The translations under genes and the position numbers were made by a program. A DNA stretch of 64,000 nucleotides, taken from assembly GCF_029266855.1 (NCBI RefSeq), contig NZ_JAQSWB010000005.1:186001-250000 (forward strand), read 5' to 3'. This DNA is from Fluviicola sp. GTDB taxonomy: Bacteria > Bacteroidota > Bacteroidia > Flavobacteriales_D > Crocinitomicaceae. Positions 1-64,000 of this stretch are shown here, piece by piece. Position 1 is the first letter of the stretch. Each line of letters starts with the position of its first letter. Under the pieces are notes generated by a model. It was not told the DNA's origin. It searched no databases and worked only from the letters and a program-made list of their open reading frames with translations.

Positions 1-1523
1 AAAAACAACTCATTCCACGTTTTGTCTACCGTTTGAACGCGAGCTGTTCCATTTACGTGAGTTACGTTTTGTAATTGTTCCACGTATTCAGCTTTGGTAT
101 CATCCACCAAAATCATATACGGGCTTTTTCTTCCGGACTTAAAATAAGTAGCAGCAAACTCAGGTAAAACTGCCGGGGCAAAGGGTCGAAAATCTTCCCT
201 AAACTTAATATTCGCATTGATGTGATCTCCCAAACCCTTAATGCCGGGATGAGCCAGGATGCTTCTGTGTCCTAATGCGCGGGGTCCGAATTCGGAATGA
301 TCCTGGAACCAGCCGATGGTTTTCCCCTCAGCTAATTTCTTCGAAGTAAATGCAAGCAGCTCGGATGTTTCCAATCGCAGGATCTTCCAACTTTCAGACG
401 CACTTGCCAAAGCAGATTCAATCTCCGAATCAGAATAGCTTCTGCCAAAACAGGTGTTTTCATCGGACTTAACTTTCGACCTGTTCAAAACTTCAAGCCA
501 ACCGTAATAGGCACATCCCAATGCGAGACCATTATCTCCTGCCGCAGGTTCGATGTAAAAATCAGAAACGACTCCTTCATTTAGTAAAAAAGCGTTCGCT
601 ACGGCATTTAAAGCCACGCCGCCGCTATAACACACCTTTTTACCCGGAAAACGCTCCAAACGGTTCTCAAAACACCAACGGACAGCTTTTTCAACTTGTT
701 TCTGGGCCCAAAAAGCCACATCCGCATAATATTGAAAATGATCCTTGAAAAAGACATAACCCGTAAATGGTCTTGTGAAAACTTCCTGCCAATCGTCGCG
801 GACCAGCAAGGATCCGTTTTCAAACTTGAAAGCTTCCTTTTCTATTCTTCCCGCTTTTCCATAAGGAGCCAAACCCATCAACTTCCCCACATCATCCATA
901 TTTCCAAAGACATATCGGCTGACTGCAGCATAAAATCCACCAATAGAATGTTTCGTTGCAGGTAATTTCAGATCATTTCCCGGATTCAGTTCAACCTCAC
1001 TAAAATCCTTGAAAAGAGCATTCATTTTTTGTCCGTCAAAATGATAAAAACTATCCTTTTCACAATACATTCTCTCTCCCAACTCCAGGATTCTCTTACC
1101 CGGAATAATTGTGTTGTCGCTTATATCAGAGCACTGTTCATATGGGCTTCCACAGCCATCGATCACCATTACGAGACAATCGTCAAAATCACAGGTTCCC
1201 ACCGCACTGTAAGCATGAGCCAAATGATGGGAAATACTGATCAATGGAGGTGCTTCTGTTCCGGAAAACAGTCGTTTCCCGTGAAACCTGTTTCGATCCG
1301 GAATCTCAAAATTAGCTGTTTGCACAACCAATTCAACATCTTCGAGTGTAATTCCCTCTGCATCCAGGCAATACTGAATGGCGTCCGTATCATTTCCTCC
1401 GTCGTGTTTGATCCTGGTAATGCGTTCTTTTTCAATTCCGACGCAAACATGCCCGTCTTTCAATAAGACTGCAGATCCGTTGTGAGAAAGTCCTGTTCCC
1501 AGAACATAAAGTGGTTTTGACAT
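1..1523 (-). CDS. Carbamoyltransferase, NodU/CmcH/TobZ family (3' part cut by window edge)
   Basis: Reading the minus strand from an ATG at 1523 gives about 507 codons open to the window edge with no stop, so the C-terminus is missing. The protein starts MSKPLYVLGTGLSHNGSAVL, carries the family's HHLAHA metal-site motif at residues 99-104, and has the C-terminal carbamoyl-phosphate-binding signature EFGPRALGHRSIL near residue 411. Family members transfer a carbamoyl group from carbamoyl phosphate, through carbamoyl-adenylate, to hydroxyls of sugars, antibiotics or glycans. The acceptor cannot be read from the sequence, and no sugar or antibiotic cluster is visible on this side. It starts 26 bases after the S4 protein gene and is probably last or internal in an operon with the S4 and MmcQ genes. 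The family call is firm; the substrate is unknown. Confidence 0.9.
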   Translation of the reverse strand, partial: MSKPLYVLGTGLSHNGSAVLLKDGHVCVGIEKERITRIKHDGGNDTDAIQYCLDAEGITLEDVELVVQTANFEIPDRNRFHGKRLFSGTEAPPLISISHHLAHAYSAVGTCDFDDCLVMVIDGCGSPYEQCSDISDNTIIPGKRILELGERMYCEKDSFYHFDGQKMNALFKDFSEVELNPGNDLKLPATKHSIGGFYAAVSRYVFGNMDDVGKLMGLAPYGKAGRIEKEAFKFENGSLLVRDDWQEVFTRPFTGYVFFKDHFQYYADVAFWAQKQVEKAVRWCFENRLERFPGKKVCYSGGVALNAVANAFLLNEGVVSDFYIEPAAGDNGLALGCAYYGWLEVLNRSKVKSDENTCFGRSYSDSEIESALASASESWKILRLETSELLAFTSKKLAEGKTIGWFQDHSEFGPRALGHRSILAHPGIKGLGDHINANIKFREDFRPFAPAVLPEFAATYFKSGRKSPYMILVDDTKAEYVEQLQNVTHVNGTARVQTVDKTWNELF

Positions 1524-1549
1524 GAATAGTAGCTTAGTTCCAGTTTTTG

Positions 1550-1948
1550 TTAATCGTCTCCTTCATCCTCATCTTCAAGCCATTCAAAAAAGGAATCTAA
1601 ATTATCACGATCCTTCCGGGAAGGGCGACCCGTTCCATATTCCCGGTACACACTTTGTGCTTCACGGTAAGTCTTGAATTTCTCCAATTCCAGAGGATCC
1701 GTAATATCGATCAGGTAATCTGCAACCAGTTTTGCACCTACTCTCCTGTCCAATAAATCCTTGATCTTATAACTGAATGTCGCGTTGTTCTTAATGATCG
1801 AGATCGTATCTCCTATTTTTACTTCTTTCGAAGGTTTAACCGGATTTTGGTTCAATTTTATTTTGTTCTTCTGAACCATCTCTGTTGCCAGAGTTCTTGT
1901 TTTAGCCAAGCGAACAAACCAAACATATTTATCAATTCTTAAGCTCAT
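1550..1948 (-). CDS. S4-domain RNA-binding protein, Hsp15-like
   Basis: 132 residues. The N-terminal part (MSLRIDKYVWFVRLAKTRTLATEMV...) is an S4 RNA-binding fold with the usual 'RxDxxLwxxRxxKTRTxA' pattern at residues 4-20. The C-terminal part has the KFKTYREAQSVYREYGTGRPSRKDRR-like basic stretch followed by an acidic tail, as in the Hsp15/HslR group. Hsp15 binds 50S subunits carrying stalled nascent chains, so a ribosome-rescue role is likely by family. It overlaps the upstream MmcQ/YjbR gene by 17 bases, indicating translational coupling, and is followed by the carbamoyltransferase gene. I did not give the symbol hslR because orthology cannot be tested here. Confidence 0.85.
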   Translation of the reverse strand: MSLRIDKYVWFVRLAKTRTLATEMVQKNKIKLNQNPVKPSKEVKIGDTISIIKNNATFSYKIKDLLDRRVGAKLVADYLIDITDPLELEKFKTYREAQSVYREYGTGRPSRKDRDNLDSFFEWLEDEDEGDD

Positions 1949-2282
1949 CTCTCAATTTTTTAGGCAAAGACGAAACAACCAGATCGTAAGAATGTACGAT
2001 CAATTCTTTGATCATGGAATCATCAACTAATCCTTCCAAAGAGACAGTATTCCAATGTTTCTTACTCATATGATAACCCGGCTGAATACCATCGTAACGC
2101 TCCCGCAGTTCAATGGCTTTTTCGGGATCGCATTTAAGATTTATTGAAACAGGATTATCAACGTTCACCAAGGCAAACATTTTACCCTGGACTTTAATCA
2201 CAAGCGTTCGCTTATCAAAAGGAAATGTTTCAGTCGCTCCCGGAAGCTGAAAGCAAAAATGGATCAATTCGTCGAAATGCAT
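1932..2282 (-). CDS. MmcQ/YjbR family protein
   Basis: 116 residues (MHFDELIHFCFQLPGATETFPFD...). The 'LPGATETFPFDKRTLVIKVQGKMFALV' start, a central 'KCDPEKAIELRERYDGIQPGYHMSKKHWNTV' and a C-terminal 'SYDLVVSSLPKK' are the hallmarks of the MmcQ/YjbR (CyaY-like fold) family. Distant members bind DNA, but no enzymatic role is established. It is the first gene of a minus-strand operon with the S4 protein and the carbamoyltransferase. A near match to the -7 box (TAACTTTC, one mismatch) lies just upstream at 2287-2294 on the minus strand. Confidence 0.85.
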   Translation of the reverse strand: MHFDELIHFCFQLPGATETFPFDKRTLVIKVQGKMFALVNVDNPVSINLKCDPEKAIELRERYDGIQPGYHMSKKHWNTVSLEGLVDDSMIKELIVHSYDLVVSSLPKKLRDELKN

Positions 2283-2363
2283 GCCGGAAAGTTACGAAAA
2301 AGTGCTAATCATCACATAATGCTAAGTTTTTCTATCTTCATCATTCAAACGGTAAATAATACG

Positions 2364-3254
2364 ATGGTCACTATCATACTCTTTATTCTCATTGCTCTTC
2401 TATTGGGTTTGGGCTGGAATTCCTACAACAAAGTTGCCAATCCCAAATGGAAAGTTCCACAGGAAACGTTTCCACTTCAGTGGAGAGAATTGCTGAACCG
2501 GGAAGTCTTGTTTTATTACTCCCTTGACAGTGCTGAAAAAGCACGATTTGAATACAAGGTTCAGGAGTTCCTGCTTAACTGCAGAATCACCGGAGTAAAA
2601 ACAGATGTGGATTTACGCGACAAATTATTGGTTGCTTCCAGTGCCATCATTCCTGTCTTTGGTTTTGACTCATGGAAATACAGTAATATTCGAGAAGTAC
2701 TTTTATACCCCGCTATGTTCGATGAAAATTACCAGTTTGAAGGAGAATCAGACCGTATGATACTGGGAATGGTCGGAAATCAAAACATGGAAGGAATTAT
2801 GATCCTGTCGAAAGAAGCACTCAGACTGGGATTCAAAAACGAATCGGATAAGCAAAATACAGCCATTCATGAGTTCGTTCATTTAATTGATAAATCGGAT
2901 GGTGAAATAGATGGCGTCCCTAAATTATTAATGGAGAGACAATATGCCCTTCCATGGATTAACCTGATCACCAAAGAGATGGAACACATCTATGAGAGAA
3001 AATCCGATATTAATCCTTACGGAGGAACCAATCGCGCAGAATTTTTCTCTGTTGTGAGTGAATACTTTTTTGAGCGACCGAAACTTTTGGAAGAAAAACA
3101 TCCGGAATTGTATACCTTACTGGAGAAAATTTTCAATCAGAAAATGTCAGACAGGCTGCTGACCAGTAAGAAAAACGTTATTGGGAGGAATGATCCCTGT
3201 GTTTGCAATAGCGGCGAGAAGTTTAAACATTGTTGTGGTAGTGTGCATTATTAG
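2364..3254 (+). CDS. MtfA/M90-like zinc peptidase with C-terminal SEC-C motif
   Basis: From the ATG at 2364 the protein has 296 residues and opens with one membrane anchor (MVTIILFILIALLLGLGWNSY). The body resembles the MtfA (M90) peptidase family: a zinc-binding HEFVH at residues 169-173 followed by LIDKSDGEIDG, and a later 'RAEFFSVVSEYFFERP' segment containing the expected third-ligand glutamate. The last 20 residues, GRNDPCVCNSGEKFKHCCG, form a SEC-C zinc-binding motif as in SecA. Longer in-frame starts (2259, 2319) would overlap the divergent MmcQ gene, so 2364 was preferred; 2319 remains possible. E. coli MtfA lacks the SEC-C tail. The peptidase call is strong; the partner bound by SEC-C is unknown. 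Confidence 0.85.
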   Translation: MVTIILFILIALLLGLGWNSYNKVANPKWKVPQETFPLQWRELLNREVLFYYSLDSAEKARFEYKVQEFLLNCRITGVKTDVDLRDKLLVASSAIIPVFGFDSWKYSNIREVLLYPAMFDENYQFEGESDRMILGMVGNQNMEGIMILSKEALRLGFKNESDKQNTAIHEFVHLIDKSDGEIDGVPKLLMERQYALPWINLITKEMEHIYERKSDINPYGGTNRAEFFSVVSEYFFERPKLLEEKHPELYTLLEKIFNQKMSDRLLTSKKNVIGRNDPCVCNSGEKFKHCCGSVHY

Positions 3255-3263
3255 GAATTCATC

Positions 3264-3311
3264 CTATTTACCTATTTACCTATTTACCTATTTACCTATT
3301 TACCTATTTAC
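3264..3311 (+). repeat. Tandem octamer repeat, six copies of CTATTTAC
   Basis: Six perfect head-to-tail copies of the octamer CTATTTAC fill these 48 bases, starting just after the stop of the peptidase gene and ending 90 bases before the ArsR-type gene. A perfect short-unit array of this kind is prone to slipped-strand copy-number change. It lies in the spacer and not in any credible reading frame. Confidence 0.95.
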
Positions 3312-3400
3312 CATATGGTGGAAGTGTCTAATTTTCAATATTTTAAATCACGATTTGCATTCTAACGAACTTTTTTCTTAACTTAAATAAGAAAGTAGTT

Positions 3401-3703
3401 ATGGGAATCAGTAAAATTTATCCTTATTCGGAACAAACACTTCAATTAGCACGCATTGCTAAAGCATTAGGCCACCCTGCTCGTATAACAATCATGCAGT
3501 ACCTTTTTGAAAATCAAAAGGCAAACAGTCCTACCTTCCAAAAACTTACGAAACTGAGCAAATCGGCGATCTCAAAACACACAAAAGAACTGATGTTTGC
3601 TGAATTGGTTTACACAGATTATAAAGAAAATGAAGGAAGCTATTATTTAAAGTCAGAAGCCGGTCTTCTCATTCAAATGCTTATCCAAGAGATAAACCAG
3701 TAA
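3401..3703 (+). CDS. ArsR-family winged-helix transcriptional regulator
   Basis: 100 residues. 'QLARIAKALGHPARITIMQYLFE' (about residues 15-37) is the classic first helices of the ArsR/SmtB fold. The recognition helix region 'LTKLSKSAISKHTKELMFAELVYT' and the wing 'YKENEGSYYLKSEAG' follow. No cysteine metal-site motif is present, so metal sensing is not supported. A 7-bp inverted repeat, TTTCTTA/TAAGAAA (3374-3380 and 3388-3394), sits just before the start codon and could be its own operator (inference). The gene precedes ispG, which has its own promoter overlapping this gene's 3' flank. Confidence 0.88.
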   Translation: MGISKIYPYSEQTLQLARIAKALGHPARITIMQYLFENQKANSPTFQKLTKLSKSAISKHTKELMFAELVYTDYKENEGSYYLKSEAGLLIQMLIQEINQ

Positions 3704-3713
3704 AATCATTGCG

Positions 3714-3721
3714 TATCTTTG
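3714..3721 (+). promoter_or_regulatory. ispG promoter -7 box (TATCTTTG)
   Basis: Exact match to the Bacteroidota -7 element TAnnTTTG, 21 bases before the ATG at 3742. It lies inside the first codons of the longest ispG frame (3709), so transcription would start after those codons; this decides the start in favour of 3742. Confidence 0.7.
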
Positions 3722-3741
3722 TGATGCACAATTTTTTAAAA

Positions 3742-5652
3742 ATGTCAGAACAAGATCATTTCTGTAAGGACTTATTTAACCGGGAACGATTTGAAACACG
3801 CGAGGTAAAGGTTGGCAACACAGTAATCGGAGGGAATAATCCAATCAGGGTCCAGTCGATGACTACTACTGATACCATGGATACGGAAGGCTCTGTGGAA
3901 CAATCCATTCGAATGATTGATGCAGGATGTGAATTGGTTCGTCTGACAGCCCCTTCCAAAAAGGAAGCGGAAAACCTTAGTGTCATCAAAAAAGAACTCC
4001 TTAGAAGAGGTTACGACACTCCTTTGGTAGCAGATATTCACTTTACACCAAATGCCGCTGAAATCGCAGCAAAACTAATCGAGAAGGTGCGTGTAAATCC
4101 AGGGAACTATGCCGACAAAAAGAAATTCGAAGAAATAGATTATACCGAAGAAAGTTACCAGGCAGAACTCCTTCGAATCGAAGAGAAGTTTACTCCGCTT
4201 GTTTTGCTTTGCAAAGAACAGGGAACGGCTATGCGTATCGGGACGAATCACGGTTCGCTTTCTGACCGGATTTTGAGCAGATTCGGCGACACCCCGGAAG
4301 GAATGGTTCAATCTGCAATGGAGTTTATTCATATCTGCAGAAAAAATAATTATCACGAATTGATCATCTCGATGAAAGCAAGCAATACGCTTGTGATGGT
4401 TCAAGCCTATCGACTTTTGGTTCAGAGGATGAAAGAGCAGGGAATGAATTACCCGCTGCACCTCGGAGTTACCGAAGCAGGCGACGGTGAAGATGGAAGA
4501 ATTAAATCCGCTGTTGGAATAGGTGCACTAATGGAAGACGGCTTAGGAGATACAATTCGTGTTTCACTTACTGAGGATCCCGAATTAGAAATTCCGGTTG
4601 CCCGGAAATTGATTCAAAAATTCGATAAAATAGAAGAATATAAACTAAATTATTCGTCCAATATTAAATTAGATTATTTCAATCACAACAAACGTATAAC
4701 CAAATCTTTACTAAATATTGGCGGAAGCAATACTTCAATTGTTTTTGCAGATCTTTCAAAGAAGAATAAAATAGTTTCAACTAATTTTTTTGGATTCGGG
4801 TATTCCTATTCAGAGCAATTGGATAAATGGAACATTTTTGATCAGGCAGCCGACTTTGTTTACCTTGGGGATCAAACCATTGACTTCGAAATCCCGGGAA
4901 CAATCCGTTTGGTTCAAAACTATCAAACCTGGGAAAAACACCGGCGATCAGATGCTTATCCTTTTTGCACACTCAAAGAATACAGGCAAAACAAACCTGG
5001 AGGAATCGTCTTTTTATATGTCGATTTAGATACCGAGTATTCTGCTTCTGATCTCCCGACAGAAGACACAGTATATGTCGTAGAAACCAAAAGACAGCAA
5101 AAAACACAGGTTATTCGCAAATTTCAATATGAATTGGCGGAATTGAACAACACTTCTCCAGTTATTCTTAAGCTCAATTATGAGCTGGAAGAACTCGAAA
5201 ACCTCCAATTATATGCTAGTTCAGACGCTGGGATTCATTTTATTGACGGTTTTGGTGATGGACTATGGATCACAGCTCCCAGATCCCTGGTTGATTTGAA
5301 CAGCTTATCCTTTGGAATACTTCAGGCCACACGTACACGGATTTCAAAAACAGAATACATCTCGTGCCCCTCATGCGGAAGAACTCTTTTTGACCTGCAA
5401 GAGACAACCGGAAAGATTCGCGAACGAACCTCACACTTAAAAGGAATCAAAATCGGGATCATGGGTTGCATTGTAAACGGTCCGGGAGAAATGGCGGATG
5501 CAGATTACGGATATGTTGGAACCGGTCCGGGAAAAATTAATTTGTACAAAGAAAAAACAGTGGTGCGGAAAAATGTTTCCGAGGCAGAAGCAGTTGATGC
5601 ACTAATCGAACTGATTCGCGAAAATGGTGATTGGATCGAGCCAAATAAATAA
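3742..5652 (+). CDS. ispG: (E)-4-hydroxy-3-methylbut-2-enyl-diphosphate synthase, long form
   Basis: Reduces MEcPP to HMBPP in the MEP isoprenoid pathway, using a [4Fe-4S] cluster. The 636-residue protein is of the three-domain type with a large insert between the TIM barrel and the cluster domain, as in plants and Bacteroidota, against about 370 residues in E. coli. The barrel is seen in 'VKVGNTVIGGNNPIRVQSMTTTDT' at the start. The cluster ligands are C542 and C545 (SCPSCGRTLF), and C576 in 'GCIVNGPGE' with E583, spaced as in the E. coli enzyme. The start at 3742 is set by a promoter box at 3714. The gene is followed by a hairpin shared with the convergent methyltransferase gene. Confidence 0.97.
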   Translation: MSEQDHFCKDLFNRERFETREVKVGNTVIGGNNPIRVQSMTTTDTMDTEGSVEQSIRMIDAGCELVRLTAPSKKEAENLSVIKKELLRRGYDTPLVADIHFTPNAAEIAAKLIEKVRVNPGNYADKKKFEEIDYTEESYQAELLRIEEKFTPLVLLCKEQGTAMRIGTNHGSLSDRILSRFGDTPEGMVQSAMEFIHICRKNNYHELIISMKASNTLVMVQAYRLLVQRMKEQGMNYPLHLGVTEAGDGEDGRIKSAVGIGALMEDGLGDTIRVSLTEDPELEIPVARKLIQKFDKIEEYKLNYSSNIKLDYFNHNKRITKSLLNIGGSNTSIVFADLSKKNKIVSTNFFGFGYSYSEQLDKWNIFDQAADFVYLGDQTIDFEIPGTIRLVQNYQTWEKHRRSDAYPFCTLKEYRQNKPGGIVFLYVDLDTEYSASDLPTEDTVYVVETKRQQKTQVIRKFQYELAELNNTSPVILKLNYELEELENLQLYASSDAGIHFIDGFGDGLWITAPRSLVDLNSLSFGILQATRTRISKTEYISCPSCGRTLFDLQETTGKIRERTSHLKGIKIGIMGCIVNGPGEMADADYGYVGTGPGKINLYKEKTVVRKNVSEAEAVDALIELIRENGDWIEPNK

Positions 5653-5786
5653 AACCAATTCAATCGTAGGAAAGAAGAGGAATAAATTAGTTATATCGGC
5701 TTAAAAACACCCAAAAAAGTTAAAAATTTCACTTGATTTCCTGACAGATCTAGCCACACAAAAGGTGTTTCCCTTCCAAACACAAA

Positions 5787-5808
5787 AAAAGCCCCTCAGA
5801 GGGCTTAA
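5787..5808 (-). terminator. Rho-independent terminator of the mnmG-methyltransferase unit
   Basis: A stem of AAGCCCTC-type sequence with a tight loop (5789-5808) is followed, on the minus strand, by seven T residues. It starts 6-10 bases after the methyltransferase stop. It may also stop read-through from the convergent ispG. Confidence 0.75.
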
Positions 5809-5813
5809 AAACA

Positions 5814-6689
5814 CTATTTCTTGCGGAAAATATAGATCTGAGAGCTTGACAATCCCTCTCTGGCTTTCTGATTGGACAAAAATCCAATTCTCATCGCTTT
5901 CAGCATTGAACCACCTTTATATTTTTCACTCAACATCGAAACATAATAACTGTCAAATTTCATTGGAAGCATTTTTTCAAATCTCAACCCTTTAGATTCA
6001 ACTAATGGAATAATTGATTTCGGAGAGAAGTGATATAAATGTCGTGGAACATCATATGCCGCCCAATACTCTTTATAATATTGTGCATCGAAAGAAGTGT
6101 AATTTGGAACTGCAATAATTAAAACACCATCCTGGTTTACTAAAGAAACTATTTTCTCAAGATCAACCCGCAGATCATAAACGTGCTCTAAAACATGCCA
6201 CATGGAAACAACATCAAAAGTCTCCTCCAAGCTATGAAGTAAACTAAGATCCTTTAACTCAATTCTATTTTCCGCCAAAGCCACTTTACGGGCATCTTCA
6301 TCGGGTTCCAAACCTAAAACAACATATCCGGATTCTTTAGCCTTTGCTAAAAAATGTCCTGTTCCGGCACCAATATCCAAGAGTTTCCTTCCAGGAGTTA
6401 ATTCCTTTAGTAAAGACATCTTTTTCTTTAAAGTATAAGATCGTACCCAATTGTAAACCTTATTGACTAAGCCTTTCTTCGTGGAACTATGAGACACATA
6501 ATCTTCCGATTTATAGTATTCACCGATGCGATCCGGGGTTGGTCTTGGATTCGTAAAAAGCAAATTACATGAATTGCAAAGTTCGAGTTTGAAATCCTCC
6601 TTTGAAAGAAAGTGATCTTTAACTGTCAAATACGTACTAAATGATTCTGCTCCACAAGCGGGGCAAGCTGATTGATTTACATGTTCCAC
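5814..6689 (-). CDS. Class I SAM-dependent methyltransferase with N-terminal zinc ribbon
   Basis: 291 residues. The N-terminus has two CxxC pairs (CPAC at 9-12, CNSC around 36-39), as in the Methyltransf_23-type enzymes that act on sugars, quinones or cell-surface lipids. The SAM-binding glycine motif 'LLDIGAGTGHFL' and 'FDVVSMWHVLEHV' (motif post I/II) follow. The substrate is not predictable. The start codon is GTG, only six bases after the mnmG stop, and there is no upstream in-frame alternative because the mnmG TAG lies in the same frame. Both the stop and the GTG fall inside a parS-like 16-mer. Co-transcription with mnmG is likely. Confidence 0.88.
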   Translation of the reverse strand: MEHVNQSACPACGAESFSTYLTVKDHFLSKEDFKLELCNSCNLLFTNPRPTPDRIGEYYKSEDYVSHSSTKKGLVNKVYNWVRSYTLKKKMSLLKELTPGRKLLDIGAGTGHFLAKAKESGYVVLGLEPDEDARKVALAENRIELKDLSLLHSLEETFDVVSMWHVLEHVYDLRVDLEKIVSLVNQDGVLIIAVPNYTSFDAQYYKEYWAAYDVPRHLYHFSPKSIIPLVESKGLRFEKMLPMKFDSYYVSMLSEKYKGGSMLKAMRIGFLSNQKAREGLSSSQIYIFRKK

Positions 6690-6697
6690 GTGAAACT
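6682..6697. promoter_or_regulatory. parS-like ParB-binding site 1
   Basis: TGTTCCACGTGAAACT matches the widely conserved bacterial parS sequence TGTTCCACGTGAAACA at 15 of 16 positions. It covers the mnmG stop codon and the GTG start of the methyltransferase. Confidence 0.88.
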
Positions 6698-8567
6698 ACC
6701 TTCCTAAATGAATTAATAAAACTGAAATATCGCTAGGGGAAACTCCACTAACTCTTGATGCCTGACCAATAGTCACAGGCTTAATCTTACTCAACTTATC
6801 CCTTGCTTCCAGGGATATTGACTTCATAGAGTCATAATCAGTAGAAGGTGGAATAACAACAGACTCCAGACGCGACAACTTTAAAGCCACTTCCTCCTCA
6901 CGGGCAATATAGCCTTCGTACTTTAACAGTATTTCAGCCTGCTCAACTGCATCCGAATGTTCCACGTGTAACTTCTCTGCTAAATCACGCACCTGCTCAC
7001 TCATTTGAAGCACGTGCTCCATCGTAATATGTGGTCTTGTAATAACCGATGCTAACTTGATTTGTTGTGAAAGCGGAGAACTTCCAACACCTTCCAAAAT
7101 TGGGTTTGCGATTTCCGGAGTTACACCTTCCTTCCTTAAAACTCCAATCAATTCCTTAGCAGCATTTACTTTTCTATTCACACGATCCAAAGCTTCCTGA
7201 TCTTGCAACCCTAATTCAAAAGCAAGTGGTGTTAAACGAACGTCTGCATTATCCTGACGCAGCAAAATACGGTATTCTGCCCGCGAAGTAAACATACGGT
7301 ATGGCTCCTGTGTTCCCTTTGTTATCAAATCATCAATCAAAACGCCAATATAAGCGTCGCTTCTGGATAGAATAAACGGAGTTTTCTCCTGGACTTTCAA
7401 AGCCGCATTGATTCCAGCCATCAGTCCCTGACATGCCGCCTCCTCATACCCGGTTGTTCCATTGATCTGTCCTGCGAAATACAAACCTTCAATCAACTTA
7501 GTTTCCAACGTATGTTTTAGTTGGGTAGGAGGGAAGTAATCGTACTCAATGGCATAACCTGGTCGAAACATCTTTGCTGCTTCAAATCCGGGGATAGAAC
7601 GAAGCGCTTTTAACTGAACGTCCTCCGGCAAACTTGTTGAGAAACCATTCACATAGATCTCAACTGTCTTCCAGCCTTCCGGTTCAACAAAGATTTGGTG
7701 TCTGTCTCTATCTGCAAAGCGATTGATTTTATCTTCAATACTCGGACAATATCTCGGTCCGCTGCTTTTTATAGCACCATTAAACATAGGTGAGCGATCA
7801 AAACCTTCACGTAACAAATCGTGAGTCAGGGTAGAGGTATAAGTTATATGACAAGCACGCTGAATTTTCAAAGCTTCCGTATTTCCATATGAAAACTTGT
7901 TTGGGTTCTCGTCTCCTTCCTGAATCTCCATTTTGGAATAATCCAAAGAACGTCCATCAACCCGCGGAGGAGTTCCCGTCTTCATTCTTCCCGACTCAAA
8001 GCCTAAAGCCACCAAGTCTTCCGTGATCCCGGTTGCACCTTTCTCACCAATTCTTCCTCCACCAAATTGCTTTTCACCCAAATGAATCAAACCATTCAGA
8101 AAAGTTCCATTCGTAAGAACAACCGCTTTTCCGTATACAGGAATCCCCATTGAAGTGCGAACACCAACAACAGTTCCATTCTCAACGATCAATCCATTGC
8201 ACATGTCCTGCCAAAAATCAACATTCGGATTTTGCTCCAAGAGCAAGCGCCATTCTTCTGCAAATTTCATCCGATCATTCTGTGTGCGCGGCGACCACAT
8301 TGCCGGACCTTTTGAACGGTTCAACATGCGAAACTGAATCGCTGACAAATCCGAAACAATTCCGGATCCACCGCCAAGCGCGTCAATTTCACGAACAATT
8401 TGCCCTTTTGCCACACCACCCATCGCCGGGTTGCAACTCATTTGAGCAATGGTATTCATATTCATTGTAATCAACAATACCGAACTCCCCAGTTTTCCAG
8501 CCGCATTCGCAGCCTCACAACCGGCATGTCCGCCACCCACTACAATGACATCATAATTCTTCAACAT
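6696..8567 (-). CDS. mnmG: tRNA uridine-5-carboxymethylaminomethyl(34) synthesis enzyme
   Basis: MnmG (GidA) with MnmE installs the cmnm5 group on U34 of tRNAs reading NNA/NNG codons. 623 residues, the usual length. The FAD dinucleotide-binding motif [12 protein letters not shown] is at residues 10-21. The family signatures '[14 protein letters not shown]' and '[21 protein letters not shown]' are present, as is the C-terminal helical domain '[29 protein letters not shown]'. In many bacteria gidA lies next to oriC; here it is bracketed by parS-like sites at 6682, 8577 and 8624 and contains another at 6958. A TAATTTTG -7 box on the minus strand at 8598-8591 is its likely promoter. Confidence 0.98.
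6958..6973. promoter_or_regulatory. parS-like site 2, inside mnmG
   Basis: TGTTCCACGTGTAACT matches 14 of 16 positions of TGTTCCACGTGAAACA. It lies within the mnmG coding sequence, 276 bases from site 1. It is the weakest of the four. Confidence 0.65.
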
Positions 8568-8576
8568 ACTATTTCA

Positions 8577-8592
8577 TGTTTCACGTGGAACA
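8577..8592. promoter_or_regulatory. parS site 3, perfect match
   Basis: TGTTTCACGTGGAACA is the exact reverse complement of the B. subtilis-type parS TGTTCCACGTGAAACA (16/16). It lies between ybeY and mnmG and covers the expected mnmG transcription start (the -7 box is at 8591-8598 on the minus strand). Confidence 0.93.
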
Positions 8593-8598
8593 AAATTA
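8591..8598 (-). promoter_or_regulatory. mnmG promoter -7 box (TAATTTTG)
   Basis: Exact TAnnTTTG match on the minus strand, 23 bases before the mnmG ATG. It overlaps the last two bases of the perfect parS site. Confidence 0.6.
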
Positions 8599-8610
8599 CT
8601 ACCATCAAAC

Positions 8611-9051
8611 TTAAGCCTTCAAATGTTCCACGTGAAACTTACGCAACATTAACATTTCATTCTCTTTGGATCTCATCAATTCCTCGTCCTTTTCAGACTT
8701 ATCCTTGTATCCACATAAGTGCAACAACCCATGAACACACACCCGGTGTAATTCATCCTGGAAAAGCGAATCAAACTCATTCGAATTGTCTTCAACCCGA
8801 TCTACACTAATAAACAGATCCCCCGACACCAAATTGTCCTCGGTATAATCAAACGTAATTATGTCCGTGTAATAATCATGTTGCAGGTATTCCTTATTCA
8901 TTTGAAGCAAGTGTTCATCAGAACAAAAGATGATTGAAACATCTCCCAAACTTTTATTCTCCACCTCACAAACATTTGAATACCATGCAAACAAAAATTC
9001 CGGATTAACACCCGGAACTTCTTCTATATCTTCAAAGAAAACTTCTACCAT
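8611..9051 (-). CDS. ybeY: Endoribonuclease YbeY, 16S rRNA maturation factor
   Basis: 146 residues. YbeY is a zinc-dependent RNase acting in 3' maturation and quality control of 16S rRNA. The metal motif reads VHGLLHLCGYKDK: the first two histidines of H-x3-H-x5-H are present, but the third position is Asp (the run ends YKD instead of YDH). I recall this as common in Bacteroidota YbeY, so it is probably lineage-typical and not a loss. The start overlaps the stop of the ATPase gene by one base (TAATG). The last codons (encoding FHVEH) form the parS-like site at 8624-8639. Confidence 0.93.
   Translation of the reverse strand: MVEVFFEDIEEVPGVNPEFLFAWYSNVCEVENKSLGDVSIIFCSDEHLLQMNKEYLQHDYYTDIITFDYTEDNLVSGDLFISVDRVEDNSNEFDSLFQDELHRVCVHGLLHLCGYKDKSEKDEELMRSKENEMLMLRKFHVEHLKA
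8624..8639. promoter_or_regulatory. parS-like site 4, in the 3' end of ybeY
   Basis: TGTTCCACGTGAAACT matches parS at 15 of 16 positions. It lies 31 bases from the perfect site 3, inside the last codons of ybeY. Confidence 0.88.
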
Positions 9052-9464
9052 TACTTATTAAAAAAAACACTTACTTCATTCCCACTATCATTAAACATAA
9101 CCTCGTCGGCCAGGTTTCTCATCAGGAAAATCCCACGTCCATTCTCCTTCTCAATATTCTCAGGAGCCGTGGGGTCGGGGAGATGAAGATGGTCAAAACC
9201 GGATCCCTCATCACAAATTCTAAAACCGAAACCATCATCAGTTTCATAAAACTCCAACTTCACTTCCTTAGCAACATGCATTGAGTTACCATGAATAATC
9301 GCATTGTTCACCGCCTCTGTCACCGCTATCAAAACATTACCGTACATGTCTTCATCTATACCAACAGTCTGACAAGCTTTGTCGATCATAGATTCAACAA
9401 CAGGTAAATTATTCAATTCTGAAGGAATGCTTAACGAATCAATTAAAGTAAACCCTTCTTTCAT
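9051..9464 (-). CDS. RsbW/SpoIIAB-like ATP-binding protein (HATPase_c)
   Basis: 137 residues with a stand-alone GHKL ATPase fold: N-box 'EAVNNAIIHGNS', G1 box 'DEGSGFD' and G2 region 'NGRGIFLMRNLADEV'. This is the arrangement of the anti-sigma/serine kinases of the RsbW type. No cognate anti-anti-sigma (STAS) gene is nearby, so the partner is unknown. It lies 26 bases downstream of the DUF4175 gene and overlaps ybeY by one base, so all three are probably transcribed together. Confidence 0.87.
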   Translation of the reverse strand: MKEGFTLIDSLSIPSELNNLPVVESMIDKACQTVGIDEDMYGNVLIAVTEAVNNAIIHGNSMHVAKEVKLEFYETDDGFGFRICDEGSGFDHLHLPDPTAPENIEKENGRGIFLMRNLADEVMFNDSGNEVSVFFNK

Positions 9465-9490
9465 TCTTTTAATTTAATGTTCTACGTATA

Positions 9491-12400
9491 CTAGAACTGA
9501 TTGAAGTATTTACCCGCCTTGTCTTTATAGTACTTTGTCAATAAAGGATCCACAGCACGCAACAACTCAACCTGTCCAAGCTTGTTACGCTTATACTCAT
9601 CAAACCGAATAAGGTTACCATAATTCACATTTTTTCCGGAAGTCGATTCTCTTTTTTCCTCAAACCCTCTTTCCTTCAATGCTTTCTCACTTTCCAATAA
9701 GCGAGTTAAAATATCTTGTTGACGACGGATCATCTCAGGTGAGAATTGTTTATTGATTAACTGTTTCTCTTGTTCCTCTAATTCCTTGATCAATGGATTC
9801 AATTGATTTCCCTTTCCTTGTCCATCCTTGTTCATCTCATTGCGCAATTGTTCCAGTCGCTGACGGATTGCCGTCTGCTGAGCAGCCATCTTAGCAACTT
9901 CCTTATTCCCTAAGCCAGGCATTCCCTGACTCCCTTGTCCGGGCTTATCGCCAGGTTGCTTGCCTCCGGGATTTGGTCCTTTCTTCATTTGTTCGAGCTG
10001 CTTCTTTAGCATCTCCTTCATGTCTCCAGGCGACATTTGTCCGTCACTCGGCTTTTTTCCCGCACCTCCCGGATTATCGCAAGAGCCCGAACCCGGCTTT
10101 TGCTGTTGTGCCTGTTGTTGCATTGATTGCAAACTTTCATTTAACATCAGTGCCAAGTTGTTATAGCTGGTCATTACATATTGCTGATGCTGCAGCATTC
10201 CTCTTCGGTTATGCTCCCCAATCTCATTTGTGATCAATCCGAAATTGGAACGAATGTCTTTTAATTCTTTATCTATAAAAGGTGCAATCTTTGTTTGACG
10301 TTTTGCTAAAGCCATCAAACTATCCTCGATCAATTTATTGTCATCTATAATACTCCGCTGCTTTCTTCCCAGTTTATTATAATATGGATCCATATCCTTT
10401 ACTTTTCCGAAGCGGTTCATTACATATTCCTGGTCAAAACTTAAAGACATCAAATTTTCCAGCAATAACCGAATCAAACTCATGTCTTCTTCATCCTGCT
10501 TCTTGTTGGCCGCTTCCTGCTGATTGTTCAACTGGTCAGAAAGTTCCTTCATTTTCTCAGCAGCCTTTTTCTGATTTTCTCCGGCTTTCCCTTTTTTACC
10601 CTGATCAAGTTTGCTCTTCGCGTCATTCATTTCATCAGAAATTTCCTGCTGCTCCTGGTCAAAAGAATCCATCGGCATCGGACGCTCCAATTCTTCATTC
10701 AACTTTTGAAGTTCTTTCATGTCTTTCTTCAGATCATCAAACTTCTTGTTCAACTCGTCCTGTTTCTTTGATGCGTCTTTTTCAGACACCTTTTCATCCT
10801 TGATATCCTTCTCCAATTTTTCCTGCTCCTCGGCCAACTGATCCAATTCCTTTTCCAAATCGTCAATCTTTTCATTCACCTGCAAACGCTTCAACATTTC
10901 CATCGTGCGATCCAATTGCTTTTTCATCTCATCACTGGAAGCATCCAATTTCTCCGTTTCATTCTTCATTTGAAGCTGATCATTCTTCTCCATCAACTTT
11001 TCAAGATCATCCAACAGTTTCTTAAGCTCGTCATCCATCACTTCCTTCAGCAATTCTTCAATCATTTCCTGCTGCTTCAAAAGTTCTTCGTCCTGTTCAC
11101 TTAATTTGTTCTTTTCCTCGTTACTCGCGTTCAACTTTTCTTTGATCGCCTCCAATTCATCTTGTAAAGATTGTTGTTGCTGTTTCAAAGACTGAACCTG
11201 TTCCATGTTTTTAAAATCACTTTTCGATTTATTCATCAATGATTTTTGCAGCTTGTTTACATCCTTTTGAAATTGCTCAGTCTTCTTATAAACATCTGTC
11301 AACGCATTCTTCAATTCCTTTTGAACCTCGTCACGCTTCTCATTCAAATTGGTCAAAGAAGGTAATTCATACACGAAGTTTTGAGAGGAAGTGCTCTTGG
11401 ATCCGTTCACACCATCATTATCAAATACCTGAAAGTGATAAGAGATCTTATCCTCCACATCGATATTGTCCCTGCTGAAATCTACAGCAAATGAAAACTT
11501 ATCATTGGTAGAAGCGTACTTATCAACCAACATTTTTCGCTTCAGTTCCGGTCCGTTCTTCTTTTGAATAGTATACATGAAATAAAGCGCGGTCAATCCG
11601 TAATCATCCGAGATCAATCCTTCAAATAACCTTACAGAAGTTTTAATCGAATCAACACTCTCGGAAACCAAAATCGACGGATAAGCATCCTTGATGACAT
11701 GCACCTGGATATTGGAAGTATCCAAAACATTCAAATCCTTATTCTTCAAAACGAAATTTACTGAACCATCTTCTTTGTATACAGATTGAAAGTTTCCATT
11801 TCCGCTATCAAATTGCTTTGAAAACCCTTTACTGAAAACTTTAAACCAACTTACATTTCGTGCCTCCACATTCCAATCGACCTTTGTTCCCTCCGGAATA
11901 TCCAAATCAGCAATGTTCAATAAGCGCTCATCCTTTCTCTTCAGGTACTTCGGATAATGCAGGCTTGCGACAACTTTTCCCAAAGAAGAATTCCCAAGAA
12001 TTTTTACCTGAAACTCCTTCGATTCATACCCTTCGCTTTCAAAGTGAAAAACAAAATCAGATTTCAAATTATCAATAGGGAAGGCCAGACGATTTTTGCG
12101 AACCTTATTCATCTTGTAGCGTCCGCGATTGGAAACTAAAAAAACATGTTCCGGCACATATATTCCGGTAATATCAACTTGAACATTATACGAGCTTCCT
12201 TCGCGTAATTTATCTCTCTTGTCTACCAGGTTGAAATCGAACGGTGCCTCCTGTGCCTGCGAGAAATTCACAACATTGGAAGAGCCTTTGGTGATCCACC
12301 CGGGAGCGAAAATTGCAATCGTTCCGAAAACAAGAATAATCGGGATAACATATTTCAAATACTTTTTTGATTCCTCATAGCGAACCGCTTCCTCGAATTT

Positions 12401-12826
12401 TACTGCCAACAGTTCATTCGACTTTTGTGAAACACTGGCACGGATCAACTCAAAGCTTCGATCGTCTTCATTGACAATTTCATTCAATTGAAGAGTATTT
12501 AATAAACGATCTGATACATTCGGAAAAAAGGAACCGATAATTCGTGCGGCCTGTGTCCTGTTAATCCGTCTTCCAAACGAATACAATCTCATAATCGGGA
12601 GAGCAAAATAACGAACAAGCAAATACCCGTTCATTCCAAGGAACAAAATCAATAATACAAGTCGAACCGAACTAGGGAAACGACCAAAATATTCCAGGAC
12701 ACTCACTGTTAACCAGGAGGCCAATAAAAAGCCAACTACGATTAAAACACCCTTCAAGATCTCACTCTTGTAATACTTGCGTATGAAGGCATCTATCTGT
12801 TCAATTAAGCGATCAAAAGCTGACAT
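9491..12826 (-). CDS. DUF4175 family membrane protein with long coiled coil
   Basis: 1111 residues. Three hydrophobic segments lie near the N-terminus (about 23-47, 53-78 and 155-177). They are followed by a beta-rich extracytoplasmic stretch and then a very long Lys/Glu/Gln-rich coiled coil (about 500-780). A Gly/Pro/Gln-rich part with 'PGSGSCDNPGGAGKKPSDGQ' and a conserved C-terminal domain ending 'LRAVDPLLTKYYKDKAGKYF' complete it. This matches the DUF4175 proteins of Bacteroidota, whose role is unknown. Its long helical region suggests a scaffold across the periplasm or under the envelope (inference). It is the first gene of the run DUF4175-ATPase-ybeY-mnmG-methyltransferase, divergent from gltX. 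Confidence 0.88.
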   Translation of the reverse strand: MSAFDRLIEQIDAFIRKYYKSEILKGVLIVVGFLLASWLTVSVLEYFGRFPSSVRLVLLILFLGMNGYLLVRYFALPIMRLYSFGRRINRTQAARIIGSFFPNVSDRLLNTLQLNEIVNEDDRSFELIRASVSQKSNELLAVKFEEAVRYEESKKYLKYVIPIILVFGTIAIFAPGWITKGSSNVVNFSQAQEAPFDFNLVDKRDKLREGSSYNVQVDITGIYVPEHVFLVSNRGRYKMNKVRKNRLAFPIDNLKSDFVFHFESEGYESKEFQVKILGNSSLGKVVASLHYPKYLKRKDERLLNIADLDIPEGTKVDWNVEARNVSWFKVFSKGFSKQFDSGNGNFQSVYKEDGSVNFVLKNKDLNVLDTSNIQVHVIKDAYPSILVSESVDSIKTSVRLFEGLISDDYGLTALYFMYTIQKKNGPELKRKMLVDKYASTNDKFSFAVDFSRDNIDVEDKISYHFQVFDNDGVNGSKSTSSQNFVYELPSLTNLNEKRDEVQKELKNALTDVYKKTEQFQKDVNKLQKSLMNKSKSDFKNMEQVQSLKQQQQSLQDELEAIKEKLNASNEEKNKLSEQDEELLKQQEMIEELLKEVMDDELKKLLDDLEKLMEKNDQLQMKNETEKLDASSDEMKKQLDRTMEMLKRLQVNEKIDDLEKELDQLAEEQEKLEKDIKDEKVSEKDASKKQDELNKKFDDLKKDMKELQKLNEELERPMPMDSFDQEQQEISDEMNDAKSKLDQGKKGKAGENQKKAAEKMKELSDQLNNQQEAANKKQDEEDMSLIRLLLENLMSLSFDQEYVMNRFGKVKDMDPYYNKLGRKQRSIIDDNKLIEDSLMALAKRQTKIAPFIDKELKDIRSNFGLITNEIGEHNRRGMLQHQQYVMTSYNNLALMLNESLQSMQQQAQQQKPGSGSCDNPGGAGKKPSDGQMSPGDMKEMLKKQLEQMKKGPNPGGKQPGDKPGQGSQGMPGLGNKEVAKMAAQQTAIRQRLEQLRNEMNKDGQGKGNQLNPLIKELEEQEKQLINKQFSPEMIRRQQDILTRLLESEKALKERGFEEKRESTSGKNVNYGNLIRFDEYKRNKLGQVELLRAVDPLLTKYYKDKAGKYFNQF

Positions 12827-12993
12827 AAAAACTATTCTTATACGGATAACTTACTAAAGTAGAAAAGTTCATACAGAACATCTTCCTCAAATTCAGGATT
12901 CTGTACACTTAAGCCTTAAAAAAGGTTAATCTTTATCAAAGGATAGATAATTTCTATTCATTGACCGACAAAAAATTACTTGTACCCTTTGGG

Positions 12994-13019
12994 CAGATTA
13001 AGCAACATTGCTTAATCTG
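12994..13019. promoter_or_regulatory. Perfect 26-bp palindrome upstream of gltX (operator-like)
   Basis: Arms CAGATTAAGCAA (12994-13005) and TTGCTTAATCTG (13008-13019) are perfect complements separated by only two bases. The right arm supplies a TTG that could serve as the -33 element for the box at 13034 (23-base spacing). A two-base centre suits a dimeric protein binding site better than a terminator; no T-run follows. Confidence 0.6.
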
Positions 13020-13033
13020 GGTTAATTAATGAT

Positions 13034-13041
13034 TACTTTTG
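13034..13041 (+). promoter_or_regulatory. gltX promoter -7 box (TACTTTTG)
   Basis: Exact TAnnTTTG match 16 bases before the ATG at 13057. It overlaps the first codons of the longer TTG-started frame (13039), which is therefore rejected as the start. Confidence 0.7.
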
Positions 13042-13056
13042 CTGAAAAAAATAAGC

Positions 13057-14568
13057 ATGAGTTCGTCAGATGTACGTGTTCGCTTCGCACCATCCCCAAC
13101 TGGACCTTTACACATGGGAGGTGTTCGAACAGCACTTTATAATTACCTTTTCGCAAAACACAATAATGGAACTTTCATTATTCGAATAGAAGACACCGAT
13201 CAGACACGTTTTGTTCCTGGCGCCCAGGATTATATTATGGACTCGTTAAAGTGGTGCGGAATCATTCCGGATGAAGGTCCGGGAATAGGTGGAGAGTATG
13301 GTCCTTATGTTCAAAGTGAGCGAAAAGAAATGTATCATCCTTATGCAGTAGGCCTGGTCGAAAATGACAAAGCTTATTATGCTTTCGATACTCCTGAAGA
13401 ATTAGAAGCTGTTCGTGAACAGGCAAAACAAATGGGGATGCCTAATTGGCAATACAACAGTGTTACGCGAACAAACCTGAAAAACTCTTTAACACTTCCG
13501 GCTGATGAAGTTAAACGTCGCCTGGAAGCAGGAGAACCTTATGTAATCCGCTTCAAAATGCCTAGAAATGAGGATGTTAGATTTGAAGATATTGTCAGAG
13601 GGTGGGTTGTTGTAAACACTAACAACCTGGATGACAAGGTTTTATTCAAAAGCGATGGAATGCCTACTTATCATTTGGCAAACATTGTTGACGATCACTT
13701 GATGAAGATTTCGCATGTAATCCGCGGAGAAGAGTGGCTTCCTTCCGCTCCGATGCACGTGATGCTTTACCAGGCTTTTGGATGGGATGCACCACAATTC
13801 GCACATTTGCCTTTGCTTTTGAGACCGGACGGAAATGGTAAACTCTCAAAAAGAGATGGCGATCGTCTAGGTTTCCCGGTATTTCCGGCAAACTGGACAA
13901 CAGCCGAGGGTGAGTTGTATTCGGGATATCGCGAAAACGGGTACTTTCCCGGAGCTTTTATCAATATGCTTGCATTCTTGGGTTGGAATCCCGGAACAAC
14001 ACAGGAAATTTTTTCAATGGATGAATTGATCCAGGCATTTACGCTGGATAGAGTAGGGAAAGCAGGAGCAAAATTCGATCCTGAAAAAACGAAATGGTTC
14101 CAACAGCAATATCTGAAAAACACTTCTGAAAAAGAATTGGCTCGTTTGCTTAAAGAACAATTCAGCTTAACGGATTCTGAAGAACGTCTCGAAGCATTTT
14201 GCAAACTTATGAAAGAGCGCGCGACCTTTGTTAAAGATATGATGACAGAAGGTTCCTACCTGATCAATAAACCGGGAACGTACGATGAACAAACTGTTTC
14301 AAAGAAATGGAAAGAAGATTCTGCTGCTTTGATGACAGAATGGAAAAACCAATTAAACAGTCTTTCTTCCTTTGATCCTGCAACAATTGAAACTGCTTTT
14401 AAATCATTCCTTGAGCAGAAATCATTGGGAATCGGAGCGGTACTTCCATTATTCAGACTATTACTGACAGGAGCAGGTACAGGACCTTCTATGTTTGAAA
14501 TAGCGGCTTACCTGGGTAAAGAAGAATGCTTGAATAGAATGAACGACGGATTGGCAAAACTGGGATGA
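13057..14568 (+). CDS. gltX: Glutamyl-tRNA synthetase
   Basis: Charges tRNA-Glu. 503 residues. The class I 'HIGH' motif reads PLHMGG at residues 17-22 within 'RFAPSPTGPLHMGGVRTALYNYL', and the 'KMSKS' motif reads KLSKR at 262-266. The GluRS signature 'RIEDTDQTRFV' is also present. Bacteroidota enzymes of this length are usually discriminating GluRS, although glutaminylation via amidotransferase cannot be judged here. The start at 13057 is set by the promoter box at 13034. The gene overlaps folB by four bases (ATGA) and has a striking palindrome upstream. Confidence 0.97.
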   Translation: MSSSDVRVRFAPSPTGPLHMGGVRTALYNYLFAKHNNGTFIIRIEDTDQTRFVPGAQDYIMDSLKWCGIIPDEGPGIGGEYGPYVQSERKEMYHPYAVGLVENDKAYYAFDTPEELEAVREQAKQMGMPNWQYNSVTRTNLKNSLTLPADEVKRRLEAGEPYVIRFKMPRNEDVRFEDIVRGWVVVNTNNLDDKVLFKSDGMPTYHLANIVDDHLMKISHVIRGEEWLPSAPMHVMLYQAFGWDAPQFAHLPLLLRPDGNGKLSKRDGDRLGFPVFPANWTTAEGELYSGYRENGYFPGAFINMLAFLGWNPGTTQEIFSMDELIQAFTLDRVGKAGAKFDPEKTKWFQQQYLKNTSEKELARLLKEQFSLTDSEERLEAFCKLMKERATFVKDMMTEGSYLINKPGTYDEQTVSKKWKEDSAALMTEWKNQLNSLSSFDPATIETAFKSFLEQKSLGIGAVLPLFRLLLTGAGTGPSMFEIAAYLGKEECLNRMNDGLAKLG

Positions 14569-14927
14569 AACATACCATTGAAGTAAACGGAATTAAACTC
14601 TATGCATTTCATGGCTGCCTGGAGGAAGAAGGAAAGATTGGTGGAAACTACATTGTAGACGTTCATATGAATACCAACTTTCAGGAAGCAGCCTTAAGTG
14701 ATGAATTAAGTCAGACGATTGATTATGTACATATCAATGCAATTGTTGCACAGGAAATGGCTATTCGGTCCAAACTTATCGAGCATGCAGGTCAGCGCAT
14801 TGTTTCACGTATTGAACAAGAAATCAAGGGCTTAGTCGGTTTACGGGTAAAAGTCACAAAAATCTGTCCTCCTATCAACGGAGATGTAGATAATGTAGCA
14901 ATTATTATTGAGACCGGAACTTGGTAG
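14565..14927 (+). CDS. folB: Dihydroneopterin aldolase
   Basis: 120 residues. FolB converts 7,8-dihydroneopterin to 6-hydroxymethyl-dihydropterin in folate synthesis. 'GIKLYAFHGCLEEEGKIGGNYIVDV' is the usual N-terminal signature (the family motif is 'FHGVxxxExxxGqxF'). The later 'TIDYVHINAIV', 'LIEHAGQRIVSRI' and 'VRVKVTKICPPINGDVDNVAI' stretches give the T-fold core, including the catalytic lysine in VKVTK. The ATG overlaps the gltX stop (ATGA), so the two genes are translationally coupled. Confidence 0.93.
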   Translation: MKHTIEVNGIKLYAFHGCLEEEGKIGGNYIVDVHMNTNFQEAALSDELSQTIDYVHINAIVAQEMAIRSKLIEHAGQRIVSRIEQEIKGLVGLRVKVTKICPPINGDVDNVAIIIETGTW

Positions 14928-14945
14928 TTTTATAAGAAAAATTAC

Positions 14946-14953
14946 TATTTTTG
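14946..14953 (+). promoter_or_regulatory. tRNA-Cys promoter -7 box (TATTTTTG)
   Basis: Exact TAnnTTTG match 12 bases before the first base of the tRNA. Confidence 0.6.
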
Positions 14954-14965
14954 CCACCACAATAC

Positions 14966-15036
14966 GGTCTCGTGGCCGAGCGGTTAGGCAACGGTCTGCA
15001 AAACCGTCTACTCCGGTTCGAATCCGGACGAGACCT
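14966..15036 (+). tRNA. tRNA-Cys(GCA)
   Basis: The acceptor stem GGTCTCG pairs perfectly with CGAGACC. The anticodon arm ACGGT-CTGCAAA-ACCGT gives anticodon GCA, and the T arm reads CCGGTTCGAATCCGG. The discriminator base is T (U73), the cysteine identity base. CCA is not encoded. A terminator hairpin follows directly. Confidence 0.96.
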
Positions 15037-15037
15037 C

Positions 15038-15067
15038 AAAAAGCTCCACATAATGTGGAGCTTTTTT
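15038..15067 (+). terminator. Rho-independent terminator after tRNA-Cys
   Basis: Arms AGCTCCACAT and ATGTGGAGCT (15042-15062) are perfect complements, followed by a T-run (TTTTTT). It begins within ten bases of the tRNA end. Confidence 0.9.
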
Positions 15068-15092
15068 GTTTTATTCTTATTCCAAATATGTG

Positions 15093-15136
15093 CTACTCCG
15101 GTGTGTTCCAATAGCTTTCGCGAACCGGACGAGACC
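15093..15136 (+). repeat. Broken second copy of the tRNA-Cys 3' half
   Basis: CTACTCCGGT (15093-15102) and CGAACCGGACGAGACC (15121-15136) repeat the variable-loop/T-arm and T-arm/acceptor parts of the intact tRNA-Cys 57-130 bases upstream. They are separated by an 18-base insertion and lack one T in the T loop. No 5' half is present, so this cannot be a working tRNA. The rest of the 15037-15261 spacer holds the terminator and nothing else I recognise. Confidence 0.7.
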
Positions 15137-15261
15137 ACTCAAAGTTCATCCCCTTTGCGTTCTTATACCATGCATAACGTCATTTCTGACTATGCTTCGT
15201 CTTCAAAAGCCTTGCTTTTTCTTCTTTGCGGTGAAAATATACGGCAGCACGTTTATAAAAA

Positions 15262-16920
15262 TCAATTTATGATCTGAACCGGTTTTGTTACCACAGTTCC
15301 ATCACTGTAAGTCAGCGACAAGTAATAAACTCCTGCTTCCAATTCAGTGTTTTTCAAGTCAAATCCCATTTCTGTTATTACTTCATTGATCTGTATTTCC
15401 TTTCCGGACAAATCTCTTAAATTCAATTGTTTAACAGCTCCACTCGGAACATAAACAGAAAAAGAGCCGGTACTCGGATTCGGATAAACAGAAAATGCGT
15501 TCTTATCATAAGCCTCCTGAATTCCTAACTGATCTATCAGGGAATTCGCTGCAGCAAACACATTCGGCAAAGGTCCTATTTTTTCGGAAAGTGGGAAAAG
15601 AACTCCTTCAACCTGTGGTTTTCCCGTATTTACCAGTAAATCCTTTATTTCATTCTTCGTCAGGGTGTTTCCCGTAAAATTCCTGTAAAGCGACTGTATC
15701 AATGTGACTGCTCCCACAACAATCGGGGAAGCACCTGAAGTTCCTCCAAAATTATCAGAATAGGATCGGTTTGGTCCCTCAGCTGCATAAGCAGATCCAT
15801 AACCCGTAGTAACTACTCCTTCTCCGTTTCCCTGGAGATCAATCCGGCTTCCGTGATTTGAAAACCACAACCTTGATCTTGGCACATCGTCTATACCAAC
15901 TGATCCGGCACCAACCATAATTGCCTCCGACCAGTTTTCTTCGAGAAAAGGATAATGACCGAAATTGTCAACACCAAACATCGGATCATCCAGATTCTTA
16001 TTTCCATTTCCGGCTGCTTCCACTACGATCAATCCATTTCCGGAGATCAGTTGAATAGCATCATAATACGGTTCGTACCATTCTACCGGCGCATATCCTT
16101 CCTCAGGAGTTCCCGGAAAAGCCAGGGTTTGCTGTTCTATTAACACCACATCACCTTCCTCCAGCTGACTCAAAGTAACGATCAATGCTTCCTCCAGATA
16201 ATACATATCCTCATAATAAGCTCCTGCAAAATACAATTGGCTTTCATATGCAATTCCTGTTGTACCAATTCCATCGTTGAGAGATGCTATTTCCCCCAGT
16301 ACGGCCGTTCCATGGTTTGGTCCAAATCCCGGATCTTGTGGTTGCGGCCCGATAACAATCACCTCAGGAAGATCTTCGTGATCCGGATTAAAGTAATATT
16401 CAATATCACAGACCTTTACACCTGAACCAAAAACAGAATAAGCATTCCAAAACTCCTGCACATGAATTCCGGGATCCTGGTCAAACAAATAAACCTGGGA
16501 TGGCTGTAAATTCGGAACAAGCGGTGTGCTCAATTTAGGGGGAATGCTCACATACTTTACGGAAGCAAGTGTTTGCAATTTATTTTGTACGGCTTTAAGG
16601 TCCTCTCCCGGATTCAGGTGAAATTCAAAAAGGGTTTTCGGATCCGAAAGATTCTTTCTAAGACGCTGTTTTGCTTTTAAGTAGTATGACTCCAATAATT
16701 CCGGTGAAATGGAGTAAAAAGGTTCCCAGTGCCCATACTGATCCAAATCGGATGCTTCGGGATATAAACCTTCTGCAGAAAATAATTTACCGGTTTGTGC
16801 ATGCACATTTAATCCGTCCTGAAACTTTACATGTAAAATTCTTTTCTGTCCATCCTGGGCAGATGCTATTATAAAGAATGACAATGAGAATACGGAAAGT
16901 AATACAAGTTTCATAAGCAT
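15262..16920 (-). CDS. Secreted subtilisin-like (S8) protease with T9SS sorting domain
   Basis: 552 residues. A signal peptide (MLMKLVLLSVFSLSFFIIASAQ) and a pro-region of about 130 residues precede the S8 catalytic domain. The triad is D172 (VCDIEYY), H203 (NHGTAVLGEIA) and S395 (GGTSGASPIV). The last 75 residues begin 'FSVYPNPSTGSFSVYV' and end 'VTKPVQIIN', a type A T9SS C-terminal domain, so the protein should cross the outer membrane and be anchored or released. The second Met (residue 3) could equally be the start. The gene stands alone, convergent to the tRNA. Confidence 0.93.
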   Translation of the reverse strand: MLMKLVLLSVFSLSFFIIASAQDGQKRILHVKFQDGLNVHAQTGKLFSAEGLYPEASDLDQYGHWEPFYSISPELLESYYLKAKQRLRKNLSDPKTLFEFHLNPGEDLKAVQNKLQTLASVKYVSIPPKLSTPLVPNLQPSQVYLFDQDPGIHVQEFWNAYSVFGSGVKVCDIEYYFNPDHEDLPEVIVIGPQPQDPGFGPNHGTAVLGEIASLNDGIGTTGIAYESQLYFAGAYYEDMYYLEEALIVTLSQLEEGDVVLIEQQTLAFPGTPEEGYAPVEWYEPYYDAIQLISGNGLIVVEAAGNGNKNLDDPMFGVDNFGHYPFLEENWSEAIMVGAGSVGIDDVPRSRLWFSNHGSRIDLQGNGEGVVTTGYGSAYAAEGPNRSYSDNFGGTSGASPIVVGAVTLIQSLYRNFTGNTLTKNEIKDLLVNTGKPQVEGVLFPLSEKIGPLPNVFAAANSLIDQLGIQEAYDKNAFSVYPNPSTGSFSVYVPSGAVKQLNLRDLSGKEIQINEVITEMGFDLKNTELEAGVYYLSLTYSDGTVVTKPVQIIN

Positions 16921-17034
16921 GTTATTTTAACCAATGCTAATGAATAATTCTATAACATTTCAAATTAAAATGTCTACGCAACAATCTATTGAGGGAAGGG
17001 TATTTAAAGAAAAGCGAATTGTTAATCCTGTGGA

Positions 17035-17796
17035 TTAAAGCATCTTGATTCTATTGGTCAACTCATCTCTGTATGAGCCACCGATTGGAATCAGCTTACG
17101 GTCATTTTCCAATTGCAAATTCGGGAAATCGATTGATGCAATTTTATCCAAACGGACAATAAACGAACGGTGAACACGAATGAACTGATCGGTACCCAAT
17201 TTTGTTTCGATATCCTTCATAGTGGAATGAATCGTATATCGTGTTTCATTGGTGTTGATAACCACATAATCTTTCAAAGCTTCAATGAAATAAATATCAT
17301 TCATATTTAATTTCACCAATTTGCTGTTTGACTTTACAAAAATGAACTCATTCAATGAATCCTTTTCTTTGTTTTCAACAAGGGAATAAAGCATATCTCG
17401 CTCACGTTCCACTTCCTGTTCTTTTTTATGTTTGTAAAGAGCCATTTCGATCGAAGTGTGCAGATCGATTTCTTTAAAAGGTTTTAAGATATAACCGTAA
17501 GGTTCGGTAACTTTTGCCTTTGACAAAGTTGCTTCGTCGGCATAAGCGGTTAAATAAATAACCGGTATTGAATAGCGGTTTCGAACAATTTCAGCTGTTT
17601 CGATTCCATTCATTTCCCCCTTCAGCATGATGTCCATTAAGACAATATCCGGCTGATTTGCCTCTAATAATTCGAGTGCTTTTTCACCCGACGGAGCTGC
17701 GCCAACTACGTGGTATCCAAGCTTTTTCAAACTGGATTGGATATCCTTCGAAACAATGAATTCATCTTCTACAACTAATACATTAGCCTTCGTCAT
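17035..17796 (-). CDS. LytTR-type response regulator
   Basis: 253 residues. The receiver domain has the acidic pair E10/D11, the phosphoacceptor D55 (VLMDIML), T83 in 'VIYLTAYAD' and K104-type 'YILKPF'. A short coiled linker (about 125-145) leads to a LytTR DNA-binding domain ('FIFVKSNSKLVKLNMNDIYFIEALKDYVVINT...FIRVHRSFIV'). Such regulators usually pair with a membrane histidine kinase of the LytS type; none is adjacent. Its promoter is the minus-strand TACTTTTG box at 17815. Confidence 0.95.
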   Translation of the reverse strand: MTKANVLVVEDEFIVSKDIQSSLKKLGYHVVGAAPSGEKALELLEANQPDIVLMDIMLKGEMNGIETAEIVRNRYSIPVIYLTAYADEATLSKAKVTEPYGYILKPFKEIDLHTSIEMALYKHKKEQEVERERDMLYSLVENKEKDSLNEFIFVKSNSKLVKLNMNDIYFIEALKDYVVINTNETRYTIHSTMKDIETKLGTDQFIRVHRSFIVRLDKIASIDFPNLQLENDRKLIPIGGSYRDELTNRIKML

Positions 17797-17814
17797 TCTT
17801 TACAGCTTTGGATT

Positions 17815-17822
17815 CAAAAGTA
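17815..17822 (-). promoter_or_regulatory. Promoter -7 box of the LytTR regulator gene (TACTTTTG)
   Basis: Exact TAnnTTTG match on the minus strand, 18 bases before the ATG at 17796. Confidence 0.65.
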
Positions 17823-18431
17823 ATTAAATTTGAGATTTAATCACCATGTGTTTTAATATTTCGTAGACACTTAACTTTCGTTCGTCTATTCGAATATAAA
17901 CTTTAACTATGAATTGTGCAAATTAGTCTCAAAAAGGAATACAATCTAATAATAGAATAAAAAGATTTTATATAAAGAAATTTACTATATCTATTAGGGG
18001 TGTTAATTCGTGTAAAACTTTCGATCGAAAGATTCGTTTTTTAAACTTATGAGTTATTCCTTCCTACTTATTGACAATGATTCGGGTTCTTTTAGAGTTC
18101 TGTTACAAGAGTTTATGCAGATATGAACAAATTGAGCAGAATTGTTAATGTGGAAAAAATAGTTTCTTTTAACCCTGTTAATATGTGTTTAACATGATGA
18201 TAAAAGAGCGATAACTCTGTCAAACTTTATAGTGCTTTATCCGAAAACTTGTACATATGTCTAAATAGTTCGAATATCCTAGAAATAGTTATGGATACTT
18301 TCTAACAGATATTGACAATTTAATCCTTGATCGTGTGTAAAACTCCTTTTTGGAATCCTATATAAACCAGGCCTTTCGGAGAAAGCTTTTTTTCTTATTG
18401 TTAATTGATTGTTCCATTTGTTGATAAGCCG
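17823..18431. other. Long AT-rich gene-free spacer; origin-like features weak
   Basis: No credible ORF on either strand. The spacer is AT-rich and holds three one-mismatch matches to the DnaA box complement TGTGNATAA, all on the plus strand (18149-18157, 18184-18192, 18334-18342). It also holds a perfect 14-bp palindrome, CTTTCGATCGAAAG (18018-18031). An imperfect hairpin followed by seven T lies at about 18371-18394. It is the longest unexplained spacer in the window. It could be an origin, a long leader of rpiB, or decayed DNA; I cannot choose from sequence alone. Confidence 0.5.
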
Positions 18432-18439
18432 TAACTTTG
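18432..18439 (+). promoter_or_regulatory. rpiB promoter -7 box (TAACTTTG)
   Basis: Exact TAnnTTTG match 17 bases before the ATG at 18457. It falls inside the longer frame starting at 18409, which is therefore rejected. Confidence 0.7.
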
Positions 18440-18456
18440 AGAAAACTTTCATTATT

Positions 18457-18891
18457 ATGTCTCAAATCATTCCTATAGGAGCAGATCACGCAGGATTTCA
18501 ATTGAAATCAGAAGTTATTAAACATTTAGAATCATTGGGTTACCAGGTTAAGGATTACGGATGTTATAGTGAAGACAGTATCGATTATGCAGATTTTGGA
18601 CATCCGGTTGCGGATCACGTGGAGTCAAACGAGGGTTCAAAAGGAATTGTAATCTGCGGAAGCGGAAATGGTATCAACATGACTGTTAATAAACACCAGG
18701 GAATCCGCGGAGCACTTTGCTGGAAAAAAGAAATAGCTCAATTGGCCCGCGAACACAACGATGCAAACATCCTTACTTTACCCGCCCGCTTTGTTTCAGT
18801 AGAAGAAGCACTTGAAATGGTGGATATTTTCTGGAACACTCCATTCGAAGGAGGAAGACACCAGAAGCGGGTTGAGAAAATTCCTTTATAA
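18457..18891 (+). CDS. rpiB: Ribose-5-phosphate isomerase B
   Basis: 144 residues. RpiB interconverts ribose 5-phosphate and ribulose 5-phosphate in the pentose phosphate pathway. 'IPIGADHAGFQLKSEV' at the N-terminus and the catalytic cysteine C67 in 'GIVICGSGNGINMTVNK' match the RpiB/LacAB family; 'HNDANILTLPARFVS' is also characteristic. The start is placed after a promoter box at 18432. It stands alone with its own promoter, downstream of a long AT-rich spacer. Confidence 0.95.
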   Translation: MSQIIPIGADHAGFQLKSEVIKHLESLGYQVKDYGCYSEDSIDYADFGHPVADHVESNEGSKGIVICGSGNGINMTVNKHQGIRGALCWKKEIAQLAREHNDANILTLPARFVSVEEALEMVDIFWNTPFEGGRHQKRVEKIPL

Positions 18892-18913
18892 TAATGTAAA
18901 ATTAATAATGGAG

Positions 18914-18931
18914 TCCCGATAATTATCGGGA
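18914..18931. repeat. Perfect 18-bp palindrome TCCCGATAATTATCGGGA
   Basis: A fully symmetric 18-mer between rpiB and the M28 peptidase gene, 22 bases after the rpiB stop. There is no T-run, so it is not a classical terminator. Its form resembles short dispersed palindromes seen in Bacteroidota intergenic regions (recollection). Confidence 0.75.
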
Positions 18932-18981
18932 TGAAAAGATTGAAAACAATTCTACCATTTTACATTTTCAATTTAAAACTT

Positions 18982-20436
18982 ATGAAGCACCTTTTCAGTA
19001 TTTTATTTTCAGGCGCTGTGTGCGTTTGTTTCTCACAACAGCTTGATGCAGCAAAAAAATACAGCTCCTATATTAATGAAGAGGATCTGAAAAAGAATCT
19101 CACCATTTTAGCTTCCGATGAATATCTTGGAAGGGAAACAGGAAAACAAGGTCAGAAAATGACAGCTGAGTTCTTAACGGCCTATTTTAAGAAATTGGGC
19201 TGCGCCTTCGCTCCGGGAATGACAGCTTATGAACAGCATTTTGAAGTCATTGAAAACACCCCGGGCGGAACATTGTCACTGACCAATGTTTCACTGAACT
19301 TCAAAACCGACTTTATCTATTACGCCTGCAAGTCTAAAACAACCATAGAAAACTTACCGGTTTATAGTGTTGAACAATTACCGCTTGTTGAAGAAAAGCC
19401 ATGTTATGTTATTCATAAATTGCAAAGCCTGGAGGTTCGCAAAGAGGTTTCTGTTTTAAAGAAGGAATTGCCGAAACATGTTAAAGGAATCATTCTTGTT
19501 TCTAAAGACTATGATACCTTATATGAATACATGGAACATTATGTAACTACAAAAAGTATGGTTCTGGCTGATGAGAAGAAGAAAGAAGAATTTCCGATCC
19601 TGTTTATAAAAGAATCGTCTCTGGCAAGCCTGAAGAAGAAGTCCAATGGATTTTTAAGCGGGAAAGGGAAGGTTCTCAAAACTTCCAAACCGGTTTTTAC
19701 CTTAAATGCACAATTGAACACACAGGAAGAAAAACTGACAAGCTCCAATGTTCTGGCTTATATAGAAGGAAGCGATCCGGCTCTTTCAAAAGAGGTGGTG
19801 ATCATTACAGCTCATTACGATCATATCGGAGTAGATCACGGAGTGGTGTATAACGGAGCAGATGATGATGGAACCGGAACAGTTGCGTTGCTGGAACTTG
19901 CGGAAGCTTTTATGGAAGCAAAAAAGAATGGTCAGGGACCAAAGCGTTCGATTTTGATCATGCCTGTTTCAGGTGAAGAAAAAGGATTGCTCGGGTCGGA
20001 TTATTATTCTTCACATCCGGTTATTCCTCTTGAGAATACGGTAGCAGACTTAAACATTGATATGATCGGCCGAAACGATATCGGTCATGAAAAAGACACG
20101 AACTACATTTATATCATTGGTTCAAACATGCTAAGTAATGATCTTCATGAGGCGAATGAACGGATGAATGCAAAATACACGCAATTGAAATTGGATTATA
20201 AGTTCAACAGCTTATCCGATCCAAATCAGTTTTACTATCGCTCGGACCATTACAATTTTGCGAAGCATAATATTCCCGTTATATTTTACTTCAGCGGAGT
20301 TCATGAAGACTATCACCAGCCAACGGATGATGTGGAAAAAATACTATTCCCCAAAACAGAGAAAGTTGCCCGCTTGGTTTTCTTTACTGCCTGGGAAATT
20401 GCAGATGCTTCGAAGCGAATTACTTTGAACCGGTAA
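18982..20436 (+). CDS. M28-family zinc metallopeptidase, exported
   Basis: 484 residues from the ATG at 18982, which gives a clean signal peptide (MKHLFSILFSGAVCVCFSQQ); the longer frame begins inside an 18-bp palindrome. The M28 zinc ligands are visible in order: H in 'ITAHYDHIG', D in 'NGADDDGTG', the EE pair in 'SGEEKGLLGS', D in 'NIDMIGR' and H in 'YRSDHYNFAKH'. These peptidases are aminopeptidases, here probably periplasmic or outer-membrane associated. A protease-associated-type insert seems to fill residues 110-250. The 3' end overlaps the convergent thioredoxin-like gene by 17 bases. Confidence 0.93.
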   Translation: MKHLFSILFSGAVCVCFSQQLDAAKKYSSYINEEDLKKNLTILASDEYLGRETGKQGQKMTAEFLTAYFKKLGCAFAPGMTAYEQHFEVIENTPGGTLSLTNVSLNFKTDFIYYACKSKTTIENLPVYSVEQLPLVEEKPCYVIHKLQSLEVRKEVSVLKKELPKHVKGIILVSKDYDTLYEYMEHYVTTKSMVLADEKKKEEFPILFIKESSLASLKKKSNGFLSGKGKVLKTSKPVFTLNAQLNTQEEKLTSSNVLAYIEGSDPALSKEVVIITAHYDHIGVDHGVVYNGADDDGTGTVALLELAEAFMEAKKNGQGPKRSILIMPVSGEEKGLLGSDYYSSHPVIPLENTVADLNIDMIGRNDIGHEKDTNYIYIIGSNMLSNDLHEANERMNAKYTQLKLDYKFNSLSDPNQFYYRSDHYNFAKHNIPVIFYFSGVHEDYHQPTDDVEKILFPKTEKVARLVFFTAWEIADASKRITLNR

Positions 20437-21649
20437 TTCCAAGTAAAGATTCGATCAGCGAATTGGTTTTGTTAACATATTCAGTGTAAACATCCCCAGT
20501 TCCCGGACCATTGAATCCGGTGTGAATTCGTTTTACTTCACCATCCCTTCCTATATAAATGGAAGTAGGAAACGAGATAACTTCATTAAGCATTTTAAAT
20601 TGTTCGGATGCAATTCCTTTGGAGGCTTTACCTCCTACCAAAAAAGTAAAATCCAGATTTTTACGCTGTTTTAAAGTAAGTATTTTCCTAGCCTGCTCTT
20701 CGAATGAATCTGCAGTTTCATATCCGATCGAAATGATTTCCAAACCTTTTGAATGGTATTTGTCGTATAGTTCTTTATAATAGTTGGTTTCATCCATACA
20801 ATTCGGACACCAGGTACCCATTATTTGAATGATGACAACCTTTCCCCGTGTCTCGGCATTCGGAAAGTAATAAGCTGTACCGTCCAAAGCCTTTAAGTTA
20901 AAGCTGAAAACCGAATTATCCTTTTTCAAAACAGTTATTGAATCCGGATCCCGTAATTCATAATTCGGATTATAGGTGGCCACAAAATCCGTAGAATAAT
21001 GCTTGCCGCTATAAAAATAACCTTGTACACGTTGATCCTTTAATGTACCGTTCAGCAGGAATGCATGTGAACCATCGAAAGCCGAAAGATAAAATTTAGA
21101 TCCTTCAATTGTTCCTTCAAGAAAACGGTAATCGCCCGTTTCTGTTCTGAAAGTTCCGGTAAGGTGGTTTTGATTTTGAGAAATAATTCCCAGAGCATCT
21201 TCTTCTTCGTTAGTTTGAGGAGAAAAATGTGTTTCCCATTTCCCGTTTAAACTTCCAACCGGGGCATCTTTTTTTCGTGGTTTTTGATTAAAATTAGCGA
21301 AAAAAGGGATTTTATAGTTTGCACCTTTATTATAGTTGAACCAAAACCCACGAATTTCCTTCTTTTTGTCTGTTATAAATCTTAACTCGGAATCAAAGCT
21401 TGGGAACGGAAGAATAATCGTGTCTCCTTTTTTTATTCCATTCATTAATTCAATTCTTTCCTCCGCGTTATGAACAACAAGAAGAATTCGTTTTTGTTTT
21501 TTCTCTACCGTTAAATGAACCGGCAATTGGGTTGTTTCATTTAACTGAAGATAGGCAGAATAAGATCCGGGAAGAAGAGGAATCTTTTGGGAATGTACAG
21601 ATGCTGCTGAGAAAACGGCCAATAATAAAGAGGTGAAACGTATTTTCAT
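20420..21649 (-). CDS. TlpA-like thioredoxin-fold protein, exported
   Basis: 409 residues with a signal peptide (MKIRFTSLLLAVFSAASVHSQ). The C-terminal 150 residues form a TlpA/ResA-type thioredoxin domain with redox motif WCPNC near residue 280 ('VVIIQIMGTWCPNCMDETNYYKELYDKYHSKGLEIISIG'). The N-terminal two thirds are beta-rich and unassigned. Such proteins reduce or transfer disulfides in the periplasm. A minus-strand TACTTTAG (one mismatch to TAnnTTTG) lies just upstream. The 3' end overlaps the M28 peptidase gene. Confidence 0.9.
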   Translation of the reverse strand: MKIRFTSLLLAVFSAASVHSQKIPLLPGSYSAYLQLNETTQLPVHLTVEKKQKRILLVVHNAEERIELMNGIKKGDTIILPFPSFDSELRFITDKKKEIRGFWFNYNKGANYKIPFFANFNQKPRKKDAPVGSLNGKWETHFSPQTNEEEDALGIISQNQNHLTGTFRTETGDYRFLEGTIEGSKFYLSAFDGSHAFLLNGTLKDQRVQGYFYSGKHYSTDFVATYNPNYELRDPDSITVLKKDNSVFSFNLKALDGTAYYFPNAETRGKVVIIQIMGTWCPNCMDETNYYKELYDKYHSKGLEIISIGYETADSFEEQARKILTLKQRKNLDFTFLVGGKASKGIASEQFKMLNEVISFPTSIYIGRDGEVKRIHTGFNGPGTGDVYTEYVNKTNSLIESLLGITGSK

Positions 21650-21748
21650 GGGGTGCTAAAGTACCACTAAATTAATTTTTTATTTTGAAGAAATCAGAGT
21701 CGTGCAACCTTTTTTGGTAGTTTAGAGTCTATTGATACAGCAAGTGCT

Positions 21749-22282
21749 ATGGATGATTTAACATTGGTAAATGAATGCGCCAAAGGAAATTCAAAAGCAC
21801 AGCGAGCGTTGTTTGATAAGTTTGCTCCCAAGATGCTGGCAGTTTGCCAGCGCTATCTGAGAAATAGCCAGGAAGCTGAAGATGTATTACAAGATGGTTT
21901 TGTAAAGGTTTTTCAGAAGATTGTGGATTTCAAGATGGAAGGATCTCTGGAAGGATGGATCAGAAGAATCGTTGTAAATACGGCTTTGGATACCATTCGA
22001 AAGAACAAAAAGCTATTGGATGACGTTCAGGTTGAAGAAGTTCAGTACAAAGTATCTTTTACAGACCATCAGTTTGATGGAATGGACCTGGCACAGTTAA
22101 TGAAGTTAATTGACGGAATGCCTGACGGATATCGAATTGTATTTAACATGTTTGCAATAGAAGGTTATTCACATAAAGAAATAGCAGATACATTGGGGGT
22201 GACGGAGAATACCTCCAAATCTCAATACTCGCGTGCACGGGCTTTTCTACGCACTCAATTAGAACTATTAGAACGTGATTGA
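21749..22282 (+). CDS. ECF-type RNA polymerase sigma factor
   Basis: 177 residues. Sigma region 2 is seen as 'RALFDKFAPKMLAVCQRYLRNSQEAEDVLQDGFVKVFQKIVDFKMEGSLEGWIRRIVVNTALD'. Region 4 follows as 'YRIVFNMFAIEGYSHKEIADTLGVTENTSKSQYSRARAFLRTQL'. It overlaps the next gene by eight bases, which makes that gene the natural candidate for its membrane regulator. TAGTTTAG, one base off the -7 box, lies upstream near 21717. Confidence 0.93.
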   Translation: MDDLTLVNECAKGNSKAQRALFDKFAPKMLAVCQRYLRNSQEAEDVLQDGFVKVFQKIVDFKMEGSLEGWIRRIVVNTALDTIRKNKKLLDDVQVEEVQYKVSFTDHQFDGMDLAQLMKLIDGMPDGYRIVFNMFAIEGYSHKEIADTLGVTENTSKSQYSRARAFLRTQLELLERD

Positions 22283-23207
22283 AAAAGATAATATACAAGA
22301 ACTGTTTTCAAAGGCTTTTGAAAACCAGACCTCTGCGGTAAGGCCGGAGTTGTGGGCTGGTGTTCAGGCGAAGATGGCCGCTGCAGGTGTTGCTTCTACA
22401 GCAACAGTTGCAAGCAAGGGGCTTTCTGCTTTGACGAAATGGATCATTGGCTCAGCTGCAGTTGGAACTGTGGGCGTGGCTACTGTTGTTGCTTTGAATT
22501 CAGGTGGAGAAACAAATGAGAAGACAAATTCTCCAAAAGAGATCTCTCAGAATATGACTGTAAACGGTCCCGAAGAAAGCAAACCGGAACAATCGCTTAA
22601 GAAGGAAAACACATATTCTGCTAAACCGGAATCAGTGACGAATTCAAAAGAGACGTTTGAAGCTATTCAGCAAGAAGCAAATCCGTATAGTAAGGAATTT
22701 AAAGCAGATCCTATTCCGGCAGAAAAGGAAAATCAGCCTTCTGAGACGCTTAAAGAGGATAAAGGAAAAGTAGAAGAGAAAGTTACTTCAACGGATAACA
22801 GCAAAAAAGAATCGGGTGAAAAGACAGATTCCAAAAAGGTTGCTGACAAGAAAGAAGACACAAAAGAAACACCGGCAAAACATCCGGAAGATATAAAAGA
22901 ACCTGTTTTTGTTAAGTTAGAAGCGAAGGTTACCAAGTTCCCTAGTATTTTTACTCCTAATGGGGACGGAAGTAATGATGTCTACTTTGTAAAAGCAGAG
23001 AACATTAATGATTTCCAATTACTTATTATTGACCAAAATAACCGTGAAATGTTCCGTTCAAATGCTCCTGGTGAACAGGAAGGCTGGAACGGAAGAGATA
23101 AATCCGGTGATGAAGCACCAAGTGGAAGCTATGCTGCAATCGTTACAGGGAAAGATCAAAACGGGAAAAACTTTAGGGACATTCAATTGTTCGAATTAAG
23201 ACGCTAA
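22275..23207 (+). CDS. Membrane protein, putative sigma regulator with CHU_C/gliding-type domain
   Basis: 310 residues, GTG start, overlapping the sigma gene by eight bases. The N-terminus (about 1-50) is a short presumably cytoplasmic part without a zinc anti-sigma motif. One transmembrane segment follows (56-75, WIIGSAAVGTVGVATVVALN). A Lys/Glu/Pro/Ser-rich linker of about 130 residues leads to a C-terminal domain, 'FPSIFTPNGDGSNDVYFVKAENINDFQLLIIDQNN' ... 'NGRDKSGDEAPSGSYAAIV'. That domain is the gliding-motility/CHU_C (type B T9SS-like) module. Genetic position suggests an anti-sigma role; the domain is normally found on surface proteins. A strong terminator follows. The domain call is firm; the regulatory role is inference. 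Confidence 0.8.
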   Translation: MIEKDNIQELFSKAFENQTSAVRPELWAGVQAKMAAAGVASTATVASKGLSALTKWIIGSAAVGTVGVATVVALNSGGETNEKTNSPKEISQNMTVNGPEESKPEQSLKKENTYSAKPESVTNSKETFEAIQQEANPYSKEFKADPIPAEKENQPSETLKEDKGKVEEKVTSTDNSKKESGEKTDSKKVADKKEDTKETPAKHPEDIKEPVFVKLEAKVTKFPSIFTPNGDGSNDVYFVKAENINDFQLLIIDQNNREMFRSNAPGEQEGWNGRDKSGDEAPSGSYAAIVTGKDQNGKNFRDIQLFELRR

Positions 23208-23235
23208 TAATTACACGTATACTGAAACATAAGAG

Positions 23236-23262
23236 AGTCCTGCACAATGCAGGACTTTTTTT
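23236..23262 (+). terminator. Rho-independent terminator of the ECF operon
   Basis: Arms AGTCCTGCA and TGCAGGACT (loop CAA) are perfect complements and are followed by seven T residues. Confidence 0.95.
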
Positions 23263-23267
23263 GTTTT

Positions 23268-23334
23268 ACCGCAAAGAAGCAAAGTACGCTGATCTTGAAT
23301 TTTTCCTGCTTTGTATTATTTTCCTCTTTGCGGT
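23268..23334. repeat. Intergenic element bounded by ACCGCAAAG / CTTTGCGGT
   Basis: A perfect 9-bp inverted repeat (23268-23276 and 23326-23334) frames about 50 bases of AT-rich sequence. The same CTTTGCGGT word recurs in other spacers (about 15230, 26865), pointing to a dispersed degenerate repeat family. Confidence 0.5.
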
Positions 23335-23376
23335 TAATAGATATTGTGGTAAACTTGTTAGCGCTTAAACACAAGT

Positions 23377-23781
23377 ATGGAAAATCTATCGATTACCTCC
23401 GACAAAAATCAACTCGATCTCGAATTCATCACAGCTTTTATCACTCAAAGCTATTGGGCAAAAGGTCGGACGTTGGAAACGATGCAAACGCTTATTGATA
23501 ATTCCCTGAATTTCGGTGTGTTCTTAAACGATAAACAAATCGGTTTTGCGCGAGTTGTAACGGATTATGCTCAGTTTGCCTACCTCATGGATGTATTCAT
23601 AGACAAGGTACACCAGGGCCGGGGCTATTCGAAGATCCTGATGAAACACATCCTGGAAAACGAAGCGCTGAAAAACGTAAAGGTGTGGCGGCTCGCAACC
23701 TCCGATGCACACGAATTATATCGGAAGTTCGGCTTCACCGGATTGTCGAAACCGGAGAATATGATGGAGTTATTTCGTTAA
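23377..23781 (+). CDS. GNAT-family N-acetyltransferase
   Basis: 134 residues. The acetyl-CoA-binding pattern is seen in 'AYLMDVFIDKVHQGRGYSKILMKHILEN' (Q/RxxGxG/A as HQGRGYS). The C-terminal 'WRLATSDAHELYRKFGFTGL' is the usual motif B of small GNAT enzymes. The substrate is unknown. It is followed eight bases later by a small membrane protein gene. Confidence 0.92.
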   Translation: MENLSITSDKNQLDLEFITAFITQSYWAKGRTLETMQTLIDNSLNFGVFLNDKQIGFARVVTDYAQFAYLMDVFIDKVHQGRGYSKILMKHILENEALKNVKVWRLATSDAHELYRKFGFTGLSKPENMMELFR

Positions 23782-23789
23782 TTTTACTT

Positions 23790-23948
23790 ATGAAAGATAC
23801 AACAACTTACAAAACTGAAGTTCAACAAATTTCCAGGGAAAAAGAAGCAAAAAAAGAAATGAAGGAAAGCGGTTTGGTTATGACCATCGCTTTTGTTGTA
23901 ATGGTATTTATTTGGTTGATCAGAAAATATTTGGTTAAAAGTCAATAA
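23790..23948 (+). CDS. Small single-pass membrane protein (52 residues)
   Basis: The ATG at 23790 lies eight bases after the GNAT stop. The protein, MKDTTTYKTEVQQISREKEAK..., has a charged N-terminal part of about 28 residues. One hydrophobic segment, 'LVMTIAFVVMVFIWLI', and a short basic tail, RKYLVKSQ, follow. Function unknown; the topology is suggested by the flanking charges only. The coding call rests on composition and tight spacing to the previous gene. Confidence 0.6.
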   Translation: MKDTTTYKTEVQQISREKEAKKEMKESGLVMTIAFVVMVFIWLIRKYLVKSQ

Positions 23949-24043
23949 GCCGTTGATTCTATTTTGGCCATCTTTTAATCAGAAATAGTACAACTCAACC
24001 CGTGCAAAAGACATAGATAAATCACCCAAATGAATGAACAGCT

Positions 24044-25369
24044 ATGAAATTATTCGGATTCAACAAGAAATCAAAAGAGGATAAATTTCGACTACCCGAA
24101 AATGATCGGCTTTGGGTGGAGGAAAATTTCAATTGGTTAATCCAGGTTCTTGGATATCCTCACCCAAAAAGTGAGCAGATTTTATTAGCTGAAACATATT
24201 TTCCAATCACTTTCAGGGCAGCACAGGTGGAAGTTGAAAATATTCTCCGGGATTTATGTTACTTGCTTGAAATAGAGGAGAGCAAGATAGAATTTGAAAT
24301 CCATGAAGATCTCCGGGATATTTATGGAATGCCGCTTACAATAGTGGGAAAAACGATGGAAACTGAATTGGAACAGGTCGAGGAAAATTACAAAATCCAC
24401 ATTGCCAACAATCTCAGAAAGCATCCGAAAAGATTGATTTACAACTTGATTTACGAATGTGTAAAAATCAGGCTTCTGGAGAATAAGGTTGAATTTGATT
24501 CCGGTGAAGATACGAGTATGTTTATTTACCTGGCCGGAATCTATTTTGGTTTTGGAGTAATTTTGACTCAGAACCTCACAGAATCAGGAAGCTCCAATGA
24601 CGGAGCTTGGGAAACAAATTGGAGATTTACCTCTCAAATTCCGGATGAAACCATGAGCTATGGATTGGCATTCTTCTCCAAATTGACTGAATTTGAACCT
24701 TCGAATTGGAAAGATGACTTACCGAAAGAGAGGAAAACGCTGGTTGAAAAAGCGATTGACTTTTTAAATGAAAATCCGGATTCCACGTTTAATAAAGGTG
24801 AATTCCTTGCAAAACGACTTTTTGGAATAGCTCATATGCAATACAAAGGTTTTAATATCGAAGAAGCAATTTCAACCCTTGAAAAGAGTCTTCTGTTTAC
24901 AAAAGATGAGTTACTTAAATCGGATATTTATAACAACCTGGGGTATTACTCCCTGAGATTAGGTGAATATGAAAAGAGCATTCCATACTTTCAGGAAGCC
25001 ATCAAGCGTGATCCGGATTATGGTTACCCGAATGATAATTTAGGCTATGCCCTCATTCAGCTTGGAAAATTGGAAGAGGGAAAAACGTGGATCGAAAAAG
25101 CACAATTAACAGAAACCAACGATATCGCCTATTCTTTGCGAAATTTAGCTTTGTACCATCAGGCGAAAGGTGAAATGGAACTGGCAGGAGAAAACTTCCA
25201 AAAAGCATTCAGCGCAACTGAAGGTTCCGTTGATCTATTGGAATTCCATTTTGCTGAATTTCTCTTTAATCAGGGAAAAACCCAAGAAGCACTGAATTAT
25301 TTAAAACAGGCTGTCGAAAAAGGAGAACCGGAAGCAATCAAGAAAATGAAAGAGTTGGGAAAAGCTTGA
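24044..25369 (+). CDS. TPR-repeat protein of unknown function
   Basis: 441 residues, no signal peptide. The first 220 residues are unassigned (mixed alpha/beta). From about 265 to the end there are tetratricopeptide units, most clearly 'SDIYNNLGYYSLRLGEYEKSIPYFQEAIKRDPDYGYPNDNLGYALIQLGKLEEGKTWIEKA' and 'LEFHFAEFLFNQGKTQEALNYLKQAVEKG'. It is probably a cytoplasmic protein-binding scaffold. It stands alone and is followed by repeat copy C. Confidence 0.8.
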   Translation: MKLFGFNKKSKEDKFRLPENDRLWVEENFNWLIQVLGYPHPKSEQILLAETYFPITFRAAQVEVENILRDLCYLLEIEESKIEFEIHEDLRDIYGMPLTIVGKTMETELEQVEENYKIHIANNLRKHPKRLIYNLIYECVKIRLLENKVEFDSGEDTSMFIYLAGIYFGFGVILTQNLTESGSSNDGAWETNWRFTSQIPDETMSYGLAFFSKLTEFEPSNWKDDLPKERKTLVEKAIDFLNENPDSTFNKGEFLAKRLFGIAHMQYKGFNIEEAISTLEKSLLFTKDELLKSDIYNNLGYYSLRLGEYEKSIPYFQEAIKRDPDYGYPNDNLGYALIQLGKLEEGKTWIEKAQLTETNDIAYSLRNLALYHQAKGEMELAGENFQKAFSATEGSVDLLEFHFAEFLFNQGKTQEALNYLKQAVEKGEPEAIKKMKELGKA

Positions 25370-25448
25370 CATCTAATTGGCTAAAAACATCAACGAATGG
25401 GGATATTATATTCAACAGAATAACCTCTCTATGTCCTTCAGCAGGAAA

Positions 25449-25552
25449 TAAATCCACATTCATCCGCGCCCTCTGCGGGAAATTAAAATCTTCGTGTTCC
25501 TCGTGCGCTTCGTGGTTTAAAATTTACTCCGTCACCGAAACCAACTCCAGAT
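25449..25552 (-). repeat. Dispersed repeat copy C (short, diverged, carries rnr-tail sequence)
   Basis: Two blocks match repeat copies A and B: the 'CATCCGCGCCCTCTGCGGGAAA' type block (about 25459-25482) and, after a different middle, ACTCCGTCACCGAAACCAAC (25526-25545). On the minus strand the second block reads as the codons for LELVSVTE followed by a stop, one residue different from the end of RNase R. It is oriented like copy A. The rest of the 25370-25596 spacer shows nothing else I can name. Confidence 0.75.
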
Positions 25553-25596
25553 TACATTCTTTTGAACGATTCTTCCTCTGGACTGTAAAATGATCT

Positions 25597-26811
25597 ATGA
25601 AGTTAACACGTTCCTTAAGCCTGTTCATTTGTTTTGTGGCATTTAATTCCTATAGCCAACCCGGTCCGCCACCGCCGATGAATCTCAATGTCGGCCATGG
25701 TATTGGAGGAGGAATTATTATTGATTCTACAACAGATCTCCGCTTGATTGAAAACTTGAGAAATTATCATCAGTTTAGTAGCAGTCTGTATTTAATCATA
25801 AACTTACCCGACATTCCGGAAGAATTCCAGGGATTTACTGAAATTCAGGACCTTCGTCTTGTGTGTGGAAAAGAATTACGAAGCCTTGAAAAGTTAAATT
25901 ATTTCCCGAACCTGCATTCTCTGTATATCGGGAATTTTACGGGTGAGCAATTGAATAAAGCCCCCTTCAAACTTGATTCCCTGTCATTGATTCGTATTTG
26001 GTCTTGCCGGAACCTGAAATCAATTGATGAGTTTAAAGAACTTCAAAAAGTAACAAAGATTGAGATTTTGGAGTGTCCGTCTCTTACCCACTTTCCAAAA
26101 TGGGCAGAAGGTAATCAGATCCGTTATTTGGATTTAAATAATGGACAAGGCTTTCGACAGTGGGACAATAACTCCAAAGAAATAGCCCGTCTCGACATCA
26201 GTAACCTGAAACACCTCACAAAATTGGAAGAGTTCAGATTAATGAACTATTCCTGTTTTGACGAAGTTCCGGATTGTTTGCCTCAATCTGTGATCAAACT
26301 TTCGGTCATGGGAAAAGGATATCGGGAGGGATTGGATAATGTGATCTTGAAGAATATTCGCAATCTGAACTTGTATCCCAACCTGAAAGAAGTGGAGTTC
26401 TTTGGTTTGGCCATACGGGAAATAGGAGGGGATTTCAAAGGACTTTCTTTAAATCAACTGAGATTCCATTCCATTTTTGATTTGTCTGATATCTCCGATT
26501 TGTTTACTTATGACAGCCTTGGAATTTTACAAATAAATTATTGTCCGACCTTAAAATATGCGCAACCAACAGAAACAGATTGTATACTTAACAGGCTGGA
26601 AATGGAAAGTGTCAACCTGCAGGATATTTCGTTTTTATTTCAATGCACCGGAATCCGTGAATTAAGATTAACGGAAGGATTGATTGAAATGATTATACCG
26701 GATCCCGAAAGAATGAAGGCTATTCCAAACGTGCTCCTTTACAGCAATGGAGGCTATCACCTATACAAAGAGAATGGAGTTTGGTCGATCTGGAAAATGG
26801 AAAGAGAATAG
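25597..26811 (+). CDS. Exported leucine-rich-repeat-like protein
   Basis: 404 residues with a signal peptide (MKLTRSLSLFICFVAFNSYS) and a proline/glycine-rich start of the mature part. The body is made of irregular leucine-rich repeats of about 20-25 residues (for example 'FPNLHSLYIGNF', 'KLDSLSLIRIWSCRNLKSI', 'NLKHLTKLEEFRLMNYSCFDEVPD', 'LYPNLKEVEFFGLAIREIGGDF'). There is no lipobox or T9SS domain, so it is probably periplasmic. Function unknown. It lies between repeat copies C and A. Confidence 0.75.
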   Translation: MKLTRSLSLFICFVAFNSYSQPGPPPPMNLNVGHGIGGGIIIDSTTDLRLIENLRNYHQFSSSLYLIINLPDIPEEFQGFTEIQDLRLVCGKELRSLEKLNYFPNLHSLYIGNFTGEQLNKAPFKLDSLSLIRIWSCRNLKSIDEFKELQKVTKIEILECPSLTHFPKWAEGNQIRYLDLNNGQGFRQWDNNSKEIARLDISNLKHLTKLEEFRLMNYSCFDEVPDCLPQSVIKLSVMGKGYREGLDNVILKNIRNLNLYPNLKEVEFFGLAIREIGGDFKGLSLNQLRFHSIFDLSDISDLFTYDSLGILQINYCPTLKYAQPTETDCILNRLEMESVNLQDISFLFQCTGIRELRLTEGLIEMIIPDPERMKAIPNVLLYSNGGYHLYKENGVWSIWKMERE

Positions 26812-26847
26812 ATTAAGCACTCGATCCCACATCTATTCGGTTAAAAA

Positions 26848-26880
26848 CGCTGCGTTCTCCGCGTCTTTGCGGTTCAATTC
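26848..26880 (+). repeat. Degenerate 'CTTTGCGGTT' intergenic motif
   Basis: The words CTGCGTTCTCCGCGTCTTTG and CGGTTCAATTCC occur here, resembling the motif at 23326 and 15230. The remaining part of the 26812-26973 spacer shows no gene or hairpin I can support. Confidence 0.4.
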
Positions 26881-26973
26881 CATACATGTTTTACTGATTG
26901 GTCAATGACAGAAAACCGAGGGATATAACTACTATATTCCATAGTTAAAGCATATTTATAGCATGGATAAAGC

Positions 26974-27252
26974 ATAGATACCCCACCTCGAGACGTAGCG
27001 ACTGTAAAGTCTGCTACTGTCTCCTTTTAACCTACGAAGCTCGAAAGAGCGCTGAAAGCCTTGACCCTAGCGTCAATGGAAGCAGGGTTTCATACGAAGA
27101 TTGAAGTAAAAACACCAAAAATCCGCGCTCATCCGCGCGCTCTGCGGGAAAATCTGTACCCTTTGCATCGCTCGAAGGAAAAGAACCCCCCTATATGACC
27201 TATGTGTTCAATGTGGTTCAACTTTACTCCGCCACCGAAACCAACTCCAAAT
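26974..27252 (-). repeat. Dispersed inverted repeat copy A (includes 3' end of rnr)
   Basis: About 279 bases that reappear in opposite orientation at 53392-53703. Shared blocks include ATAGATACCCCACCTCGAGA at one end, a long nearly identical run from the 'CATACGAAGATTGAAG' word to the 'CTATATGACCTATGTGTTC' word, and CCGCCAC...CCAACTCCAAAT at the other end. That last block is the final codons of rnr. The copies differ most between 27025 and 27060. There is no ORF inside except the rnr tail. Confidence 0.92.
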
Positions 27253-29380
27253 CGATCTGTCTCTTCTTCGGGTGAACCTCTGAGATTTTCACACGGACAT
27301 TATCTCCGAAATGGAAAGTTCTTCCGGTCTTCTGACCCACGATCGTCATTGTTTTTTCATCAAAAGTATAACGGTCTCCGGGAAGTTCCTGCAGCGCAAC
27401 CATTCCTTCACACGCGTTTTCCGTCATGCGAACAAACAAACCGAAATCTGCTAATCCGGAAACGATTCCGTCAAATTCTTCTCCGATCTTGTCGTGAACA
27501 TATACTACCTGGAAGTACTTGTTGGATTCGCGTTCTGCTTCCGTTGCTTTGCGCTCCGTACGTGAAATACGTTTACAGATATCTTCCAGTGCGGAATTGT
27601 ATTTATGCGGCCGGTTCTCCAGGCATTCCAATAAAATACGGTGAACCATCAGATCGGCATAACGGCGAATGGGCGAAGTGAAATGCGTATAGTACTGGAA
27701 AGCCAAACCGTAGTGACCAATGTTGTCCGTATCATAGGTTGCTTTCGCCATACTTCTAATTGCCATCTGCTGAATGATGCTGAATTCGTTTTTCAGACGA
27801 ATATCGCTTAGCAGTTTATTGATGCTCTGAGCTGCTTTTTCAGGACTTGTGAATTCCAGGGAATGACCGAATTTATCCAAAAATAAACTGAATAATGCGA
27901 TTTTCTCCGGATCAGGTTTGTCGTGAACCCGGTAAACAAAAGGAACAGGATCTTTTCCTTTTTGAGGCATCCCAACGAACATCGCAACACGTTTATTTGC
28001 CAGAAGCATAAACTCTTCGATCAGTTGATGAGCGTCTTTTGAAACCTTCACAACCACATCAACCGGCTCTTTATTCTCATCCAGTTTAAAACGGATCTCT
28101 TCTGAGTTGATCATCAGGGCTCCTTGCTTAAACCGTTCTTTTCGATAGACTTTTGCGATTTTATCTAAAATATGAAGTTCTTCCTTGTACGGACCTTCTG
28201 CACCTTCCAAAATTTCCTGTGCGTCTTCATAAGCAAATCGATGGTCGGAATGAATGACTGTTTTACCAAACCACTCGTTGTAAATTTTTCCGTTTTCATC
28301 TAATTCGAAAACTGCCGAGAACGTAAACTTGTCTTCTTTCGGACGGAGGGAACAAACCATATTTGAAAGCTGTTCCGGCAGCATCGGGATTACGCGGTCA
28401 ACCAGGTAAACGGAATTTCCGCGTTTGTAAGCTTCGTTGTCCATTGCGGAGCCGGGTTTCACATACTGACTTACATCTGCAATGTGAACTCCAATCTCCA
28501 GGTGTCCGTTTTCCAATTTTCGGATTGAGAGCGCATCATCGAAATCTTTTGCATCGACAGGGTCAATAGTGAAGGTTAAAATATCGCGAAAATCTCGTCG
28601 CTTCGCGACTTCCACCGGATCCAATTCAAGTGTCACTTGTTCGGCCTCGTTCATCACGTCAGCTTCAAATTCAATTGGAATTCCCTGGCTGATCAGGATC
28701 GAGATCATTTCGTTATCGTGGATCGAATTTCCGCCGAGTGTCTGAATAACTTCTCCGAAAGGAAATTCAGCCGACTTGGGCCAAACGGTGATTTTCACCA
28801 AAGCCTTATCCTTGTTTTTTGCCTTATTTAATTTTTCAAACGGAATATAGATCTTCACCCCGGTTTTCGTATTGTCCGGAATTAAAAAAGCGTGTTTGTC
28901 ATACATGTGGATCGTACCCACAAATTGTGTTCGTTCGCGTGAAACCACCTCCAGGATCTTACCTTCAGGTCGTGTTCCGCTTTTCTTCATCAATGAAACC
29001 TTGACAATATCTCCGTGAATGGCCTGACCAAGATTGTGCGGCGCGATGAAGATATCTGCTTCATTTTTACCAACGTTCACAAAACCGGAACCACGCTGTG
29101 TGAGTTCCAGTTCACCTTCGATAGTGTCTGTCTCATTGGAAAAGATATACGTTTCATGTCCGCTTTTGCGAATGAATCCTTCTGTTTCCAGCTCACGAAG
29201 CAAAGCAACCACTAATTTCCGGGATTCGCTTTCGTGAACATGCAGTAAACTGCAAACTTGTTTATAGTTTAAAAGAGCCTCGGGATGTTGCTCAAATAAT
29301 TTTCGAATGATGTGATACAGACCGGTCTTTAGTTTCTTGGTCGATTTATCTTTAATTTTTTTTGGTCCTTTTTTCCCCAT
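27224..29380 (-). CDS. rnr: Ribonuclease R
   Basis: A 3'-5' exoribonuclease that degrades structured RNA. 718 residues from the ATG at 29380 (MGKKGPKKIKDK); the 17-residue longer frame has no support. In order it shows a basic N-terminus, a winged helix ('PEALLNYKQVCSLLHVHESESRKLVVALLREL'), cold-shock domains, and the RNB catalytic domain with the aspartate cluster DPVDAKDFDDALSI near 275-288. 'PIRRYADLMVHRIL' and a C-terminal S1 domain ('GEEFDGIVSGLADFGLFVRMTENACEGMV') complete it. The last 8-9 codons (LELVSVAE) belong to a sequence that is duplicated elsewhere in the window. Confidence 0.96.
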   Translation of the reverse strand: MGKKGPKKIKDKSTKKLKTGLYHIIRKLFEQHPEALLNYKQVCSLLHVHESESRKLVVALLRELETEGFIRKSGHETYIFSNETDTIEGELELTQRGSGFVNVGKNEADIFIAPHNLGQAIHGDIVKVSLMKKSGTRPEGKILEVVSRERTQFVGTIHMYDKHAFLIPDNTKTGVKIYIPFEKLNKAKNKDKALVKITVWPKSAEFPFGEVIQTLGGNSIHDNEMISILISQGIPIEFEADVMNEAEQVTLELDPVEVAKRRDFRDILTFTIDPVDAKDFDDALSIRKLENGHLEIGVHIADVSQYVKPGSAMDNEAYKRGNSVYLVDRVIPMLPEQLSNMVCSLRPKEDKFTFSAVFELDENGKIYNEWFGKTVIHSDHRFAYEDAQEILEGAEGPYKEELHILDKIAKVYRKERFKQGALMINSEEIRFKLDENKEPVDVVVKVSKDAHQLIEEFMLLANKRVAMFVGMPQKGKDPVPFVYRVHDKPDPEKIALFSLFLDKFGHSLEFTSPEKAAQSINKLLSDIRLKNEFSIIQQMAIRSMAKATYDTDNIGHYGLAFQYYTHFTSPIRRYADLMVHRILLECLENRPHKYNSALEDICKRISRTERKATEAERESNKYFQVVYVHDKIGEEFDGIVSGLADFGLFVRMTENACEGMVALQELPGDRYTFDEKTMTIVGQKTGRTFHFGDNVRVKISEVHPKKRQIDLELVSVAE

Positions 29381-29448
29381 AATTCGTCTTGTTACGTAAA
29401 AATACGATTTATTAGCTGGTAAGATGTTCAATTTTAAGCTTAAAATGG

Positions 29449-29456
29449 TAACTTTG
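29449..29456 (+). promoter_or_regulatory. Ferritin promoter -7 box (TAACTTTG)
   Basis: Exact TAnnTTTG match 26 bases before the ferritin ATG, in the spacer divergent to rnr. Confidence 0.65.
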
Positions 29457-29482
29457 AGTGAAACAGAACAAAAGTTATAAGA

Positions 29483-30007
29483 ATGAATAAGCGAATTGAA
29501 GCGGCATTAAATGATCAAATTCAAAAAGAATCATCTTCCTCTCAATATTACCTGGCGATGGCCTCATGGGCTGAAACAAAAGGATTGAACGGTACAGCAA
29601 AATTTATGTACACACATTCAGATGAAGAGCGTTTCCACATGTTGAAACTGATCAAGTTCGTTAATGAGCGCGGAGGGGTAGCTGTTGTTCCTTCAATTCC
29701 GGAACCGCCAAGAGAATACGATTCTTTGGAGCGTGTTTTTGAATTACTATTGGAGCATGAAGTAGGTGTTTCGGAAAGTATTAACGAGGTCGTTGATGCC
29801 TGCCTGCAGGAAAAAGATTATTCCACACACAACTTCATGCAATGGTATGTTTCCGAACAATTGGAAGAAGAAGCACTGGGCAGAAGTATCCTGGATAAAT
29901 TGCGTCTGATCGGCGGTGATAAAGGTGGTCTTTATTTATTTGACCGCGATATGGAAATGACCGCTGCTGCAGCTGCAAAGGGAGGAAATGCCGATCAGAA
30001 AGCTTAA
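29483..30007 (+). CDS. Ferritin (non-heme)
   Basis: 174 residues, the usual length for bacterial FtnA-type ferritin, storing iron in a 24-mer shell. Ferroxidase ligands are visible: E16 (QIQKESSSSQYY), the E49-x-x-H52 pair in 'SDEERFHMLK', and the C-helix E in 'LLEHEVGVSESI'. No heme methionine of the bacterioferritin type is apparent. The C-terminus is Ala-rich. The promoter is at 29449; no Fur box is obvious to the eye. Confidence 0.95.
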   Translation: MNKRIEAALNDQIQKESSSSQYYLAMASWAETKGLNGTAKFMYTHSDEERFHMLKLIKFVNERGGVAVVPSIPEPPREYDSLERVFELLLEHEVGVSESINEVVDACLQEKDYSTHNFMQWYVSEQLEEEALGRSILDKLRLIGGDKGGLYLFDRDMEMTAAAAAKGGNADQKA

Positions 30008-30068
30008 TGCTTTGAGAATGAAACTTTTTCAGTGAATTATTCGTTGAAATAAACGAAATAAATACTCT

Positions 30069-33000
30069 ATGCTCGTTCGATTAATAGGAATTGGAGCTGT
30101 TGTTGCGTTTGCTACTACTAGCGCGGTAAGTCAAGTCTCGTATCGTTTTAGAAACTTTTCTATTAACGATGGACTCTCGCAGAGTTCAGTGACGACTATT
30201 GTACAAGATGAAGCCGGAACTTTGTGGCTTGGAACACAGGATGGTTTGAATCGATTTGACGGGCAGCAGTTTGAAGTCTTTACTTCGGATGATACTCCCG
30301 GGTTGGCAAGTTCCTATATTCATTGTGGTTTAAAAGATCAAGCCGGTGAATTGTGGTTCGGTACTGCAGACGGAATTTCCATTTACAATCCAAAAAAAGA
30401 AACCTTTCGATCGCTTCTGGCCTCAGACAATAAGAACCTGTCAATTGAAAGTATTTCGGAAGAACACAACGGAAATATTTGGTTGGGTTCTTCCACCCAT
30501 GGTTTGGCAAAATATGACCGCAAAACCAAAAAAATCTCGTTCCTGACAGGTGCGATTCCCTCCAAGCGCATTCATTACATCAAATTTGTTACGGATGAAC
30601 AGTTAATCGTATCGTTTGAAGATGCTGGCGTGTATGTTTACAATCTTCATACGAAAGCGTGGAAACAACTGACTCCGCCAAAAATTCAAAAGACCTGGCT
30701 TGTTTCTGATGTGGAAGCATTTACCGAAAACAGTTTTGTCCTTTCCAGCAATGAAGGTCTCTGGATTTTCGATGCACAAAACCACAAAATATTTCCCTTT
30801 CTGAAATTTATCGGAAAAGATTATGGGATCGAAGAGTTCTCGGATGTTTACGTGAAATCGACCAATGAATTTTACATTGCGACTGTTAACAATGGACTGA
30901 TCAGTGTGAACAGCACCGGAGATGGTTATCGCGTTACAGTGAGTAAGAAAGATATTTTCCAGAAGAACGCAATTTTATTCAATGAATTGAATGAATTGTT
31001 TTGTGATGAAAACGGAACCATTTGGATCGGAACACTAAGAGGACTTAGTGGCTTTAATCCTAAAAATGATTCGTTCTTTGGTGTTGGGCCATCGTCCAAT
31101 CTTAAAGTGGGGTTACCTTCTGAAAGTGTTTGGGGTTTTGCGGAATCAGACAATTTTTCAAAAGTATATATTGCAACGGATTTTGCTGTCTCCGAATTGG
31201 ATAAAAAAACCGGGCAATTCAAACATTACTACATTGCAAAAACAGACGAATTCAATGAAAAAAGCATTGTTTCGATTCTTCATTTAACAGATCAGCACTT
31301 TTTAGTTGGCGCCAATGATGGCTTATACGAACTGAGAATCCGAAACGGAACCGGGAATTTTAAGAAGATCAACTACAAGGGGATTCCCAATCCTTCGGGT
31401 TTCCAGCGAGTTTATAAGATTACACCATACAAAGAATCCAGTTTCTTTATCGCCACGAAAGGCGGCGTATTGCTATACGACATTAAAACAGGAGAGTTTG
31501 AACCCTTTGTTTACGATCCGAAAAAACCAACAAAAACGATTGGTGCCGGGGTTTGCAGAGTTGCATACAAAGGATTGAATGACACGTATTATTTTGCAAC
31601 AGGTGTTGGCGGGATCAATATTCTGACCTTTGATAAAAAGGGGAAAGAGCAGATTGTTCCATACCCGATGAACAAGTCGATTTTGAAAGCAAGCCGCGAT
31701 GTGATCTCCAGCATTTACCAGGAGGATGAAACAACTTTGTGGCTGGGAACTTCCGGATCCGGATTACTCAAATTAAACCTGGAAACAGGAAAAGTTGTTG
31801 CTTATACACGAAAACAAGGCTTGCCCAACAATTTTGTTTACGGGATTCTACCCGATAAGCAAGGTAACCTATGGCTAAGCACCAATAAAGGTCTTTGCCG
31901 GTTCAACATCGCGCAGGAATATTGTACCAATTACTCGGAAGTAAATGGTTTGATGAGTAATGAGTTTAATACGGGTGCTTATCTGCTATCCGGAACAGGG
32001 GAAATGTATTTTGGTGGGATCGAAGGATACAATTTTTTCAATCCTGAAAACCTGCAGGAGTTGAAAGAAAGAGTATATGTAAACTTTTTAAAATTCCGTT
32101 TTGATGACCAATGGTTAAAGCCAGGTGATAAAGACGCTCCGTTTAAAGAAGCATTCTCTTATCAGCCAAACATCAAGTTAGGATATAACGAGCGTAGCTT
32201 TACCATTCGCTTTCTGCCCACAGACCTGATCAACCGTGACCTACTCCAATTTAAATACGAATTGGAAGGCCTGGACGAAGGTTCTGTGTTTTTAGGTTCT
32301 TCCAGTGAAATTCACTTTACATCTTTAACACCGGGTAACTACGTGCTCAAAGTTTATGTAAAAAGAATTGACGGAAACTGGGTTCAGGCTAGTTCCCAAA
32401 TGGAGATTGAAATTGAAGCGCCTTTTTGGTGGAAATGGTGGTTCTGGGTGATTGTTCTGATCGTCCTGACCCTTTTGATCCTGACTTTCATTCGCTCAAG
32501 AATCAACCTTGCCCGAAGAGACCAGGTGCGTTTGGAAATGAAGATCGTAGAGCGGACGAAGGAAATTCGGGCTCAAAACATGAAGATCGAATCTCAGAAG
32601 AAGGTCATTGAAGAAGAGAAACACAAGGTTGAAGAACAAAAAAGATTACTTCAAATTGAAAAAGATAAAACGGAGACACTCCTCCGAAACATTATACCGG
32701 AGTCAATACAGGAAGAGTTAAAAACAAAAGGAAGAGCATCCGCCCGTGCTTATAAGACGGTTTCTGTATTGTTTACGGACTTTGTTGGTTTTACCAAGAT
32801 TGCCGAAAACATGAAACCAACAGACCTGGTTAACAAACTGGATGTTTATTTTAGAAAGTTTGACGATATTATCGTAAAAAATAACCTTGAAAAGATTAAA
32901 ACTATTGGCGACGCATACATGTGTGCAGGCGGAGTGCCGGTTCGCAATAACACCAACCCGATTGATGCTGTTTTAGCAGCGCTTCAGATCCAGGATTACA

Positions 33001-33977
33001 TGAATACCCTGAAAAGCAACGGCTTAAAAACGGGTGAAGAGTTTTGGGAACTGCGGCTTGGAATTAATACCGGGGAAGTTACCGCCGGAGTAATCGGGTC
33101 GGAAAGACTTGCGTATGATATTTGGGGAGCGACTGTAAACCAGGCGCAACGCATGGAAATGATGGGTGAACCCGGAAGGGTTACAATTTCCGGATCTACC
33201 TTTAAACTCATTGAACCTTATTTTGAATGCACGTATCGTGGAAAGGTCAAAACAAAGAGTAAAGGACTGATTGAAATGTTTACAGTTGAGCGGATCAAAC
33301 CGGAGTTGTCAATAAATGGAGAAGGACTTTACCCGAACGACCGCTTCCAGCAGATTGTAAACCTGCATTTATATAGTAGTATTAATTACTACAAGGCAGA
33401 ACGTCACATTATTAAAGTCCTGGAGAAAGGATTGTCTCCAATGCTTCACTATCATAGTATAGAACACACCAAGGATGTTGTGCGTGCCGTTGAACGCTAT
33501 GCCTTATTGGAAGGTGTAACCGATGAAGGCTTATTCCTCTTGAAATCCGCAGCGACCTATCACGATGCAGGGTTTGTGGAGAACTACGAAAAGAATGAAC
33601 CGATCGGAGCAAGGATGGCAGAAGAAATTCTTCCGAAATACGGATACTCGGATCATCACATTGCCCAGATCAAAGAATTGATTTTCGTTACTCAAATACC
33701 ACATCAACCGAAAAACAAACTCGAGCAGATTATTTGTGATGCGGATCTGGATTACCTGGGCAGAGATGACTTCCATGAAATCGCTGATCGATTGAGAAGA
33801 GAGTTGCGCGAACACGGAAAGATTGATAGCGACAGACAATGGGATCAAATGCAGGTTGCCTTCCTGAATATGCATAAATACTTTACTCCGACAGCCATAG
33901 CAAGCAGGCAGGCTAAAAAAATGCAAAATCTCAGGGAAGTGGAAGAAAGACTGGCAAGGAACGAGTATAAAGATTAA
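30069..33977 (+). CDS. Propeller-Y_Y_Y sensor fused to class III adenylate cyclase and HD domain
   Basis: 1302 residues. A signal sequence is followed by Reg_prop beta-propeller repeats (about 25-650, for example 'TLWLGTQDGLNRFDG', 'GNLWLSTNKGLCRF'), a Y_Y_Y domain (about 700-780) and one transmembrane segment (about 785-810). A coiled coil (825-870) and a class III nucleotidyl cyclase domain (about 890-1075) come next. Metal aspartates D904 and D948, the purine-side K944 and D1017 (YDIWG), and N1024/R1028 are all present, so it should be active and make cAMP. The C-terminal HD domain has H1127/H1133, H1165-D1166 and D1224. It should sense an extracytoplasmic signal and act in the cytoplasm. 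Classical propeller sensors end in a histidine kinase; the cyclase plus HD end is unusual. Confidence 0.93.
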   Translation: MLVRLIGIGAVVAFATTSAVSQVSYRFRNFSINDGLSQSSVTTIVQDEAGTLWLGTQDGLNRFDGQQFEVFTSDDTPGLASSYIHCGLKDQAGELWFGTADGISIYNPKKETFRSLLASDNKNLSIESISEEHNGNIWLGSSTHGLAKYDRKTKKISFLTGAIPSKRIHYIKFVTDEQLIVSFEDAGVYVYNLHTKAWKQLTPPKIQKTWLVSDVEAFTENSFVLSSNEGLWIFDAQNHKIFPFLKFIGKDYGIEEFSDVYVKSTNEFYIATVNNGLISVNSTGDGYRVTVSKKDIFQKNAILFNELNELFCDENGTIWIGTLRGLSGFNPKNDSFFGVGPSSNLKVGLPSESVWGFAESDNFSKVYIATDFAVSELDKKTGQFKHYYIAKTDEFNEKSIVSILHLTDQHFLVGANDGLYELRIRNGTGNFKKINYKGIPNPSGFQRVYKITPYKESSFFIATKGGVLLYDIKTGEFEPFVYDPKKPTKTIGAGVCRVAYKGLNDTYYFATGVGGINILTFDKKGKEQIVPYPMNKSILKASRDVISSIYQEDETTLWLGTSGSGLLKLNLETGKVVAYTRKQGLPNNFVYGILPDKQGNLWLSTNKGLCRFNIAQEYCTNYSEVNGLMSNEFNTGAYLLSGTGEMYFGGIEGYNFFNPENLQELKERVYVNFLKFRFDDQWLKPGDKDAPFKEAFSYQPNIKLGYNERSFTIRFLPTDLINRDLLQFKYELEGLDEGSVFLGSSSEIHFTSLTPGNYVLKVYVKRIDGNWVQASSQMEIEIEAPFWWKWWFWVIVLIVLTLLILTFIRSRINLARRDQVRLEMKIVERTKEIRAQNMKIESQKKVIEEEKHKVEEQKRLLQIEKDKTETLLRNIIPESIQEELKTKGRASARAYKTVSVLFTDFVGFTKIAENMKPTDLVNKLDVYFRKFDDIIVKNNLEKIKTIGDAYMCAGGVPVRNNTNPIDAVLAALQIQDYMNTLKSNGLKTGEEFWELRLGINTGEVTAGVIGSERLAYDIWGATVNQAQRMEMMGEPGRVTISGSTFKLIEPYFECTYRGKVKTKSKGLIEMFTVERIKPELSINGEGLYPNDRFQQIVNLHLYSSINYYKAERHIIKVLEKGLSPMLHYHSIEHTKDVVRAVERYALLEGVTDEGLFLLKSAATYHDAGFVENYEKNEPIGARMAEEILPKYGYSDHHIAQIKELIFVTQIPHQPKNKLEQIICDADLDYLGRDDFHEIADRLRRELREHGKIDSDRQWDQMQVAFLNMHKYFTPTAIASRQAKKMQNLREVEERLARNEYKD

Positions 33978-34017
33978 GTGAATGATTATTTGATTAGGTG
34001 GAGTAAAAAAACAAGCC

Positions 34018-34025
34018 TATTTTTG
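34018..34025 (+). promoter_or_regulatory. Promoter -7 box of the lipoprotein gene (TATTTTTG)
   Basis: Exact TAnnTTTG match 14 bases before the ATG at 34040. Confidence 0.65.
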
Positions 34026-34039
34026 AAAAAAAATTAACG

Positions 34040-34429
34040 ATGAAATTTGGTGTTTTTGGAATATTAGTAGTACTGTTTTGTAGTTGTGCAAAAGATAATG
34101 CAGAACCATCCAATAATATTGAAGGTACCTGGAAATGGATTTCTACCACACAGGATACAACTTTTTATGAAGACACAGCAACATCTTCAAACACTCAGAT
34201 CCTGAATATCATTGATACTAAGCATATTGATTGGAAACGAAATGATACGGTGTTTTACAATGGAACCTACACATATGCTCCGAAAACATCCGTTACTTTA
34301 GGTGTAACGAAACTAATGATGAAACTTACTGGAATTCCTTATGAATTTATGCTGAATCATCCTGGAGACACCTTATGGCTTCAGGAAGACAAAGTGAGTG
34401 GAAGAACTTACAGGTTTGTAAAAGTCTAA
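34040..34429 (+). CDS. Small predicted lipoprotein
   Basis: 129 residues. The N-terminus MKFGVFGILVVLFCSCAKD has a lipobox-like FCSC around residue 16, so a lipid-modified Cys is likely. The mature part is beta-rich ('IEGTWKWISTTQDTTFYED...DTVFYNGTYTYAP...GDTLWLQEDKVSGRTYRFVKV'), like the lipocalin-type small lipoproteins of Bacteroidota. Function unknown. It has its own promoter and a strong bidirectional terminator downstream. Confidence 0.8.
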   Translation: MKFGVFGILVVLFCSCAKDNAEPSNNIEGTWKWISTTQDTTFYEDTATSSNTQILNIIDTKHIDWKRNDTVFYNGTYTYAPKTSVTLGVTKLMMKLTGIPYEFMLNHPGDTLWLQEDKVSGRTYRFVKV

Positions 34430-34435
34430 AAAACA

Positions 34436-34467
34436 AAAAGCCCGGACAATCATCGTCCGGGCTTTTT
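34436..34467. terminator. Bidirectional terminator between lipoprotein and universal stress genes
   Basis: Perfect arms AAAAAGCCCGGAC and GTCCGGGCTTTTT with a 7-base loop. The A- and T-runs on both sides suit both convergent genes. Confidence 0.95.
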
Positions 34468-34484
34468 ATATATATCGATTAATT

Positions 34485-35303
34485 CTAGCTGAATAAAATA
34501 CTGCTTCCGTATTTCCCGGCAACAGGATTAACAATCAGGGTAGGAATTTGTGCTTCATTTGTTAGAATGTACTGTTCGTGATTTGCAGTAATAACTCCCA
34601 ACATATTGTTTCGGTTCAAATTCATAATAGCGATCAAATCTGCGTCCAAAGAAACAGCGTGTTTTACAACCTCCTTATCGAATCCGCTGGTCGGAACAAC
34701 CTTTGTGGTTACATCAATTCCTCTTTCGTGGAAAAAACGCACGGCAAACTGGATATTCGCTTTTACCTGGTGACGTAAAAACTCATCCGATTCATCCGGA
34801 GTAATAACGTGAACACGGGACTTAAAGTAAGTAGCAATGTTTGCAACGTATGCTAATTTTTGTTTTGTTTCCTTATTCAGATCCAGGGGAACCACGATAT
34901 CATCATAACCCGTTTCTCTGATCGGTTTTTCCTGCACAACAATAAAAGGTACTGTTGAATGCGTAATTACTTTCAAAGCATGGCTTCCTGTAATGTGCTG
35001 CCACCCGGTTTGTCCATGGGTACCCATAAAAATAAGTTCGGCATGATTCTCAGATGCAAAATCACCGATATCATCAAAAATATTTCCAACGCGGATAAAA
35101 GGAGTAATCTTTATGTGTTCATTGTGTTGTTGAACAACAGCATTTAATTTTTCTTCAGCTTCGCCAACTGCTTTTTCTTTTGCTACAACATGTAATAGTA
35201 AGATTTCAGCACCAGTCCTTTTAGCGGTATTAATAGCATGATTCAGAGCATTTTCAGCAACAGGCGTAAAATCATGGGGAACAATAATGGTCTTTTTTTC
35301 CAT
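34485..35303 (-). CDS. Tandem-domain universal stress protein
   Basis: 272 residues, two UspA domains in series. The first ('TIIVPHDFTPVAENALNHAINTAKRTGAEILLLHVV') keeps the ATP-binding glycine pattern 'MGTHGQTGWQHITGSHALKVITHSTVPFIVV'. The second ('IVVPLDLNKETKQKLAYVANIATYFKSRVHVIT') lacks it. This split is common in Bacteroidota tandem Usp proteins. The role is general stress adaptation, partner unknown. The promoter is the minus-strand TACATTTG at 35335. Confidence 0.92.
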   Translation of the reverse strand: MEKKTIIVPHDFTPVAENALNHAINTAKRTGAEILLLHVVAKEKAVGEAEEKLNAVVQQHNEHIKITPFIRVGNIFDDIGDFASENHAELIFMGTHGQTGWQHITGSHALKVITHSTVPFIVVQEKPIRETGYDDIVVPLDLNKETKQKLAYVANIATYFKSRVHVITPDESDEFLRHQVKANIQFAVRFFHERGIDVTTKVVPTSGFDKEVVKHAVSLDADLIAIMNLNRNNMLGVITANHEQYILTNEAQIPTLIVNPVAGKYGSSILFS

Positions 35304-35334
35304 AAGGAGCTTTTCTGGGTTTTATATAGTAGTA

Positions 35335-35342
35335 CAAATGTA
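35335..35342 (-). promoter_or_regulatory. Promoter -7 box of the universal stress gene (TACATTTG)
   Basis: Exact TAnnTTTG match on the minus strand, 31 bases before the ATG at 35303. Confidence 0.6.
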
Positions 35343-35459
35343 ATCAAAGCATTATAAGCTGGAATCCATTTCACCATTCAATATTAAAAATAAGACGTTA
35401 ATAAAACAATAAGTCGTTGTTTTTTCTCACTTTTGTGGTTACTAAAAATTTTAGAAGAA

Positions 35460-36977
35460 ATGCCAATCATCGGGAAATTACTTAAAAAGACTACCGAGTT
35501 TTCGGCGCGGAGAAATGCGTTGAAGGGACTTGATTTTAAAGATCAGATTAAAGTTCTCTCAAAGATTTTGAAATTTGCTCAAGAAACAAAATTTGGCTAT
35601 CACTATGATTTTCAATCTATTTTGGATTCGGAAAACATGGTTGAAGAATTTCAAAACGCAATCCCAATCCGTGATTACGATCAGTTTTATCAAACATGGT
35701 TGCACCGTTGCCTCGATGATGAAGCAGATGTCATCTGGCCCGGAACGATTAAATATTTTGCCCTTTCCTCCGGAACAACCGGATCACCGAGCAAACGAAT
35801 TCCAGTGACAAAACAAATGATCCGCTCGTTTCAGCGAAATACGATCAAACAATTTACCTCAACGGCGGATTTTAATCTTTCAGATGGATTCTACCAAAAA
35901 TCACTAATTGCGGTAGGCGGTTCTTCCAAACCTGAAAAAAAAGGAAAGCATTATGAAGGAGACCTCTCGGGAATTCTCAAAAAACATACTTCAGTAGTAT
36001 TGCTTCCGCTCACCAAACCAGATGCAGAAACAGCAGCTATCAAGGACTGGAACGCAAAGTTGGACCGCATGGTGGAAAAAGCACCGGAATGGGACATTAG
36101 CACGATTGCGGGAATTCCAAGCTGGTGTATTATGCTGATGGAACGCATCATCGAGAAATACGATGTAGATTCCATTCACGATATCTGGCCGAATTTGGAA
36201 TTGTACTTATCCGGAGGGGTTTATGTAGAACCTTATCTCAAACGCTTTGAGAAAGTGTGTGGAAAAAAGGTACAGATTATGAACACTTACCTGGCCTCCG
36301 AAGGGTATTTCGCGTACCAGAAAAGAGCAGAAAGCAATGGAATGCAGCTGCTACTGAAATCCGGTATTTTCTTCGAATTCGTTCCGTTCAACCGCGATAA
36401 TTTTGATGAATACGGGAATTTGAAACCGGAAGCAAAGGCATTGACCGTTGATGAGGTTATTATCGGAGAAGATTATGCGCTTGTTATTTCAACCAATGCC
36501 GGATTGTGGCGTTACCTGGTTGGAGACCTGGTTCAGTTTGTGGATTTGGAGCGTCGTGAAATACGCATCACCGGTCGGATCAAACAATACCTGAGTTTGG
36601 TGGGTGAACATTTATCACTCGACAATATCAATATGGCCATCGTGAAAACCGCAGAAAAACTCAATGTTGAAATTCCGGAGTTCTGTTTATATGCAAATTC
36701 CCAGGAACAAAGACATTACTGGTGTTTCGGAACGGACAAACCAATTGACAATGAATTGGTAATGAAAACAGTTGACGGGTTCCTGTCTGAACTGAATGAC
36801 GATTATGCTTCTGCCCGTAAATACGACACGTTGAAAACACCGGCATCTTATCTAACGGATGTAAAGAATTTCTACAAGTTCATGGAAGAAAGAGGCAAGT
36901 TGGGATCTCAGAATAAATTTCCTCGTGTGATGAATGAGCATCAGGCCAAAGAGTGGAGATTATTCCTGGGAGTTTAG
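35460..36977 (+). CDS. GH3-family (auxin-responsive promoter type) acyl-adenylate enzyme
   Basis: 505 residues from the ATG at 35460 (MPIIGKLLKKTTEFSARRN); a longer TTG frame starts within a -7-like CACTTTTG at 35429-35436. It has the ANL adenylation fold of plant GH3 acyl-acid amido synthetases: the phosphate-binding loop LSSGTTGSPSKRIPVT near residue 102, 'MNTYLASEGYFAYQ', and 'LWRYLVGDLVQFVDLERREIRITGRIKQYLSLVGEHL'. In plants these conjugate amino acids to hormones; in Bacteroidota the substrate is unknown. It is a single gene with the convergent transporter downstream. Confidence 0.9.
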   Translation: MPIIGKLLKKTTEFSARRNALKGLDFKDQIKVLSKILKFAQETKFGYHYDFQSILDSENMVEEFQNAIPIRDYDQFYQTWLHRCLDDEADVIWPGTIKYFALSSGTTGSPSKRIPVTKQMIRSFQRNTIKQFTSTADFNLSDGFYQKSLIAVGGSSKPEKKGKHYEGDLSGILKKHTSVVLLPLTKPDAETAAIKDWNAKLDRMVEKAPEWDISTIAGIPSWCIMLMERIIEKYDVDSIHDIWPNLELYLSGGVYVEPYLKRFEKVCGKKVQIMNTYLASEGYFAYQKRAESNGMQLLLKSGIFFEFVPFNRDNFDEYGNLKPEAKALTVDEVIIGEDYALVISTNAGLWRYLVGDLVQFVDLERREIRITGRIKQYLSLVGEHLSLDNINMAIVKTAEKLNVEIPEFCLYANSQEQRHYWCFGTDKPIDNELVMKTVDGFLSELNDDYASARKYDTLKTPASYLTDVKNFYKFMEERGKLGSQNKFPRVMNEHQAKEWRLFLGV

Positions 36978-37047
36978 CCAGAAATCCACAACGCTGAAGC
37001 TCTTAACCTTCGCGTAACCGCTATGGTGGAGCAAGCCCTTCTGAGGA

Positions 37048-37953
37048 TTATGAATGAAGTTTTTTCAACGTGCGCTCGCGCTGTTTTGATTTGTAGATTG
37101 CGTTGGCAATAACTACCAAGATGATCATGGCTGACCCGGCATAGAAATTTCCATTCAGTAATTCATCCTCGTGCAGGATCGGAATCGCCAAAAGTATGGT
37201 GTAAACGGGCTCCAGGTTAATGCTTAAGGAAACAGTGAATGCGCCTAGTTTTTTCATCACCTCAATAGTAGCGATGAAAGCAAAGGAAGTACAGCAAATA
37301 CCAAGGAATAAAAGCCAGGCAAAATCGCTGCCCGTCATTTTGAACAGGTTTTCATCCAGTTTCCCATTATATAAAAGCATTCCCGAAAGAAACACCAGCC
37401 CGATTCCCATCTCATAAAGTGTAATGGCTGAAGAAGGAACTTCCTCTGCAAGTTTGGCATTGAAGACAGAAAAGAGTCCTGCACATAGAGCGGAGGTCAA
37501 GCCAAGTGCCAGAGCCAGGTATTGTTTTTCATCAAAATCCGAAGAAACAAAGTAGATACCAAAAATGACCAAAGCCCCGAATAAAAATTCGATCCAGGAA
37601 AATTTCTTTTTGAAAACGAGCGGTTCGATCCAGGTCACATGCAAAGTCGCAGTTGACAAACATAAAATTCCCAGGGAAGCAGTTGAAAGTTTTATTGCAC
37701 TGTAAAACGTGATCCAATGCAGGGCCACAATAATCCCGGTTCCAAAAACCTTCAGCATGGCCTTCCGGCTGTGAATGCGCATTGGCATTTTCAATAAGTA
37801 CAAGCCGATTAATAAAGAAATGAAGGCGATCAGAATACGGTGCCACACCAAATATTGGGCTTCAATGTGGATGAGTTTGCCTAAAATACCGGTAAATCCC
37901 CACATGAAAATAATGAGGTGCATCAAAATATAATACCGGAATTTTTGAAACAT
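37048..37953 (-). CDS. EamA/DMT-superfamily transporter
   Basis: 301 residues, about ten hydrophobic segments in two EamA halves, starting 'YYILMHLIIFMWGFTGILGKLIHIEAQYLVWHRILIAF'. The second half contains 'SINLEPVYTILLAIPILHEDELLNGNFYAGSAMIILVV', the usual conserved end of EamA domains. Drug/metabolite exporters of this family move small metabolites or amino acids; the substrate is unknown. The basic tail KSKQRERTLKKLHS is cytoplasmic by the positive-inside rule. Confidence 0.92.
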   Translation of the reverse strand: MFQKFRYYILMHLIIFMWGFTGILGKLIHIEAQYLVWHRILIAFISLLIGLYLLKMPMRIHSRKAMLKVFGTGIIVALHWITFYSAIKLSTASLGILCLSTATLHVTWIEPLVFKKKFSWIEFLFGALVIFGIYFVSSDFDEKQYLALALGLTSALCAGLFSVFNAKLAEEVPSSAITLYEMGIGLVFLSGMLLYNGKLDENLFKMTGSDFAWLLFLGICCTSFAFIATIEVMKKLGAFTVSLSINLEPVYTILLAIPILHEDELLNGNFYAGSAMIILVVIANAIYKSKQRERTLKKLHS

Positions 37954-38001
37954 AATGTAAAAGTAGCCGGATTTTGGATCTGAGCCTCGTTTCTTTGAGA
38001 C

Positions 38002-38044
38002 AAATCCCCGGGAATATTCATTTTAGCCGATATACCGGGGATTT
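38002..38044. repeat. Inverted repeat AAATCCCCGG / CCGGGGATTT
   Basis: Perfect 10-bp arms at 38002-38011 and 38035-38044, with a 23-base loop. It sits in the spacer between the transporter start and the lectin stop. A second, imperfect inverted repeat (AAGGGCAGAGGG ... CCCTCTTACCCTT, about 38059-38096) lies next to the lectin stop and may be its terminator. Confidence 0.6.
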
Positions 38045-38105
38045 ATAAATATAAGAAATTAAGGGCAGAGGGATGGAGAAAACCCTCTTACCCTTATGGT
38101 CCCCT

Positions 38106-38915
38106 TTACTCTACGATGAGTCTTCTTACTTCTGTACCTGCGTGCACCAGGTACGTTCCGGAAGAAAGGGTGGAAATATCGATAGTTGTAATTCCGGCAG
38201 CTGCATTACTGCTAAGAACCTGCTTCCCTGACGGATCGGTAATAAGGATGGAGTTCACCTTGCCCTGGAACGAAATGCTTATTTGTTCGGCTGCCGGGTT
38301 AGGCCAAACCGTGAATGAATCCATTGAATTTTGTGTTATACCGAGCGAAATCGGTGGATATTCGATAATGAAATAAAGCTCATCGGTAATGAATACATCG
38401 TTCCATTGTCCTGCTTGTCCGAGAGGCCAGTCTGTAAGTGCCATGGCTAATCCATCCTGGTTATTCCAGTTATCCGGCTCGTTCCCCCAATTCTCATAAC
38501 TTCCGTTTACAGCTGATCCGTTAGCGGTTCCGATCCAGAATGGAGAAGATTGAGAATCATTATTCCCATTCCAGACCCAGTTTCCTTCCGACCCGGAATC
38601 ATTGCTTCCCAACCATAAGTAAGATGCTCCTCCTCCGTCCCAGGCAACAGTGTTGGCCGGATCAATGAATGCAGTGGAAATTTCCTGGAATACAGCATTC
38701 TGTTCTTCCTGTGAGTTGATCTCGGCAAGTTTTCCTCCTCTTGATGCTGCACAAGTTGCGGCAGCTTGCCAGCTGCGGTTCTCTAGTATGATTTCGTAAT
38801 TGGAACCGTTGAATTCAAAGCTTCGGATAAGAAAGGGGTTGATATCGCATTGGGCGAAAGCAGGTTGAATAACGCAAAGTCCAACCGCCAGTAAAAAAGT
38901 ATGGAAAGTTTTCAT
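38106..38915 (-). CDS. Secreted C-type lectin-like protein with T9SS sorting domain
   Basis: 269 residues from the ATG at 38915, giving a signal peptide (MKTFHTFLLAVGLCVIQPAFAQ); the longer frame is not supported because a promoter box lies inside it at 38954. A C-type lectin domain covers about 25-180 ('SWQAAATCAASRGGKLAEINSQEEQNAVF', 'YLWLGSNDSGSEGNWVWNG', 'NWGNEPDNWNNQDGLAMALTDWPLGQAGQWNDV'). The 'EPD' and 'WND' motifs are those of carbohydrate- and calcium-binding members. The C-terminal 'FTVWPNPAAEQISISF...LIVE' is a type A T9SS domain. It is probably a surface-exposed adhesin or glycan-binding protein. Confidence 0.92.
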   Translation of the reverse strand: MKTFHTFLLAVGLCVIQPAFAQCDINPFLIRSFEFNGSNYEIILENRSWQAAATCAASRGGKLAEINSQEEQNAVFQEISTAFIDPANTVAWDGGGASYLWLGSNDSGSEGNWVWNGNNDSQSSPFWIGTANGSAVNGSYENWGNEPDNWNNQDGLAMALTDWPLGQAGQWNDVFITDELYFIIEYPPISLGITQNSMDSFTVWPNPAAEQISISFQGKVNSILITDPSGKQVLSSNAAAGITTIDISTLSSGTYLVHAGTEVRRLIVE

Positions 38916-38953
38916 GGTATAAAAATTTAATGCTGCCAACCATTTGGCAATTT

Positions 38954-38961
38954 CAAAGTTA
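38954..38961 (-). promoter_or_regulatory. Promoter -7 box of the lectin gene (TAACTTTG)
   Basis: Exact TAnnTTTG match on the minus strand, 38 bases before the ATG at 38915. It excludes the upstream in-frame start at 39035. Confidence 0.65.
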
Positions 38962-39078
38962 GAGCATGCCCTTTCCGGAAGAGTTATGAAAAAGAGGCGT
39001 TTACTTATTAATTTCCGTAATAGGTATAATTTCATCCGGATTGTGAATAATTGGAAAAGATCGTTTTTAATTATTCCG

Positions 39079-39086
39079 TACCTTTG
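39079..39086 (+). promoter_or_regulatory. fbp promoter -7 box (TACCTTTG)
   Basis: Exact TAnnTTTG match 17 bases before the fbp ATG, so the leader would be only about ten bases. Confidence 0.65.
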
Positions 39087-39103
39087 CTAATAAATTTTTA
39101 TCT

Positions 39104-40120
39104 ATGTCACATATCATTACGTTGAGCGATTTTATTATGGAGCGTCAAGCGGAATTCCCGGGTTCTTCAGGTGAGTTGTCGCGAATCTTAAATGATATTT
39201 CAATTGCATCAAAAATTGTGGCAAGAGATGTTCGCAGAGCAGGATTGGTAGATCATATCCTTGGAGCCCATGGAGACATGAATATCCAGGGTGAAGAACA
39301 ACAAAAGCTGGATGTTATTGCAGATACACAATTCATTAAAGTATTTGAATCCAGTGGCGAAATCTGCGGAATTGCTTCAGAGGAAAACGATGATTTTCTT
39401 GCCTTCACATCAGAGCGGGCTCAAAGCGGAAAATACATTGTATTGTTTGACCCGCTGGACGGTTCATCCAATATTGATTGCAATGTTTCCATAGGAACGA
39501 TTTTTTCTATCTATAAACGGGTTTCTCCAAAAGGGTCGTTCGCAACTCTGGAGGATATGCTGCAAAAAGGAACACAGCAAATTGCAGCAGGTTATGTGCT
39601 TTATGGCTCATCAACCATGCTGGTATACACAACAGGGCATGGAGTAAACGGGTTTACCTTGGATCCTTCCATTGGTGAGTTTTGTTTATCGCATCCGAAT
39701 ATGCGTATGCCGGAAACGGGCCGCATTTATGCGATGAACGAAGGAAACATCCACGAATGTGAACAAGGAGTAAAGGATTATATTTCATTTTGCCAGCAGG
39801 TTCAGGAAGACGGAAGACCTTACTCGGGGAGATACATTGGTTCCCTGGTTGCGGATTTTCATAGAAACCTGATCAAAGGAGGAATTTATATTTATCCTGT
39901 TACAAACCAAAGTCCGAAAGGTAAATTGCGATTATTGTATGAATGTAATCCATTGGCGTTTGTTGCAGAGCAGGCTGGTGGAATGGCAACCAACGGAACA
40001 GATCGTATTTTGGACCTCGAACCACATCAATTGCATGAGCGCTGCGGATTCTTCACAGGTTCGAAACAAATGATGGAAAAAGCAATTGAGTGTCTGGAAA
40101 AAGCAAGAGCGAAGGCTTAA
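39104..40120 (+). CDS. fbp: Fructose-1,6-bisphosphatase, class I
   Basis: 338 residues, the usual length. The enzyme hydrolyses fructose 1,6-bisphosphate in gluconeogenesis. The metal and active-site motifs are clear: '[12 protein letters not shown]' (E-E metal ligands), '[25 protein letters not shown]' (DPLDGSSN) and '[24 protein letters not shown]'. The last stretch is the usual family signature, followed by '[20 protein letters not shown]'. Its stop codon abuts the ATG of the next gene (TAAATG), so that small membrane protein is co-transcribed. Confidence 0.97.
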
Positions 40121-40471
40121 ATGTTTTTAGATTTCCGGAAAATAGAAAATCTACACATTTTATTATGGCTTCTCAAAGATATCTGTTGGGCAGCTGATCT
40201 GAAATGGCTGGGGACGTTTATGATCATTCCGACTATTTCCGTTGCGTTATGGTTGACTTGGAAAATGAGAAAATCCTATTCGGAACTGATGCACAATCTG
40301 GCAGTAATTGCCTGGATCCTAGCTAACTCCACCTGGATGATCGGTGAATTTTTCTTTGATGATGGAATCCGCCCACTCGCCCTTGTTTTCTTTGGAAGCG
40401 GATTGATCATCCTGTTCGTATTTTATGGGCAACAGCTTGTTTCGAAATTTCTTTCCAAAGGAAAACATTGA
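40121..40471 (+). CDS. Small three-helix membrane protein
   Basis: 116 residues. Three hydrophobic stretches (about 28-46, 56-75 and 84-103): 'WLGTFMIIPTISVALWLTW', 'LMHNLAVIAWILANSTWMIGEF', 'ALVFFGSGLIILFVFYG'. Not recognised. It begins directly after the fbp stop codon, so it is translated from the same message. The gene pair is the only hint to function. Confidence 0.75.
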   Translation: MFLDFRKIENLHILLWLLKDICWAADLKWLGTFMIIPTISVALWLTWKMRKSYSELMHNLAVIAWILANSTWMIGEFFFDDGIRPLALVFFGSGLIILFVFYGQQLVSKFLSKGKH

Positions 40472-40566
40472 TCCATTGGTACGCAAAAGAGCGGAAGATT
40501 GATTACGGAGACTTTAGATTCCAACAGTAGCATTCTTTTTATAACACAACTAAGTTCTTTTTAAAC

Positions 40567-40574
40567 TAAGTTTG
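40567..40574 (+). promoter_or_regulatory. Promoter -7 box of the BNR/PKD T9SS gene (TAAGTTTG)
   Basis: Exact TAnnTTTG match 22 bases before the ATG at 40597. Confidence 0.65.
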
Positions 40575-40596
40575 AGTTTCTTCTTATTCCAAAACC

Positions 40597-43500
40597 ATGA
40601 AAAAACTGTTATTAGCAGCGGGCTTATTGTGTTGTAGTAGTTATTACAACCAGGCTCAGGAAAACCAACAAGCTTACAAAGTACAATCAAACGATCCGGA
40701 ATGGGTGGTGAAAATGTACGCTCCCAATCCCAATTTGTTTGAATTGCGGACATTGTTTCACGCCTATTACCAAACACATGATTTTGTAAAAAACCGGCAC
40801 ACGCAGTACTTCAAACGCCTGATGAAAGAAAACTGGAGCTATGTCAATAACGAAGGATATATTGATCGCTCAATTGATTCCGAAGCGAATGAACAGGCAT
40901 ATTTGCAGGCAAAAGCAAACCTGGAAGCTCAAAAGTCGTCCAACTCGGCGTGGAGTGAAATGGGCCCTTGGGATTACGATCATGAACAGGCAATGCAATT
41001 CCAGGTTCAGTCTCCGGGATCAGCTCATGTTTATACAGTTGAACAAGATCCAACCAATGACCAGGTGCTTTTCGCAGGTACAGCAACTGCAGGTATTTGG
41101 AAAACCATCGATAAAGGTCACAATTGGACCTTAGCCTCTAAAAATTTATTAGTTAATGCAGTGTATTCGATAGCAATCGATCCTACTAATCCCAACCGCA
41201 TTTTATTCGGTGAAGAAAACGGTAAAATCTGGCGTTCGGAAGATGCCGGAACTACCTGGAATTTAACAGGTGATGCTACGTTTCAGGGAGTGAATCGTTT
41301 TGTTCGGGATTTAAAATACATAGGTGTAAACACTCTTTTGGCAGCGACCAATACAGGTTTATACCGCAGTACAGACAATGGAGCTTCCTGGGCAATTGTA
41401 CATGCAGGTGAGCATATGGAAATAGAAATTAATCCGGCGGATCTTCAAATTATTTATACTGTTTCCTTGTCCGGAAATGCAACACAATTTTATAAATCGT
41501 TAGACAATGGACTGACCTGGACGCAAAAAACTGCCGGTTGGCCTTTACCTCCAACTGGTGATGCACAGGAACGTACCGAAATTGGCGTTTCTGCCGCGGA
41601 TCCGAATGTGGTATATGTATGGGCTGCCGGAGAGGTTGGACCTGACGGAGGTTTATACGGCGTTTACAAAAGTACGGATGCCGGTGAATCGTTCAGTTTT
41701 AGCTGTTGTGGAACCGGGCCTGGAGGCGCAAGTATCCAGGACCCTAATATGCTGGGTTATGCGGAAGAAGGTGACGAAGAAGGCGGTCAATATTATTACG
41801 ATTTATGCATGGGGGTTTCTCCAACCAATGCCGACCGTGTTTTTGGTGCGGGGATCAATGTGTGGCGTTCTGAAAACGGTGGCGTTGATTGGGAACAAAA
41901 CGCACACTGGGTTACATGGGTTGGACAGCATACCGCTTACCGTTATAACCATGCTGACGTGCACGATATAAAATTTTTCCAGCATGCAGGCGGAGTAGAT
42001 ATGTGGGTTTGCTCAGATGGCGGCTTGTATTATTCTTCCGATCAGGGAGACACCTTGGTGCCGCGAATGCACGGGATCCAGGGAACAGATTTCTGGGGTT
42101 TCCAGGCCGGATTTAAAGGTGGTGATATCATGGTGGGCGGAACATACCACAATGGAACATTACTCAAGTATAATGATATTTATCACGGTGGATTAACCAC
42201 ACCGACATCAGGCGGATGGTTAGCAGAACTTGGTGGAGATAACTTCAGGGGATTCGTAAATTTTGGCGACAATAACATTGGTTACAACGATAACGGATCA
42301 TTCAATTTTTCGTCGGATCGCGAAACGCGTATTTCAGGAAGAAGTTTTGATGATTCGAAAAACTGCAACACTTCTTATATTGATGGCGAATATGGTAATT
42401 ATGCGTTTTTGCCTTCCAATTATAACTCATTTTATTCTCCTGTGGAAACAAAACTGTATTTCACTGAAAACGGAGGACTTTCTTTTGATGAAGTTTACGA
42501 TTTTGGCGGTGTAAGTGTGATCCAGGTGAAAGTAGCCTGGTCGAATCCGAATATCCTGTACGTTACACATAAGACTACCGGGTCCGCTACCAAAATTAAA
42601 AAATCAACTGATAAGGGCTTGACATGGACAGATATTACACCAACAGGGGCTCAGACGGGAAATAATCAAAACCGTTCGAAATATATTGAAGTGGACGATC
42701 AGGATCCGAATAAACTTTGGTGTATTCTAATGGGTTCTCAAAACGGAAACAAGGTATTCCAATCCATCGATGGCGGTGCAAGCTGGACGAATTTAACTAC
42801 AAGTACGATTGCAGGTGAACGCGTTGTGTCCATAGTACATGCTTACGGAACCAATGATGGGATTTACATCGGAACCAAACGGGCAGTTTTTTATAAAAAC
42901 GCAGCAATGGCTGATTGGGCTCTGTTTAACAACAACCTGCCTGCGAGTGTTTCCTGTGCATTTTTAGAGCCGTTTTACGGTGAAGGAAAAATTCGTACTG
43001 CTTCTCAGCGCGGGGTTTATGAATGTGATCTTTACGAAGATGCACCGCCGGTTGCAATGGCTGCAGCAGATATTCAAACCATTAATTTGGTTGCGGATTG
43101 TGATGGAGATTCCATTCACTTTGTCGATCACTCCACAGTAAGAATGGCTTCTGCTACCTGGGAATGGACCTTTGAGGGAGGAACACCGGCAACTTCAACA
43201 GTGATGAACCCGGTTGTTGCATACAATCAAACGGGGATGTTTGATGTAACGTTGATCGTAACGGATGCTTTTGGAACGGACACCGTTGTTCTGGCTGATT
43301 TCATTACCGTAAATACTCAAACGGCTAACCCACATATTACAGAAGGATTTGAAGGAGCTTTTCCTCCGGAAAACTGGAAATTAATTGTGGAAGGCGGGAC
43401 ATCATGGGAACAGGACTGGCCGGAAGACAATCCGAATAATAAAGTAGCGTCGTTTCCGAATTATTGGGAGGATGCTACGGGTGAAATTCATTTATTGGCG

Positions 43501-44103
43501 CTTCCTGCCCTGGATTTCAGCGGAGCAATCCAGCCAAGTATTTCGTTCGATTATACTTATCACAACAACGGAAACTATACAGACTCATTAGCACTTGTAT
43601 ATACTTTAAACGGACAAACCTGGCTTCCTGCCTGGAAAAGAGGAGGTTCTCAGTTGACTGTACCCGGTAATGACGTTTGGTTCTGGTATGATGCAACTCC
43701 AACTGTTGTTTGGGAAGAAGTGATAGTTGATTTGAGCTTTTTGGCCGGTGAGTCCTGTGTGCAGTTAGCTTTCCAAAACATAGGAACAGGTGGAAATCAC
43801 ATTTGGCTGGACAATGTGAATTTAGACGGAGAGTTTGCGTCAGTGGATGCGATTGATTCAGAGTGGGGGGTAAATGTTTATCCGAATCCATCAAGCGGGA
43901 CAATTATCGTTAGCTGGAATAAAATGGTAGCCCCTGAAAAAATAGAATTGCTCAATACGATGGGTCAGTTGATTAATACATTTGAAAACCAACCAGGGAA
44001 TAACCAAATGATATTGAATCTGAACAATGCATCAAATGGAGTTTATTTGCTTAAAATAATGAAAGGCGACCAAACAAAACTGGTTCGTATAACAAAACAA
44101 TAA
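40597..44103 (+). CDS. Large secreted protein with sortilin/BNR-type propeller, PKD and T9SS domains
   Basis: 1168 residues. Signal peptide MKKLLLAAGLLCCSSYYNQA. A long beta-propeller region (about 120-800) is built from BNR/VPS10-like repeats with the Asp-box word 'S.DGG.TW' ('STDNGASWAIVH', 'SLDNGLTWTQKT', 'SIDGGASWTNLT', 'STDKGLTWTDIT'). A PKD domain follows (about 830-910, 'ATWEWTFEGGTPATS...YNQTGMFDVTLIVTDAFG'), then a jelly-roll-like segment. A type A T9SS tail ('VNVYPNPSSGTIIVSWN...LVRITKQ') ends it. It is probably a cell-surface hydrolase or adhesin; no sialidase catalytic set was confirmed. Confidence 0.93.
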   Translation: MKKLLLAAGLLCCSSYYNQAQENQQAYKVQSNDPEWVVKMYAPNPNLFELRTLFHAYYQTHDFVKNRHTQYFKRLMKENWSYVNNEGYIDRSIDSEANEQAYLQAKANLEAQKSSNSAWSEMGPWDYDHEQAMQFQVQSPGSAHVYTVEQDPTNDQVLFAGTATAGIWKTIDKGHNWTLASKNLLVNAVYSIAIDPTNPNRILFGEENGKIWRSEDAGTTWNLTGDATFQGVNRFVRDLKYIGVNTLLAATNTGLYRSTDNGASWAIVHAGEHMEIEINPADLQIIYTVSLSGNATQFYKSLDNGLTWTQKTAGWPLPPTGDAQERTEIGVSAADPNVVYVWAAGEVGPDGGLYGVYKSTDAGESFSFSCCGTGPGGASIQDPNMLGYAEEGDEEGGQYYYDLCMGVSPTNADRVFGAGINVWRSENGGVDWEQNAHWVTWVGQHTAYRYNHADVHDIKFFQHAGGVDMWVCSDGGLYYSSDQGDTLVPRMHGIQGTDFWGFQAGFKGGDIMVGGTYHNGTLLKYNDIYHGGLTTPTSGGWLAELGGDNFRGFVNFGDNNIGYNDNGSFNFSSDRETRISGRSFDDSKNCNTSYIDGEYGNYAFLPSNYNSFYSPVETKLYFTENGGLSFDEVYDFGGVSVIQVKVAWSNPNILYVTHKTTGSATKIKKSTDKGLTWTDITPTGAQTGNNQNRSKYIEVDDQDPNKLWCILMGSQNGNKVFQSIDGGASWTNLTTSTIAGERVVSIVHAYGTNDGIYIGTKRAVFYKNAAMADWALFNNNLPASVSCAFLEPFYGEGKIRTASQRGVYECDLYEDAPPVAMAAADIQTINLVADCDGDSIHFVDHSTVRMASATWEWTFEGGTPATSTVMNPVVAYNQTGMFDVTLIVTDAFGTDTVVLADFITVNTQTANPHITEGFEGAFPPENWKLIVEGGTSWEQDWPEDNPNNKVASFPNYWEDATGEIHLLALPALDFSGAIQPSISFDYTYHNNGNYTDSLALVYTLNGQTWLPAWKRGGSQLTVPGNDVWFWYDATPTVVWEEVIVDLSFLAGESCVQLAFQNIGTGGNHIWLDNVNLDGEFASVDAIDSEWGVNVYPNPSSGTIIVSWNKMVAPEKIELLNTMGQLINTFENQPGNNQMILNLNNASNGVYLLKIMKGDQTKLVRITKQ

Positions 44104-44123
44104 TTAACATCAGTTGAAATTAA

Positions 44124-44157
44124 TCTCCCGGTCTGTCGAATTAGAACGATCGGGAGA
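44124..44157. terminator. Convergent terminator hairpin
   Basis: Arms TCTCCCGGTC and GATCGGGAGA (one G-T wobble) with a 14-base loop, between the convergent 40.6-kb gene and the anti-sigma gene. The T-run is short (AATTTATTT). Confidence 0.65.
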
Positions 44158-44159
44158 AT

Positions 44160-44765
44160 TTATTTCATGGTATTTACAACTGTAACTGAAGGCAGGAAAG
44201 CTGTGGTTTGATCTTCCTTATAGGATTGACTTTTAGTTTCCAGCAGTTTTTCTGTCAGTTCCGGGTAAACAATCGTATTACCTGCTTCCAACATTCTTTT
44301 TTCTGTTTGCTGCAATGTATTTTGAACAAGGGTGATGGTATCGTGGATGATCCTGGAAGCAGAAATAAACGGCACTCTCTCAATAATGGTGTCATGGATG
44401 ATCTGCATCGAAGAAGCCCCACCAGTTAATGAGATTTCCAAAGGATGTTCTGTAAAATGCCAGTTCAGGGAATAGCTTTTCCGGTTTCCGACAACAAAAA
44501 GCAGTACGAGACAAGCAGCGCCGATCAATGCCTTATAAAGTGGGATGGTTCTTTTCAAAAAAGGAGTATTCTTTTCCGGAAGATTTAAAGCAAGTGGTTC
44601 TTCGGAATCGTATTCCAAAGCTGCAGTTGCAGAAATCACTTTTCTTTGAAGACCGTATTCCATTTCTGTCAGGTGATTCAAGACAAAGGATTTTTCCTCT
44701 TCACTAAGTTCTCCAAACGATTTGGATTCTATCAAATCGAATAAGCGTTCATGTTGCTCTTCCAT
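44160..44765 (-). CDS. Putative membrane anti-sigma factor
   Basis: 201 residues. A cytoplasmic N-terminus of about 75 residues starts 'MEEQHERLFDLIESKSFGELSEEEKSFVLNHLTEMEY', a typical FecR/anti-sigma-like helical opening. One transmembrane segment (about 78-96, 'ALIGAACLVLLFVVGN') and an extracytoplasmic part follow. No zinc HxxxCxxC motif is present. It starts one base after the sigma gene stop (TGATATG), which is the main reason for the call. The opening resembles other Bacteroidota ECF partners. Confidence 0.75.
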   Translation of the reverse strand: MEEQHERLFDLIESKSFGELSEEEKSFVLNHLTEMEYGLQRKVISATAALEYDSEEPLALNLPEKNTPFLKRTIPLYKALIGAACLVLLFVVGNRKSYSLNWHFTEHPLEISLTGGASSMQIIHDTIIERVPFISASRIIHDTITLVQNTLQQTEKRMLEAGNTIVYPELTEKLLETKSQSYKEDQTTAFLPSVTVVNTMK

Positions 44766-44766
44766 A

Positions 44767-45375
44767 TCAATTCAATTTAAAGATTGTTGTTTCAAAACTT
44801 GGATCAAAGTGTTTCAATTGATCCGTAATTTTTTTTGTTGCGTAAAACAGTCTGGATTTAACTGTACCCAGGGAGCTTTCTGTAATTTCAGCGATCTCAT
44901 TCAAGGGAAAATGTTCCAGGTAACGCAGTACAAATACCGTTTTATGGTGATGTTCCAGCTTATCTATGCTATCCTGTAAAGCTTTTAAGAAAAGCTTTTT
45001 CTCTGCCAGATTTTCGTCCAGTCCTCCGGGATGGTTCATTTCCGCATGAAGTGATACTGTTTTCCCCTGGTGACGGTATGCCGTTTTACACATATTTGAG
45101 GCTATGGCGAAGATCCAGGAATAGAATCTCTTATCCGGATCAAACAAGTGTTTTTTCTCCATCAATTTCAGGAAAATATCCTGAACGAAATCCTGTGCCA
45201 GGTCTACATCTTTGTTCAGCATTTTGATGAAATAGCCCAGCAGTTTTTTACTGTACCGGCGATGTAATTCCACCAGTGCAGCTTCTGCCTGTTTGGCGGA
45301 TACGGGAGTATGATGGCTCATCAACTGAACCATCAACTCTTCGTCGCTTTGTTGTTTATGATGTAAACTGTTCAA
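44767..45375 (-). CDS. ECF-type RNA polymerase sigma factor
   Basis: 202 residues. Region 2: 'RRYSKKLLGYFIKMLNKDVDLAQDFVQDIFLKLMEKKHLFDPDKRFYSWIFAIASNMCKTAYRH'. Region 4: 'HHKTVFVLRYLEHFPLNEIAEITESSLGTVKSRLFYATKKI'. It lies 15 bases downstream of the FGE-like gene and one base upstream of the putative anti-sigma gene, so all three form one operon. Confidence 0.92.
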   Translation of the reverse strand: MNSLHHKQQSDEELMVQLMSHHTPVSAKQAEAALVELHRRYSKKLLGYFIKMLNKDVDLAQDFVQDIFLKLMEKKHLFDPDKRFYSWIFAIASNMCKTAYRHQGKTVSLHAEMNHPGGLDENLAEKKLFLKALQDSIDKLEHHHKTVFVLRYLEHFPLNEIAEITESSLGTVKSRLFYATKKITDQLKHFDPSFETTIFKLN

Positions 45376-45390
45376 GTATACTTAGGCTTT

Positions 45391-47280
45391 TCACTTTTCT
45401 ATTATTTCCATCACAACTCGAAAGCCGGTTTCCGGATTAGGATTTGTGTATTGCTGTGTTTTATCAAAGGTACATTCTTCGAATAAGTTATACCAGGATC
45501 CTCCAAGCGCCACTCCTTTTGTGCCGGTCATTTCAGAAACATTTCCAAAGGTATTGAAGAGCCCCATTTTGTTCGGCTCGTAGCTTTTTACATTCACCTG
45601 ATGAAAACCCCCGTCATCAAAGAGTTTTCCTTTAACCGGCTGGATGTTGGCCAAATAATGATCAGTGGAATTTTTTATGCTGTTATCCGGAAACGGAGTG
45701 ATTGCTTTTGGATTCCCGGAACCGGCTGCTGTTCTCCATTCTGATTCCGTTGGGAGCCTGAAAAGAACTTGTGTGTATGTACGCTTGCGCTGCAGGTTGT
45801 ATTGCTTGGTAAGCCACTCACAATATGCTTTTGCTCCTTCGTAAGAAATGCAAACCACCGGATAATTTCCGTAAGCCGGATGCCAGTGGTATAAGTTACC
45901 CATCGGATCATGAGATTGATCAGCGAATTTCCCTTTTGTCCATTGAATGGAGTCATATAAAGCAATACGATACAGCTCGGTTTGATTGGAACGTTCCAAG
46001 TTGCTTAAGAATTTGTGGTAATCTCCATTGGTAACCTCATATTTATCGATGTAAACCTTGTCCTTTAATTCAACCATATTTTTCTCCAAGGTTTTTAAAT
46101 CCAAAACTGTTGAGAGAAAAGAACTCGATTTTTCTTTACCTGATAATAATTCGAGCACCTCACTTTGCTGACCACTTTGTTCCGCGATTTTCAAAAGAAG
46201 AGGTTCCAGCTCCTGTTTCCTGGCTACTTCTTCACTTTCGGAATAATGCTGATACAATTTGATCATGGAAGGAAGATACATTCCATTGAATTCCTCCGCC
46301 TTCAGGTCAGCGACGTTAAAAGCAAATACTTCTCTCAGATAGTCCAGTAAATAACGTTTTTCATAATTCCTGCGAATGACACTTACATTATCAAAATTGG
46401 ATTCACTGTATTTGTACGCTAACCCGGTAAGGTATAATTTATCGGCATAGTCTTTTTGAAACAGGTTTATTGCGGTTGTTGCAACGTAGACCGCCCTTTT
46501 TCCCTTAAAGAAATGGTCGTAGATACGCTTCATATATGCATCAAGTTCTTCGGCTGTTTGCGGGGTATTTAATTCCAGTGGTTCGTATCCCAATTCTTTG
46601 AACAATTTGTTTCTGTAATCATCCAATTGAATAAGATACATATTAACAACCGTTATATCCTTTCTAAAATTCTTCACACCTTGTACCAGCCATGCGGAAT
46701 AAGTATCATTATCTCCGCAGGTAAAAAGGATTGCATTTTCATCCATCTCGGAAAGCACATTGTACCCCCAGTTCAGCATGCCAACCGGCATATCATTGGC
46801 TTCAAACATTTTTCTACCGTACAATTCAAAGTTCTTCTGATCGCGCTCAAGCGCATAATGGATCAAGAGTTCATCCAGGACTTGAGGATGATACGGATTG
46901 ATTGCTGCAGCTTTTAATAGCTCCTCCTGCTTTCCTCCTGCACCCTCAACTTCAATATAAGTCAGGAAATGACTTTCAAAAGTATTTGGCATGGCCTTTT
47001 GCACTTCTCCGGGAATTTTTGAACAAAGTTCGATGTATCTTTTCTTTTCATCCGAATCATGCGGGGCAAGATTACGCAGCGCACGGAAAGCTGCATAATA
47101 ATTTATCCAGGCTTCCCCGTTTTTTTCGTTTTTGTCAATCTCAGCCTTCCACAGTTTGATTTGATTTTCGTACCAGGAAGTTTCTTTGACTTCAATTGCA
47201 ATACTGTAAACCTTTTCCGGTTTTTGTGTGAATGCGTTTAAGCAATTCAAAAAAACAAATCCGATTAGTAAATATTTCAT
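45391..47280 (-). CDS. Exported FGE/sulfatase-modifying-like protein with DUF2723-like N-terminal part
   Basis: 629 residues, signal peptide MKYLLIGFVFLNCLNAFTQ. The first half contains 'NAILFTCGDNDTYSAWLVQGVKNFRKDITVVNMYLIQ', closely like the 'GDNDTYPLWYxQEVxGVRxDVxVVNLSLL' stretch of DUF2723 membrane proteins. The last 230 residues form a formylglycine-generating-enzyme (SUMF1) fold: 'IDKYEVTNGDYHKFL', 'YPVVCISYEGAKAYCEWL', 'RLPTESEWRTAA', 'GLFNTFGNVSEMTGTKGVALGGSW', 'ETGFRVVM'. In this group the fold often only binds and does not oxidise cysteine; no copper-site Cys pair is apparent. First gene of the ECF operon. Confidence 0.87.
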   Translation of the reverse strand: MKYLLIGFVFLNCLNAFTQKPEKVYSIAIEVKETSWYENQIKLWKAEIDKNEKNGEAWINYYAAFRALRNLAPHDSDEKKRYIELCSKIPGEVQKAMPNTFESHFLTYIEVEGAGGKQEELLKAAAINPYHPQVLDELLIHYALERDQKNFELYGRKMFEANDMPVGMLNWGYNVLSEMDENAILFTCGDNDTYSAWLVQGVKNFRKDITVVNMYLIQLDDYRNKLFKELGYEPLELNTPQTAEELDAYMKRIYDHFFKGKRAVYVATTAINLFQKDYADKLYLTGLAYKYSESNFDNVSVIRRNYEKRYLLDYLREVFAFNVADLKAEEFNGMYLPSMIKLYQHYSESEEVARKQELEPLLLKIAEQSGQQSEVLELLSGKEKSSSFLSTVLDLKTLEKNMVELKDKVYIDKYEVTNGDYHKFLSNLERSNQTELYRIALYDSIQWTKGKFADQSHDPMGNLYHWHPAYGNYPVVCISYEGAKAYCEWLTKQYNLQRKRTYTQVLFRLPTESEWRTAAGSGNPKAITPFPDNSIKNSTDHYLANIQPVKGKLFDDGGFHQVNVKSYEPNKMGLFNTFGNVSEMTGTKGVALGGSWYNLFEECTFDKTQQYTNPNPETGFRVVMEIIEK

Positions 47281-47309
47281 GTTCTTAATTTAGAGAAAAA
47301 TCTGCGCCT

Positions 47310-47340
47310 ATGCTAAAGCTACGGCGTAAGCATAGCGCGC
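47310..47340. repeat. Imperfect inverted repeat upstream of the FGE-like gene
   Basis: CTATGCT and AGCATAG flank about 14 bases (around 47310-47337) in the spacer between the FGE-like start and the convergent-side terminator. No further function can be read. Confidence 0.4.
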
Positions 47341-47434
47341 TTGACTTCCGAGTTTCTAACAGGATTACTCAGCCGCCCGATAAAGGTTCATTTGAAAGGC
47401 ACATTTTTTAAAAGGAAACGGATATAAAAACAAA

Positions 47435-47458
47435 AAACCCTCTGTTTCCAAAGGGTTT
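47435..47458 (-). terminator. Terminator of the 47.5-kb T9SS gene
   Basis: Arms AAACCCT and AGGGTTT with a 10-base loop; on the minus strand a T-run follows (TTTTTTG). It lies 24 bases after the stop of the T9SS gene. Confidence 0.75.
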
Positions 47459-47481
47459 CGCAGTTAAAAAATGTTTTAATC

Positions 47482-49020
47482 TCATTCCTTCACAAACGAT
47501 TTTCGATCGTATTTTCTGCCGGAGGTAATTTCAAGAATATAGAATCCATTCTTCAACAAATCAATTTGAATAAACGGATTTTCCAGCGTTCCTGCAAGAA
47601 GCTCTTTTCCTTCGAGGTTCACAATGCGGTAAGTGCCGAAAGTCAAGCCGTCCACCCGGATTTGGTCTTTCGCCGGATTCGGATAGATGGAAATGGAAAG
47701 CTGTTGTTCTTCCTGCAGACCCAGATGCTGCGTTTCACAATAAAAATTCTGGTTGTTATAAAAATCCTGGATGTGGTTTGCCACAAGGAACAAACTGTCA
47801 ACACTGGCAGTCAAATTCAGTTCAAATTTTCTGGCAAAAATGGCTGCGTTGTTGTAACAAAGGACTTCTCCGGGCCCAAAATTGACAGGATCATGTCCAC
47901 TTACGGAACGACGGTCACCGGAAGGATTTCCAAGCATATACTCGTGCCATCCTGTCAAAGAATCCAGATCGTTGTAAATATAAGTGGTGGGTTGATTGTT
48001 TGCATCAAGTAATTGACTGCCATCAGGTAAAAGTCCGCTCAACACATTGTAATATTCCGAAGCAGTATTTAAACCGGAAGGATCTGATATCAGAATATGG
48101 GAATACAGACTTCCGTCCAGGTTAAGAATTCCTGCTGCAGGAGGCATCTCACCATATCCCGGGTTCCCCGAAAAGAATTCATCATTTAAGTCACCGTTGT
48201 AAATATAAGCCAGGTTTCTTCCGGGTTCTGTTCCAATGTAATCGTCATGCGGATTACCTAAATCAAAATCAATAAAATGACCGGCATGAAAATCAGTTAA
48301 GGACTGAGTTCCCCGGTTAAAAACAGTGGTTTGGAAAAATACAGTATTCGTCAGAGCGCCATCAGTAGAATCGTCGTATTGATAGAACATCATATGAACT
48401 TCTAATTGGGCCCTGTCCAGTCCTGAGGAGTGAACACCATTCCCGTCATTGATAATGGTATAAACAGCTTTGTCCCCGCGAATGATTGGATACTCCCCAT
48501 ATTCCGGTTCATAAACCTGATCTCCGTCCGAATCATGAAAAGGGGCAAGAAGCAAACTTTCGCCATTACCGGTATCACCGTTTCCCGGCCAGAAATTAAT
48601 AATCCCGGGAACCACATAACCCTGATCTGCCCAATGAGCAATATGGTGATCAATTTGAGCTTTCGTGATGTCCCACAAGGAGAATTGATACTTGTTGATG
48701 TATGACTGTGAGCTGTAGTTGGCCTGATTCGGTAAATAAGGGCCTGGAGTGAAATCAGAATTCATGATTTTAGCGACGGCACCTTTTATACCTCCATTGA
48801 TGTCTCTACCTACGGCCATGAACGCCGTGGAATAAATAGAACTAACCAAACTGTCCTTTGGTACAAAGTATCCACCTGTTGTGCTAGGGTTGCTGAAAAA
48901 CATTCCGTTGTTGGAAACAGAGAATCTGGCATTTGAATTGGAAGTGGTCAGCGTTAAAGCGCCCTGCCCAAATGCTCCGCTCATTCCCAAGATTAAAATA
49001 GAAGTAATGATTGTTTTCAT
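47482..49020 (-). CDS. Secreted T9SS-sorted protein of unknown function
   Basis: 512 residues from the ATG at 49020, giving signal peptide MKTIITSILILGMSGAFGQ; the longer frame covers a 10-bp inverted repeat and a spacer. The mature part has no recognised enzymatic domain. It contains 'DSDGDQVYEPEYGEYPIIRGDKAVYTIINDG' and 'NTVFFQTTVFNRGTQSLTDFHAGHFIDFDLGNPHDDYIG', a pattern I have seen in large Bacteroidota surface proteins. It ends in a type A sorting domain ('LSISIYPNPAKDQIRVDGLTFGTYRIVNLEGKE...SFVKE'). Confidence 0.85.
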   Translation of the reverse strand: MKTIITSILILGMSGAFGQGALTLTTSNSNARFSVSNNGMFFSNPSTTGGYFVPKDSLVSSIYSTAFMAVGRDINGGIKGAVAKIMNSDFTPGPYLPNQANYSSQSYINKYQFSLWDITKAQIDHHIAHWADQGYVVPGIINFWPGNGDTGNGESLLLAPFHDSDGDQVYEPEYGEYPIIRGDKAVYTIINDGNGVHSSGLDRAQLEVHMMFYQYDDSTDGALTNTVFFQTTVFNRGTQSLTDFHAGHFIDFDLGNPHDDYIGTEPGRNLAYIYNGDLNDEFFSGNPGYGEMPPAAGILNLDGSLYSHILISDPSGLNTASEYYNVLSGLLPDGSQLLDANNQPTTYIYNDLDSLTGWHEYMLGNPSGDRRSVSGHDPVNFGPGEVLCYNNAAIFARKFELNLTASVDSLFLVANHIQDFYNNQNFYCETQHLGLQEEQQLSISIYPNPAKDQIRVDGLTFGTYRIVNLEGKELLAGTLENPFIQIDLLKNGFYILEITSGRKYDRKSFVKE

Positions 49021-49023
49021 AAA

Positions 49024-49052
49024 TTGAGTATTAAGTGAATAATAATACTCAA
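49024..49052. promoter_or_regulatory. Inverted repeat TTGAGTATTA / TAATACTCAA next to the start codon
   Basis: Perfect 10-bp arms (49024-49033 and 49043-49052) with a 9-base spacer, beginning four bases upstream of the ATG at 49020. It is a possible operator or leader hairpin of the T9SS gene. Confidence 0.55.
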
Positions 49053-49198
49053 CGATGGATTGGGTAGGTGGAGTTGGACAAATGATCAATCTATTGATGC
49101 AATGGCATAAGCTGATGATTTGTCGGGATAAGTGGTTGATTTTAAGATTTGTGATAAGACCAAGGTTCAATTCTACAGAGCCAAAGCCAGAAAAAGAG

Positions 49199-49228
49199 AA
49201 AGCCACTCGTCAGTTCACGAATGGCTTT
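49199..49228 (-). terminator. Terminator of the DUF4382 gene
   Basis: Near-perfect stem AAAGCCACTCGT / ACGAATGGCTTT (one mismatch) with loop CAGTTC; on the minus strand TTTCTCTTTTTC follows. It is 43 bases after the DUF4382 stop. Confidence 0.7.
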
Positions 49229-49270
49229 TGTGGACATACTACTACTACTTATTTACACCACACCTAAGAT

Positions 49271-49795
49271 CTATATCGGGTTAATCGATAAAACCTTGAT
49301 AACAGGTTTTAAGGAATAAGCTCCTGTACCTTGAGTTACAATACTTTGTTCTGCATCAAAATCCAGTAACAATTCGTATGTTGTATTCGGAGCGAAATCC
49401 GTATTCAAATTGATCTTTAACCCGGATTGCTGTGCAGATGGAGTTGCCAACGGATAGTACAAACTGTCTACCATTACATTGTTCTCATCTCCAAGGATCA
49501 AACGGAACTGGTTAAGATGTCCGGATGGTAAAACACCGACATTCACCAAGGTTGCTGAAACATCGTTTTGCAAAGTCAACAAATCGTAGATTCCGGCATT
49601 TGTCGGAAGATTAATCCATCCCTGCCCATCGTGGTTTACCTGCACCTGCAATACTTCTACATTAACCTGCTGGAAATCTCCAGGAGCATCAACCATTTTT
49701 ACAGTCATTTTGCTACTTCCTTTTTCTTTGTTACATCCGGTGGATACCAGGAACAATCCTACTGAAGCAACTGCTGCGATAAATAAAGTCTTCAT
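49271..49795 (-). CDS. DUF4382 domain lipoprotein
   Basis: 174 residues. Lipobox-like end of the signal peptide (MKTLFIAAVASVGLFLVSTGC, Cys at 21). The domain reads 'MTVKMVDAPGDFQQVNVEVLQVQVNHDGQGWINLPTNAGIYDLLTLQNDVSATLVNVGVLPSGHLNQFRLIL', the DUF4382 pattern (DAPxdfxxVxVxixxVxVh). Members are small envelope lipoproteins of unknown function. It stands alone, divergent from mfd. Confidence 0.9.
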   Translation of the reverse strand: MKTLFIAAVASVGLFLVSTGCNKEKGSSKMTVKMVDAPGDFQQVNVEVLQVQVNHDGQGWINLPTNAGIYDLLTLQNDVSATLVNVGVLPSGHLNQFRLILGDENNVMVDSLYYPLATPSAQQSGLKINLNTDFAPNTTYELLLDFDAEQSIVTQGTGAYSLKPVIKVLSINPI

Positions 49796-49955
49796 AATTC
49801 TAGTTTCCCCTTTCTTAATAAAATGTATGCCAAAACGAAAAACTGCTGATTTAGTTGGTCTTAGCTAATTTCAACAGGAGGATTTTTTTCAAAATGAAAA
49901 TCCTTTTTTCAAAAAGTGACTAAAAGCAAATAGAGAAAATCCAAAAACAATCCAT

Positions 49956-49963
49956 TACCTTTG
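49956..49963 (+). promoter_or_regulatory. mfd promoter -7 box (TACCTTTG)
   Basis: Exact TAnnTTTG match 56 bases before the mfd ATG. The transcript would start near 49970, just before the hairpin at 49976. Confidence 0.65.
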
Positions 49964-49975
49964 CAACTCTTTGAA

Positions 49976-49999
49976 GGGGGTACAGTGCGCTGTGTCCCC
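49976..49999 (+). promoter_or_regulatory. 5'-leader hairpin of mfd
   Basis: GGGGGTACAG and CTGTGTCCCC pair over 10 bp (two wobbles) around a TGCG tetraloop. It lies at the very 5' end of the predicted mfd message. Confidence 0.55.
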
Positions 50000-50019
50000 T
50001 AAACTGTTTATTCGGAATT

Positions 50020-53000
50020 ATGGACCAGACACATTTTTTACAACTTTTCAAAAAGCTCAAAGGACTCGATCAAACAGCTGATTTATTGCAACAGGCGGAA
50101 ATTCGAATTCACTGGAAAGGGCTGATCGGTTCTTCCAAATCGATTGCAGTTGCTTCCGTATGTGAGCAGGTTCCCGGGAATCACCTGTTCGTTTTGGAAG
50201 ACAAAGAAGCTGCGGCCTATTTTCTCAACGACCTGGAACAATTGTACCCGGAGAACAAACATATTTTATTTTACCCGGCTTCCTATCGCACGCCTTATCA
50301 ATTAGAAGAAACCGATAATGCGAATGTAGTTGCACGGGCCGAAGTGCTTGAAAAGATCAATACCGGGAAGAACACCTGGGTGGTTACCTATCCGCAGGCA
50401 TTGTTCGAGCGGGTACCAACACAAAAAAGACTTTCGGAAAACACCATGCGGGTGGAGCGTGGCAAAACCTATTCCATTGATTTCTTTAATGAACTCTTAT
50501 TGGAATACGGATTTGAGCGTGTTGATTTTGTTTACGAACCCGGACAGTTCTCCATTCGGGGAGGGATTGTCGATATTTTTTCCTTTTCCAATGATCAGCC
50601 TTTCCGGGTGGAATTCTTTGGCGATGAGGTAGATTCTATCCGGACCTTTGATCCCGTTTCGCAGCTATCTATTAAGACACACACACATTTTTCAGTGGTT
50701 CCGAATGTGCAGCGCCAATTGGTTCTGAATGGAAACGGAACCTTTTTGGAATTCATCGGAAAGCAGACAACTATCTGGCTTGCGTCGAATGACCTGGTAA
50801 AAGCTGCTTTGGATAAGGATTATGAAAAGGCGGTAAAGGTTTACGAAACGCTTCCCAAAAATACGATCAAGCACAGTTTGCCAAGTGAATTGTATATGCA
50901 CCCTTCCGACTGGAAAGAACAGCTCCCGGTGCATTCGATCGTGGAAATAGGTCCCGAATATGCTTTCAAAGCTTCGGAAACAATTACGTTTGAAACCCTG
51001 CATCAGCCAACGTTCAACAAGGACTTCGATTTATTGAAAGACGATTTGATTGCCCGTAAAAAAGCGGGTGCCCAAAACCTGATCTTTTCCAACCAGCCGA
51101 AGCAAATAGAGCGCTTATACCAAATTTTTGAGGACATCGGGGCGGAAGTAGAATTTGAACCCATGAATATTGCGCTTCACGAAGGTTTTATTATTCCGGC
51201 ACTGAAACTGGTTTGCTATACGGATCACCAGATCTTTGAACGCTACCACCGGTTCAAATTAAAGGAAGGATTCCGCCAGGCGAAACAAGCCCTGACCTTA
51301 AAAGAAATATACAATCTTCAAAAAGGAGATTATGTTACACATATCGATCACGGAGTAGGACAGTTCTCCGGGCTGCAGACAATCGATGTGAATGGGAAAC
51401 CGCAGGAAGCGATTCGTTTGGTTTACCGCGACGGCGATGTCTTATATGTAAGTATTCACTCCCTGCACCGGATCTCCAAATTCACAGGGAAAGACGGAGC
51501 AGCTCCGAAGATGAATAAATTGGGAACCCAGGCTTGGGCAACGCTGAAACAGAAGACCAAAAAACGCATCAAAGAACTGGCTTTCGATCTGATTCAATTA
51601 TATGCAAAACGCAAATCTCAACCCGGTTTTGCGTTTTCTCCGGACACTTATTTACAAAACGAGCTCGAGGCATCGTTTATGTACGAAGACACTCCCGACC
51701 AGTTGAAGGCCACACAAGCAGTGAAAGAAGACATGGAAAAAGATACGCCTATGGACCGATTGGTTTGTGGCGATGTGGGTTTTGGAAAAACGGAAATTGC
51801 CATGCGTGCGGCATTTAAAGCAGTTGCCGACAGCAAACAAGTTGCGGTTTTGGTTCCGACAACTATTTTAAGTCATCAGCATGCACGGAGTTTCAAGGAA
51901 CGTTTCAAGAATTTTCCCGCAAATGTAGATTACATTAACCGTTTCAAATCTGCCAAAGATATCACGGCGACATTGAAAAAAGTGGAAAGCGGTGAGATTG
52001 ATATTTTGGTAGGAACGCACAAAATTGTCAGTGACAAAGTTAAGTTCAAAGATTTGGGTCTGATCATTATCGACGAAGAACAAAAATTCGGGGTGGCAGT
52101 GAAAGATAAACTGAAGACCTTAAAAACAACAGTTGATACCTTGACATTAACCGCAACTCCAATCCCGAGAACCTTGCAGTTTTCATTGATGGGTGCACGA
52201 GATCTGAGCATTATCAATACGCCACCACCAAACCGTCAGCCGGTTTTAACGGAAGTAATCACATTCAATGAAGAAAATATCCGCGATGCGATTTCCTATG
52301 AGGTGAGCCGGGGAGGACAAGTTTATTTCGTGAATAACAGACTGGCAAATATCAAAGAAATAGCCGGGATGATCTCACGCCTGTGTCCGGGAGTTCGGGT
52401 GGCAATTGGTCACGGACAAATGGACGGAAAGCAGTTGGAAAAAGTGATGATGGATTTCATCCAGGGCGAATATGACGTTTTGATTGCAACAACCATTATT
52501 GAATCCGGGATAGATATCTCAAATGCGAATACCATTATCATCAACGACGCACATATGTTCGGATTAAGTGATCTGCACCAGTTGCGCGGGCGGGTTGGAC
52601 GTTCCAATAAAAAGGGATTCTGCTACCTCATTTCACAACCCATCAGTTTACTCACCTCCGAAGCACGCAAGCGTTTGGAAGCTCTTGTACAGTTCTCCGA
52701 CCTGGGTTCGGGATTCAACATTGCCATGAAGGATCTGGATATCCGCGGAGCAGGAAACCTGTTGGGAGGAGAACAAAGCGGCTTTATTTCCGAGATTGGG
52801 TTTGAGATGTACCAGAAGATCCTGAACGAAGCCATGGACGAATTGAAAGAAGAAGAATTCAAAGACCTTTACGACGACCGGAATACGGAAACCATGGGAG
52901 CACATTTCGTAAAAGACTGTGTCCTGGAAACCGATTTCGAGTTGCGGATTACGGAAGATTATATCAACAACGTAAGCGAGCGTTTGAGTATTTACCAGGA

Positions 53001-53361
53001 CCTGGATAATCTGAACAGCAAAGAAGAGATCGAAGAATACAAAAAGCAACTGATCGACCGCTTTGGTCCACTGCCGCGAGTAGTAAAAGAATTACTGCGT
53101 TCCTTTGAACTGCGCTGGCTGGCACAGGAAATTGGTTTCGAAAAACTGGTTATTAAACAAGGATCAATGATCGGTTATTTCGTAGCAAATTCCCAATCCA
53201 AGTACTACGATTCCCCGATGTTCACGCAGGTATTGAAATACGTTCAGAGCAACCCGAAAGACTGCAAAATGAGCGAGAAGAACGATCGTTTGCGGATGAT
53301 CTACAACCATGTGATGAATATGGACCAGGCATTTGAAAGGTTGGGGGAGATAGTGGGGTAA
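50020..53361 (+). CDS. mfd: Transcription-repair coupling factor
   Basis: 1113 residues. Mfd displaces stalled RNA polymerase and recruits UvrAB. The order of parts is as usual. First comes an N-terminal UvrB-like module ('EQLYPENKHILFYPASYRTPYQ', 'GQFSIRGGIVDIFSF'), then the RNA polymerase-interacting CarD-like domain near 430 ('GDYVTHIDHGVGQFSGL'). The translocase has Walker A GDVGFGKTE (584-592), the DEEQ box with D685 and motif III 'LTATPIPRTLQ'. The TRG motif and the C-terminal domain end it. Uptake by its own promoter at 49956 with a leader hairpin. Confidence 0.98.
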   Translation: MDQTHFLQLFKKLKGLDQTADLLQQAEIRIHWKGLIGSSKSIAVASVCEQVPGNHLFVLEDKEAAAYFLNDLEQLYPENKHILFYPASYRTPYQLEETDNANVVARAEVLEKINTGKNTWVVTYPQALFERVPTQKRLSENTMRVERGKTYSIDFFNELLLEYGFERVDFVYEPGQFSIRGGIVDIFSFSNDQPFRVEFFGDEVDSIRTFDPVSQLSIKTHTHFSVVPNVQRQLVLNGNGTFLEFIGKQTTIWLASNDLVKAALDKDYEKAVKVYETLPKNTIKHSLPSELYMHPSDWKEQLPVHSIVEIGPEYAFKASETITFETLHQPTFNKDFDLLKDDLIARKKAGAQNLIFSNQPKQIERLYQIFEDIGAEVEFEPMNIALHEGFIIPALKLVCYTDHQIFERYHRFKLKEGFRQAKQALTLKEIYNLQKGDYVTHIDHGVGQFSGLQTIDVNGKPQEAIRLVYRDGDVLYVSIHSLHRISKFTGKDGAAPKMNKLGTQAWATLKQKTKKRIKELAFDLIQLYAKRKSQPGFAFSPDTYLQNELEASFMYEDTPDQLKATQAVKEDMEKDTPMDRLVCGDVGFGKTEIAMRAAFKAVADSKQVAVLVPTTILSHQHARSFKERFKNFPANVDYINRFKSAKDITATLKKVESGEIDILVGTHKIVSDKVKFKDLGLIIIDEEQKFGVAVKDKLKTLKTTVDTLTLTATPIPRTLQFSLMGARDLSIINTPPPNRQPVLTEVITFNEENIRDAISYEVSRGGQVYFVNNRLANIKEIAGMISRLCPGVRVAIGHGQMDGKQLEKVMMDFIQGEYDVLIATTIIESGIDISNANTIIINDAHMFGLSDLHQLRGRVGRSNKKGFCYLISQPISLLTSEARKRLEALVQFSDLGSGFNIAMKDLDIRGAGNLLGGEQSGFISEIGFEMYQKILNEAMDELKEEEFKDLYDDRNTETMGAHFVKDCVLETDFELRITEDYINNVSERLSIYQDLDNLNSKEEIEEYKKQLIDRFGPLPRVVKELLRSFELRWLAQEIGFEKLVIKQGSMIGYFVANSQSKYYDSPMFTQVLKYVQSNPKDCKMSEKNDRLRMIYNHVMNMDQAFERLGEIVG

Positions 53362-53391
53362 TACGAATTCCTAATTACGAACGAAGAGACA

Positions 53392-53703
53392 ATTTGGAGT
53401 TGGTTTCCGTGGCGGAGTAAAGTTGAACCACATAGAACACATAGGTCATATAGGGGGTTTCTTTTCCTTCGAGCGATGCAAAGAGTACAGATTTTCCCGC
53501 AGAGGGCGCGGATGAGCGCGGATTTTTGGTGTTTTTACTTCAATCTTCGTATGAAACCCTTCTTTCATTGACGCTAGGGTCAGGGCTTTCAGCACTGAAG
53601 TTTCGCAATTTGAAAATGAAACACTGCTTCACTGAAGTTTCGCAGTGTAAAAGTTGACAGTAGCAGACTTTACAGTAGCTACGTCTCGAGGTGGGGTATC
53701 TAT
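53392..53703 (+). repeat. Dispersed inverted repeat copy B, behind mfd (carries an rnr-tail fragment)
   Basis: About 312 bases, the reverse of copy A at 26974-27252. It begins 30 bases after the mfd stop with ATTTGGAGTTGG, which encodes the LELVSVAE-stop end of RNase R without the rest of the gene. It ends in GGGGTATCTAT. Copy B has about 33 extra bases with a direct repeat CACTGAAGTTTCGCA (53593-53607, 53630-53644) and a 7-bp inverted repeat ACACTGC/GCAGTGT. From 53704 to 53957 I see only AT-rich spacer with TATCTTTC (one base off the -7 box) near 53909. Confidence 0.92.
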
Positions 53704-53957
53704 ACCGTATCCATACTTAATAGTGGGAGTAAAGTGGGGCAATCAATGAGTAAGCCTCACATTCAATGGTTTTTAATTATTCGCTGTAATTCGTTTACAA
53801 GAAGTGGTTCTTTGGTTCGATGTACCATTGAATGACAATTCAACTACGGGATCTCCATGAGATATGGTTGAAATAGTTATTCCGTATTTAAACCCCAGAT
53901 ATTTTTATATCTTTCCATACATTTTGAACAAACTCATTGTGCTATAACCCGGAAGCT

Positions 53958-55754
53958 ATGTCTTGGAAAATGACGCTATTTACTGCATTGCTGCTTCTGT
54001 TCCTTCCGGGATCCGGACTTTGTCAAAAGCGGGCGGAGGATAGTTTGGTGAAACGCTTGCAGCAGGTTGGCGGAAAGGAAAAGATCAAAACCTTGTACGA
54101 ACTTGGAAACCGGCTATTTTACGTGGATTCTTCGGAAGCCAGGAAATACTTTTCGACGGGTCTCAAGCTTGCTAAACAGTCGGGGTTCCGGTCATTGGAA
54201 ATTGAGGGCGAATGGAGTCTGGCAGGGGTGGAGGATTTTTACGGGAGCAAGCTCCAATCGCTTAACCGCTTAATGAAGCTTAGCCGTTCGGGCGGGTTTT
54301 CAAGAAGAGACAGCTGTATCGTATTCGGTCTGATCGGAAACTCACTGGAAGCATTAGGAGCAAACGAGATGTCGATCGCATATTCCAAGAGATCGCTCAA
54401 ACATGAATTTAACCTGGACCGGATAGCCCGCTATTACATGATCGAACGGATAGCAAGGTTACACTCTAAAATGCACCAGTTTGATTCGGCAAATTTCTAT
54501 TACAGACATGCACTCAACCTGATCAAAAAGCACAATGATCCCGGCGTGATCACACATTGCCTGAATAATATTGGGTCCAATTACCTGGAACAGGGAAATT
54601 TGTCTACGGCCAGGTATTTCTTTGACCGGGCAATCAATAATTTTCACCTAAATAACAAATATTCGGGAGACAGTACGCTTTATGCTGTGATCCATGACAA
54701 TCTTGCCAGGATCCATGAACTGCGCGGAGAATATAAGCAGAGCCTTGAGAAGCAGAAAGAAGCGGTTCGTATGATCACTATCGCGAAACTTGCCCCGCCG
54801 GATTTGAAACTGAGAACGCAATTCCTGCTTCATCTTGCAAAGCTGGAGTCGCATTATGGTCTTTTGGAGGAGGCGAAAAAACACCTGGATGCCGTGAAAT
54901 TGAAAGATGCCGATACGAAACTCCGGCTGGAATATTATGATGTTTTATGCACATATTATGAAAGAACACATCAGCCCGGCAAATTGATCGAGGCATTGCG
55001 CAAAAGAGCAGAAACAGCATCTTTGGCATTAAAAGACGGATCAATCAATTCAAGGTTGAATGATTTTGTCCGTTTTCAGAACGACCAGATAACACTCGAA
55101 CTCGAAACACAAAAGAAAGCTCAGCAAAGACTCCAGTCGATCAACCGGAAAGAACGGTTATTGGGCATTGGTTCGGTAGCAATTCTTTTAATCATCCTAA
55201 TCGTTGTTTTCATTGTGAACAGAAAGGTCCAGCAAAGTAAAAACCAGGCTGCCCGTATTGAACGCAAACTCAATGAAGAAAAATTGAAATACCAGGAACT
55301 GGAAGCAGAGCGCTTAACACTGGAACTGGAACTTAAAAACAAGGACCTGCTCACGTTTGCCATTAATCTAACCAAGAAATTCGAGTTTACAGATGAGATG
55401 GCACTTCGTCTGCAACAACTCAGGAGAAAGAACGCGATTGAAAAAGGAGATGTGACGGAACTGATCACCTACGTGAAGAGTTTCCAGGCCGTGGATAACG
55501 GATTGGCGCTGTTCCAAAATAATGTCAACGAGATCAATAGTCAATTTTTATGGCGTCTTCATGAAAAGTATCCGGAATTAACTCAAAATGAAAAGGAATT
55601 GTGTTTGCTTATAAAGCTCAAACTTTCCTCCAAGGATATTGCGACCATGAAAAGCATTACTCCGGAATCAGTAAATGTATTGCGTTCGCGCCTGAGAAAG
55701 AAAATGAACCTGGATGCGCGGGACGAATTGTATACCATTCTGGAAGATATCTGA
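53958..55754 (+). CDS. TPR-repeat membrane protein with C-terminal LuxR-like HTH
   Basis: 598 residues from the ATG at 53958, which gives a signal sequence (MTLFTALLLLFLPGSGLCQ). Tetratricopeptide-like repeats fill about 60-360 ('CLNNIGSNYLEQGNLSTARYFFDRAI', 'DNLARIHELRGEYKQSLEKQKEAV'). A transmembrane segment (about 400-420, 'LLGIGSVAILLIILIVVFIV') and a coiled coil come next. A LuxR-type helix-turn-helix ends it ('LTQNEKELCLLIKLKLSSKDIATMKSITPESVNVLRSRLRKKMNL'). This layout is common among Bacteroidota one-component regulators with an extracytoplasmic TPR sensor. Target genes are unknown. Confidence 0.88.
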   Translation: MSWKMTLFTALLLLFLPGSGLCQKRAEDSLVKRLQQVGGKEKIKTLYELGNRLFYVDSSEARKYFSTGLKLAKQSGFRSLEIEGEWSLAGVEDFYGSKLQSLNRLMKLSRSGGFSRRDSCIVFGLIGNSLEALGANEMSIAYSKRSLKHEFNLDRIARYYMIERIARLHSKMHQFDSANFYYRHALNLIKKHNDPGVITHCLNNIGSNYLEQGNLSTARYFFDRAINNFHLNNKYSGDSTLYAVIHDNLARIHELRGEYKQSLEKQKEAVRMITIAKLAPPDLKLRTQFLLHLAKLESHYGLLEEAKKHLDAVKLKDADTKLRLEYYDVLCTYYERTHQPGKLIEALRKRAETASLALKDGSINSRLNDFVRFQNDQITLELETQKKAQQRLQSINRKERLLGIGSVAILLIILIVVFIVNRKVQQSKNQAARIERKLNEEKLKYQELEAERLTLELELKNKDLLTFAINLTKKFEFTDEMALRLQQLRRKNAIEKGDVTELITYVKSFQAVDNGLALFQNNVNEINSQFLWRLHEKYPELTQNEKELCLLIKLKLSSKDIATMKSITPESVNVLRSRLRKKMNLDARDELYTILEDI

Positions 55755-55930
55755 GAAAATAATGACCTGATCAGGTGTTTTTTGCAACACTATTCAAAAA
55801 GAACCAACGAAAATAAGCAGAAACCAGTTCTGATTGCAGTTAAGGTGTTTCTGCTAAATTCCGAAAAATAATAGAAAGCATCGGATTAACTTGATCATTA
55901 GTCAATAACCTGTTAATCAATAAATTACAA

Positions 55931-56152
55931 GTGTTTTTTATTTTGAATGAACCATCAATAATTGTTGTATCAAAGTTTGGTGAGTTAATATCATTTCTGG
56001 AGTTTAAGCGTCATTGTTTAGATCAAGTTAAGGCTAAAAATTGGGATTTGGTTTCAGCAAATTATTTCTTTGATACGGTCAAAAAAACACCGGTGAGGTG
56101 TATAAAGTTAGGTGATAAAGCATCTGCATATGCGGATGCTTTAATTTTTTAA
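55931..56152 (+). CDS. Doubtful small ORF, 73 residues
   Basis: GTG start, 73 codons, balanced composition (MFFILNEPSIIVVSKFGELISFLEFKRHCLDQVKAKNWDLV...). No family is recognised. Its last eleven codons form a near-perfect 28-base palindrome followed by six T, so the terminator overlaps the coding end. It could be a real short gene, or the transcript could be a small RNA with no protein. The surrounding 55755-55930 and 56153-56405 stretches show no other gene. Confidence 0.4.
   Translation: MFFILNEPSIIVVSKFGELISFLEFKRHCLDQVKAKNWDLVSANYFFDTVKKTPVRCIKLGDKASAYADALIF
56116..56150 (+). terminator. Strong rho-independent terminator
   Basis: TAAAGCATC and GATGCTTTA flank a self-complementary GCATATGC core, so the stem can run almost to the centre; AATTTTTT follows. 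Confidence 0.85.
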
Positions 56153-56405
56153 ATCAAAGGCTTCTGCGGCTCTGATATCCCTCTGTTTTCCTATCATCTT
56201 GAAAAACATGATTCGATTATTTGCTTAATACTTCCTGGTTGAAGCCCCAAATGCGATTGGATACATTATCCAATTATTCAGCCAATTTTATGTAATCGCA
56301 GGCAAGTGAGAAAAGCGTGTTTTTAATTGCATTTTGTCGCCGAAACCCTTATGAATAAAGGGCTGTTCGCAATATCGCGAACTTGCAACTTTTCAGTCAA
56401 TTCGT

Positions 56406-56413
56406 TATATTTG
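56406..56413 (+). promoter_or_regulatory. Promoter -7 box of the PH-domain protein gene (TATATTTG)
   Basis: Exact TAnnTTTG match 22 bases before the ATG at 56436. Confidence 0.6.
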
Positions 56414-56435
56414 ACAGAATGCCATTTAAACGATC

Positions 56436-56864
56436 ATGAAATTTACCAGCAGAAAGGATGTTTTCTTCAGCATACTAATCCTCGGGACGGTTGTTTTCCT
56501 GGCGGTTCTTTCTACATTCGGAATTGCTCTGGGATGGATCGAAAAGGGTGATTTTTGGATTACTATTCCTTTAGGAGTGATCATTGTTTTCCTTTTATGG
56601 ATTTACCTGGGAACTAGTTACGAATTGACGGAAACACAGCTGATTTACAGGAGCGGACCTCTGAGAGGAAAAATTCAAATAGACCAGATCCGTGAGATTG
56701 CAAAGGGAAAAACACTATATGTGGGAATCAAACCGGCTACAGCGGGAAAAGGATTGATCATTAAGTTTAAGAAATACGATGAAATTTACATCAGCCCTCT
56801 TTCTAATGAGGTGTTTATTGCAGAGATCCTGAAACGAAACCCGGATATTGTTATTACCGAATAG
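56436..56864 (+). CDS. Bacterial PH-domain-like membrane protein
   Basis: 142 residues. Two transmembrane segments near the N-terminus ('VFFSILILGTVVFLAVLSTFGIAL' and 'WITIPLGVIIVFLLWIYLGT') are followed by a bPH-type beta domain ('SYELTETQLIYRSGPLRGKIQIDQIREIAKGKTLYVGIKPATAGKGLIIKFKKYDEIYISPLSNEVFIAEIL'). That arrangement matches the PH_2/DUF304-like group. Function unknown; it has its own promoter. Confidence 0.85.
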   Translation: MKFTSRKDVFFSILILGTVVFLAVLSTFGIALGWIEKGDFWITIPLGVIIVFLLWIYLGTSYELTETQLIYRSGPLRGKIQIDQIREIAKGKTLYVGIKPATAGKGLIIKFKKYDEIYISPLSNEVFIAEILKRNPDIVITE

Positions 56865-56884
56865 ATAGAAAGACTTAAAAAGAA

Positions 56885-56909
56885 AACCCTGACGATAAAT
56901 GTCAGGGTT
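56885..56909 (-). terminator. Terminator of the BlaI-type regulator gene
   Basis: Perfect arms AACCCTGAC and GTCAGGGTT with loop GATAAAT; the minus-strand T-run (TTTTCTTTTT) places it as the end of the BlaI-type gene 11 bases away. Confidence 0.85.
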
Positions 56910-56919
56910 CCGGTATGTG

Positions 56920-57243
56920 TTATAAAATTTCGTTGAGCGAAACATTGCTGTTGTAGAATGAGACAATCTCATTTCTGCTTCCATCAAAGTAAAATTTCAA
57001 AATGTAGTCCGCCAGGTAATCACGGTACTGCTCGCGGCCAATTTTCGGAAGGTAGATGTAACCTCTTCCCATTGGTTTGTGCTTGATGAATTTTTTACGC
57101 TCCAGGATTCGTACGATTGTTGAGACAGTGTTGTAAGCTGGTTTTGGATTGGGATACAAGTCAACTATTTCTTTCACAGTTGCTTTCTCCAGTTTCCAAA
57201 GCCTTAACATGACTTTCTCTTCTGCGGGTGTTAGTCTTTCCAT
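56920..57243 (-). CDS. BlaI/MecI/CopY-family winged-helix repressor, orphan
   Basis: 107 residues. 'MERLTPAEEKVMLRLWKLEKATVKEIVDLYPNPKPAYNTVSTIVRILERKKFIKHKPMGRGYIYLPKI' is the BlaI winged-helix domain, followed by a short C-terminal dimer helix region. These repressors are normally controlled by a BlaR1-type membrane protease; none is adjacent, so the inducer is unknown. The next gene upstream on this strand is an unrelated exported C1 peptidase. Its own promoter box is at 57269. Confidence 0.93.
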   Translation of the reverse strand: MERLTPAEEKVMLRLWKLEKATVKEIVDLYPNPKPAYNTVSTIVRILERKKFIKHKPMGRGYIYLPKIGREQYRDYLADYILKFYFDGSRNEIVSFYNSNVSLNEIL

Positions 57244-57268
57244 GTTATATTAGTTTGTGGTAATGTGT

Positions 57269-57276
57269 CAAATCTA
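57269..57276 (-). promoter_or_regulatory. Promoter -7 box of the BlaI-type gene (TAGATTTG)
   Basis: Exact TAnnTTTG match on the minus strand, 25 bases before the ATG at 57243. Confidence 0.6.
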
Positions 57277-57307
57277 ACAAAAAAAGTTTTCTCCACCAAC
57301 TAATTAC

Positions 57308-58504
57308 TTATAATTTTAGTTTCGCTTTCAAGTCCTTTGGTAAACCCTCTTTATTCAAATAAATATTGATAGTTTTCATACGGAAATAGTGTTCAGAGAC
57401 ATACAAATATCCTTGTGGTAAGTTATCTGTCCCCCAGGAGTTCTTAACCAGGAAGTAACGTGTCCCGGACTGATCTTTAAACATTCCTACAATATGCATT
57501 CCATGATCATCCGTTGTTACTTTCCCATCGTAGCCCTGCTGGCGTTTTTCCTGTGTAATTGTTTGCTCTTTCACAGGTTCCAAAAAGGCATTGGATATTT
57601 TTGCTGCCCCGGCATCATTGAATGTTTTACTGTCTTTTCCGCGCGTCTGGATCGTTGACTCGTCTTCCGGGATGATCGCAATTCCCTGACGGAAGTTGAA
57701 ACCTTTTTCAGAAACATCTGCTCCCCAAGCTAAAGTGTACCCGTTTTTCAAGGCGTTTTCAGCTACTGCGACCATGTCTTCCAATGGAACATTGTAACTG
57801 TCTCCCCAAGCCCAGTTGTCAGGAATAGCAATTTCACAAGCTTCATAAAACGGATCGTTACTGAAAGAAGTAATGGAAACGTAATCATTCATTTTCAAGC
57901 CCAAAGAATTGGCGTAAGTCATGGGAGTGTATTTTTTACCTTCGAAAGTAAACTCGGTAATATCCGGTCCTAAATACGCATCCAAAAGAGAAGAAAATGC
58001 TTTTTTCCATTCTGTTCCGATCCCGTGTCCTTTTTGGACTTCCGCAAGAACTGTTTGCATGAAACTGTTTAGTACGGCAAATAATTCTTCGTGGTTGTAA
58101 GTTGTTTTTCCGTTAGTTAAACCCGTATAAACACTTTTAGGAACAATTCCGTAGCGTTTTATCACGTAAGGAATATCGTGAAATGCTCCACCCTCACTAA
58201 AGTTAATTTTTCCATCCATGCGGATAAAACGGTCTGCTTTTGATTCGTACGCTTTACGAACGATATACATTTCAGCCAGCTCAGAAGGATTTTTATGACC
58301 CATGCGGATCAATTCACTTTCAAAGAAAGATAATGATGAAAAGCTCCAGCAAGTTCCTGTCATTCCCTGACTTTCAACCGGAGTTGCATCTAATTGTACA
58401 ACTTTGGTGAATTGGTATTTACTATCCGGAGCGTTTGTTACTGTTTGGCTAAAGGCAAGTTGGGTACTCAGAGCCAGGGCTCCAAATAAAATATGTTTTC
58501 TCAT
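57308..58504 (-). CDS. Exported C1-family (bleomycin hydrolase/aminopeptidase C-like) cysteine peptidase
   Basis: 398 residues with a signal peptide (MRKHILFGALALSTQLAFSQ). The papain-type active site is complete: Q46 and C52 in 'SQGMTGTCWSFSS', His in 'TDDHGMHIVGMF' and Asn in 'YFLVKNSWGTDN'. The length and the large inserts match the C1B (bleomycin hydrolase) type, but the signal peptide makes it periplasmic or secreted. It lies 64 bases upstream of the BlaI-type gene on the same strand. Cargo peptides are unknown. Confidence 0.93.
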   Translation of the reverse strand: MRKHILFGALALSTQLAFSQTVTNAPDSKYQFTKVVQLDATPVESQGMTGTCWSFSSLSFFESELIRMGHKNPSELAEMYIVRKAYESKADRFIRMDGKINFSEGGAFHDIPYVIKRYGIVPKSVYTGLTNGKTTYNHEELFAVLNSFMQTVLAEVQKGHGIGTEWKKAFSSLLDAYLGPDITEFTFEGKKYTPMTYANSLGLKMNDYVSITSFSNDPFYEACEIAIPDNWAWGDSYNVPLEDMVAVAENALKNGYTLAWGADVSEKGFNFRQGIAIIPEDESTIQTRGKDSKTFNDAGAAKISNAFLEPVKEQTITQEKRQQGYDGKVTTDDHGMHIVGMFKDQSGTRYFLVKNSWGTDNLPQGYLYVSEHYFRMKTINIYLNKEGLPKDLKAKLKL

Positions 58505-58558
58505 GTTTCTAGTTTATGGCCCCTAAAATAGAAATTTAAGTGCAAACAGACTTGTTCT

Positions 58559-59662
58559 TTAATGTATTAGTTGAAACCGCCTGCCCGGAAGAGAGCGAAC
58601 CAAACCCTTGAACTCCAAACTCAACAGATCACTTGAAACCTCACTAACTGTTAGTGAAGACAAATAACCGATGGTGTCCAGACTTAACTCCGGTTTGGTC
58701 TTCAAAACGGAAATAATTTTTTCTTCCCGCAAATTAAGGTCTACAAACAAAGCCCGCTGGCGTGCCCGCGTTTGTTCTTCCGGTTGCCAGTTCATAGCAT
58801 CGATCAGATCTGCGGAGTTTCGGATCAGAAAAGCCTGATTTTTCTGAATAAGCTTTAAACAGCCTGAGGAGTATGGCCTCGATATATCGCCCGGATATGC
58901 AAAAACATCCCTGTTGTAGTCGGAAGCCAACCCTGCCGTTATCAGTGAACCTCCTTTTTCGCCGCTTTCCACAACAATGGTAGCATCCGTTAAACCTGCT
59001 ACAATCCTGTTACGCATAGGAAAATGTGCAGGTTCTGCTTTTTGGGAGGGAATGAACTCACTGATTATTCCGCCTGTTTCGAGCATTCTGTCTGCAATTT
59101 TCCGATGTTCACCCGGATACATTTTAGCAAGTCCGTGGCCCAGAACACCCCAGGTCGGCAGATTTTGTCTCAAAGCTTCCTGGTGTGCATAGATATCTAT
59201 TCCATAGGCCATTCCGCTAACAATCGTCACATCATGTGAAGCCAAACCTTCTATCAGTTCATGGGTAAGTGCTTTCCCGTAATCTGTTGCATGACGCGTC
59301 CCGACTATGGAGACCAGTTTTGGAGGATTCCATTCGATATTTCCTTTACTGTAAAGCAACAAGGGAGCATCACTGCATTGTTTTAGTCTTCGCGGGTAAT
59401 TCTTTTCCGTGAAAAAAACAGTCTTTCCGCCTATACGCTCCAATTCCTGGAGTACTTTATCAGCTTCAACCAGGGCATTCAAACGCAGCTTCAATGAAAT
59501 AAAATCAGCCGGAATACCAGGTATTTTAGCGAGGTTAAGGCGCTTTTCCGTAAAGAAGACTTCCAGATCATTAAAATGAGAAATAATGATGCGGGCCCTT
59601 CGGCTTCCGATGCCACTTAAAAAGGTAAGTGCAATTTGATGATGAATAGTTGTGAAATTCAA
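58559..59662 (-). CDS. dprA: DNA-processing protein A
   Basis: 367 residues. DprA loads RecA on incoming single-stranded DNA during natural transformation. An N-terminal helix-hairpin-helix-like part ('ALTFLSGIGSRRARIIISHF') precedes the Rossmann-like core. That core has 'VGTRHATDYGKALTHELIEGLASHDVTIVSGMAYGIDIYAHQEALR' and 'PMRNRIVAGLTDATIVVESGEKGGSLITAGLASDYNRDVFAYPGDI'. A C-terminal winged helix (about 300-367) ends it. It is divergent from the TonB receptor gene. No other competence gene is in the window. Confidence 0.96.
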   Translation of the reverse strand: MNFTTIHHQIALTFLSGIGSRRARIIISHFNDLEVFFTEKRLNLAKIPGIPADFISLKLRLNALVEADKVLQELERIGGKTVFFTEKNYPRRLKQCSDAPLLLYSKGNIEWNPPKLVSIVGTRHATDYGKALTHELIEGLASHDVTIVSGMAYGIDIYAHQEALRQNLPTWGVLGHGLAKMYPGEHRKIADRMLETGGIISEFIPSQKAEPAHFPMRNRIVAGLTDATIVVESGEKGGSLITAGLASDYNRDVFAYPGDISRPYSSGCLKLIQKNQAFLIRNSADLIDAMNWQPEEQTRARQRALFVDLNLREEKIISVLKTKPELSLDTIGYLSSLTVSEVSSDLLSLEFKGLVRSLPGRRFQLIH

Positions 59663-59706
59663 TTTTTTGGTACTTTGGTCTCTTGAATATAAGAAAAAAC
59701 AGCTTT

Positions 59707-62052
59707 ATGAAGCAAGTACTACTCCTACTTTTTTTAGTTCCGATCACACTTTTTTCCCAAGAGATCGTTGGTACCGTTTTGAATGCTGAAACACGAGAAC
59801 CAATTCCTTTTGCCCAATTAAAAATTGAAGGCGGAGTCCGGGTTTTGACTAATGAGAACGGTGAATATTCCTTTAAGTTAGAATCATTTCCTGCGACCTG
59901 TATTATTTCTGCAACGGATTATTATCCCGATACTTTACAGATCATTTCCAACCGAATAGAAGTTATCCGGCTGAGGCCGTTAACACCTATTCAGGATCTC
60001 GGGCCGGTTGTTGTTGCGGCATCGCGCAGACCGCAATCAGTCCAGGAATTAACTATTTCACTGGACATTATTAAACCCGAATTAATTGCCAACAAAGGAA
60101 TAACAGATTTGGAACAAGCAGTTGACCAGGTTCCGGGTGCCTATGCAATGGACGGACAGGTCAGCATTCGCGGAGGAAGCGGCTTTACCTATGGTGCCGG
60201 AAGCAGGGTCCTGGTTCTCTGGAATGAGATTCCGCTTCTTTCAGCTGATGCCGGAGACGCCAAATGGAGTTCCATTCCCATTGAAAATGTACAACAGATC
60301 GAAGTCATCAAAGGCGCGTCCTCCGTATTGTATGGTTCCGGAGCGTTGAACGGGATGATTTCCCTGATTGAGCGGGAACCAACGGAAAAAGCAAGTTTGA
60401 ACGTCCAGGTGCAGGGGGGAATTTACGATAATCCGAAACGTTCCAGCTTAAAGTGGTGGAGTAAAAACCCCACGTTCTACCAGGGCGATGTGACCTTTGC
60501 GAAACAATTCGGGCGTTTTGGACTGACACTCGGAGCATACGGATACACCAACGACGGTTACCGCCAGGGCGAAACGGAAGACAGGGGACGATTTAACGGA
60601 ACCATTAGCTACAGGCCAAAGAACATTAAAAACTTCAAAGCTTCACTGGGTTGGAATGCGCAACTGCAAAAGGCCGGAAATTTTATCATTTGGGAAAGCG
60701 ATTCATTGGCTTATCAGCCTTTCGGGGGAGCTGACACCAGTTTGCCGGGTTCCAGTTTGACCTACAACCGGGGAGTGCGCCTATCGGTAGATCCGACAAT
60801 CAAATATGTGGATAAGTTCGGGAACAAACACTTATTAAGAGGAAGGCTTTACTTTATCGACAATAAAAATTACACCAATCTTTCCCAAAGCTCCAAATCA
60901 GAAGTTTGGTACGGAGATTACCAGTTTCAGCGCGGATGGAATAACAATTCCTGGGTTCTGACAACAGGACTTACAGCCATTGCAAATGAAGTAAAATCCT
61001 ACTTGTTCGGAAATCACAATTCATTGAACGGGGCACTTTACCTGCAGGGAGAGAAAAACTGGAAGAAAGTAAATATTGTGGCCGGAATTCGCGGAGAATA
61101 TTTTGAACAAGACGGAAGGCAGGGAGACTCGGATTATTATTTTGGAAAGGATTCAACTAATAAAATTCCGATCAGGCCCATAATCAGAGGCGGGATCCAT
61201 TACGCCGTTTTGAAACACACTCACTTGCGTGCTTCCTTCGGACAAGGTGTGCGTTACCCAAGTGTAGCAGAAAGATACACCACAACCTCAGTTGGCGGAC
61301 TGCTTATTTTCGCGAATCCGGATTTGAAACCGGAGACAGGCTGGGCTGCCGAGATCGGAGTGAAACAAGGGGTGAAGATCGGGAAATGGAAAGGATTTGT
61401 AGATGTTGCGGGATTTATCAATCACTATGACAACATGATGGAATTTACCTTCGGACTGTATATTCCGGATTCCATTCCATTGAATTTTTTCAACCCGAAT
61501 GCACCGGGGTATGTGAAGAAATGGTTAGGTTTCCGTGCCCAAAATGCCGAATCAGCAGAAATTGCCGGAGCAGAAATTTCTATTTCCGGAGAAGGGAAGA
61601 TCGGGCCGGTTTCCGTTTTGGCTTTACTGGGATATACCTATATGAATCCGATTTCAAAGAACAATGATTCAGTTTACCGCTTAAGCTTTTCCGACACTTC
61701 CTCAAATATGCTGAAGTACCGCTTTAATCACCTGGCGAAAGCAGATCTTCAATTGGATTGGAAAGGAATCAGCATCGGAGGATCGATGCGCTTAAACAGT
61801 TACATGAAGAATATCGATGCGATTTTTGAGGACGGTTTCCTGGGCCAGCAAATTCTGCCAGGCCTGAAAGAATACCGGGAAGAACACCAGGGAGTCAGCG
61901 TAGTATTTGATGCGCGGATCGGATATACCTACAAAGAAAAATACAAGGTGGCTTTTATAGTGAATAACATTGCGAATGCGGAATACATGACCAGACCGGG
62001 AGACATCCAGGCACCGAGAGCGTTTATGCTGCAGTTGAGTTACAAGATGTAA
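59707..62052 (+). CDS. TonB-dependent outer-membrane receptor
   Basis: 781 residues from the ATG at 59707 (MKQVLLLLFLVPITLFSQ signal peptide); the 8-codon longer form is less likely. A carboxypeptidase-regulatory-like domain (about 20-95, 'IVGTVLNAETREPIPFAQLKIEGG') precedes the plug ('VAASRRPQSVQELTISLDIIKPELIANKGITDLEQAVDQVPGAYAMDGQVSIRGGSGFTYGAGSRVLVLWNE'). A 22-strand-type barrel ending 'FMLQLSYKM' follows. No SusD gene is adjacent, so it is not a SusCD pair. The cargo is unknown. Confidence 0.94.
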   Translation: MKQVLLLLFLVPITLFSQEIVGTVLNAETREPIPFAQLKIEGGVRVLTNENGEYSFKLESFPATCIISATDYYPDTLQIISNRIEVIRLRPLTPIQDLGPVVVAASRRPQSVQELTISLDIIKPELIANKGITDLEQAVDQVPGAYAMDGQVSIRGGSGFTYGAGSRVLVLWNEIPLLSADAGDAKWSSIPIENVQQIEVIKGASSVLYGSGALNGMISLIEREPTEKASLNVQVQGGIYDNPKRSSLKWWSKNPTFYQGDVTFAKQFGRFGLTLGAYGYTNDGYRQGETEDRGRFNGTISYRPKNIKNFKASLGWNAQLQKAGNFIIWESDSLAYQPFGGADTSLPGSSLTYNRGVRLSVDPTIKYVDKFGNKHLLRGRLYFIDNKNYTNLSQSSKSEVWYGDYQFQRGWNNNSWVLTTGLTAIANEVKSYLFGNHNSLNGALYLQGEKNWKKVNIVAGIRGEYFEQDGRQGDSDYYFGKDSTNKIPIRPIIRGGIHYAVLKHTHLRASFGQGVRYPSVAERYTTTSVGGLLIFANPDLKPETGWAAEIGVKQGVKIGKWKGFVDVAGFINHYDNMMEFTFGLYIPDSIPLNFFNPNAPGYVKKWLGFRAQNAESAEIAGAEISISGEGKIGPVSVLALLGYTYMNPISKNNDSVYRLSFSDTSSNMLKYRFNHLAKADLQLDWKGISIGGSMRLNSYMKNIDAIFEDGFLGQQILPGLKEYREEHQGVSVVFDARIGYTYKEKYKVAFIVNNIANAEYMTRPGDIQAPRAFMLQLSYKM

Positions 62053-62065
62053 CTATTTACATAAG

Positions 62066-63868
62066 TTAGTTCGCAGCAAAAAACTGCATGATCACTTTCG
62101 CCTTGGCTTTTCCAACAACTGAAGCCAGACTTTCTTCGTTTTGTTCTTTCACCCGCTTTACAGATTTGAAGGTTTTGATGAGATCCTGAACCGTTTTCTC
62201 GCCTATTCCCGGAATACTTTCAAGTTCATTGTTCAGAGCACTTTTGCTTCTTCTGTTCCTGTGGTGCGTGATCCCGAACCGATGTGCTTCGTTTCTCAAA
62301 TGCTGGATAACTTTTAAAGTTTCGGATCGCTTGTCGAGATACAACGGCAAGCTGTCGCCCGGATAGAATAATTCTTCCAAACGTTTCGCAATACCGATAA
62401 TAGCAATTTTTCCGCGCAGGTTTAATTTTTCCAAAGCTTCCAGTGCGGCACTCAATTGCCCTTTTCCACCGTCAATGATGATCAGTTGGGGCAAAGGTTG
62501 TTCTTCCTCCAGGAGTCTCCGGTATCGCCTGTAAACAGCTTCCCGCATGGTAGCAAAATCATCAGGACCTTCTACGGTCTGTACATTGAAATGGCGGTAA
62601 TCTTTTTTACTGGGTTTTGCATCCTTGAAAACAACACAGGCTGAAACAGGATTTGTTCCCTGGATATTCGAGTTATCGAAACATTCGATATGAACAGGAA
62701 GTTCTGACAGTCGCAGATCCGCTTTCATGGTTTCCAAAATGCGGTTGGTGTGTTTTTCCGGATCCTTGATCTTTTCCTGTTTGATTTTCTCTATCCGGTA
62801 AGACTTTGCATTGCGAAGCGAAAGGTCGATCAACGCTTTTTTATCGCCGCGCTGAGGCGCAAAGAAGCGGACTCCCTCCATTTCCCAATCTACATCTGTT
62901 TCAACCAGGATCTCTTTTGCTTCACTTTGGAAACGCTCACGCAGTTCGGGAAGTACGAATGTAATAATGTCGGCCTGGGTTTCGTCCAGTTTCCGTTTTA
63001 CTTCAACTGTGATTCCGTGAATGATCGCTCCGTGATTAATAACCAGGTAGTTCACGAATACAATATCATTGTCCTCCACCATGGTTACTACATCCACTTG
63101 GTGAATCGTAGGTGAAACTACTGTTGATTTGGCTTTGTATTTTTCAAGGATTTCAATGCGTGTTTTGATATCATGTGCTTCCTCAAAACGAAAATCAGCA
63201 GAAGCCTGGAGCATCAATTGTTTTAAATTTTGAATCACGCTGTATATGTTTCCTTTCAGAATTCCTTCGATCTGCTCGATCATCCGGTTGTATTCCTCTG
63301 CTTTTTGTTTTCCTTCGCAAGGACCTTTACATTTCCCGATATGATATTCCAGGCAGACTTTGTAAGAACTTTTCTCAATTTTATTTGCTGCCAGGTCAAG
63401 TGCACAGGTTCTGAGAGGAAACAAATCCCGGATCAGATCAAGTAAGGTATGCATCACCCTCCCGCTTGGATAGGGGCCATAATAGCGCGAACCGTCTTTC
63501 ACCAATATCCGTGTTGAAAACACACGTGGAAAAGGTTCTTTCTTTACGCAGATCCAGGGATATGTTTTATCGTCTTTTAGCTGAATATTGTATTTGGGAA
63601 GGTATTTCTTGATGAGGTTGTTTTCCAGCAGGAGCGCGTCCATTTCGGAATCAACAACTATATATTGAATGTCGGCAATCTTTTTTACAAGAATATAGGT
63701 TTTGGTGTGTTCGTGATTCTTATTGAAATAAGAGGAAACCCTTTTTTTAAGATTTTTTGCCTTTCCTACGTAAAGAATTGTTCCATTTTTATCGAAATAT
63801 TGATACACTCCCGGTTTGTCAGGCAGTGTTTTCAGTTTTAATCCGATATCCATTTTTTTGTCATCCAC
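62066..63868 (-). CDS. uvrC: Excinuclease ABC subunit C
   Basis: 600 residues, the usual length. UvrC makes both cuts in nucleotide excision repair. The GIY-YIG nuclease domain is at the N-terminus ('KPGVYQYFDKNGTILYVGKAKNLKKRVSSYF'), followed by a UvrBC-type helical hairpin near 200-240 and the RNase H-like endonuclease domain ('HIECFDNSNIQGTNPVSACVVF', 'IIDGGKGQLSAALEAL'). A C-terminal HhH2 pair ('LESIPGIGEKTVQDLIKTF') ends it. A five-residue shorter start (63853) is possible. The mfd gene is about 9 kb away. Confidence 0.97.
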   Translation of the reverse strand: MDDKKMDIGLKLKTLPDKPGVYQYFDKNGTILYVGKAKNLKKRVSSYFNKNHEHTKTYILVKKIADIQYIVVDSEMDALLLENNLIKKYLPKYNIQLKDDKTYPWICVKKEPFPRVFSTRILVKDGSRYYGPYPSGRVMHTLLDLIRDLFPLRTCALDLAANKIEKSSYKVCLEYHIGKCKGPCEGKQKAEEYNRMIEQIEGILKGNIYSVIQNLKQLMLQASADFRFEEAHDIKTRIEILEKYKAKSTVVSPTIHQVDVVTMVEDNDIVFVNYLVINHGAIIHGITVEVKRKLDETQADIITFVLPELRERFQSEAKEILVETDVDWEMEGVRFFAPQRGDKKALIDLSLRNAKSYRIEKIKQEKIKDPEKHTNRILETMKADLRLSELPVHIECFDNSNIQGTNPVSACVVFKDAKPSKKDYRHFNVQTVEGPDDFATMREAVYRRYRRLLEEEQPLPQLIIIDGGKGQLSAALEALEKLNLRGKIAIIGIAKRLEELFYPGDSLPLYLDKRSETLKVIQHLRNEAHRFGITHHRNRRSKSALNNELESIPGIGEKTVQDLIKTFKSVKRVKEQNEESLASVVGKAKAKVIMQFFAAN

Positions 63869-63956
63869 TATGTAAAGTTAAACAAGAAGTATTAAAATCG
63901 GGAAATTGTTGAGTTTATAAATACAGTCTTTGCGACTAAAGTTTTGGGAATTAATC

Positions 63957-63964
63957 TATTTTTG
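63957..63964 (+). promoter_or_regulatory. Promoter -7 box of the last, cut gene (TATTTTTG)
   Basis: Exact TAnnTTTG match 17 bases before the ATG at 63981. Confidence 0.55.
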
Positions 63965-63980
63965 TATAAATGTCGATACT

Positions 63981-64000
63981 ATGAAAAGAGTTGTTGTTTT
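63981..64000 (+). CDS. Start of a gene cut by the right edge
   Basis: ATG followed by codons for KRVVV, 17 bases after a -7 box. Only six codons are visible; the product cannot be named. Confidence 0.5.

Follow-up and report, generated by a model that had tools for sequence, protein, structure and literature searches.

A cluster of parS-like sites around mnmG is very probably the chromosomal centromere of a Fluviicola species

The window analysed here is a stretch of 64,000 nucleotides from Fluviicola sp., positions 186001-250000 of contig C5 in the home genome (G000; 4,304,048 bases in 14 contigs); labels beginning with C, G and L denote contigs, genomes and loci, respectively. Its relevant part carries mnmG (gidA) between a methyltransferase gene and ybeY, followed by further genes up to gltX and, beyond these, a divergent non-coding gap (Table 1). 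Four sites resembling the chromosomal parS sequence are distributed before, within and after mnmG, and three of them overlap reading frames or start/stop codons.

Table 1. Genes, parS-like sites and candidate origin features (window coordinates)
Feature	Position	Strand	Remarks
SAM-dependent methyltransferase (Methyltransf_23)	5814..6689	-	frequent downstream neighbour of mnmG
parS-like site, 15/16	6682..6697	-	overlaps mnmG stop codon and predicted methyltransferase GTG start
mnmG (gidA)	6696..8567	-	TIGR00136
parS-like site, 14/16	6958..6973	-	inside mnmG codons
parS site, 16/16	8577..8592	-	intergenic, ~10 nt upstream of mnmG start
ybeY, rRNA maturation RNase	8611..9051	-	frequent upstream neighbour of mnmG
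parS-like site, 15/16	8624..8639	+	3' end of ybeY reading frame; 47 bp from 8577 site
RsbW-like ATPase	9051-9464	-	
DUF4175 protein	9491-12826	-	
gltX	13039-14568	+	
Candidate oriC, 660-bp AT-rich divergent non-coding gap	17797..18456	.	between LytTR regulator and rpiB (start 18457)
DnaA-box-like TTTTCCACA	18149..18157	-	aligned G070 place reads TTATCCACA

A sequence-only reading of the window had listed four 16-mers close to the conserved parS sequence, and all four were recovered at the same positions with the same match counts, each with an intact CACGTG core. The 16-bp chromosomal consensus used for comparison reportedly goes back to Livny and colleagues in 2007. That reading also held even one perfect match in 64 kb to be very unlikely by chance. 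The four sites are indeed far above chance: with up to three mismatches allowed, the window gives eight strand-matches, namely the four near-palindromic sites, each matched on both strands, whereas 100 shuffled windows gave a mean of 0.76, a maximum of 3 and no instance reaching 8. A dense genome-wide scatter of matches, which the same reading had named as a counter-sign, was looked for and not seen. Across the whole home genome, TGTTNCACGTGNAACA has one exact match (the 8577 site) and four one-mismatch matches, all of which except that at C3:172042 belong to the cluster, so that four of the five sites with at most one mismatch fall within the 2-kb cluster. When the threshold is relaxed to two mismatches, the sites number 32, compared with 14 in the backwards control, and much of this two-mismatch tail is therefore due to chance. 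A chance origin of the four sites themselves is ruled out by the shuffles, the genome scan and the conservation described below.

The association of these sites with the surroundings of mnmG extends across the home class, which the named MnmG relatives indicate to be Bacteroidia. Among 60 genomes of this class, an exact site is present in 40, while the backwards control gave none in any of the 60. mnmG was found in 58 genomes, and parS lies within 1.2 kb of it in 53 of these, comprising 35 with an exact site, 15 with one mismatch (20 genomes were searched at this step, with 42 sites against 10 for the backwards control) and three with two mismatches (G009, G035 and G051, from the weakest of the three steps, adopted after the first results). 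A similar picture emerges from 80 named mnmG loci, which are the best 80 of at least 592 candidates and are related rather than independent: 66 show parS at no more than one mismatch in the 500 bases upstream or the 200 bases downstream of the gene, and three more (L026, L080 and L095) have two-mismatch sites there. Site density at the one-mismatch threshold in these 80 loci is 2.56 per kb in the 500 bases upstream and 3.06 per kb in the 200 bases downstream, compared with backgrounds of 0.013 per kb elsewhere and 0.0067 per kb inside mnmG. Neighbouring upstream sites lie 37-55 bp apart in 22 of 42 pairs (phase aside), and in L021 a site follows mnmG at the offset seen for the 6682 site. No site was found in the remaining 11 of the 80 loci (L048, L050, L052, L053, L075, L084, L087, L088, L091, L094 and L097), eight of which are titled Saprospiraceae, Lewinellaceae or Phaeodactylibacter.

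Such proximity to a single gene could also be read as regulation, with the sites serving as operators of the mnmG/methyltransferase operon that are recognised by ParB or some other CACGTG-reading protein, and with segregation not being their main role. The position of the upstream site some 10 nt before the mnmG start and the flanking of mnmG by sites in most of the 80 loci agree with this explanation, but sites also occur after the stop codon and inside the gene, and the genomes in which site and gene have parted company make it very unlikely. When the genomes behind ten of the 11 site-less mnmG loci (all but L052) were scanned, eight were found to carry, at another place, two or more sites (at most one mismatch) grouped within 400 bp, and in the other two nothing passed the one-mismatch threshold at any place in the genome; the ten together hold 20 sites against 9 for the control. 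ybeY is recognisable up to about 5 kb from four of the eight displaced groups (L195, L198, L201 and L202). Threonine synthase family genes occur in six of the eight displaced-group stretches and M1 peptidase family genes in five, these families having been named from L200 and L195.

Several exceptions in the class scan follow a similar pattern. G005 and G014 have their sites at the methyltransferase homologue, with mnmG on another contig, and the site in G034 is at ybeY rather than near mnmG, all of which speaks against an operator function. In G012, which has no mnmG match, the sites are flanked on one side by the methyltransferase and on the other by a fragment of mnmG located at a contig end; sites lie 43-45 kb from mnmG in G025 and on a contig other than that of mnmG in G054; and G052 yielded no mnmG and no site at the one-mismatch threshold. 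Thus, in several exceptions parS stays with its old neighbours, ybeY or the methyltransferase, and these displaced sites indicate that the sites track the place more than they track mnmG. A secondary effect of the sites on mnmG expression may nevertheless exist.

The site inside mnmG offers a separate view of conservation. It is kept at the same position, with the same 276-bp spacing, in three of four same-genus genomes, with a different last base in one. Its identical run of 16 nt is the fifth longest in mnmG among the four genomes compared, where 37 of 1855 15-nt windows are identical in all four, the site's own included, and where, in pairwise comparison, 42-45% of the codons that specify the same residue are different. 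This pattern suggests that the 6958 site is held by selection on the DNA. In G078 the sequence is changed at the level of both the DNA site and the peptide. Amino-acid constraint was considered as a cause and rejected: the stretch varies between KLHVEH and RLHVEH, and reads QLTLEH in G078, which has lost the DNA site.

These observations also bear on the idea that the sites are functionless leftovers from the surroundings of an ancestral origin. In favour of it, mnmG adjoins parAB and oriC in many other phyla, and the home parB and dnaA lie on a contig other than that of mnmG. However, the 16-mer has been kept at its place in 53 of 58 class genomes, and the 6958 run is identical in a gene with so few fully identical windows and so many differing codons, which leaves the relic explanation with an even smaller probability than the operator one. 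It is barely credible that the palindromes function at the RNA level, forming hairpins or terminators around mnmG. Numerous variants located in transcribed or intergenic DNA are indeed perfect inverted repeats, but CACGTG, which would make up the loop, hardly varies and, on the mnmG-sense strand, the unpairable C..A is commoner than the pairable T..G (21 versus 12 upstream, 16 versus 5 downstream).

The preferred reading of the cluster as a centromere places it near the replication origin. Summed along all 273,139 bases of contig C5, the GC skew reaches its minimum at C5:203907, equivalent to window position 17907, and rises thereafter; this minimum is 9.3 kb from the 8577 site. A distant skew minimum accompanied by a parS cluster elsewhere, the other counter-sign named by the sequence-only reading, was not seen in a survey of ten of the 14 contigs, in which C5 was read whole, C1 in part, and C2, C3, C4, C6, C7, C8, C10 and C14 through one to three samples each. 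The 660-bp gap, inside which the C5 minimum falls, is the AT-richest place of C5:186-215 kb (up to 74% in 300-base windows) and is 81% identical in each of two genomes of the same genus, G070 and G080, where the skew minimum of the 8 kb taken from each falls in the equivalent gap. The block around the gap is inverted relative to gltX in both of these genomes. DnaA-box-like sequences are present in the gap, but there is no cluster of strict boxes, and the strict box TTATCCACA is absent near the gap in the home genome; the oriC call consequently rests on skew, AT content and conservation. We infer from these features that the gap, 9.3 kb from the 8577 site, is a candidate oriC. The only Bac_DnaA match in the home genome lies at C1:101926-102411, and an origin at dnaA was rejected because the sampled skew around this gene is positive.

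Closed genomes of relatives were examined through sampled skew. G080 shows a sharp change from minus to plus at its parS cluster (1.746 Mb), with ten of ten samples positive along the plus arm from 1.765 to 4.00 Mb and eight of ten negative along the minus arm (exceptions at 0.5 and 1.4 Mb), and its second sign switch falls at parB (4.081 Mb). The skew of G078 is weak: it turns positive somewhere from 3.6 to 4.0 Mb, at least 0.35 Mb from parS at 4.35 Mb, and turns negative within 1.85-2.4 Mb, an interval of near-zero values in which parB is located (1.92 Mb); one contrary sample was observed at 1.5 Mb. The skew of closed G035 is irregular.

The genes whose products would act on the sites lie far away. 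The absence of parB from the window, stated by the sequence-only reading, agrees with the finding that the single TIGR00180 match over the cut-off in the home genome is at C1:520542-521081; a ParA-type ATPase gene (AAA_31, CbiA) adjoins it, in L016. The encoded ParB has 304 aa, with ParB_N and HTH_ParB domains, and phmmer matched it to solved ParB-family proteins (E 2e-51) and to Spo0J (E 7.6e-50). Noc chains are also among its phmmer matches. At the specificity positions of the Caulobacter numbering in PMC7383237, mapped by eye from motif spacing with no Caulobacter sequence in the alignment, the home protein has R173, H179, K184 and G201. R and G form the parS-reading pair, and their Noc counterparts are Q173 and R201, according to PMC7383237. 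Both R and G are kept in all 20 aligned ParBs, consisting of the home protein and 19 hand-picked relatives, exceptions included. Taken together, the clustering, the skew minimum 9.3 kb away and a ParB of the parS type support, at the level of sequence, the earlier proposal of an origin-proximal ParB centromere.

Sampling of C1 at 50-kb intervals gave positive skew in each of the 12 stretches as far as 570 kb; the skew was negative in all eight stretches from 600 to 970 kb and in one at 1.1 Mb, with a broad-topped maximum, located contiguously within 500-670 kb, at 556,545. This maximum is the expected terminus, and parB lies about 36 kb from it. The parS-parB distance in closed same-genus genomes amounts to 0.98 (G070), 0.93 (G078) and 0.99 (G080) of half the chromosome, whereas that in G035 is only 0.15, so terminus placement of parAB is not general. 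Calculations from rounded lengths give approximately 0.87 for G084 and 0.57 for G089, and, for genomes that are not closed, approximately 0.5 for G031 and 0.77 for G095. The terminus-placed parAB of the genus may thus reflect one chance event that was inherited. ParB is present in 58 of the 60 class genomes, and mnmG and ParB share a contig in two of the 56 genomes that have both (G031, ~731 kb apart; G035, ~300 kb), most of these 56 assemblies consisting of many contigs.

Canonical Smc was not detected in the home genome, where none of the 22 candidates, all of them scored, exceeded the TIGR02168 cut-off. The same model gave matches over the cut-off in 12 of the 60 class genomes, a figure that may be too low, as no more than nine candidates per genome were scored. 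With no Smc detected, the home ParB probably works through ParA alone or through another condensin.

On this evidence, the cluster is very probably the chromosomal centromere (parS) of Fluviicola sp. Points that count against this reading are the par operon outside the origin domain, the lack of an Smc match over the cut-off, the five of 58 class genomes with no site near mnmG, the two-mismatch basis of three of the other 53, the two of ten scanned genomes in which no close site was seen, and the irregular skew of G035 and weak skew of G078. Members of the ParB family in other species are known to clamp with CTP and to slide; by analogy, ParB dimers would be loaded onto the four sites, close into clamps and move along the adjacent DNA, and ParA would separate the two sister origin regions shortly after the nearby origin has fired. 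The trans action of ParA and ParB allows parAB to be located near the terminus. A wider and rather doubtful proposal is that, throughout the class, the centromere has remained fixed at the ancestral ybeY-mnmG-methyltransferase location while the par operon has roamed and Smc is usually absent, and that in this genus, with the par operon at the terminus, segregation proceeds through ParA together with an unknown condensin or none. If true, par dosage and duplication would be tied to the end of replication.

To our knowledge, chromosome segregation in Bacteroidota has been little studied. The sites define a centromere position by sequence for most of the class genomes examined and provide an origin marker independent of dnaA, which here sits on another contig. 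They also offer a test of the role of ParB-parS where Smc is absent, in a genus with the centromere and the par operon at opposite ends of the chromosome map.

Compared with chromosomal ParABS systems, the home locus has the same 16-mer, a clustered arrangement, a position near the skew minimum and a parS-reading type of ParB encoded in the genome. It differs in that parAB is unlinked and near the skew maximum, in the coding overlap of three of its four sites, and in the lack of a detected canonical Smc, so that the TIGR02168 search provided no counterpart of the ParB-loaded condensin of Smc-ParABS systems; moreover, parAB lies near the antipode of parS in all three closed same-genus genomes. 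A par operon within the origin domain is a conserved feature of chromosomal ParABS according to a review (PMC7022226), and this usual arrangement was not found in the home genome. Noc and its nucleoid occlusion sites (NBS) involve a related protein family, but the home ParB has R and G where Noc has Q173 and R201 (PMC7383237), and the sites are thus not assigned to the Noc type. The cluster is well supported, on sequence grounds, as an apparently ordinary parS centromere in an informative setting. Among the matches listed from the open PMC literature, nothing ties parS to mnmG in Bacteroidota. A close parallel is a Hi-C study of twelve gut species, in which parS clusters mark the origins, the origin does not coincide with dnaA in every case, and Bacteroides caecimuris and Muribaculum intestinale yielded no known condensin (PMC10197239); its main text contains no occurrence of mnmG or gidA. 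The general picture is thus already in print, while the gene-level anchoring was not found in the literature matches listed. As in those gut Bacteroidetes, a parS cluster and GC skew together place the origin, and dnaA is not always with it; the present analysis adds the anchoring of the cluster at ybeY-mnmG-methyltransferase.

In the home genome, the block running from the LytTR regulator through the AT-rich gap to rpiB is flipped with respect to gltX when set against two closed genomes of the same genus (G070 and G080); this is an inversion around the candidate origin. The GC-skew maximum falls close to parAB, and in three closed same-genus genomes the antipode of parS approximates the position of parB. 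Outside the cluster, the home genome has just one site, on contig C3, that departs by a single mismatch from the degenerate pattern (TGTTCCACGTGCCACA); measured against the strict parS forms it has two mismatches, so it may be a chance match.

Coordinates of the features discussed
Feature	Position	Locus
gltX together with the LytTR regulator to rpiB block	window 13039-20436	
GC-skew maximum, home genome	C1:556545	
parAB (position of the parB TIGR00180 hit), home genome	C1:520542-521081	L016
Lone site, home genome	C3:172042-172057	
Exact parS stretch, G030	C24:13202-13810	L153
Exact parS stretch, G030	C40:53115-54174	L134

In G030, one of the 60 class genomes scanned, a profile search of the genome gave no match to the TIGR00180 ParB family; its 12 exact parS sites are spread over four contigs, with several showing a 99-bp period near contig ends and one lying directly upstream of mnmG. 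Among the best 80 of 592 mnmG candidates, 22 of the 42 pairs of adjacent upstream sites have a spacing of 37-55 bp, which helical phasing could explain. At the mnmG locus L041 (Flavobacterium sp. MC2016-06), the 1.2 kb preceding the gene hold 12 parS-like sites (≤2 mismatches); five of these sites read ACATG rather than ACGTG and are spaced at 116-118 bp.
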